From: a virus
DNA: 30,213 nucleotides
Virus record (IMG/VR): IMGVR_UViG_3300005939_000028
Location: 1-30,213 of that record
Strand: one strand, 5' to 3'
Part shown: in pieces, positions 1 to 30,213 of the stretch
How positions within the stretch are numbered: position 1 is the first letter of the stretch
Layout: each line of letters starts with the position of its first letter
Made by a program: the position numbers and the translations under genes
The notes under the pieces: generated by a model
Told to the model about the DNA's origin: nothing
What the model saw: only the letters and a program-made list of their open reading frames with translations
Database searches by the model: none

Positions 1-690
1 GAAGCTCTCCAACTTATCTTCATAATCCTTCATGACTCGCATTGTAGAATTCAAGACATATAATGGACATTTCGTTCGTTTAAAAATATCATGGAAAGCT
101 GTTTTCTTTTTATAAAATTTCCACAACTTTAAATAATTGTAGATTGTGCTTTTATTGAAACCAAAAACAGATACAAGTGAATTCTTTTCAGATACATCAT
201 CCTTAGAAATCAAAGGGTTTAAATCGAAATAGCGACCGATGGAATTTATTCTATCCCATTCAGACATTGCGATACGACCTTCATTGGTTCCAGTCGATAT
301 CTTTAATGCGTCATCATCAGTGAGGTTTTCATAAACAAGAGCTTTGGCGGTTCTATCTAAAGACCTTAAAGCCGTAACTCTACCATCACCAGCGATTAGA
401 TAATGTTTCTTACCACGCTTGAGAACTTGTATAGGTTCAACCTGACCCTGCAGTTCGATTAATCCTTTTAAATGAAGTCGCTCTTCCTTTGTACGAAGTG
501 TTTTACGCACTTGCATGGTTTTGACATCGAGATTATCAACTGATATATCGAAGTCGGGTATGAATGTGATTGTAACCGCTTTAACATCTTTGACAACCGC
601 TTTGATAGTCGGTGCTTTAGTATCAGCTTCGTTAAAATCTTCCTCCAAGTCCAAATCTTCTAAGTCTAATCCATTTAATGATTCATTCAT
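1..690 (-). CDS. ParB-like partition / DNA-binding protein (C-terminus cut off by window edge)
   Basis: The frame is open from an ATG at 690 to the window edge, giving 230 residues with no stop. Residues about 70-135 read as a ParB/Spo0J N-terminal domain: a hydrophobic core ending LIELQGQVEPIQVL, then HYLIAGDGRVTAL, where GDGRVTA matches the family's GxRR-type nucleotide-binding motif with one Arg replaced. Residues about 171-190 (SLVSVFGFNKSTIYNYLKLW) look like the helix-turn-helix expected after that domain. Known ParB proteins bind parS sites and act in DNA segregation; some phage relatives are regulators instead. The first 20 residues are strongly acidic. The gene is last in a minus-strand operon and overlaps the preceding gene by 8 nt. 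No ParA is visible; it could lie to the left. ParB-like is well supported; a partition role is inference. Confidence 0.8.
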   Translation of the reverse strand, partial: MNESLNGLDLEDLDLEEDFNEADTKAPTIKAVVKDVKAVTITFIPDFDISVDNLDVKTMQVRKTLRTKEERLHLKGLIELQGQVEPIQVLKRGKKHYLIAGDGRVTALRSLDRTAKALVYENLTDDDALKISTGTNEGRIAMSEWDRINSIGRYFDLNPLISKDDVSEKNSLVSVFGFNKSTIYNYLKLWKFYKKKTAFHDIFKRTKCPLYVLNSTMRVMKDYEDKLESF

Positions 691-1033
691 TTTCTAATTC
701 ACTTCCTAGAATCTCTTTAAGTATTGATTTTTTATATTGCTCAGGAATATCCAAAAGCTTAATTCGATTTAATATGCCCTGTTCGTATCGTGAATTACCA
801 AAATTATATCTGATAACAAAATCACGAACAACCGTATTTATTACTTTAGCTGGTTTTAATTCATATTTCAAGCAAAATTTAAAAAAAGCTTCTGAAACCT
901 TAATTTTATCAGCAATATCTCTGTCAGTAATTTCTACGTTGCCATGTCCGAACTTATCCATTTTATACAGCCATTCAAAATGTTCAATCATAGCTTCAAC
1001 ATCAAAGACTGGCGGTATCTCTTTTCTAATCAA
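683..1033 (-). CDS. Conserved-looking unknown protein, 116 aa, in ParB operon
   Basis: I do not recognise this protein. It starts with TTG (1033-1031) overlapping the TGA stop of the upstream HTH gene, so translation is probably coupled; the next in-frame Met is residue 15. The sequence is mostly helical in character, with no signal peptide or membrane segment. Residues about 36-55 (ITDRDIADKIKVSEAFFKF) could form a helix-turn-helix, but the match is weak. It sits between a DNA-binding protein and a ParB-like protein in one tight operon, so a part in segregation or control of that operon is possible but unproven. The reading frame is credible because both boundaries overlap neighbours by 4-8 nt. 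Confidence 0.7.
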   Translation of the reverse strand: MIRKEIPPVFDVEAMIEHFEWLYKMDKFGHGNVEITDRDIADKIKVSEAFFKFCLKYELKPAKVINTVVRDFVIRYNFGNSRYEQGILNRIKLLDIPEQYKKSILKEILGSELENE

Positions 1034-1248
1034 CCTAACAACTCTTTTTTATCGCTGACTACTGGAGTCATCAACGCCTTAACTTCGCTTATAAGTAAAA
1101 GTATTTTTTTACCTTCTGGTAAAGTGTACTGTGTTAAATACTTTTTATCGATATATTTTCTGATTGTGTTTGGATGAACGTTTAAAAACGCTGATGCCTC
1201 GACAATCGAAAAGTAAATCGATTTTTCCTTGTTTTTATCTTGTTTCAT
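1030..1248 (-). CDS. Small excisionase/MerR-type helix-turn-helix protein, 72 aa
   Basis: Residues about 12-60 follow the pattern of the excisionase-type HTH family: a start resembling YFSIVEASAFLNVHPNTIRK, then a short segment and a hydrophobic wing ending in LLISEVKALM. Such proteins bind DNA and act as transcription or recombination directionality factors. It is the first gene of a three-gene minus-strand operon with a ParB-like protein. An AGAGG ribosome site (1258-1262) lies at proper distance from the ATG, and a good promoter lies just upstream (1300-1272). It may be the operon's autoregulator or a centromere-binding adaptor. No integrase is in the window, so a true excisionase role is not supported. 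Confidence 0.75.
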   Translation of the reverse strand: MKQDKNKEKSIYFSIVEASAFLNVHPNTIRKYIDKKYLTQYTLPEGKKILLLISEVKALMTPVVSDKKELLG

Positions 1249-1271
1249 AATGTTTTACCTCTTTTCATAAT

Positions 1272-1300
1272 ATTTTAAGCTATTTTTAATGCTTTGTCAA
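1272..1300 (-). promoter_or_regulatory. Sigma-A-type promoter of the ParB operon
   Basis: On the minus strand the -35 box TTGACA (1300-1295) is separated by 17 bases from TAAAAT (1277-1272). The first gene's AGAGG ribosome site and ATG (1248) follow directly. The match to the consensus is very good. Known rule: TTGACA-N17-TATAAT is the optimal host promoter in Bacillota. Confidence 0.75.
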
Positions 1301-1313
1301 TATTTTTTAATGC

Positions 1314-1328
1314 TTGTACAATGTACAA
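1314..1328. promoter_or_regulatory. 15-bp palindrome TTGTACA-A-TGTACAA, putative operator
   Basis: The two 7-base arms match perfectly around a single central base. The site lies 13 bp upstream of the -35 box of the ParB-operon promoter, where activators or repressors commonly bind. The HTH protein at 1030-1248 or the ParB-like protein would be natural candidates to bind it; this is inference. Confidence 0.5.
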
Positions 1329-1505
1329 ATTTATTTAGCAAAAATGTATTATATATCTTATATTATATTAGTTTCTTTAAAGAGTTTCTTTAGCTATTTT
1401 TTGTTAAAATTTACATTAACGAGCTTATCAGCCAATAAATAGCGATTCCTTCAATTATCAATTCATATATTTTTGGAATTCTGTGACATGTACGACAAAT
1501 CTTTA

Positions 1506-1655
1506 TGTCATATGTGACAATTTTAAAGACATATATAATACATCGTTGTCACCCATGACATAAATTATGACATCTGTAAAAAATCATATGTCATCCATGA
1601 CAATTTTAAAGACATATATAATATAGCCTGTCGCACATGACATAAATCGGGACAT
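1506..1655. repeat. Four-unit array of TGTCA-N4-TGACA-N8-GACAT (two 83-bp tandem units)
   Basis: Inverted repeats TGTCA-N4-TGACA occur at 1506-1519, 1547-1560, 1589-1602 and 1629-1642 (the last has TGTCG). Start-to-start spacings are 41, 42 and 40 bp. In every unit an extra half-site GACAT begins exactly 8 bases after the inverted repeat (1528, 1569, 1611, 1651). At a larger scale the stretch is two imperfect 83-bp tandem units (about 1502-1584 and 1585-1667), each with an identical core ATTTTAAAGACATATATAAT. A related half-site group lies at 1484-1497. Regular spacing of about four helical turns is typical of iterons, parS-like centromeres and multi-site operators. Nothing in the sequence decides between these. 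Confidence 0.85.
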
Positions 1656-1693
1656 CCATGAAAAAAACCTGTTCATTTTTTTATATTTTCTTC

Positions 1694-1722
1694 TTGACAT
1701 TTGTATGAAATGTGTATATGAT
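1694..1722 (+). promoter_or_regulatory. Sigma-A-type promoter for the early operon, with internal operator
   Basis: TTGACA (1694-1699), a 17-base spacer and TATGAT (1717-1722) form a near-consensus promoter 33 bases before the ATG of the XRE gene. The spacer carries a perfect inverted repeat, ACATTT (1697-1702) and AAATGT (1708-1713). Its core ACATT-N7-AATGT recurs with the same spacing in the promoters at 4788 and 11735. Confidence 0.75.
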
Positions 1723-1755
1723 TGCATATATTCCAAAATGGAGATTTGAGAGATT

Positions 1756-1971
1756 ATGAAAATTATACCAATAGATGGTGGGAATAAGCTAGAACGGCTA
1801 GTTATTGAACGGTTGATGACCAAGGGAGAATTTGCTGAGAAGGTACCTGTATCTTCATCACTGATAATGAGCGTATTTCGTGGCAATCGAACCACTGTTA
1901 AAACTGCAAGGGCTATTTGCAATTATCTACAAATCGAATTCGTTGATTACTTTAACGTAGTCAGTGGATAG
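1756..1971 (+). CDS. Small XRE/Cro-type helix-turn-helix regulator, 71 aa
   Basis: Residues about 11-60 show the Cro/CI helix-turn-helix pattern: a first helix, KGEFAEKVPVSSSLIMSVF as helices 2 and 3, then RGNRTTVKTARAICNYLQI as the last two helices. At 71 residues it is a bare DNA-binding domain with no partner domain, like Cro. It is the first gene after a strong promoter whose spacer contains an inverted repeat, so autorepression is a reasonable guess. Purines resembling a ribosome site (GGAG at about 1740, GAGAG at about 1748) precede the ATG. It could control the divergent region or several promoters in the window; its binding site is not known. Confidence 0.8.
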   Translation: MKIIPIDGGNKLERLVIERLMTKGEFAEKVPVSSSLIMSVFRGNRTTVKTARAICNYLQIEFVDYFNVVSG

Positions 1972-2284
1972 TCAATTTCATAAGTTACCGCATAAAATTA
2001 CAGAGCTGATATGTAGAAGTTCGGAAATGTTAGATAGCCAATTGACGAACTCAGAGAGAATAATGCTTATAGCGGTAAATCGTATTACATTTGGATTTAG
2101 TCGAGAAATATATAAATTTCATGGAAGTTATAAGAAGAGCTTTTTTGATTGGGTGCATGATATAGGAATTCGTCAGAAGTATCGAGGATTGGATGCACTT
2201 ATTAGTAGAAAAATAGTAATTGTGTTTAGAAAAGATGGACTTGAATATATCAAAATTAACAAGGAATTTGAAAAATGGAAATAA
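1964..2284 (+). CDS. Winged-helix protein resembling the N-terminal domain of phage replication protein O
   Basis: This 106-residue protein starts with GTG overlapping the TAG stop of the XRE gene. Residues about 28-50 (LTNSERIMLIAVNRITFGFS) match the start of replication protein O-type winged helices, where L-T-x-x-E-x-x-x-L is followed by R-x-T-F/Y-G-F. A later segment ending GLDALISRKIVIVFRKDG matches the recognition helix and wing ('L-x-x-x-x-I-I'). Known O-type proteins bind origin repeats and recruit the helicase loader. It lies about 300 bp downstream of the repeat array and a DnaC-like protein is encoded in the window, which fits an initiator role. The distance from true O proteins cannot be judged by eye. 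Confidence 0.6.
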   Translation: MDSQFHKLPHKITELICRSSEMLDSQLTNSERIMLIAVNRITFGFSREIYKFHGSYKKSFFDWVHDIGIRQKYRGLDALISRKIVIVFRKDGLEYIKINKEFEKWK

Positions 2285-2892
2285 TGAAAGAAGTTCGTAA
2301 AAATATCGAAGCTGGTATTTGCGGTTATGTAATGAAAAATCATATGCTGAACTCAGAAGTAGTTGCCATATTTGCATACCATAGACATTTAGTTGTTGAT
2401 GAAGTTTTCGCAGAAGATTTCTATGAATATTCAAATTTCCTTATACGTGAATATGTAAAATTCTTTAGTGGACGCACTGTAAATCGAGCATGTAAAAGTT
2501 TATTTGAAAAGGGTATTTTTGTTATCGATGATCTATATACAGGTAAGCGAAAGCAGATATGTCAGAAATTATGTAGAGTGAAATTTCCAGAAAGTGAGCA
2601 ATCTCATATGAGTGGAGAATATATAAACTTATTAGTTCCGCTTATATTGTCAGCAAAATTTATATTTCCAGAAATATGCTTATTATTGGCGTTTTGGAAT
2701 TATCGTAAATTCCAAAAGAAGAATAAATATTTCGTTATGCGTGTGCTATTTCACGATATTACTTCGTGTAGTTATCAAAGCCTGTATAGGGCATTTCATG
2801 GATTGCTGAATCGTGGTATATTCTTTTATGAAAATAATCAGATTGGAAATATGATTCTTAAAGTTGACTTAAATATACGGAAGGAAGATTAA
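2275..2892 (+). CDS. Protein with two tandem winged-helix-like segments, possible initiator partner
   Basis: The 205-residue product is unknown. It contains two related segments: residues about 65-90 (GRTVNRACKSLFEKGIFVID) and about 167-190 (SYQSLYRAFHGLLNRGIFFY). Both have the winged-helix pattern of recognition helix, L-x-x-x-G/R-I-F and a beta wing. A double winged helix suits an iteron-binding replication initiator or a DnaD-like protein, but I cannot name a family. The ATG at 2275 overlaps the end of the O-like gene and follows AAGGA at 2261. The operon context (XRE regulator, O-like protein, then this gene and a SNF2 helicase) supports a role in early replication. Confidence 0.65.
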   Translation: MEIMKEVRKNIEAGICGYVMKNHMLNSEVVAIFAYHRHLVVDEVFAEDFYEYSNFLIREYVKFFSGRTVNRACKSLFEKGIFVIDDLYTGKRKQICQKLCRVKFPESEQSHMSGEYINLLVPLILSAKFIFPEICLLLAFWNYRKFQKKNKYFVMRVLFHDITSCSYQSLYRAFHGLLNRGIFFYENNQIGNMILKVDLNIRKED

Positions 2893-3051
2893 ATGGAATT
2901 GTATAAAGTTGAATTGAAAACGCCCTTTATGTTAGCACCTTTGAACTATGAAGGAAATCTCGACCACAGCCAAATGCATAGAACCAAATGTGCAGAAATC
3001 TTGAAAAAGGATTCAAAACGATGTTACTTGATTATAATAACAAACAGGTAG
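2893..3051 (+). CDS. Small ORF, 52 aa, overlapping the start of the SNF2 gene
   Basis: An ATG follows directly on the TAA stop of the preceding gene and has a purine-rich AAGGAAG at 2881-2887. The frame runs 52 codons to TAG at 3049 and overlaps the helicase start by 31 nt. The peptide starts MELYKVELKTPFMLA and has no recognisable motif. Its placement fills an otherwise unexplained 100-base gap in a tightly packed operon, which argues for translation. Without it the helicase would have a long untranslated spacer. Function unknown. Confidence 0.5.
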   Translation: MELYKVELKTPFMLAPLNYEGNLDHSQMHRTKCAEILKKDSKRCYLIIITNR

Positions 3052-4784
3052 TTCTCATAGAAGAGCGTGGAGAGAGCTTCATCGATATTCAAGATAACTG
3101 CCACTTTAATCTATGTGTAAGGCTTCGTGGTGGGAACTATGAAGTTCCATATATATCTTTACCAATATTGATTAAGACTTTGAAGAGCATTGATTATACC
3201 ATAAACAAAACTCAGAAGCTAATTGATTATCATAATAATTTAAAAGCTGAACGTAAGCTACTGGAGTCTCTCAAGCTCGGAAACGATGTATTTATGGAGA
3301 ATGCGGAATGTAAAGAGATTATAACTTACCTGAAAGAGCAGGAAAATATAATAAAAAAGAACTGCAAGAAGTTCAAAGGGTTCTTCGGTAATCAGGTAGA
3401 TACAATCATCTTTGGTATCATTGGAAAGCGTATTGTAATCGGCAATGATATTGGAACTGGTAAAACATTAACATCCATTATGATAGCAAAATTTTTAATG
3501 GAACGAAGGGGTGCAAAGAAAACTCTCATATTACTTCCAGCATCCTTAGCTAAGAACTTCTACAACGATTATCAGACATATTTCAAAGACGGTAGAATGA
3601 TGTTGATATCCAGTGAAGCAAAGAAGAAGAGACCTGACCTATACAAAACATTTAAAACTACACCACGTATCAAATTCTTAATAACTAACTATGAGAAATG
3701 TTTATTTGATTATGAAGACCTCAAAACCCTCAAGCCAGACGTATTAATCGTAGATGAATTCCATAAGATGAAGAACTTTAAAGATGCCAAACGCTCTGCT
3801 AATTTTTTCAGAATGGTATCTAAGTTTTGGAGACCCGAATACCGTTATCCTATGTCTGGAACTCCCATTGAGAACCGAATGTTTGACTTATACCCTGTGT
3901 TTAAATTGTTGGATGATGGTAAAATACTTGGTGGTGAAAAGTTCTTCGATATCAATTTCATTGAGTATGACGAGATTACTTTCAGGGTATATCATTCTAA
4001 GCATAATTATAGTGTCGTTACAAAACAAGTGCCAGTTGGATTTAAGCATCATAATTTCGTTAAGAAGTTAATAAGCCCATTCGTTATCAGAAAGAAATTA
4101 GATTTACCAGCAGGAATATATAAGAAGAATGTTATGATAACACCTAGTAAACCATTACTAGAGGCAATGCGTAGACATACATTAGAAGAAGGTAATGCAT
4201 CTGCTAAATACTATGCACAACGCCAATTCTTATGCGATACAATGCGAGGTGATTATGCCGATAATCCAAAGTTTGATGAACTTGAAAATATCATCACCCA
4301 AACAAGAAGTAAGATAGTTATATTCTCATTTTTCAAATGTTCTATATATGCAATTGAGAAGTGGTTGACCGAGCGTGGATATGGCTGTGTAACTTGTCAG
4401 GGTGGCGATGGTAAGGATGCGTTTGATGCAGTAAGGGATTTTGTCGATGATGATACAAAGAAGTGCTTAGTGACCACAGATAAGATTAACTTTGGACATA
4501 ATATTCAGGAGGCGCAAATTGTGATTGAATGGGAAAAGCCAATTAACCCGACTACTACAATGCAAAGGGCTGGTAGATGCTATCGTGCAGGGCAAACTAA
4601 GGATGTTCATGTATTTAGTTTCATCGTAAAGAAAACAGTCGAAGAGAATATCTTCGAAGCTGTTAATCGTAAAGAAGACATCATAAATAAAATCATAGAG
4701 CCATTATCTGTAGGAGACTCGGATACAAGCCTTGATGAAATGTGTGAGAACATTGAACAGGAAATGATAAACACTTTCAAATAA
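3021..4784 (+). CDS. SNF2-family DNA helicase/translocase, about 587 aa
   Basis: SNF2 ATPases move along duplex DNA and remodel forks or bound proteins. Counting from the ATG at 3021: P-loop NDIGTGKT (about 142-149), DEFH Walker B (245-248), motif III SGTPIEN (279-285), and motif VI QRAGRCYRAGQ (from about 515). Both RecA-like lobes are complete. I prefer the ATG at 3021 because AAGGA lies 8 bases upstream; an earlier in-frame ATG at 2988 has no ribosome site. The N-terminal 130 residues are unrecognised. In T4 the DExH helicase UvsW restarts forks and resolves recombination intermediates, and this enzyme could play a similar part; that is inference. It is the last gene of its operon, followed by a new promoter. 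Confidence 0.92.
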   Translation: MLLDYNNKQVVLIEERGESFIDIQDNCHFNLCVRLRGGNYEVPYISLPILIKTLKSIDYTINKTQKLIDYHNNLKAERKLLESLKLGNDVFMENAECKEIITYLKEQENIIKKNCKKFKGFFGNQVDTIIFGIIGKRIVIGNDIGTGKTLTSIMIAKFLMERRGAKKTLILLPASLAKNFYNDYQTYFKDGRMMLISSEAKKKRPDLYKTFKTTPRIKFLITNYEKCLFDYEDLKTLKPDVLIVDEFHKMKNFKDAKRSANFFRMVSKFWRPEYRYPMSGTPIENRMFDLYPVFKLLDDGKILGGEKFFDINFIEYDEITFRVYHSKHNYSVVTKQVPVGFKHHNFVKKLISPFVIRKKLDLPAGIYKKNVMITPSKPLLEAMRRHTLEEGNASAKYYAQRQFLCDTMRGDYADNPKFDELENIITQTRSKIVIFSFFKCSIYAIEKWLTERGYGCVTCQGGDGKDAFDAVRDFVDDDTKKCLVTTDKINFGHNIQEAQIVIEWEKPINPTTTMQRAGRCYRAGQTKDVHVFSFIVKKTVEENIFEAVNRKEDIINKIIEPLSVGDSDTSLDEMCENIEQEMINTFK

Positions 4785-4840
4785 TGTTTGCACATTGTTA
4801 TAAAATGTGATACTATATTAAGTAATGGAGGTTTACATGG
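4779..4840 (+). promoter_or_regulatory. Promoter/RBS/start cassette, copy 1 of an exact 62-bp duplication
   Basis: The block holds TTGCAC (4788-4793), a 17-base spacer, TACTAT (4811-4816), a strong GGAGG (4828-4832) and the ATG (4837). The spacer carries an inverted repeat CACATT (4791-4796) / AATGTG (4804-4809). All 62 bases, up to the first base after the ATG, recur at 11726-11787 before the sliding-clamp gene. A TATAAA within the spacer could act as an alternative -10 box. Confidence 0.85.
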
Positions 4841-5397
4841 CTGTTAAATTCATAATTGGTGATTTTAAACCAAGAGAAGATGATATTCTTATATCTGATT
4901 TTGATTCATCATGCATCCAGAAAAATAAATTAGATGAAGGTAAACGCGTTGTGATATACGCAGAGTCAGCAGGTCTCAAAAAGGCAGAAGTTGAATATAT
5001 CATGAAATGTAGTACGGCAGATGTTATCGTTGTATGTCAGAGTAAAAGGGCTATGCAGGGTGCTAGAAATCACAAGAACGCGAAGATAGAATACTCAGAA
5101 GGATACTCTGAGCCAGCAAGTCCATTCGATGTAGCAAAATTAATTGTTACCTGCAAAGATAGAAACTATGTACATGAATTTTTGAAATATAACAAAATTG
5201 CTATGTATATGGTTGTAAAATCATTAATCAGCAACTTCATGTATTTTAAAATAGAAAGCAATGTAGCTGTTGTCGGGTGGTTAGACCAAAACTTATATAG
5301 AGTAAATCCAGAATTCTTATGGGCTTACTCCGCAAGAAAATTCAAACCAGAAACTCATATTAATTATATGCGTTGGAATTGGCCAAAGAAGAAATAA
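4837..5397 (+). CDS. Unknown protein, candidate clamp-loader small (delta/gp62-like) subunit, 186 aa
   Basis: No standard motif names this protein. Three things suggest a clamp-loader accessory subunit. It lies directly before the RFC-like ATPase. Its length (186) is close to T4 gp62 (187). Residues about 35-75 have the pattern of delta-type subunits: a hydrophobic strand (RVVIYAE), a helix, then a second strand (ADVIVVCQSK). There is no P-loop, as expected for a collar or delta subunit. The C-terminus is basic and aromatic (RWNWPKKK). The start at 4837 is chosen over an ATG at 4825 because GGAGG lies between them, and it is the start shared with the duplicated cassette. Function is inference. 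Confidence 0.6.
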   Translation: MAVKFIIGDFKPREDDILISDFDSSCIQKNKLDEGKRVVIYAESAGLKKAEVEYIMKCSTADVIVVCQSKRAMQGARNHKNAKIEYSEGYSEPASPFDVAKLIVTCKDRNYVHEFLKYNKIAMYMVVKSLISNFMYFKIESNVAVVGWLDQNLYRVNPEFLWAYSARKFKPETHINYMRWNWPKKK

Positions 5398-5413
5398 TAT
5401 TGGAGGCATTTAC

Positions 5414-6316
5414 ATGTTATTCGAAAAGTATCGACCGAAAGTATTCAGTGATTTAGTTGGGCGTGATGCTCAAGTAGAGCAGGTTAAGGCAATGATGGAA
5501 CGTGGTGATATGCCACACTTATTCCTATTTGGGCCTCCTGGAACTGGTAAAACTACGTTTGCTAACGTTGTTGCAAATGAAATGTTTCACTGTAAGAAAA
5601 GTCTTGCTAATGGTTATGCAGGGAAAATCACAGACAATTCAAAAAAATCTGGTAACTTCTTTGAATTCAATGCTTCTTCTGATAGAGGGATTGATTTTGT
5701 TAGAAGAGACATTACAGATGTTGCAAAACGTAGACCATTTGGCGTTGAATATAAATTAATCCTCATGGATGAAGCCGATTATATAACTCCAGATGCTCAA
5801 GCATGTTTCCGTAGAATTTTGGAAGAGTATAGCAGAACTACGAGATTTATATTCACTGCGAATTATCCTTATAAGATGATACCAGCATTGACATCAAGGT
5901 TTGTATCGATTGAGTTTCCAGTAATCGATGTAAAGACCATTGCCAAGCGATTAAAATACATTGCAAAGAAAGAAGGTATCGATAAAACTGATGCTGAATT
6001 TATAGCAATGGCTAAGAACTCAAATGGAGATTTGAGAAAAGCTATCAATATGCTTGATGGTGGTAGTGTTGAAAGTGATGTAGAAGAATATTTCTCAGGT
6101 CTTAATCTGAAAAAGATTGCTTCTATGAAAGAAGATAAGCGAGTTATGATTGCTTATAAGGGAGACCCAGACCAAATTTTCGCTAAGTTGTGGGAAATTG
6201 TTCAAACAGAAAAAGATTGGGATAAGCTTGAAATACTTGCCAATACCAACTATAAAATGAATATGAGTGTTCATAAAACTCTATTCTTAGCCCATATGCT
6301 GAAAAAATCCTTCTAA
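5414..6316 (+). CDS. Clamp-loader ATPase, RFC small subunit / T4 gp44-like
   Basis: This AAA+ ATPase opens and loads the sliding clamp at primer ends. The 300 residues begin with the RFC box (FEKYRPKVFSDLVG), followed by Walker A GPPGTGKT (40-47), a sensor region FNASSDRG (about 85-92), Walker B LMDEAD (117-122), sensor 1 FTANY (147-151) and the SRF motif (161-163) carrying the trans-acting arginine. Residues about 200-225 (NSNGDLRKAINML) are the typical sensor 2 / lid. The length fits T4 gp44 and archaeal RFC-S. GGAGG precedes the ATG. With the upstream 186-aa gene it likely forms the complete loader for the clamp at 11784. Confidence 0.95.
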   Translation: MLFEKYRPKVFSDLVGRDAQVEQVKAMMERGDMPHLFLFGPPGTGKTTFANVVANEMFHCKKSLANGYAGKITDNSKKSGNFFEFNASSDRGIDFVRRDITDVAKRRPFGVEYKLILMDEADYITPDAQACFRRILEEYSRTTRFIFTANYPYKMIPALTSRFVSIEFPVIDVKTIAKRLKYIAKKEGIDKTDAEFIAMAKNSNGDLRKAINMLDGGSVESDVEEYFSGLNLKKIASMKEDKRVMIAYKGDPDQIFAKLWEIVQTEKDWDKLEILANTNYKMNMSVHKTLFLAHMLKKSF

Positions 6317-6525
6317 TGGCAAAGAAACGCCAAATCCAAAGTCCAGAGAAAGCCATTCGGGGTAAGTGCCTCGAATGCTCTGGGGGCATCCGTAAAGAGG
6401 TAGAGCTATGCCCTATCATAGATTGCCCGTTGTGGCCGTATAGAAACGGCATTACTAAGAAGGAAATACCATTAAAGCCTACATCAAGAGCTTTATGGGA
6501 TACCGATATTGAAATAGAGGAATAG
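6316..6525 (+). CDS. Small four-cysteine zinc-binding phage protein, 69 aa
   Basis: The start codon overlaps the stop of the clamp-loader gene (TAATG). Residues 18-38 carry C-x2-C-x10-C-x4-C, ending CPLWPYRNG, a pattern I associate with a small zinc-binding family common in phages and prophages; its function is not known to me. The remainder is basic at the N-terminus and acidic at the C-terminus. It lies between the clamp-loader and polymerase genes, the position held in T4 by the translational repressor regA, to which it has no visible similarity. A nucleic-acid-binding regulatory role is possible. Confidence 0.75.
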   Translation: MAKKRQIQSPEKAIRGKCLECSGGIRKEVELCPIIDCPLWPYRNGITKKEIPLKPTSRALWDTDIEIEE

Positions 6526-6526
6526 T

Positions 6527-8860
6527 ATGCAAAAATTTAAAGTTATGAGAGCTTGGGATAGAGGTAGAAATAAAATAGCTTACGTCTACCGAGACAGCGA
6601 AACCAAGAATGTTAAAATCGGTGAAACTAGTTTCAACAATTGGTTTTACGTTCTATCGAAAGATTTTGTTGATAATAAAAGACAGTTCAACAAATTTCAA
6701 GACGATGGTATTATCAAAGATATGAAAATTGAAGGTCGTTACGCCAAGATTTCCATTGAAACTACCCATAAGAATGAATTGTTTGATAAGGATATGGAAT
6801 TTGTATGGGAATATAAAAGATATGCTTACTTCGATATGATGAACCGCTTGGAGCTATTGAAGATACCAACATTTGAAGCTGATGTTCTGGCATATAAAAG
6901 ATGGTTAATCCAAGAAAATGTAGAAATGGAATCAGAATACGTTCTTTTATATTATGATATTGAAACCGATGATAGACATAAAGATAGTCTAACTCCTGGC
7001 GCACACAGGATATTATCAATTTCTGCTAAGTTCTCAGATACAAGCGGTCGTGATGGTAAAATGTTTTGGATTTGTACAGAAGAAGATACTGACGAAGCCG
7101 AATGTGCGATGTTGAAGAAATTTGCAAAGCTTGTAAGACGTGCTGATGTATTAATTTCTTTCAATGGTTCATTCTTTGATGACCCTTATATCAAAGCTAG
7201 ATTTGCCAGATATCAAATCGAAGTCGATTGGCGTAAAAAACAACTTCAAGACCATTGTTGGACATATAAGAAATATGGCCCAAAACTTCAATCATATAAG
7301 CTGGATGCTATAGCAAAATCAGTTGTTAAGCGTGGAAAGATTGAACACGTAGGAATGCGAGTTTATGACATGTGGAAATCTGACAGAAAGCTTCTCAAAG
7401 AATACAATGATGAAGATGTTCAACTCATGTATGATATTGAGCTTGAGTCGGGTTATCTACAGGCACATAGAGACGTAAATGTCATGGGGATGTGTCCAGT
7501 AGAAGATATATATGTTAGTAGAAAAATCGATAACTTTATTCTTAGACAAGCCCAAGAAGACCAGCATTATCACTTCCCAACTCTTGTTAAGAATTATGAA
7601 GAAGATACGGAAACCAAGGTAAATGTTAAAGGGTTTGAGGGTGCATTTGTGTTTAAACCCAAGTCAGGGCGTTATAAAGATACAAAGGTAGTCGATTTCG
7701 CTTCACTGTATCCAAACGCTATTAACACCCATGGAATATCCCTAGATACCCTTATAGAACCAGGAGATAATTCAGTTCCAGATAATATGATTGTTACTAA
7801 TCCAACTAGACATCGTTATCGTAAAGATTTCATTGGGATTATTCCAAAAGTAATTATGCTTTTCCAAGAGAAGCGTAACTATTATAAAGACTTAATGTCA
7901 AAAGAAGTTCCTGGCTCAACCAAGCATAAACTCTATGACAGGATGCAATACGTGTATAAATTCATGGGATTGTCGTTCTATGGTGTTATGGGTGAAAAGC
8001 ATAATCGTATGTATGATGTTAGAGTAGCCGAAACAGTGACTTTGACAGGTCAATACTACACGAAATTGTGTGCTAAGTACATTGAGAAGAATAAAATGAC
8101 AATCATTTACGGAGATACTGATAGTTTATTCGTGGATGGAATTACAGATAAAATGATTTGGCCAGTTGTAAACAAACTTAATCAGCTTTGTGAGCTACAT
8201 GCATTTAAGAAATTTAATTGTGATGTTTGTACGATTAAAATGGATTATGATAAGGGGTTTAGTGTATACTTAGCCTTGGATGCAAAGAAGAGATATGCAG
8301 GGGTTTTGAGCTATCTTGATGGTCATGAAATCACTGAATTTAATATGTATGTTGCTGGTCTTGAGTATAAACGAACAGATGGTTGTGAAATACTAAAAAC
8401 AGTTCAATATGATATTCTCAAAAGAGTGCTACAGGATGACGAAGTTCCAGATGTAGACATCATTAGAGACATTGTATTAGGATTGAGAAATAAGGTATTT
8501 GCTGGTGAACTATCAATTGAAGATATTACACTTGCTCAAAAAATTACCAAAGACCTTGACGAATACTCTGGTAGAAACATGCATGTAATGGTTGCTAGAG
8601 AAATGATTGCAGAAGGTAAAGAGTTATATCAGGGTGATAAAATTCCATATTTCATCATTGGTATGAATCGTGAATCCAAGCCAATCCCAGTTCCAAGATA
8701 TAAATTCGAAGGTAGGTATTGTGAGTCATATTACTGGAATAATAAAATATTTCCAGCACTACAAAGAGTCCTTGAAGTTGTGTATCCTAAGATTAAATGG
8801 GAAGACTACAAAGTCGCTAGCAAAGGCGAAGTTAAGATAGGAAAGTGCAACTTATGGTAG
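6527..8860 (+). CDS. Family B DNA polymerase with 3'-5' exonuclease, 777 aa
   Basis: This is the replicative polymerase. Exonuclease motifs: Exo I YYDIETD (Asp144, Glu146), Exo II NGSFFD (213-218), Exo III YNDED (293-297). Polymerase motifs: A DFASLYPN (390-397), B KFMGLSFYG (478-486), C YGDTDS (528-533) and the KKRYAG motif (587-592). All catalytic acidic residues are present. Motif B is unusual: the family normally has K-x3-N-S-x-Y-G, and here the Asn is Leu. The length is shorter than T4 gp43 (about 900), with no intein or insertion. AGAGGA precedes the ATG. It is co-transcribed with the clamp loader and helicase. Confidence 0.97.
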   Translation: MQKFKVMRAWDRGRNKIAYVYRDSETKNVKIGETSFNNWFYVLSKDFVDNKRQFNKFQDDGIIKDMKIEGRYAKISIETTHKNELFDKDMEFVWEYKRYAYFDMMNRLELLKIPTFEADVLAYKRWLIQENVEMESEYVLLYYDIETDDRHKDSLTPGAHRILSISAKFSDTSGRDGKMFWICTEEDTDEAECAMLKKFAKLVRRADVLISFNGSFFDDPYIKARFARYQIEVDWRKKQLQDHCWTYKKYGPKLQSYKLDAIAKSVVKRGKIEHVGMRVYDMWKSDRKLLKEYNDEDVQLMYDIELESGYLQAHRDVNVMGMCPVEDIYVSRKIDNFILRQAQEDQHYHFPTLVKNYEEDTETKVNVKGFEGAFVFKPKSGRYKDTKVVDFASLYPNAINTHGISLDTLIEPGDNSVPDNMIVTNPTRHRYRKDFIGIIPKVIMLFQEKRNYYKDLMSKEVPGSTKHKLYDRMQYVYKFMGLSFYGVMGEKHNRMYDVRVAETVTLTGQYYTKLCAKYIEKNKMTIIYGDTDSLFVDGITDKMIWPVVNKLNQLCELHAFKKFNCDVCTIKMDYDKGFSVYLALDAKKRYAGVLSYLDGHEITEFNMYVAGLEYKRTDGCEILKTVQYDILKRVLQDDEVPDVDIIRDIVLGLRNKVFAGELSIEDITLAQKITKDLDEYSGRNMHVMVAREMIAEGKELYQGDKIPYFIIGMNRESKPIPVPRYKFEGRYCESYYWNNKIFPALQRVLEVVYPKIKWEDYKVASKGEVKIGKCNLW

Positions 8861-9342
8861 AAGGTGAAATCGATAAGCGTGTGCATAAATATTTCGATTT
8901 ATGTAAGTTCTTCTTAAAGGATGTGGATTCAATCGATAAACTGATTGTTGAAGCATCCAATACGCAAACCTATCTAGGCGAATTAATCCAGTTGAAGCTA
9001 GAATATGGTTGTAATTTATCAAGGGTTAGACGAAGATATGAACGTGAGACTTTAAAGTATAAAGATATTATTCAGGCAACACTATCCAAACGTGGTAAGA
9101 AGTTCACTGAATCCATTGTTAATGCTAGATTGGAATATGTTTATGGAGAGAAGCTTGACCCTGTCAGAAGCAAATTAGATAACCTGCAAAATTATTATGA
9201 GACAATTAATAATTTGTACTTTGCTATGATGCAAAGAAAGGATATAATTGTTCAGATTATTGATAGATGGAAATTCAAAGATGAATATGAAAGTTGCTTA
9301 TTGAAAAATAAACAATTTATAGAGAAACTTAGTAACCTATAA
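8854..9342 (+). CDS. Helical protein, candidate UvsY-like recombination mediator, 162 aa
   Basis: The ATG at 8854 is preferred to a GTG at 8845 because GGAAAG lies 8 bases upstream of it; it overlaps the polymerase stop by 7 nt. The protein is rich in Lys, Arg, Glu and Tyr and is predicted by eye to be nearly all helical. In size and layout it recalls T4 UvsY (137 aa): an N-terminal long helix with repeated Tyr/Leu, a middle E-x-x-x-Y segment, and a C-terminal helix ending IIVQIIDRWKF. UvsY loads the UvsX recombinase onto SSB-coated DNA, and this window has both partners. Similarity at this level is weak; it may be an unrelated coiled-coil protein. Confidence 0.55.
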   Translation: MVEGEIDKRVHKYFDLCKFFLKDVDSIDKLIVEASNTQTYLGELIQLKLEYGCNLSRVRRRYERETLKYKDIIQATLSKRGKKFTESIVNARLEYVYGEKLDPVRSKLDNLQNYYETINNLYFAMMQRKDIIVQIIDRWKFKDEYESCLLKNKQFIEKLSNL

Positions 9343-9355
9343 GGAAGTAAATAAT

Positions 9356-10222
9356 TTGAAATTGCCAAAATTTTATGAGAATTTATACAACAAACACGCA
9401 AAGGCGATACTGGCGAATTTACAAAGAAAATGTAAAGAATGTGAAGGTAAAGGTTATATAGAAACGTCACAGGGAATGTATAAAGATTGTAAGTGTACAA
9501 AGAGCTTTGCGCTCTTACGTAAATACATTTATTCTGGAATGACGATAAAACATATCTCAACTGAATTGGAATATCTTAGATGTATTTTCAATGCTGATAC
9601 TTTTGATAAACTCAGAAATTTGTTCAATAACTTGAACGATACAGCCAATATTGATTTTATCATCAATCCAGCCAGAACTACGGATTGGGGAGCGTCTGAA
9701 TTTGCCAACTATTATCTAACGGCACGTATTGAGAATGGAGACCAGTGCTTAGTCATATCATCGAAAAATCTCACTGATTACTTCTTTGCATTCAATGACG
9801 ATGAAATTGAAGAATGTATGAAGTTTATCAAGAATGTGGATTGTTTATTGATAGATGATTTTGGTTCTGAATATAACTCTAAGATGAAGGATAATAGTAG
9901 TTTCATAGCCAATCAATACAATGCTTTCTTAATGGCTAGAAAGCAGATAGGGAAGCAAACAATCATAGCATCCAATATTTCTATACCAGTATTGAAAAAA
10001 ACATACTCAAGTGAAATCTATAGTGTTGTGGCACAGAATTTCGCAAGTGTTTTGATATGCACAGTTGAAAAGAAGAAAAGTGAATTTGATAAAATTGGAA
10101 TTCATATAACAAATGAAGAAGTGCGAAGTTGCTTTGATGATATATCCGTCATTGAAAGTGGTAAGAAACCCAAACAAAGACTTAAAATAAATTGTGGGAA
10201 ACCAAAGGGCGGTGTGTTTTAA
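9356..10222 (+). CDS. DnaC/IstB-like helicase-loader protein with degenerate P-loop
   Basis: The gene starts with TTG, 8 bases after AAGGAAG (9341-9347). An N-terminal zinc motif (Cys26, Cys29, Cys45, Cys47) resembles those in DnaI/DnaC-like proteins. Residues 99-121 occupy the place of Walker A but read NPARTTDWGASEFANYYL: the GxxGxGK[ST] motif is gone, with no Lys. Walker B CLLIDDFG (163-170) and sensor 1 TIIASN (202-207) remain clear. The gene lies directly before the DnaB-like helicase, with only one base between stop and start, the expected place for a loader. It would therefore be a loader that does not bind ATP in the usual way, or that needs a partner. The AAA+ identity is inference from order plus Walker B. 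Confidence 0.75.
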   Translation: MKLPKFYENLYNKHAKAILANLQRKCKECEGKGYIETSQGMYKDCKCTKSFALLRKYIYSGMTIKHISTELEYLRCIFNADTFDKLRNLFNNLNDTANIDFIINPARTTDWGASEFANYYLTARIENGDQCLVISSKNLTDYFFAFNDDEIEECMKFIKNVDCLLIDDFGSEYNSKMKDNSSFIANQYNAFLMARKQIGKQTIIASNISIPVLKKTYSSEIYSVVAQNFASVLICTVEKKKSEFDKIGIHITNEEVRSCFDDISVIESGKKPKQRLKINCGKPKGGVF

Positions 10223-11710
10223 ATGAGTATTATTACTGAAAATCTGGAAATGGAATACTCTATTTTTTACTCTATATTCAAATATGGTGAAAGAGCAATT
10301 CAGAGAGCTAAATCATTTGGACTTGATGTGGAACATTTTGTAAATCCCTTCCATAAAGAAATGTTTGGAATTGTTCTTGATTTATATAAAGAAGGTAAAG
10401 TGTTGAGCATCAAAGCATTCCGTCAGCACTATTTCAACAATCCTATGCTAGACCCTGAGAATAAAATAACATTCGCTAAGTTTGGTAAAGCGATTAACGC
10501 AAATAAAATAGTTCTTGATGATGTTAGGCATATAACAGAAACACTTATGCAGTTCTATGGTAAGCGCAAATACATTAAGCAAATGCAGAACAGTATTGCC
10601 GAACTTGAATCTGGTGGTAAGATATCCGAGATACTGGAAGATACAGGCGTTGAAGTACGAAAAATCAAAAGTAGTATTGAAATCGACAATGTTAAATCCA
10701 CACTATCATTAAAGGGTGATTTACCAGAGCGAATTCGTCAGGCAACTGAAAGAAAGAATAATCCTAATTCCGCTGGTATGGTAGTTACAGGTCTTAAAAA
10801 TCTTGACAAGCATATCGGAAAACAAAGTCCCGGACAATTCATAATTTATCAAGCTAGAACTGGTATAGGTAAATCGATGATGCTCATGGGAACTGGATTA
10901 GCCAATTTCAGAGCAGGGCTGAAAGTTCTAATTGTGACTATTGAAATGTCAGCATTTGAATATCTATACAGGGTTGACTCAAATTTAACAGGCATCAATC
11001 ATAATGAATTTGTATCTGGTGATATTACAACAGATGATACATTGATGAAGCGTTGGAGAAACAAGATTGGAAAGGTCTCAGATAGCAATGAAGCTGATAT
11101 GATGGTATATTGGGTACCAAGTAATTGTACTCCAGCCAAACTTGAAGATATCATTGCAAACAATCCTTTCAAACCCGACTTAGTTATCATGGATTATGCT
11201 GGTGATATGAAAGCAAATCTAAAAGGAATTCCAGACTATGATGCTCGTTCTCATGCACATATTTATTCTGGATTAAAAGAGATTGCAGGTAAGTATCATT
11301 GCGTGTTATATACTGCACAACAACAGGCAAGAGGACATAAGAAGACATCTACTGAATCTGGTTCATGGTCAGATATAGCCAGTGCTAAAGCCGATATTAT
11401 GTTGGGTGTTGAGATAACTAAAGAAGATGAAGATTTTATGACCGAAATAAATGGAACGATGGTATCTGGTCGAATGACGATTTCCATTGTAAAAGGGAGG
11501 AATATACCGAAATGTAAAACGCATATTATACCATTTTTCCACAGAATGTCATGGCTTGAACGAGAAGAAGAAGAAATGTCGCCGACTAGTGGATTTAAAG
11601 ATGTTAAAACCGATAAGCAAGAATCTAAAGAGAAGTTAGAAACGGCTTCCAGTGAACTAAACAGCGCAATTCAAGGTAAGAGCATGGATAGTTTCATGGC
11701 AGAAGATTAA
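10223..11710 (+). CDS. Replicative DnaB-like (gp41-type) hexameric DNA helicase, 495 aa
   Basis: This RecA-fold helicase unwinds the fork ahead of the polymerase. The N-terminal region (about 1-130) is helical like the DnaB N-domain. Walker A is ARTGIGKS (211-218), Glu241 follows in VLIVTIEMS, Walker B is LVIMDY (320-325), and a motif H4-like YTAQQQARG lies near residues 362-370. A flexible acidic/serine-rich tail occupies the last 50 residues and could bind partners. It directly follows the loader-like gene. No separate primase was recognised in the window and no primase domain is fused here. Confidence 0.92.
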   Translation: MSIITENLEMEYSIFYSIFKYGERAIQRAKSFGLDVEHFVNPFHKEMFGIVLDLYKEGKVLSIKAFRQHYFNNPMLDPENKITFAKFGKAINANKIVLDDVRHITETLMQFYGKRKYIKQMQNSIAELESGGKISEILEDTGVEVRKIKSSIEIDNVKSTLSLKGDLPERIRQATERKNNPNSAGMVVTGLKNLDKHIGKQSPGQFIIYQARTGIGKSMMLMGTGLANFRAGLKVLIVTIEMSAFEYLYRVDSNLTGINHNEFVSGDITTDDTLMKRWRNKIGKVSDSNEADMMVYWVPSNCTPAKLEDIIANNPFKPDLVIMDYAGDMKANLKGIPDYDARSHAHIYSGLKEIAGKYHCVLYTAQQQARGHKKTSTESGSWSDIASAKADIMLGVEITKEDEDFMTEINGTMVSGRMTISIVKGRNIPKCKTHIIPFFHRMSWLEREEEEMSPTSGFKDVKTDKQESKEKLETASSELNSAIQGKSMDSFMAED

Positions 11711-11725
11711 TTGAAAAAATAATTA

Positions 11726-11787
11726 AAATAATGTTTGCACATTGTTATAAAATGTGATACTATATTAAGTAATGGAGGTTTACATGG
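11726..11787 (+). promoter_or_regulatory. Promoter/RBS/start cassette, copy 2 of the exact 62-bp duplication
   Basis: The block is identical over 62 bases to 4779-4840. It has TTGCAC (11735-11740), a 17-base spacer with CACATT/AATGTG arms (11738-11743 and 11751-11756), TACTAT (11758-11763), GGAGG (11775-11779) and the ATG at 11784. Sequences on both sides diverge at once, so the copy is a sharply bounded cassette. Confidence 0.85.
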
Positions 11788-12572
11788 ATATACAGGTTTC
11801 AAGTGAAGAATTCAAAAAATTCTTAAAAAGATGCCATTGTGATGGTCTTGTGAAAGACTTAATTATCAATGCAGAAAAAGACAGATTGGTGGCTCGTTTC
11901 GCAGGTAAGACAGGTAATTTCTACGGTGAAGTTTATCTACCAAATGTGAAAGTAATGGAACAGGGTAACATTAGTGTGCAAGTCCTTAAAAAGCTCATGG
12001 ATGTTATATCTCGCTCGGATACAGACGTTCTTAGAATCAAATCAACAGATGATGTATTCTTAGTTACAGAAGGTTCTGGTATCGGTAAAATGCGCTCAGA
12101 ATTACTACAGAGTTCTGATGGTGAAATTATTGAATCATTCAAACCTTTCAAGAACTATGACAAGATGTTTGATGTATCTGAACTACACTACATCATCCCA
12201 GATATAAAATATTCACATGGTTGTAATATTTCTCTTGGTATGATTGGTGAAATATTGAAAGATGCCAAAGCGTTTGACTTTGAAGTATATACTTTCAAGC
12301 CAGTGAAAACAAAGAAAGGTACGACATTAAGATGTCAAATCATTAACCAACACACTACTGAAAAAATCCAACGAACTATCGTTGATGCGGATTTCATTGG
12401 TAAAGCTGATAGTATTCCCGAAGTTATGGTTGGTCATGGCTTTAAAGAAATGGCTAAGGCTATGGATGGTGGTGTTGACAAAATGATTAAGATGTATTTC
12501 AGTGAAAACTCAATCTTACTCACAGATGAAAGCGAAACTTTCTTTTATAATTTACATACATTATCAGAATAA
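11784..12572 (+). CDS. Sliding clamp (PCNA / T4 gp45-like), 262 aa
   Basis: Sliding clamps ring DNA and tether the polymerase. The 262-residue length fits PCNA and gp45 folds, which have no catalytic motif. The C-terminal stretch MIKMYFSENSILLTDESETF is typical of the last clamp strands, a fold ending with a hydrophobic strand, an acidic turn and a short tail. The N-terminus has alternating hydrophobic strands with basic residues for DNA contact. Strong support comes from context: the same 62-bp promoter and start cassette precedes the clamp-loader operon, and the SSB follows. The start at 11784 follows GGAGG; an ATG at 11772 lies before it and is rejected. A single-chain trimeric clamp is expected. 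Confidence 0.8.
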   Translation: MDIQVSSEEFKKFLKRCHCDGLVKDLIINAEKDRLVARFAGKTGNFYGEVYLPNVKVMEQGNISVQVLKKLMDVISRSDTDVLRIKSTDDVFLVTEGSGIGKMRSELLQSSDGEIIESFKPFKNYDKMFDVSELHYIIPDIKYSHGCNISLGMIGEILKDAKAFDFEVYTFKPVKTKKGTTLRCQIINQHTTEKIQRTIVDADFIGKADSIPEVMVGHGFKEMAKAMDGGVDKMIKMYFSENSILLTDESETFFYNLHTLSE

Positions 12573-12587
12573 ACAGGAGAATTAATA

Positions 12588-13913
12588 ATGGCATTATATA
12601 GTGCAAGCGACCTTAAAAAGCAACTAAACAGTGGTGGAAAGAAAGATATACATGAATTTGCACCAAAAGTAAATAAGATGTATAATCTTTGGATTCCTAG
12701 AGACAGTTTCTTCTTTCTCAAGAAGCATTTCAACTTAGATATGGTTCCAGCCTGTGATACCAAAATGAAAGCTATCACATGTATCAATAGCGACCAAGAA
12801 GCGAAAGCTCAAAAGTGTGTTATCTGTGAATATATCGATACTTTGTGGGCTAAATGGCGTGATACAAAGAAGGCAACTGACAAGAAGAAAATCACAGACG
12901 AAATTAATCGTTTGAGCGCACAATTTGTTTATGTTAATGCAATTGATATGAACGACCCAAACAAAGAATTCATTGCTTTAAGATTGACAACTTCTTTACT
13001 AGAAACAATCGCAATTGCAACTGAAAATACTCCTATTGAAAATATCATATGGCAATATAAGAAGACTGAAAAGAATAAGCGAATTTCTTATATCATGCTT
13101 GAAGATACTGATAATCTAAAAGTCGATGCAATGATTTCTCAATATGATGTATTGGCTTCCAGAGAATTTGCTGACGGTGGATTGAATGACTTAGAAGAAG
13201 CATTCACATATCCTACAACAGAAGCAAAATATCACAAACTTCTTACTGGTGAAGAACTTGCAGACGATGAAGCAACTCCAGAAGATGACAACCCAGCCGA
13301 TATTCAATCAACAGTTGAACTAGAAGACGATGATGGTGATGGTGTAGATTTGGATGAACTCGACCTTGACGATGATTCCGATGCAGATAAGAAAGCTGAA
13401 AAAGCTAAAGCAGAAAAGGCTAAGAAAGCTAAGGAAGCTAAGGCTAAGAAAGCTAAAGAAGATGCTGATAAGGCTAAGGCTAAGAAAGCCAAGGAAGCGA
13501 AAGAAAAGAAAATGTCTATGGATGTCAACCTTGAAGATGACGACCCTGAACTAGAAGACGATGATGCTGATGGTGACGGTTTATCGGATGTTGACAATTT
13601 GGATTTGGATGATGATACCGATGATGATACAACAACAACAACAGAAACCGCATCAGATGATGACGACCTCGATAACCTTGACCTCGATGAACTTGACCTA
13701 GAAGATGATGTTCCAGAAGTCAAAATGATTGAAGTTGATTGTAAGATGCTTAATGCAAAGCAAAAAGCAAAAGATACTGAACTTGTTAATAAAGTATTTG
13801 TAGCATTGATACAGCTTGGACATATTGAAGATGCCAAAGACTATTCAAAAAATCTAAAAAGTGCATATGCATATTTGAAGAAAAATGATTGTTCGGCTTG
13901 TATACCTGAATAA
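12588..13913 (+). CDS. Single-stranded-DNA-binding protein, gp32-like, with long charged tail
   Basis: Residues 1-215 resemble T4 gp32: a basic N-terminus, then an OB-type core with four cysteines (56, 65, 77, 80; gp32 uses a His/Cys3 zinc site in the same region) and many aromatics. The tail is unusual. Residues 222-267 are acidic, 268-309 are a Lys/Ala-rich block of KAKK/AEKA repeats, 310-376 are again acidic with runs of Asp, and 377-441 form a short globular domain with two Cys. gp32 (301 aa) has only one acidic tail. Two acidic segments contain DxDGDGxxD-like spacing. AGGAG at 12575 precedes the ATG. It is co-expressed with the clamp and a strong terminator follows. Confidence 0.8.
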   Translation: MALYSASDLKKQLNSGGKKDIHEFAPKVNKMYNLWIPRDSFFFLKKHFNLDMVPACDTKMKAITCINSDQEAKAQKCVICEYIDTLWAKWRDTKKATDKKKITDEINRLSAQFVYVNAIDMNDPNKEFIALRLTTSLLETIAIATENTPIENIIWQYKKTEKNKRISYIMLEDTDNLKVDAMISQYDVLASREFADGGLNDLEEAFTYPTTEAKYHKLLTGEELADDEATPEDDNPADIQSTVELEDDDGDGVDLDELDLDDDSDADKKAEKAKAEKAKKAKEAKAKKAKEDADKAKAKKAKEAKEKKMSMDVNLEDDDPELEDDDADGDGLSDVDNLDLDDDTDDDTTTTTETASDDDDLDNLDLDELDLEDDVPEVKMIEVDCKMLNAKQKAKDTELVNKVFVALIQLGHIEDAKDYSKNLKSAYAYLKKNDCSACIPE

Positions 13914-13951
13914 TTTTTCATATCTGTAGGTGATATGTAAATCTGCTATTT

Positions 13952-13981
13952 GGTGGGGTAGGAAACTGCCCCACCCTTTTT
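13952..13981 (+). terminator. Rho-independent terminator between SSB and RecA genes
   Basis: A 10-bp GC-rich stem GGTGGGGTAG / CTGCCCCACC with a GAAA loop is followed by C and five T. The T-tract ends only 17 bases before the RecA ATG, leaving no room for a normal promoter after it. A weaker hairpin CATATC-N7-GATATG lies just upstream at 13919-13937. Confidence 0.9.
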
Positions 13982-13998
13982 AAAATGTAGGATTGAAA

Positions 13999-15081
13999 AT
14001 GGATAACAAACTTAGTAAGATAGAAAAGTTCATGGCGAAAGCTAATAAGAAGATGAAAAAGGAATATGGTGCTAACGTATTATATTCTGGTGATGGTGTA
14101 GGAAATTTCTCACCCTATAGAACTGGATTTCCAACTATTGATAATGTAAATAGTGGTATAGGAGGCTTCCCTAGAGGTGGAGTCACTCTCATACATGGAT
14201 TGGAGAGTACGGGCAAGACCACGCTCGTATTAGAGGCTATTAAATATAATATGTCAATCAATCCAGACAGCACAGCATTTTATTTGGATGTTGAAAACGC
14301 ATTAACAGAAGACTTTTTGGAATTTAAAGGAATTGATTCAAGTAGAATTACTTTATCATCACTTAATACCGAGGACGGACTAACCTTAGCGAAGGATGCC
14401 ATTGCTGAAAATGTTTATGATATTCTTGTGATTGACTCGCTTGCAAAGCTGGATTCAAAGAATATGATTGAAGGTGATATGGGTGATAAGAAACAAAGAA
14501 ATCAGAGAGCCAGAATTATAACTGAATTTTTAAGGTTTATAACTTATACATTACGTAACTCAAACACAGCACTAATACTGATTAATCAAGAGATTGAAAA
14601 TCAAGATAGAAAAAATAAGTTTGAGCCAAAAACTGTTTTACCATGCGGTAAACAACAAGTATTTTCCGCTAATTTAAGGCTTCAAATAACCAGACAGAAG
14701 CGAATTAATAAGACCGTAGATAAATTGAAAATCCCAGTTGGTTATGTAGCAAGAATTGTTTCATTGAAGAATAAAATATCCAAGAATGAACGAGCAGTAA
14801 CTACAATTTCCTGTTTATATGACAGGGGTTTCATTAGAGAAATCTCACATATTGATTATCTGATGATGACAGGGGTTATTGAGAAAACTGGAAAGTTGTA
14901 TAAATTCAAGAACTCTGAATATTACCCAGACCCATTTAAAACGGGCGAGGTTATGGAAATTCTTAGTAGTATCCAAGATATGATGGGCGTTAATGTATTG
15001 GAACTTGCTCAAGAAACTGCTGATATTGAATTCGAAACAGATAAGGATATAGAGGTAGTTGATGACGATGAAGAAGATTGA
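13999..15081 (+). CDS. RecA/UvsX-type recombinase, 360 aa
   Basis: This enzyme forms filaments on single-stranded DNA and drives strand exchange, which starts recombination-dependent replication. Walker A is GLESTGKTT (67-75), the catalytic Glu lies in YLDVENAL (Glu99), and Walker B is ILVIDSL (142-148). A Q-rich L2-like region and a basic patch follow at about 190-230. The C-terminus is acidic (DDDEED), as in RecA proteins. The start is the ATG at 13999, 8 bases after AGGA; an in-frame TTG at 13993 has no ribosome site. Transcription must come through the terminator at 13952 or from a promoter inside the SSB gene. The stop overlaps the following methyltransferase by 20 nt. Confidence 0.93.
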   Translation: MDNKLSKIEKFMAKANKKMKKEYGANVLYSGDGVGNFSPYRTGFPTIDNVNSGIGGFPRGGVTLIHGLESTGKTTLVLEAIKYNMSINPDSTAFYLDVENALTEDFLEFKGIDSSRITLSSLNTEDGLTLAKDAIAENVYDILVIDSLAKLDSKNMIEGDMGDKKQRNQRARIITEFLRFITYTLRNSNTALILINQEIENQDRKNKFEPKTVLPCGKQQVFSANLRLQITRQKRINKTVDKLKIPVGYVARIVSLKNKISKNERAVTTISCLYDRGFIREISHIDYLMMTGVIEKTGKLYKFKNSEYYPDPFKTGEVMEILSSIQDMMGVNVLELAQETADIEFETDKDIEVVDDDEED

Positions 15082-16162
15082 TTTAACCAAAGATTTGAAT
15101 AGATGTTTTGGAAATAATATCGAAATTTTGAAATCAATTCCAGATAATTCTATTGATTGTTGTGTTACAAGTCCTCCCTATTATGGGCTTCGTTCATACT
15201 TGGATGATGACGACCCTAAGAAGGTAGATGAAATAGGCTTAGAAGAAAGCCCTGATGCTTACATAGCCAGAATGGTAGCTTTATATTCTGAGATTAGAAG
15301 AACTTTAAAGCCAGAAGGAACTTGTTTTATTAATATCGGTGATTCATATTATAATTATCGTGGTGGAAAAGGTCAGGCTTTAACCAAACAAACATCATCT
15401 AAGACTAAGCAGGATTTACCAGATAAATGTGCTAGAAGAGCCAATAAGCATGAAGGTTTAAAAGAGAAAGATTTAATCGGTATTCCTTGGATGCTTGCTT
15501 TTGCTTTAAGGGCTGATGGTTGGTATCTCAGACAAGAAATCATTTGGGCTAAGGCGTGTTCAGGAATTCATCGTGGTGGAACTGTGATGCCTGAAAGTTG
15601 TAAGGATAGATTTGTTCGGTCTCATGAGCAAGTATTTCTTTTAACTAAAAATAGTCATTACTTTTTTGATATAGATGCAATTGCTGAAAAACAGGCTGAG
15701 TGTTCATTGAATAGAGCATTTTCCAATAATCATATGGAGAAGCGTAAAGGGATTGGTGATGAACAGTATTCAATTAGTGGTAAATCTCAGGCAAAGAGCT
15801 ATGAGAAGCTTAGAAAGAAGATTGAGTCGGGTGAAGAAATCACTAGAAATCGAAGAAGTGTATGGACTATAAATACTAGACCTTCTAAGATATCTCACTT
15901 TGCTTCATATCCAGCAGAACTAATTGAGCCTATGATACTCTCAGGATGCCCTGTTGGTGGAATTGTATTAGACCCATTTGCAGGAACAGGAACTACTGGT
16001 ATTGTTGCAAATCTCCATGGAAGAAAGGCGTTGTTGTTAGAATTGAACGATGAATATAAGCCATTATATAAAAAGCGACTTGCTGAAATCACCAAACAGC
16101 ATGCTAGTGATGGTAAAGAAACAGTTGCAGGAAAGATTGTAAAGAAAAAGAAGTTGTTCTAA
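15062..16162 (+). CDS. DNA methyltransferase, N4-cytosine/N6-adenine, TSPPY type
   Basis: It transfers methyl from S-adenosylmethionine to an exocyclic base nitrogen. Catalytic motif IV TSPPY is at 36-40, followed by YGLRSY and a GLEESPDAY segment typical of this group. SAM-binding motif I DPFAGTGTT is near 304-312. Motif IV before motif I makes it a beta-class enzyme. The order and C-terminal basic tail (KKKKLF) look complete. TSPPY is often found in N4-cytosine enzymes, but target base and sequence cannot be told. No restriction gene is adjacent, so it probably protects phage DNA or regulates. Starts at 15062 or 15068 are both in frame after GAGGTAG. Confidence 0.9.
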   Translation: MTMKKIDLTKDLNRCFGNNIEILKSIPDNSIDCCVTSPPYYGLRSYLDDDDPKKVDEIGLEESPDAYIARMVALYSEIRRTLKPEGTCFINIGDSYYNYRGGKGQALTKQTSSKTKQDLPDKCARRANKHEGLKEKDLIGIPWMLAFALRADGWYLRQEIIWAKACSGIHRGGTVMPESCKDRFVRSHEQVFLLTKNSHYFFDIDAIAEKQAECSLNRAFSNNHMEKRKGIGDEQYSISGKSQAKSYEKLRKKIESGEEITRNRRSVWTINTRPSKISHFASYPAELIEPMILSGCPVGGIVLDPFAGTGTTGIVANLHGRKALLLELNDEYKPLYKKRLAEITKQHASDGKETVAGKIVKKKKLF

Positions 16163-16230
16163 TGCTTTTCGTATTAGCATTTGCATTAGGATATGTAGCA
16201 GGTTTGATTACAAGGGAGTATATTGAATGA
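16162..16230 (+). CDS. Hydrophobic microprotein, 22 aa
   Basis: The ATG overlaps the methyltransferase stop (TAATG) and the frame ends at TGA 16228, which overlaps the next ATG. The peptide (MLFVLAFALGYVAGLITREY then IE) is one membrane-spanning helix with a charged end. Overlaps on both sides are the usual sign of translational coupling. Function unknown; membrane microproteins in phages sometimes act in exclusion or lysis control. Confidence 0.5.
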   Translation: MLFVLAFALGYVAGLITREYIE

Positions 16231-16310
16231 ATATATATGCAGTGAGAACTGAAATGCTTGACATGACAGCGAAACAATGGGCTGATTTTCGTGTAGTGTT
16301 CGGTTCTTAA
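16227..16310 (+). CDS. Microprotein, 27 aa
   Basis: The ATG overlaps the previous TGA (ATGA), and GGGAG at 16214-16218 is well placed. The peptide starts MNIYAVRTEMLDM and has no recognisable motif. Support comes only from the overlap and ribosome site. Confidence 0.4.
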   Translation: MNIYAVRTEMLDMTAKQWADFRVVFGS

Positions 16311-16311
16311 G

Positions 16312-16362
16312 ATGTTATTAAAACGAATGTTCCGATATTCTTTGAGTGTATTGGATTGGTGA
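16312..16362 (+). CDS. Very short ORF, 16 aa, possible coupling peptide
   Basis: A 16-codon frame (MLLKRMFRYSLSVLDW) starts one base after the previous stop and ends at a TGA that overlaps the GTG of the next gene. It may serve to carry ribosomes to that GTG, which has no ribosome site of its own. It is too short for coding statistics. Confidence 0.25.
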   Translation: MLLKRMFRYSLSVLDW

Positions 16363-16619
16363 GTAGTCATAGTGCGGTTACTAACGATGCTGAAAATGAA
16401 TTCATGAAAGAATTATATGAGTATGAGCGTAGTCAAAGACGCTATATAATGGTTGGTGAAGCGGATGCACATACTCCACAACGCTTCTGGTCATGGGCTG
16501 TTTGTAACTATGAAGAAATGAAAGAACTTAAAGAACATGGATATTCTGAAAGTAAGAACCGACAATATTTAAACAAACAGCAACGAGAATACTTAGACGA
16601 AAATAAACCAAAGGAATAA
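16359..16619 (+). CDS. Unknown small protein, 86 aa
   Basis: The frame is open from a GTG at 16359 (a TTG at 16356 is also possible), overlapping the preceding TGA; the first internal ATG is at residue 16. I do not recognise it. The N-terminal third is acidic, the middle has RFWSWAVCNYEEMKEL with a Trp pair, and the C-terminal third is rich in charged residues and Gln (NKQQREYLDENKPKE). It looks soluble and helical. It is one of a string of small genes between two methyltransferases. Confidence 0.6.
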   Translation: MSSHSAVTNDAENEFMKELYEYERSQRRYIMVGEADAHTPQRFWSWAVCNYEEMKELKEHGYSESKNRQYLNKQQREYLDENKPKE

Positions 16620-16625
16620 AATATA

Positions 16626-16760
16626 ATGAGTAGACATAAATTAATAATGCATTTTCATTGTTCAAAATTGCGTAGTATTGTTTTTGACCTAGAGAAGATT
16701 GCAGTGCGTGTATCAAAGGGGCTTGCCGATAAAATTGAAGTTCTTAGGATGAAAGTATAA
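16626..16760 (+). CDS. Unknown basic microprotein, 44 aa
   Basis: A frame from ATG 16626 to TAA 16758 fills the gap between two neighbouring genes. The stop overlaps the ATG of the next gene (TAATG). The product is basic and amphipathic (starts MSRHKLIMHFHCSKLRSIVF, ends EVLRMKV). No clear ribosome site is present. Function unknown; the perfect junction with the next gene is the main support. Confidence 0.45.
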   Translation: MSRHKLIMHFHCSKLRSIVFDLEKIAVRVSKGLADKIEVLRMKV

Positions 16761-17089
16761 TGCAAGTAGTTTTACAAAAAGAGCATCAACATGTAATTGA
16801 TATAGAGTTCAATCAAATGGAAGCATATTTATTGAAATATTTAAAACTACCTAATCGTAATTTATATGTTCATGCTATGTATAGAATTCCCTTGGTGAAG
16901 GAGTTGCTATTAGAACTACGAAAGCTTTATAGAAAGCTTGATTTCGATGTAGATATGTTTAGTGGAATATTTGTCAAAAATATATTCACTGTAAGTAAAT
17001 TGGGCGAGCCTTTGATTATCGTTGAGTATGAGGAATTGGCAAAATTTGAAAGACATATAAATTATATCAAAAGTCGTGAACTTGGATGA
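16760..17089 (+). CDS. Unknown protein, 109 aa
   Basis: I do not recognise this protein. It starts at an ATG overlapping the stop of the 44-aa ORF, and its TGA overlaps the ATG of the second methyltransferase (ATGA). It looks mixed alpha/beta and soluble, with a Leu/Lys/Arg-rich helix (about residues 45-65) and no Cys, signal or membrane segment. Its tight coupling to the methyltransferase might indicate a specificity or accessory subunit, but this is only context. Confidence 0.65.
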   Translation: MQVVLQKEHQHVIDIEFNQMEAYLLKYLKLPNRNLYVHAMYRIPLVKELLLELRKLYRKLDFDVDMFSGIFVKNIFTVSKLGEPLIIVEYEELAKFERHINYIKSRELG

Positions 17090-17805
17090 AGAATATACAG
17101 ATGTTTAATTGTGACTGCATGGAATTGTTCAAAAAGCTTAAATCTGAAAGCATTGACTGTTTCGTATCAGACCCTCCATATAAAATTGTCTCAGGTGGTC
17201 AGGGAAAGGGCGATAATTTATGTGGTGGTATGTTGAAGCCTATTGCCGATAGGAATGATGATGGTGATGGTCTCAGGGCTGGTAAACTATTTAAGCATGT
17301 TGATATAGAATTCAAGACATGGCTACCAGAAGTTTATAGGGTGCTTAAAAATGGAACTGATGCATATATCATGACTAATGCTAGAAACCTTGTAGATTTA
17401 CAGATTGAAGCCGAAAAGGTGGGCTTTAAGTTTCATAATATTCTTGTATGGGATAAGGGAAATGCAACGCCTAATCGATGGTATATGCAGGGTTTAGAGT
17501 TCATTTTATATATGTATAAACCGCCAGCTAAAAATATTAATAATATGGGAACTAAGAACATATTCAGAATAGCAAACGTAAGAAATAAAATTCACCCAAC
17601 TGAAAAGCCTGTAAGATTGATGAAGATACTTATAGAGAACTCAACGAATGTTGGGGATATCGTATTGGACCCATTTGCTGGTAGTGCATCTACATTAATT
17701 TCATGCCAAGAGTCCGATAGAAGATTTATAGGAAGTGAAATTGATAAAATCTTCTACGATAGGGCGAATGAGCGAAGGAACAACAATCGAAGAAAATTAT
17801 TCTAA
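17086..17805 (+). CDS. DNA adenine methyltransferase, DPPY type, 239 aa
   Basis: Motif IV is SDPPYK (28-33), the form typical of N6-adenine methyltransferases; SAM motif I DPFAGSAS is at 195-202, so this is a beta-class enzyme like the one at 15062 but only distantly related. A HPTEKP segment precedes motif I, as is common in phage and prophage enzymes of this type. The length is near the minimum for the family and the target-recognition region (about 33-90, glycine-rich) is short. No restriction partner is nearby. The gene ends its transcript just before a new promoter at 17809. Confidence 0.9.
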   Translation: MKNIQMFNCDCMELFKKLKSESIDCFVSDPPYKIVSGGQGKGDNLCGGMLKPIADRNDDGDGLRAGKLFKHVDIEFKTWLPEVYRVLKNGTDAYIMTNARNLVDLQIEAEKVGFKFHNILVWDKGNATPNRWYMQGLEFILYMYKPPAKNINNMGTKNIFRIANVRNKIHPTEKPVRLMKILIENSTNVGDIVLDPFAGSASTLISCQESDRRFIGSEIDKIFYDRANERRNNNRRKLF

Positions 17806-17808
17806 CCC

Positions 17809-17837
17809 TTGACAATACATACAGAATGTTATAAAAT
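17809..17837 (+). promoter_or_regulatory. Sigma-A-type promoter for the recombination gene cluster
   Basis: TTGACA (17809-17814), 17 bases and TAAAAT (17832-17837) start three bases after the methyltransferase stop. The downstream sequence GTATTGAAAGGA is shared with the promoter at 20760, ribosome site included. Confidence 0.8.
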
Positions 17838-17858
17838 GGTATTGAAAGGAGAAAAATA

Positions 17859-17984
17859 ATGGATTTCATTGTTGATAATTTAAAACCTATAACTGTAATG
17901 CTTGGTTGGATTTATCTATTTTTTATATATCTGATATGTAAAATATTTATGACTGATAGTATTAAGAGTGGTGATATACGTTGA
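17859..17984 (+). CDS. Single-pass membrane microprotein, 41 aa
   Basis: The ATG follows AAGGAG at the usual distance and is the first start after a strong promoter. Residues about 12-32 (VMLGWIYLFFIYLICKIFM) form one clear transmembrane helix, with an acidic N-terminus and a basic C-terminus. The TGA overlaps the TTG of the next gene. The strong promoter and ribosome site imply high expression. Function unknown; such proteins can be exclusion, lysis-control or membrane-anchoring factors. Confidence 0.65.
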   Translation: MDFIVDNLKPITVMLGWIYLFFIYLICKIFMTDSIKSGDIR

Positions 17985-18676
17985 TTAATGTTGGTTACAA
18001 AGCTAGATATGATAACTTTGCTCAAAAGCGTCTATTCCTGAATTGTCCAGTTGATACGGATGATTATGGAGAATCTAAATATGTGCGAACTATTAGAAGT
18101 GCCTTGGAAATCTGCGACCTTGGAATAATAGTCACAGTGGAGCAGATACCAGCTACTAATATGAACGTCTATAAATATAAAATTAATGAATTTCCATCAT
18201 ACTCTTTTATAAGTAGATTGCGTGACATTACAACGTATGGAAATGCATCATCTAGGAATATATTACACATTTTATCAACCGCAATTACTAATCATCTTGG
18301 TTCAGCATATGAACAAGAATTGGGTTGTCAGTTCCAAGTAAGCGTTGAGGAATGTCAATCATCCGCTATAGATATCGGAAAGCGGTTGTTGGAGCAAGCC
18401 GAAATTCATTTTATCAAAACATTGACAAATCTAATATATAGAAGAGCTGTTCTACCAGCGATTGCCAGACAGATAGTTATGTATACTGAACGATATTTTA
18501 CAAGTAGGTCTCATGCATATCAAAACGTAGATGAATTTGGAAATCCACATTTATTTACATGTGGATTTGACTTTGGTAACTCAGCTGATAATATATGTTC
18601 CATGATTGGCGGTTGGAATATCGATTCCGATGGAAATGGAGAATTTGAAAATATTAATATTCGGGGGGAATGGTGA
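17981..18676 (+). CDS. Unknown protein, 231 aa
   Basis: No family recognised. The start is TTG overlapping the previous stop (TTGA), read after AGAGTGGTG. The sequence looks like a soluble alpha/beta protein. It has several Cys scattered without zinc-type spacing, a helical middle (about 85-165) with LLEQAEIHFIKTLTNLIYRR, and an acidic, glycine- and asparagine-rich end (DSDGNGEFENINIRGEW). It sits before the RuvC-like resolvase in a recombination operon, so a DNA-metabolism role is possible, but nothing in the sequence shows it. Confidence 0.7.
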   Translation: MINVGYKARYDNFAQKRLFLNCPVDTDDYGESKYVRTIRSALEICDLGIIVTVEQIPATNMNVYKYKINEFPSYSFISRLRDITTYGNASSRNILHILSTAITNHLGSAYEQELGCQFQVSVEECQSSAIDIGKRLLEQAEIHFIKTLTNLIYRRAVLPAIARQIVMYTERYFTSRSHAYQNVDEFGNPHLFTCGFDFGNSADNICSMIGGWNIDSDGNGEFENINIRGEW

Positions 18677-18849
18677 AAAAAGAATTAGTTGTTAAAATCG
18701 AAAAGAACTTGAAGCGCATGGATTTGCCAGCGCATAGAAAAAGTATAACTTCTGACAAAGCAATTCAGTGGCTTAAAAAGAATTTATCTTTTAAGAACTC
18801 AGAACATAGAGTCTATAAAGAAACTATAAGTATGTTGGGGGAATTATAA
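18670..18849 (+). CDS. Small basic protein, 59 aa
   Basis: The frame starts at ATG 18670, or GTG 18673, which is better placed after GGGGGG (18663-18668). It overlaps the previous gene's stop, and its TAA overlaps the resolvase ATG. The product (starts MVKKELVVKIEKNLKRMDLP) is rich in Lys and Arg with a central Trp, and is likely helical. Basic charge suggests nucleic-acid contact. Both overlaps make the frame credible. Confidence 0.6.
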   Translation: MVKKELVVKIEKNLKRMDLPAHRKSITSDKAIQWLKKNLSFKNSEHRVYKETISMLGEL

Positions 18850-19433
18850 TGATTTATATTGGTGTTGACCCAGGACTTACAGGTGCTATATGTGCCATTG
18901 ATGATGATGATAATGTACTTCTCAAGATGCAAACGCCATTGAATGGTAAGAAAGAAATTGATTGTAGAATTATTGCCATACAAATTCAGAAGTTGAAAAG
19001 AAACTCCAGTGGAAAAGTTTTTGGAGTTCTCGAAAATGTTGGAGCAATGCCAGGACAGGGCGTAGTCGCAATGTTCACTTTCGGTCATGCGGTTGGAGAA
19101 GTTAAAGCAACTTTGAAAATTATGACAGTTCCATTTCAAGAGGTAACTCCTCAAACATGGAAAGCTGAAATTTTAAAAGGTCTTCCATGGAAAGCTCAGA
19201 CAACTAGATATAAAGCAGATAAGAAGCTTACAGATGAAGAAAATTCGGCTGTTAGAAAAGCATTAGCTTCTAAGAACAGACAAGCCAAAAAGAAAGCCAA
19301 GCTAGTTTCATGTGAATTCATTTCTAAGCGGTTTCCTAGCCTTGATATACATATGGGTAGTAAAAACCCTAATGATGGAATAACCGATGCCTTGTGTATG
19401 GCTCTCTACGCCAGATTTCTACAAAGGGGATAG
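18849..19433 (+). CDS. RuvC-like Holliday junction resolvase / RNase H-fold nuclease, 194 aa
   Basis: RuvC-fold enzymes cut four-way or branched DNA. Residues 3-13 (YIGVDPGLTGA) hold the first catalytic Asp (Asp7); VLENVGAMPGQG has the second acidic residue (Glu62); NPNDGITDALCMALY at the C-terminus carries the last pair (Asp176, Asp180). This D-E-D-D set and the order match RuvC. A 45-residue basic insertion (about 110-155, rich in Lys) before the last motif is longer than in host RuvC and may bind DNA. It opens the group of recombination nucleases. It probably resolves recombination intermediates before packaging, replacing T4 endonuclease VII. Confidence 0.88.
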   Translation: MIYIGVDPGLTGAICAIDDDDNVLLKMQTPLNGKKEIDCRIIAIQIQKLKRNSSGKVFGVLENVGAMPGQGVVAMFTFGHAVGEVKATLKIMTVPFQEVTPQTWKAEILKGLPWKAQTTRYKADKKLTDEENSAVRKALASKNRQAKKKAKLVSCEFISKRFPSLDIHMGSKNPNDGITDALCMALYARFLQRG

Positions 19434-19434
19434 T

Positions 19435-20763
19435 ATGCTAAAAGAGATTCATATTCAGAATTTCCAATCTCATGTAAATAGTAAGATAAAATTGAATAAG
19501 CATGTAAATGTTATATCGGGATTATCTGATTCTGGTAAGTCGGCAATCATCAGATTAATTAGATGTATACTCTTGCGTGAAACTTATTATCTAACACATG
19601 GTTCCGCAAAAGGCAAGTCAACTTTAATATTCGATGACTGTGAAATATCAAGAGAATTTATAAGCACCAAAGTAAAGAAGTGTCCAAGTTGTAAAGACCC
19701 AATTGAGCGATATGAGCAGGTTTGTGAGAATTGTGGACATATCATTGGTGTTAAAACTAGTTCAGATATAACAACAATTGATACAGTAGAATATACAAAA
19801 TTTGGTAGAGATATGCCAGAAGAAATCAAAGAGAAAACCAAAATCTATCCAGTTAAATTTGTGAATGAACTAGTCAATATCAATATGTCAGCACAATTCG
19901 ATGATATGTTCTTTATCGGGAACTCATATAACGGCAGTATGCGAAATAAGATGATATCTGGACTAATCCCAGATGTTGATATTATCGATAAAGAAATTAA
20001 GTTGATGAATTCTGAGAAACACCAACTTAATACCGAGAATAGTATATCCAAGAAGCAAATAGAAAAAATTGATGCTGTGTTGGAACTCATTGGTAGCGAT
20101 ATGACTGATGTAGACAAGCTCAACGAAGATATTGAAAAGCTAAAATCCGATATAGAAACTTATGAAACTGAATTGGAAGCCATGAAATCGCTCAAGGTAT
20201 ATTTTGATAAATCTGAATCCCTACAGAAGATTAAATCGTTCATGGATGCTGGTGTTGATAGATTGAGTAAGGCTACAAGTGCTCTACATACAATCGAACA
20301 TACAAATACAAAACATATCATGCTTATAAATATATTGAGAGATATCAATTTATTGAACATTCTCAACGCAGATGTTCCAGAGCAATTGAATGTTCCAGAA
20401 AGTATGATAACTGATGTTTCGGATATCACCGATATGATTTTCACACTCAACGATATATCTGATGATATCGGTCGGCTTACCCTAATCGGTCAGAAAATTC
20501 CAACAGTTACATTTTCGAAAATCTATACAAGTATTAATAATTTGGATAATCTAACGATAGATAATGCAAAATTCAAATTATATAAAAAGACCATTGAAAA
20601 TGCTAAAGTAGAATTAACCAATACGGAATCTCTTGTTATTGGAAATAAAAATCAACAAATATTACTTAAAGAAACCTTCAAGAAAGACAATCCAAAGGCT
20701 TTCTGTCCAATTACAAAAGATATATACCATGATGAATGTTTAAAAAAGATTAATAAACCTTGA
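19435..20763 (+). CDS. N-terminal half of a split Rad50/SbcC-like ATPase, 442 aa
   Basis: Residues 1-45 show the SbcC/Rad50/RecF start: IHIQNFQSH, then Walker A GLSDSGKS (29-36). A four-cysteine zinc ribbon (Cys83, 86, 97, 100) is inserted within this ATPase lobe. A Q-loop-like segment NMSAQFDDMFFIGNS follows at about 155-170. The rest is coiled coil or helical, ending with FCPITKDIYHDECL, which may be the remnant of the zinc-hook tip. There is no signature, Walker B or H-loop; these are in the separate gene at 21945. The ATG follows AAGGGGA. The protein should pair with that gene product and with the nuclease at 20811. It corresponds to half of T4 gp46. Confidence 0.85.
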   Translation: MLKEIHIQNFQSHVNSKIKLNKHVNVISGLSDSGKSAIIRLIRCILLRETYYLTHGSAKGKSTLIFDDCEISREFISTKVKKCPSCKDPIERYEQVCENCGHIIGVKTSSDITTIDTVEYTKFGRDMPEEIKEKTKIYPVKFVNELVNINMSAQFDDMFFIGNSYNGSMRNKMISGLIPDVDIIDKEIKLMNSEKHQLNTENSISKKQIEKIDAVLELIGSDMTDVDKLNEDIEKLKSDIETYETELEAMKSLKVYFDKSESLQKIKSFMDAGVDRLSKATSALHTIEHTNTKHIMLINILRDINLLNILNADVPEQLNVPESMITDVSDITDMIFTLNDISDDIGRLTLIGQKIPTVTFSKIYTSINNLDNLTIDNAKFKLYKKTIENAKVELTNTESLVIGNKNQQILLKETFKKDNPKAFCPITKDIYHDECLKKINKP

Positions 20764-20788
20764 CAGGTGTAATAAAATGTAATAAAAT
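20760..20788 (+). promoter_or_regulatory. Sigma-A-type promoter overlapping the upstream stop codon
   Basis: TTGACA (20760-20765) includes the TGA stop of the preceding gene. After 17 bases comes TAAAAT (20783-20788). The spacer and -10 box contain the 10-mer TGTAATAAAA twice in tandem (20768-20777, 20778-20787), giving a second possible -10. The downstream GTATTGAAAGGA matches the promoter at 17809. Confidence 0.75.
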
Positions 20789-20810
20789 AGTATTGAAAGG
20801 AATAAAACAA

Positions 20811-21686
20811 ATGCGAAAAATACTTTATCTAACAGATATTCACTATGGTTGTACCCCTATTACTAGGAAGGATGACTATAATGCATCTATATTGGGTAAG
20901 TTGGCGTATGCTTTTGCTTATGCTCGTAAGCATAATCTGATAGTTGTAATCGGTGGAGATTTATTTGATAGACCACACCAATCAATAATAACTCTCATAC
21001 CATTAATACATCTATTGAGACAATATTCTGATTTAACAATTATTTGTAATCGTGGGAATCCAACTCATGACGGTCATATGCATTCATCCCCACTTACATT
21101 ACTGGAAGAAACTGATTTATTAATCACTAGCGATAATAAAGATTTCATGGATATAGATGGGTTTCGTTTAATATTTGCACCAAATTCAGGTATGCCAGAC
21201 GATAAGGATAGATTCTTATCTGATACATTGATAAATTGCTTGATAACTCATCATTTAATCGTTGATAAGCCAGTAATATACGACCATTACCTAATGGAAG
21301 AATTGACAATTGGAGCTGAGTTTGTATTCTGTGCAGACTATCACCCATATCAAGGCGTAAAGGTTTATAATGATACAACTTTCATAGCTCCAGGCTCTAT
21401 AGCAAGGCGAAAGCGAACCAAAGACAATATAAATAAAACTGTAAGAATGGTTGTATTTGATGGTAAGAAAGTAAAGGAAGTTATAATTCCTTGTGAAAAA
21501 GATATATGGATGGAGAAAGATGAAACTAAGCTGGAAACAGCGGTTGAAATTAATATTAATGATTTTAAAATGGAAATGGAGAAAGTTTTGGATGATGTTT
21601 CACTAGAAACTACATTTAAGAGTTTTTGCGATAAGGCTGATATAAGTAAAGAAGTCTATGAATATATGAAGAAAAGGATGTTTTAA
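20811..21686 (+). CDS. Mre11/SbcD-like (T4 gp47-type) nuclease, 291 aa
   Basis: This metallophosphoesterase resects DNA ends with the Rad50-like ATPase. Motif I is LTDIHYG (Asp9, His11), motif II GGDLFDRP (Asp50), motif III CNRGNPTHDGH (79-89), motif IV ITHHLIV (about 150), and motif V ADYHPYQG (about 185). Motif III is usually GNHD; here Pro-Thr is inserted (GN-PT-HD). At 291 residues it is shorter than host SbcD (about 400), as in phages, with a short C-terminal helical region likely to bind Rad50 coils. AAGGA precedes the ATG. It lies between the two halves of its ATPase partner. Confidence 0.92.
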   Translation: MRKILYLTDIHYGCTPITRKDDYNASILGKLAYAFAYARKHNLIVVIGGDLFDRPHQSIITLIPLIHLLRQYSDLTIICNRGNPTHDGHMHSSPLTLLEETDLLITSDNKDFMDIDGFRLIFAPNSGMPDDKDRFLSDTLINCLITHHLIVDKPVIYDHYLMEELTIGAEFVFCADYHPYQGVKVYNDTTFIAPGSIARRKRTKDNINKTVRMVVFDGKKVKEVIIPCEKDIWMEKDETKLETAVEININDFKMEMEKVLDDVSLETTFKSFCDKADISKEVYEYMKKRMF

Positions 21687-21952
21687 TGGAAATCACAGAA
21701 TTCAGAACGAAGATTGCAGATTTAGAAGCTCGCCACACCAAGATTAAAAAGGAATATGACAGACAACAATTTCAATATGAAAGCTCTTTAAAGGAATTGG
21801 AGAAGCTTAAAGTTGACAAACCAGAAGACTTACCAGCTAAGATAGAAGAGCTTGAGAAGAAGATAATTACTTCCAAAGCAAAACTAGCAACATATCTCGA
21901 TAAGTTTGAAACGAAATTAAAATCAATTGAGGATGTAATGGACAATGAATAA
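21686..21952 (+). CDS. Coiled-coil protein, 88 aa, within the split Rad50 cluster
   Basis: The ATG overlaps the SbcD stop (TAATG). Almost every residue fits heptad repeats: two helices (about 1-48 and 54-85) separated by VDKPEDLP, which has two Pro and could be a turn. This resembles a detached piece of the Rad50 coiled coil. The next gene, which overlaps its end, is the C-terminal ATPase half. It may bridge the two halves or bind Mre11. Coiled-coil scaffold is seen; the Rad50 link is inference from position. Confidence 0.7.
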   Translation: MEITEFRTKIADLEARHTKIKKEYDRQQFQYESSLKELEKLKVDKPEDLPAKIEELEKKIITSKAKLATYLDKFETKLKSIEDVMDNE

Positions 21953-22541
21953 ATATCAAGAAATCTCTGCCAGATACAAAGGACTCAGCACACGAACTGT
22001 GAAGCTCCAAGAGCGCATTCAAGAAATCTCAGAAGATGTTTTGAAAGTTGAAAATGGTATGCATGTTCTTTTCTCATTCAATGAGTGGATTAATGATACA
22101 TTGAAAACTCAGCTTGAGAACATAACTAACATGGCATTGAAAAGCATATTCCCAGAGAAAGACCTTTCTTTCAGGGTTATGGCTAACCGAAATAAGCAAG
22201 GTGTGTTCTATGACCTATATATAGAAACAAACAACACCTTGACCCGTTTGCTGGATGCTAAGGGTGGTGGAGTTCTTGACGTAATACAGATGTGTTTGAG
22301 ATTAACTTATCTTATCAGGATGAAAGGTAAATTGAGACAATTTTTATTACTAGATGAACCATTCAAAAATCTTGATGGTGAACGTGTAAACCTAGCTATT
22401 GATTGGCTTTGTAAAATTACCAAGGAATTTGACATTCAGTTGCTAATCGTAACTCACATACCTTCATTGATATTCACAGTAGAAGACTCAGGTAATATCG
22501 AAGTTAGATATGCAGACGGTAAGAGTGAAGTTTATCAATGA
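21945..22541 (+). CDS. C-terminal half of a split Rad50/SbcC-like ATPase, 198 aa
   Basis: After a short coiled coil (1-35) the protein carries the second ATPase lobe: signature-like DAKGGGVLD (104-112), Walker B FLLLDEP (133-139), D-loop NLD (142-144) and H-loop VTH (169-171). There is no Walker A; that motif is in the gene at 19435, and the nuclease and coiled-coil genes lie between. The signature has KGGGV in place of LSGG. The ATG overlaps the previous stop (AATGAATAA), so it is a true separate gene, not a frameshift product. The two chains must assemble to form an active ATP site. The next gene overlaps by 4 nt. Confidence 0.88.
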   Translation: MNKYQEISARYKGLSTRTVKLQERIQEISEDVLKVENGMHVLFSFNEWINDTLKTQLENITNMALKSIFPEKDLSFRVMANRNKQGVFYDLYIETNNTLTRLLDAKGGGVLDVIQMCLRLTYLIRMKGKLRQFLLLDEPFKNLDGERVNLAIDWLCKITKEFDIQLLIVTHIPSLIFTVEDSGNIEVRYADGKSEVYQ

Positions 22542-23011
22542 ATATAAGACGACAAGTTGCTAGATTATTAAAGCGTAAAAAGCTTGTCAAACTCAATGTT
22601 AATGCGCCTATAGGAATGGTTGAAAAGGTGCATTATTTCATTGAGTTGTGCTTGAATTCTGGGCTTTCATTGAACGATATTTACACTATTATATTTGGCT
22701 TAGGTTATGATATATTTGAGCTTTCTATTGTTGAGGGAAGTCAGATAAAGACGCTTCAACAGCTAATGATGATTGCTAGATACGTTAGAAAGACTTTAAA
22801 AGAATTCATGATGAATAGTGATAGAGAATTCGTTCTGGATGCCACAGGAACATTATCATTTATTAATTTTTGTAAAATCAATAAAGTTAAAGAATTGGAT
22901 TTCATGATATACATTGAAAAAGAAAGGTCTCCAACTGTGGATTTGAATAAAATTATATTGATGAAGAGTGAGATTGAACTACTCGGAAAGGCATATCTGA
23001 ATGATAAATAA
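22538..23011 (+). CDS. Unknown protein, 157 aa
   Basis: No family recognised. The ATG overlaps the stop of the ATPase half (ATGA) and its end overlaps the ligase start by 11 nt, so it is part of the same translation chain. The N-terminal 20 residues are very basic (RRQVARLLKRKKLVKL), followed by hydrophobic helices (about 30-60 and 68-90), with no membrane segment of full length. A DNA- or RNA-binding helper in recombination is possible. Confidence 0.7.
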   Translation: MNIRRQVARLLKRKKLVKLNVNAPIGMVEKVHYFIELCLNSGLSLNDIYTIIFGLGYDIFELSIVEGSQIKTLQQLMMIARYVRKTLKEFMMNSDREFVLDATGTLSFINFCKINKVKELDFMIYIEKERSPTVDLNKIILMKSEIELLGKAYLNDK

Positions 23012-24254
23012 TAAGATTGCCAAAGCATTGTTCAATCTTTTAAGTGCTATAAAGAAAGAGCCACGTCGAAATAGAAAGATTAAAATGATGCAAGAATTTC
23101 CATATCAAGAACCATTAAGGAACTTGATGAATCTTGCATACAATAAGAAGATTTCATTTGGTATCACATCATCGGCATTTAAGCGTAAAGGTGGTGGTAT
23201 GTTATCTATGGTTGACCCATCCATGTTAGAAAAGGTTTTGACCCTCAAGGGTAGAAATGAAAAAGTAGAATACTTGGATTGTAATTTAACATGGTATACA
23301 CCGACCGCAAGACAATTTATGCTGTCTATACTCGATAAGGATTTGAACATCGGTATCGGCATTAAGACAATAAATAAATCACTTACAGAAAAAATCGAAG
23401 ATTTCCAAGTGATGTTGGCAACTCCACAAAAACAAAAGTTATTTGATGATCATTTCTCCGATGTTAAGAGAATCTATATCAATAAAAAGATTGATGGAAT
23501 TCGTTGTATTGTTGATTATACTGGCGATAAAGCCGTATTTTATTCACGTAACGGTTTAATAATGGAAGATTTTTTGGTAAGTAATGTGCGCTATGAAGTG
23601 GAGAAGCAGGAGCAATTCAAAGGAAGAATCCTTGATGCAGAAATATATAGTAAACATTTCCAGAAGCTAATGAGAATTTATAGACGTAAAAATGTTCAAT
23701 TGGACTCTTTCATTATCCGCAATTCAACTAGGTTAGCTATATTTGACCTGATTGATGAAGAAGAAAAACCATTGCGTGAACGTGTTGCAATTATGAAAGA
23801 TATTGAAAGTAAAATTAGTAAGTGCAACTTTGTTAAGTTCATTAAATATGTTGTGGTTGAGAATGATTATCTTGCTCTTGGTAAGATTGCCAGAAGTATG
23901 ATTAAGCGTGGTGATGAAGGTATTATCGCCAAGCATCCAAATAAACCATATGAAAGAAAGCGTAGTAAGTATTGGCTTAAATTTAAGAATAAAGAAACTG
24001 TAGATTTAAAAGTCATTGGTTATTATCCAGGAAAACGAGACACTGAATTTGAAAATGCTCTAGGAGGCTTGGTATGTAAACTTAAAAATGGTGAAGTGAA
24101 TTGTGGTGGTGGATTTACAAAGGAAGAACGATTTGAATTCTGGAAAAATCCAGAAAGTTTAATCGGTGAGACTATCGAAGTATCTTTCATGGAAGAGACC
24201 CAAGCTGGTAGTCTACGTCATCTGAATTTTGAACGATTCAGAACAGATAAATAA
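23001..24254 (+). CDS. ATP-dependent DNA ligase, 417 aa
   Basis: It seals nicks using an enzyme-AMP intermediate. The nucleotidyl-transferase motif I is KKIDGIR, with the catalytic Lys at about 163. Motif III-like sequence follows (GRILDAEIY), motif IV is DEGIIAK (about 305-311) and motif V YWLKFK (about 323-328). The C-terminal part (about 335-417) has the OB-fold pattern with GGLVCKLKNGEVNCGGGF. The N-terminal 150 residues would be the DNA-binding domain, shorter than in T4 ligase (487 aa). Use of ATP rather than NAD separates it from the host enzyme. It probably works with the 5' nuclease at 25131 in joining Okazaki fragments. Confidence 0.93.
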   Translation: MINNKIAKALFNLLSAIKKEPRRNRKIKMMQEFPYQEPLRNLMNLAYNKKISFGITSSAFKRKGGGMLSMVDPSMLEKVLTLKGRNEKVEYLDCNLTWYTPTARQFMLSILDKDLNIGIGIKTINKSLTEKIEDFQVMLATPQKQKLFDDHFSDVKRIYINKKIDGIRCIVDYTGDKAVFYSRNGLIMEDFLVSNVRYEVEKQEQFKGRILDAEIYSKHFQKLMRIYRRKNVQLDSFIIRNSTRLAIFDLIDEEEKPLRERVAIMKDIESKISKCNFVKFIKYVVVENDYLALGKIARSMIKRGDEGIIAKHPNKPYERKRSKYWLKFKNKETVDLKVIGYYPGKRDTEFENALGGLVCKLKNGEVNCGGGFTKEERFEFWKNPESLIGETIEVSFMEETQAGSLRHLNFERFRTDK

Positions 24255-24265
24255 AGGAAAATATA

Positions 24266-24781
24266 ATGGAAAGTAAGAACCCTGCAACTATAAAATTGAC
24301 TGTAAAATCAACTATTTTTGATAAGGCTGATTCCGTAGAAAAGGCAATTGCAGAAGAAACTGCATATAATGGTTTCTTTCGTCTTAGCTATCTAGCATCA
24401 AATGGGCGTATAAATATATGCGTTATGTCTGATATGGATGTTTCATTGTTGGAAAATGTAAGACCGTTTGTTAAAATATATCCTGCAAATGGTGTACTTA
24501 TCACATTCACAGAGAAAGAGCCTAATGTGATTGCTAAACGAGCTAAGTCAGAAATGCTTATGAATTTACAGCTTGTTAAGCGTGATACATACATTCCAAT
24601 GAAGAATGTAACTCAGATTGAATATCTTGACAGTGTTGAAGATGTTGAAAATATTATTCAACTTCTCAAAGATATGCAAGAAGAGCAAGTTGAAATCGAT
24701 AAGCGCAAGAAAGCTAAGGCTCTCAAAGACGCAGAAGACGTAATTGCAAGTAGTAAAATGATGAAGGTTGCAAGAGCCTAG
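24266..24781 (+). CDS. Unknown protein, 171 aa
   Basis: No family recognised. AAGGAAA precedes the ATG by about 6 bases. Residues 1-120 look like an alpha/beta domain with several strands (INICVMSDMDVSLL, VLITFTEK) and the last 50 residues are a charged helix (QEEQVEIDKRKKAKALKDAE) likely to be a coiled coil. It ends the transcript before the promoter at 24783. The gene between ligase and histone-like genes gives no functional hint. Confidence 0.7.
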   Translation: MESKNPATIKLTVKSTIFDKADSVEKAIAEETAYNGFFRLSYLASNGRINICVMSDMDVSLLENVRPFVKIYPANGVLITFTEKEPNVIAKRAKSEMLMNLQLVKRDTYIPMKNVTQIEYLDSVEDVENIIQLLKDMQEEQVEIDKRKKAKALKDAEDVIASSKMMKVARA

Positions 24782-24782
24782 C

Positions 24783-24811
24783 TTGTAAAAATCTTACTTA
24801 TGTAGTATATT
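24783..24811 (+). promoter_or_regulatory. Promoter overlapping a large inverted repeat
   Basis: TTGTAA (24783-24788), 17 bases and TATATT (24806-24811) form a fair sigma-A promoter directly after the stop of the preceding gene. The -10 box lies within the left arm of the inverted repeat at 24805-24846, so binding of a protein there would block it. Confidence 0.6.
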
Positions 24812-24846
24812 TACATGATGATGTAAATATTGTCATGTAAATATAC
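24805..24846 (+). promoter_or_regulatory. Nested inverted repeats, alternative hairpins / operator
   Basis: The element GTATATTTACATGA (24805-24818) pairs perfectly over 14 bases with TCATGTAAATATAC (24833-24846). A competing perfect 10-bp hairpin, ATATTTACAT (24807-24816) with ATGTAAATAT (24821-24830) and a GATG loop, uses the same left arm. ATGTAAATAT thus occurs twice. The element ends just before AGGAG (24849-24853) and the GTG start at 24862. Confidence 0.8.
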
Positions 24847-24861
24847 GCAGGAGTAACTAAA

Positions 24862-25149
24862 GTGAAGAATTATCAACCAGATATAGATATATTGAAAGAT
24901 AACCTTAACGAATTAGAGGGTGAGATTTTTTTATTCTCTAAGCGTGGTGTCAAAAAGTCTGCACGTAGTTGTAGAAATATATTGATGAACATAATCAAGA
25001 TTTCTAAGCAAATGCGAATTGATGTAATGGAAGACTATAAGAAGTTACCAGTATCAAAACGCAATATTTCGAAATCGGCTATTAAGAAATCTCAAGTTAA
25101 ACGAAAAGTAACAATGGAGAGTAGAAAGAAATGGAAAAAGTCCACATAA
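24862..25149 (+). CDS. Small basic protein, histone H1/Hc1-like candidate, 95 aa
   Basis: The start is GTG, about 8 bases after AGGAG. Residues 7-60 recall Hc1-type proteins: helix DILKDNLNELEGEIFLFSKR, then KKSARSCRNILMNIIKISKQ with regularly spaced basic residues. The last 35 residues are a Lys/Ser/Arg-rich tail (KSAIKKSQVKRKVTMESRKK) like the disordered tails of nucleoid proteins. Hc1-type proteins coat and condense DNA. The overall charge is strongly positive. The family link is by pattern only; any small basic DNA-binding protein would look similar. It has its own promoter with a nested operator. Confidence 0.55.
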   Translation: MKNYQPDIDILKDNLNELEGEIFLFSKRGVKKSARSCRNILMNIIKISKQMRIDVMEDYKKLPVSKRNISKSAIKKSQVKRKVTMESRKKWKKST

Positions 25150-25994
25150 TTGATGGTAATAACTATTATATGCGAATGTATTTCAAAGGCAATACTGAGA
25201 ATCATTTAATTTTCAGTAAGCTTGCTATGAAGCTACAGGGATTAAAGGGTAGGGTAATCTTCGCTTTTGATACTTGTAAGTCTGCTAGGAGGCTGGAAAT
25301 CTACCCAGAGTATAAGGGTGGTCGTAAAAGCTCTCTATCGGAAGAAGAATATAAGAAATTCAAAGAAAGTATGGCGTTATTTCAAAGAATTATGAAATAT
25401 ACAGGCTATACAGTTCTTGAAGGTAATGGATATGAAGCAGATGATTATGTTGCAATGATAACTAAATTGCTCAAGCGATACCATGTTTATATTTATTCAA
25501 CTGATGGTGATTTCTGGCAATTGGTTTCTGATAGAGTTACTGTCATCAAGGAATGGCGTGGAACCATAACAACAGTTACACCAGATAGTTTTCTTGAACT
25601 AGCTGGTGTACCACAAGAATTTTTTGTAGATTGGAAATGTATGGTTGGTGATACATCTGATAATATCATTGGTATCAAGGGTATTGGTAAGGGTAAGGCA
25701 ACTACATTCATTAATGATATCGGCAGTTATGAAGAAATCAGAAAGGCTTCTCAAGAAAAGGATAAGCCAAATAAGACTGATGAAAAAATCATAGATGGTA
25801 AGGAAAGCTTTCTATTAGCCAAATCTCTTATCGATTTAACTGAGGTATATGGCGATAAACGCTTACGTGCATTGGTAAAAGAAAAGGTATCCAATACAGG
25901 CGTTGATCGAGAACGTATATTGAAAATCATTGCTACTTATGACATGGAAGAGTGCCAAGAGATTGTAAATACAATTGTGAAAATGAAACGATGA
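25131..25994 (+). CDS. 5'-3' exonuclease/flap endonuclease (T4 RNase H / FEN type), 287 aa
   Basis: This nuclease removes RNA primers and flaps. Acidic metal ligands: Asp8 (IIDGNNYY), Asp47 (FAFDTCKSARR), Glu102/Asp104/Asp105 (GYEADDY), Asp125 and Asp127 (STDGDF), and Asp174/Asp177 (VGDTSDN). The helix-3-turn-helix follows as IIGIKGIGKGKA (179-190). The basic YKGGRK loop (61-66) that binds the template is present. All residues for catalysis are intact and the length (287) fits phage FENs (T4 305, T5 291). The gene overlaps the Hc1-like gene by 19 nt. With ligase and polymerase it completes lagging-strand maturation. Confidence 0.94.
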   Translation: MEKVHIIDGNNYYMRMYFKGNTENHLIFSKLAMKLQGLKGRVIFAFDTCKSARRLEIYPEYKGGRKSSLSEEEYKKFKESMALFQRIMKYTGYTVLEGNGYEADDYVAMITKLLKRYHVYIYSTDGDFWQLVSDRVTVIKEWRGTITTVTPDSFLELAGVPQEFFVDWKCMVGDTSDNIIGIKGIGKGKATTFINDIGSYEEIRKASQEKDKPNKTDEKIIDGKESFLLAKSLIDLTEVYGDKRLRALVKEKVSNTGVDRERILKIIATYDMEECQEIVNTIVKMKR

Positions 25995-26350
25995 AAGGAG
26001 TCTTACCATCCATAAAGGAAATTTTGGGTATCAGTGGTGTTAAAAATGATGCCGATGCTTTGGAATTTGCCGAAGTCTATTTGATGACTGAAATGTCTGG
26101 AAAGGATAGTAAAGACAAACAAAAGTTTGCACTATCGGTTGGTAACAAGATGTCGCTGACCGATGTGTTTTCTAAGTTTCATACAGAAACAATTTTAAAG
26201 GATATATTTATAGAACAATCGTGGTATAATTATTGGCTTGCAAAACAGCTATTAACAACCAGTATACCACAAGGTGTTCTACGAAATAAGCTTATAAAGC
26301 GAGTGAATGAATTAGAGCGACTGTATAAAGACCACAATAAACAGGAGTAG
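25991..26350 (+). CDS. Unknown helical protein, 119 aa
   Basis: The ATG at 25991 overlaps the TGA of the nuclease gene (ATGA); a longer frame from 25952 is rejected because it would overlap heavily and lacks a ribosome site. No family recognised. It looks all-helical, with segments IKEILGIS and LRNKLIKRVNELERLYKDHN, the last a likely coiled coil. No Cys, signal or membrane segment. Function unknown. Confidence 0.7.
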   Translation: MKGVLPSIKEILGISGVKNDADALEFAEVYLMTEMSGKDSKDKQKFALSVGNKMSLTDVFSKFHTETILKDIFIEQSWYNYWLAKQLLTTSIPQGVLRNKLIKRVNELERLYKDHNKQE

Positions 26351-26355
26351 GGGCA

Positions 26356-26976
26356 ATGTCTAGTGATTTAATTAAAGTTAGTAAGGGCGAATTACAAGCC
26401 AATGAAAACCATACAATTCGGCTTGAGAAGCAAAACTTAAAACTGATATATCTTCGAAAGAAACATATATTTCAGGCGTTGAGGGATGCTACAACACAGC
26501 GCATTAAGACCTCGAAGAATATTGATAATTGGATTACCATGTTAGCCGATAAGATATTCAACCCTGAAACCATTGCCGAAATGGATTTAAACAAGGCGAT
26601 TGCGCTCTTTAAATATGTAAATAATATTAACTTAAAGGTGTTGTCGGAAAGTAATAAACTTGAACAAATCCTTGGTAATTATATTGAGTCTGGCGCAATG
26701 GAAACCGCTGATAATATTTTAAATCAAAAATCTGACGTGGATAAAGATAAACTGAAACATGAAATTTTTAGTAAGCTACAAAATATTATTCATCGTGATT
26801 CAGAAGACGCAGAAATTGCAATTGTACACACACCAGAAAATAGCTTAACTGATGAAGAAGCACTTGAACTGGAAGAGGCTGAGATTACACTAGAACAGAA
26901 TTTAATGGCGGTTGATGATGTCGTAGAATTGGATACTGAGATAGACCTAGAAGACGATTACGAAGACGATGAATAG
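26356..26976 (+). CDS. Unknown protein with acidic tail, 206 aa
   Basis: No family recognised. AGGAG and AGGGG lie before the ATG. Residues 1-130 are helical and mixed-charge (IRLEKQNLKLIYLRKKHIFQ). From about residue 160 to the end the protein is strongly acidic, ending EIDLEDDYEDDE, which resembles the acidic tail of the SSB and the N-terminus of the ParB-like protein. Acidic tails often mimic DNA or contact replication proteins. It is the last gene of the plus-strand block, followed by a terminator. Confidence 0.7.
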   Translation: MSSDLIKVSKGELQANENHTIRLEKQNLKLIYLRKKHIFQALRDATTQRIKTSKNIDNWITMLADKIFNPETIAEMDLNKAIALFKYVNNINLKVLSESNKLEQILGNYIESGAMETADNILNQKSDVDKDKLKHEIFSKLQNIIHRDSEDAEIAIVHTPENSLTDEEALELEEAEITLEQNLMAVDDVVELDTEIDLEDDYEDDE

Positions 26977-27012
26977 TAAACCTCGGAACTGACCTGGTGT
27001 AAACCTCGGAAC
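26976..27012 (+). repeat. Direct repeat GTAAACCTCGGAAC, two copies 23 bp apart
   Basis: The 14-mer starts at 26976 (overlapping the stop of the last plus gene) and at 26999. The second copy is enclosed by CCTGG (26993-26997) and CCAGG (27014-27018), which can pair as a weak stem. The stretch holds no gene and precedes the terminator. Confidence 0.8.
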
Positions 27013-27032
27013 GCCAGGATAAAATGGACATA

Positions 27033-27064
27033 AAAAAAAGTTGGGATTTCTCCCAACTTTTTTT
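27033..27064. terminator. Bidirectional Rho-independent terminator between convergent operons
   Basis: A stem AAGTTGGGA / TCCCAACTT with a TTTC loop is flanked by A7 on the left and T7 on the right, so it works in both directions. On the plus strand it ends the block finishing at 26976. On the minus strand it overlaps the stop of the 76-aa gene (27065-27063). Confidence 0.92.
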
Positions 27065-27293
27065 ATTTCTTCTGTAAATATTTTATGATTTCTAACTTGA
27101 TTTCTTCTGGCTCCATTTTGAATTTTAACATTATCAACGCAATCATAGCCGTTATCTTCGGGATTAGATATATATGAAGTTCTAATCTAGCAATTTCCTT
27201 TTCAGTAAAACTTCTACTCGATGCCTTTTGTGCTTTCTTGAGTTTGCCTAATAATCTTTTTTCTTTATCTGTTAGATACTGTGCCACGTTCAT
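27063..27293 (-). CDS. Unknown small helical protein, 76 aa
   Basis: The ATG is preceded by AAGGCGG, very close to the start. The product looks helical, with a basic N-terminal half (KEKRLLGKLKKAQKASSRSF) and a hydrophobic middle (ITAMIALIMLKF) that is too short and interrupted to be a certain membrane span. Only six bases separate it from the stop of the helicase gene upstream in the same operon. Function unknown. Its stop lies within the terminator. Confidence 0.65.
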   Translation of the reverse strand: MNVAQYLTDKEKRLLGKLKKAQKASSRSFTEKEIARLELHIYLIPKITAMIALIMLKFKMEPEEIKLEIIKYLQKK

Positions 27294-27299
27294 ACCGCC

Positions 27300-29210
27300 T
27301 TAATTAAGTTTAACAAAATTTAATATTTCATCTTTTGACATATTCATTGGATTAACTACATGATTAAATAGTTCACTTTTACATTCAAGTATTGAATTGA
27401 TTCTTTCTTCTAATGTACCTTTTGAGATAAACTTATAAACATGAACATTATTAGTTTGCCCTATTCGATACGCTCTATCAGTTGCCTGATTTTCTATTGA
27501 AGGATTCCACCATCTATCAAAATGTATAACTACATTTGATTCCGTTAGTGTTAGCCCAGTTCCACCAGATTTCAAGGTTAAAATCATATATGGAAAATCA
27601 CCAGCTTGGAACTCGTCAGCAATGCGACTACGCTCTTTTGCAGATTTCTTTCCATTGATTAACAACCCATCACGTTTGTAATGATTACTCAAGAACTCAT
27701 TTAACATTTCTGCAACTTTGAGATACTGAGTAAATATTATTATTTTCGATTTTTTATGATGTTTTATAAGCCTTTTAAGCTCTTTAAATTTGCCCGATGA
27801 TGTTTCGGTACCTCTACCATTAAATAAAGCTTCTGAGCTATCACATACGAGCTTTAAAGTATTAATATACTTTAATATTGTCGGTCGATTATACTTGTTG
27901 CTTTGATTTAATTCATCGTTGAACATTTCCAGAACAGCGTTATAAGTATCTGTCTGGCAATCTGTCATTTCGCAGTAAACTAATTTTTCAAGTTTGTCTG
28001 GAAGATTTACGGTATCCTTATTCTTCATTCTGCGTATAAAGAACGGCTTGATAAGTTGTATCAGCCAGTCATACGAATATTTATTTTTGATTGTCTTCTT
28101 GAATTCCGCTAGAGTTCCAAGCAATGTCGGTTCCAAGAACTTAAACAAAGCCCATAAATCAGCAATTGAATTTTCAATCGGCGTTCCTGTCATAGATATT
28201 CTATGATTTGAATGCAGACCACAAACGGCTACAGCAATAGAACTATCAGGATTTTTAATGTTTTGTGCTTCATCCAGAACTATTAAATTCCACATGACTT
28301 CCATAAACATATCTTGATTGTGTAATACCTTGCCATAGGTCGTTATAAATACATCATTGGATAAATCAATTTCTTTATCAATGACTTGATATTTAATGTT
28401 TGGTGAAAACTTCTCAATATGTGAAACAAAGTTGCCGATTAATGTTTTTGGAACGATTAATAGATTTGGACTCTTGTTGTCATACTTCAAAGAATTCAAC
28501 AGAGCGACTATCTGCATCGTTTTACCGAGACCCATATCGTCTGCTAACAACATATTCATATTTGATTTTAAAGCTCCTGAGAGCATTTTAAAGCCTGTCT
28601 TTTGATAATCGTATAGTGTAGCTTTAAAACCGCTTAAATGACCGCTTAAATCGCCACCATTCACAGTATTAATAAAGTGTATATCTTTACTTTTGATATA
28701 TTCTTTTTTACTTTGACAAACTTTGATAATTTCGACAAAACTTAATTCATTTTCAAGTATCTGCCTAGCTATCTTTGTGTCAACGATTTGCCACTGACCA
28801 TTGATGAAACATAAGTCAGAAATAGCTTTTTTGATATGACTTAAATCAATCAGATTTCCATTAACAGAAATACTAGAACTAATCTTTCTGCCCTTCTTGG
28901 TAGTGCTTATCGTCATCTTGCTATCGGTGCATATGATTTTCGGGATTATAACTTCAAACCCCATGTCTTTAAATTTATCTAAGTTGGTTATAAGGTGGAT
29001 AAGCTCTTGCCTAGTGATTTCAGAACGTAAAAATAATCGTTCATCTTCCCACATATCAGACAATAGAGAGTCTTTACAAACTATTGAATTGAGCTTCCTG
29101 AGCTTACTTTCAGACTTTAAAAAGTATCTGAAATTGCGTTCCTTTCCTTTATCCATGAAGGTGAACATGGTATAAAATTTATCGTCTTTGCATCTAACTT
29201 TGATTAACAT
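27300..29210 (-). CDS. SNF2-family helicase, second and distinct copy, 636 aa
   Basis: Walker A is DDMGLGKT (224-231), Walker B LDEAQ (312-316), motif III TGTPIEN (341-347), and motif VI DRAYRIGQ lies near residue 590. It differs from the plus-strand SNF2 protein: it has the classic DEAQ box, DDMGLGKT P-loop and a 200-residue N-terminal region. A segment there (FEVIIPKI) recalls the domain attached to bacterial HepA-type SNF2 proteins. So it may come from a bacterial lineage. Strong AAGGAGG precedes the ATG. It heads the minus-strand group next to the terminator. Its role may be fork remodelling or countering host defence; not shown. Confidence 0.93.
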   Translation of the reverse strand: MLIKVRCKDDKFYTMFTFMDKGKERNFRYFLKSESKLRKLNSIVCKDSLLSDMWEDERLFLRSEITRQELIHLITNLDKFKDMGFEVIIPKIICTDSKMTISTTKKGRKISSSISVNGNLIDLSHIKKAISDLCFINGQWQIVDTKIARQILENELSFVEIIKVCQSKKEYIKSKDIHFINTVNGGDLSGHLSGFKATLYDYQKTGFKMLSGALKSNMNMLLADDMGLGKTMQIVALLNSLKYDNKSPNLLIVPKTLIGNFVSHIEKFSPNIKYQVIDKEIDLSNDVFITTYGKVLHNQDMFMEVMWNLIVLDEAQNIKNPDSSIAVAVCGLHSNHRISMTGTPIENSIADLWALFKFLEPTLLGTLAEFKKTIKNKYSYDWLIQLIKPFFIRRMKNKDTVNLPDKLEKLVYCEMTDCQTDTYNAVLEMFNDELNQSNKYNRPTILKYINTLKLVCDSSEALFNGRGTETSSGKFKELKRLIKHHKKSKIIIFTQYLKVAEMLNEFLSNHYKRDGLLINGKKSAKERSRIADEFQAGDFPYMILTLKSGGTGLTLTESNVVIHFDRWWNPSIENQATDRAYRIGQTNNVHVYKFISKGTLEERINSILECKSELFNHVVNPMNMSKDEILNFVKLN

Positions 29211-29247
29211 ATTGCAACCTCCTTGGATTTGATATAACGAGTCGAAA

Positions 29248-29281
29248 CCCTACAAGCCACGTTTAATCATGACTTGTAGGG
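29248..29281. repeat. Inverted repeat CCCTACAAG / CTTGTAGGG with 16-base spacer
   Basis: Perfect 9-bp arms (29248-29256, 29273-29281) lie in the gap between the 201-aa gene and the second SNF2 gene, 5' to the SNF2 ribosome site. There is no T-tract on either side, so it is not a standard terminator. It could be an operator, an mRNA-stabilising hairpin or a processing site. Confidence 0.65.
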
Positions 29282-29303
29282 AATTGGTAAAATTTCTTTG
29301 AGA

Positions 29304-29909
29304 TTACTTCACTTCTAAGGCTTCATATAGTTGTAATATCATATCCCTACATGCTTCCATATCTTCATAAACTGCTTTCATATCGAACGGCGCACCAATT
29401 TTTCCATGCCCCATATCGTCCAACCAAATATAAGTTTCGTTTGATACGTCATATTCTCCATAAGCAATATAAATATTTCCAATAAATTCAGCAACGGTTT
29501 TCCCAGGTTCTATTATGAAACTGAAATCTTGTCCACATGGACTATATTTGCCTATTTGAAATCTTCCGTCGTCTTCACCAAGCGATTCAATAGTCCAATC
29601 GAGTGATTTTATCTTGTCTATCAATTCCTTTACGTTGTTCTTGATAATTTCCTCTACACTCACATTTTTAACAAATTGAACTGGATATTTTGGATTACTA
29701 CCCATTGGCTCACATCCGAAACTATCACCAAAGAAGCATATATCAATCACATCAAGTTCTTTCAGAACGTCATCTTCTGTAGCACCTTCTGAAAATAATT
29801 TATCAGTTGAACCGTAGTAGCATTTATTCCATTCGCAGAAAAATACTGGACGACTCCAGAAGTCTATACCTTTGAACTCTATATCTAATCTTTTTTCAGT
29901 TGTTGGCAT
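29304..29909 (-). CDS. Unknown acidic protein, 201 aa
   Basis: No family recognised with confidence. GGAGA precedes the ATG at a good distance. The protein is acidic with many aromatics (IDFWSRPVFFCEWNKCYYGS), glycine turns and a C-terminal helix (YEDMEACRDMILQLYEALEV), so it is likely a compact soluble domain. It has five or more Cys without zinc-type spacing. It is adjacent to another small unknown gene, the typical appearance of phage accessory genes. No function is claimed. Confidence 0.7.
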   Translation of the reverse strand: MPTTEKRLDIEFKGIDFWSRPVFFCEWNKCYYGSTDKLFSEGATEDDVLKELDVIDICFFGDSFGCEPMGSNPKYPVQFVKNVSVEEIIKNNVKELIDKIKSLDWTIESLGEDDGRFQIGKYSPCGQDFSFIIEPGKTVAEFIGNIYIAYGEYDVSNETYIWLDDMGHGKIGAPFDMKAVYEDMEACRDMILQLYEALEVK

Positions 29910-29911
29910 TA

Positions 29912-30211
29912 TTATTTCTCCTGTTTTTTTACATCTGAATATATTATCCCGTCAGTGTAGAATGAACTACAAATTCCAAAAATCTCACTGACTCCATAAC
30001 CATCAGCACCATCTATTGTAAATGACCTAACTTTATCAGTAGGTATAACAACTTCATGTTCAACTTCAATCCCAAGTATTCCACCTGCACCATTCCAAAA
30101 GTCTACCAACCCACACTTTACATCTTTTTTGAGAGTTAAATCCCAAGGTTTGCTTTTATATTCGATTAATTCCTGAATAGTCATTTTCACAAAGAACGTT
30201 AATGCATTCAT
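29912..30211 (-). CDS. Unknown protein, about 99 aa, at window edge
   Basis: The first visible ATG is at 30211, two bases from the window edge, so the true start could lie outside; an ATG at 30184 would give 90 residues. I do not recognise it. It looks like a small beta-rich domain (GILGIEVEHEVVIPTDKVRSF, GADGYGVSEIFGICSSFYTD) with an acidic character. Only two bases separate its stop from the next gene's start codon, implying one operon. Confidence 0.6.
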   Translation of the reverse strand: MNALTFFVKMTIQELIEYKSKPWDLTLKKDVKCGLVDFWNGAGGILGIEVEHEVVIPTDKVRSFTIDGADGYGVSEIFGICSSFYTDGIIYSDVKKQEK

Positions 30212-30213
30212 AC

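Follow-up and report, generated by a model that had tools for sequence, protein, structure and literature searches.

The window, meaning the whole stretch of DNA analysed here, is a viral record of 30,213 bases (IMGVR_UViG_3300005939_000028). Between 18849 and 24254 one strand carries genes for a RuvC-like resolvase, the four genes of a split Rad50/Mre11 set, a 157-aa ORF and a DNA ligase. RecA-, RuvC- and ligase-like genes stand beside the set in the window. The four genes lie on the plus strand in the order N-half, Mre11, 88-aa coil and C-half. Their ORFs, frames and order agree with a preliminary description of this DNA, which had read them as a Rad50/SbcC-like ATPase divided into two genes around its Mre11 partner.

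The first gene (19435..20763) encodes the N-half of Rad50, consisting of the N-lobe, the ascending coil and a hook-like C-terminus. Its ORF opens at 19387 and the start is probably 19435, giving a product of 442 aa that matches Pfam AAA_23 (E=4e-11). A family profile built from the alignment of relatives matched residues 3-221 of the solved Rad50 chain 5f3w_B (E=1e-22). AlphaFold gave a moderate model (pLDDT 72.5, pTM 0.38) with the lobe, helices at 181-310 and 322-418 interrupted by breaks, and a short hook region, and the top Foldseek matches of this model were the Rad50 N-lobe chains 9a9j_A, 1f2u_C and 1ii8_A. As had been described, this gene holds both Walker A (GLSDSGKS, aa 29-36, 19519..19542; G29, G34 and K35 invariant in 38 N-halves) and the Q-loop glutamine (aa 154, 19894..19896; Gln in 38/39 N-halves), in accordance with the family alignment, profile and fold. 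The Cys-Pro hook-like end reported earlier is indeed present at the coil tip, but it reads CPIT (aa 424-427, 20704..20715) and is half of a CxxC. In the alignment of N-halves it falls on the CPxC hook of relatives, where C424 and P425 are invariant or nearly so and C427, nearly invariant in the relatives, is replaced by T in the window, the second cysteine being lost. A random error in the window hook is unlikely, since the same N-half end occurs in two other assemblies (L006 and L007). Inside the ATPase lobe lies a zinc-ribbon insert, CPSC-x10-CENC (aa 83-100, 19681..19734), with a weak Zn_ribbon_3 match; the window is alone among 77 N-halves in having a CxxC within residues 40-170.

The second gene encodes an Mre11/SbcD-like nuclease (20811..21686), with an ATG start at 20811 in an ORF that opens with TTG at 20760. 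Its product matches Metallophos (E=3e-4), and the family profile matches the Mre11/SbcD structure 4hd0 (E=5e-18). D9, H11, G49, D50, G82, H86, H147 and H178 are invariant in 37 relatives, and the Mre11/SbcD phosphoesterase motifs DxH, GDxxD, GNHD, H and GHxH were all located, with GNPTHD and ADYH as the window's variants. The presence of an Mre11-like nuclease with retained metal-binding motifs between the two Rad50 halves was thereby confirmed. Next to it lies the gene for the 88-aa coil protein (21686..21952). A coil profile built from relatives, with the window left out, found this ORF at E=9e-6, showing that the coiled-coil protein noted between the halves is a real gene and belongs to a true, conserved family. 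Members of this family are ORFs of 80-100 aa (~85 aa) with a GVxPExL turn flanked by two coil-like segments, and the protein may represent a third piece of the Rad50 arm.

The fourth gene (21945..22541) encodes the C-half, a 198-aa protein made of one descending helix (aa 2-68) and the C-lobe, which PHROGs label 'ATPase' with a weaker SbcC match. The profile from the alignment of its relatives found the Rad50 C-lobe chains 3qkr_B and 1ii8_B at E about 1e-17 (2.5e-17), and the AlphaFold model, with helix 2-68 followed by the C-lobe (pLDDT 91), had the same two chains as its top Foldseek matches. The N-half and C-half models thus land on the two different chains of P. furiosus Rad50. The signature, Walker B, D-loop and H-loop placed in this gene by the preliminary description were all located, with one correction: the ABC signature is GGG (aa 107-109, 22263..22271) rather than SGG. 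The three glycines occur in 86, 83 and 87 of 88 C-halves, respectively, so that the serine of the canonical Rad50/SbcC signature (LSGGE in Bacillus SbcC) has become glycine. Despite the GGG signature, the C-halves retain Walker B (LLLDE, aa 134-138, 22344..22358; D137 and E138 invariant in 88 C-halves), followed by the D-loop region, and the H-loop histidine (aa 171, 22455..22457; His in 80/88). The motifs of the Rad50/SbcC ABC lobes are accordingly found on two chains, Walker A and Q-loop on the N-half and Walker B and H-loop on the C-half. The phylogenetic placement of the window C-half, which forms a long branch, is unsure.

The Mre11 stop overlaps the start of the coil ORF, and the coil and C-half ORFs share an 8-base overlap, which suggests coupled translation. 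It had been proposed that the nuclease and the C-half are regulated separately from a promoter of their own at 20760. The site there (TTGACA-17-TAAAAT) is among the two best in the region, though promoter-like sites in the region number 38 against 48 +/- 8 in shuffled sequence; since they do not exceed the shuffles, separate regulation is unproven.

A tblastn search with the window N-half against 50,697 phage genomes gave no match at E<=0.01, and a single-sequence search of IMG/VR with the window returned near copies only; relatives were found through alignments and profiles instead of single sequences. Scanning viral contigs with the C-half alignment yielded 67 loci. Together with phage records, these loci gave 48 viral C-halves differing by more than 10%, nearly all of them short ORFs and nearly all accompanied by an N-half, an Mre11 gene and an ORF of 80-100 aa. 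In 69 loci from phages and bacteria, all four genes are represented by homologues. The order of the window was recovered in other phages, although more than one order exists: N-Mre11-coil-C and N-coil-C-Mre11 dominate in viruses, and a third, Mre11-N-coil-C, is found in bacteria. The genes are clustered in Microcystis phage Mvi-JY20 and Bacillus phage vB_BboS-125, and dispersed in Microbacterium phage Magritte (genes 155, 245 and 2), where the pieces would have to act in trans.

The site of the cut is almost constant across the family. A CxxC zinc-hook motif was found in 76/78 N-halves, counting Magritte and a locus with its hook on a second ORF (L079), and CPxC stands near the end in 74/77, a set without Magritte in which 75 carry a CxxC when L079 is not counted. 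In nearly all N-halves the stop follows 2-30 residues after the motif, which puts the cut directly behind the zinc hook. The exceptions to CPxC are Mvi-JY20 (CSQC), L079, the window (CPIT) and Magritte gene 155 (none), the last two being the members that lack a CxxC hook. Complementary profiles and folds, together with the hook at the N-half ends, bear out the earlier reading of a Rad50 cut near the coil tip and split around Mre11. The suggestion that the complex is hook-less may apply to the window, but not to the family, in which nearly every N-half ends in CPxC.

T4 gp46 is a single chain of 560 aa with its hook, CPTC, mid-chain at 288, and the window hook has lost a cysteine; both could be taken to mean that the window holds a degenerating or frameshifted Rad50 gene, its split a recent local lesion and its halves remnants. 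We give this reading hardly any credence: the split is common to lineages only ~20-25% identical, other genes stand between the halves in several orders, the pieces are dispersed in Magritte, and the catalytic motifs are kept. The relatives are themselves split. No uncut Rad50 relative with an arm, which would have marked the window as a local rearrangement, was found, and a single chain whose coil returns through the hook is absent from nearly all members, the sole single-chain relative being an arm-less bacterial fusion (L128). The split is therefore a trait of the family, which spans many unrelated phages. The C-half profile was too distant from T4 gp46 to match it.

The family extends to bacterial chromosomes. 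Scanning of genomes detected the cassette in alkaliphilic Bacillaceae, Tissierellia, other Clostridia-like Bacillota and a Smithella MAG, and the earlier statement that bacteria have a one-chain ATPase is not valid for these Bacillota chromosomes. In A. pseudofirmus OF4 and a Tissierellia MAG the cassette lies between recA and rny, and the arrangement recA-Mre11-N-coil-C-rny recurred in 9/20 further loci (L129-L132, L135-L138 and L143); this context spans Bacillaceae, Tissierellia and other Bacillota. In a second chromosomal context a HerA-type (DUF87) ATPase stands upstream of the cassette, recalling the archaeal HerA-Mre11-Rad50 operon. Split C-halves were present in 14/199 genomes of the OF4 order, 42/249 genomes of the Tissierellia phylum and 3/198 genomes of the Smithella phylum (two of these weak). 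A second draw of Tissierellia-phylum genomes consisted mostly of the same genomes and was excluded from the counts, and seven weak C-half matches in bacterial genomes without the other genes (L095-L101) were set aside.

The presence of SbcC was scored by TIGR00618 at E<=1e-15. In the OF4 order, SbcC was missing in 9/14 split-bearing genomes versus 15/185 others (p=1.6e-6, kinship ignored, with four negatives inferred by subtraction). In the Tissierellia phylum it was present in 2/42 split-bearing genomes versus 99/207 others (Fisher p=2e-8, kinship ignored). No full-length SbcC match was found in OF4, Shouchella, Desulfovirgula or the two MAGs tested, and Sutcliffiella, which carries the cassette in the phage-type order, has such a match. 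The split set thus largely takes the place of the one-piece SbcC in many Bacillota. This replacement also bears on whether the genes belong to an SMC-like defence or counter-defence system of the Lamassu or Wadjet type instead of a repair complex. The head weakly matches LmuB, GajA and other SMC-like defence ATPases, but such matches cover mainly the P-loop, and the partner is Mre11. The chromosomal site lies between recA and rny and the phage site in a replication/recombination cluster; the Lamassu, Wadjet and Gabija partners (LmuA or LmuC, JetABD, GajB) were not found among the neighbours, which are recombination genes. A defence role is accordingly very unlikely.

Two fused loci and the joint history of the genes bear on whether the products act together. 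In a viral locus (L015) Mre11 and the N-half are fused into a protein of 707 aa ending in CPLC. The bacterial fusion L128 is a protein of 700 aa made up of Mre11, N-lobe and C-lobe; it keeps GGG, is without coil and hook, and lies beside addB/addA. In the tree it forms a long branch nested within the clade of split bacterial sequences, and looks from this position like a secondary fusion. Over 69 loci the distance matrices of N, Mre11, coil and C correlate with rho 0.74-0.82, the best of 200 permutations reaching 0.17. At the level of sequence, fusions and co-inheritance support a single complex, though they do not prove contact.

The coil protein allows a second reading. It might be an accessory or regulator, such as a hook adaptor or assembly chaperone, with the complex made of the two halves and Mre11 only. 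Its gene stands apart from the C-half in three loci (L033, L025 and L020), Magritte has its three pieces far apart, and the two-segment GVxPExL shape could form a hairpin of its own. However, coil distances track those of N, Mre11 and C as closely as these track each other, and the surroundings of the arm-less L128 fusion showed no coil gene. Arm lengths point the same way: in many short members ~160 ascending residues face ~157 descending ones, a balance that is reached only with the coil protein counted and is suggestive only. We therefore consider an accessory role possible but unlikely, and the 88-aa protein is probably a conserved third piece of the arm. In the window ~238 ascending residues face ~150. 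Like the other long members, it has an N-arm roughly 80-120 residues longer than the rest, a surplus that requires part of the N-arm to fold back on itself.

Taken together, the four genes very probably encode one Mre11-Rad50 (SbcD-SbcC) complex with a Rad50 of three chains, and the two-chain idea of the preliminary description is supported and extended. A two-chain head is physically possible, as the solved P. furiosus Rad50 head consists of two separate polypeptides (1f2t_A/B, 1ii8_A/B). In the three-chain model the N-lobe and C-lobe would fold into one ABC head, and an Mre11 dimer would carry two such heads, closing around ATP. The coil protein would complete the descending strand of the arm beside the hook, paired with the N-half coil. 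A cut at the apex could let the arm open or exchange at its tip while the head stays unbroken. The complex would tether and trim DNA ends for RecA-type recombination, like SbcCD or T4 gp46/47, replacing SbcCD on Bacillota chromosomes and serving phage recombination in the window. The moderate N-half model, arm lengths that fit part of the family and the missing signature serine count against the three-chain model.

The set resembles Mre11-Rad50/SbcCD, including T4 gp46/gp47, in its Mre11 motifs, the ABC head split by a coiled coil, the CxxC hook of nearly all members and the adjacency of the genes; it differs in that Rad50 is divided at the hook into two or three chains, in the GGG signature and in the extra coil protein. 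The P. furiosus Rad50 constructs (1f2t, 1ii8, 3qkr) likewise have a head of separate N- and C-terminal chains, but they are experimental and have most of the arm removed, whereas the window family is a natural split that keeps arm and hook. Mre11/Rad50 fusion proteins are known from Mimivirus (R555) and others, and those of Bacillus phage 0305phi8-36 and Anaerostipes are without one SbcC P-loop segment (PMC3175470). These combine the same domains in a non-canonical way, in viruses as well as in Bacillota, but they are fusions, and no split Rad50 is described there. Hypothetically, a separate C-half might explain the segment missing from the 0305phi8-36 and Anaerostipes fusions. PHROG 16465 ('exonuclease') and PHROG 15167 ('ATPase') match the window N-half and C-half and appear in the database as two families, with no connection between them indicated. 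In Bacillus phage vB_BboS-125, gp32 and gp35 are comparable to the N-half and C-half families and the Mre11 gene is unannotated. No description of a split Rad50/SbcC was found in the open-access literature, subscription papers being outside the scope of the search.

On an even estimate, the family may constitute a distinct and ancient Mre11-Rad50 class in which three Rad50 chains meet at the zinc hook and the arm is a non-covalent, exchangeable tether. Such a class would be the main DNA-end processor of many Bacillota, mutually exclusive with SbcCD and shared with phages, and the window phage would have exchanged the standard hook for a zinc site in the head. A central question about Rad50 is whether its arm acts between head and hook as a continuous lever or ring, and a natural Rad50 cut exactly at the hook comes with arm, hook and head already separated, two-chain expression of the head having precedent. 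The split set also offers a function for gene families listed as 'exonuclease', 'ATPase' or hypothetical, and an explanation for why some Bacillota seem to be without SbcC.

Among 77 Rad50 N-halves, that of the window alone carries a zinc-ribbon insert (CPSC...CENC, 19681-19734) within its ATPase lobe, and a hook cysteine is missing from this same protein. Ascending-arm lengths in the N-halves of loci L001-L094 group around 120, 160, 240, 280 and 323 residues with a spacing of about 40 residues, a stepwise pattern that looks as if the arm had grown through repeats.

Two promoter-like sites in the window (TTGACA, 17-nt spacer, TAAAAT; 17809-17837 and 20760-20788) are identical and rank as the top two within 10 kb, while the total number of such sites shows no excess over shuffled sequence. 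By motif reading alone, SNF2-type helicase-like ORFs lie on opposite strands at 2988-4784 and 27300-29210, and these two differ from each other.

In Bacillus phage vB_BboS-125 (L001), the Mre11 gene (L001:6983-7963, NC_048735.1 22423-23403) is without annotation in the public record, and an AP2-domain ORF (L001:5143-5715) is flanked by the N-half and the coil gene. A second group of Bacillota loci (L086, L133, L141, L144, L145 and L146) has a HerA-type (DUF87) ATPase gene directly 5' of the split cassette. HerA, Mre11 and Rad50 genes are arranged together in archaea, and the loci of this second group resemble that arrangement. In the bacterial locus L128, Mre11, N-lobe and C-lobe form one 700-aa protein (L128:5652-7754, minus strand); coil, hook and coil gene are all absent, and addB/addA adjoin the fusion gene. 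This fusion would be a minimal one-chain MR.
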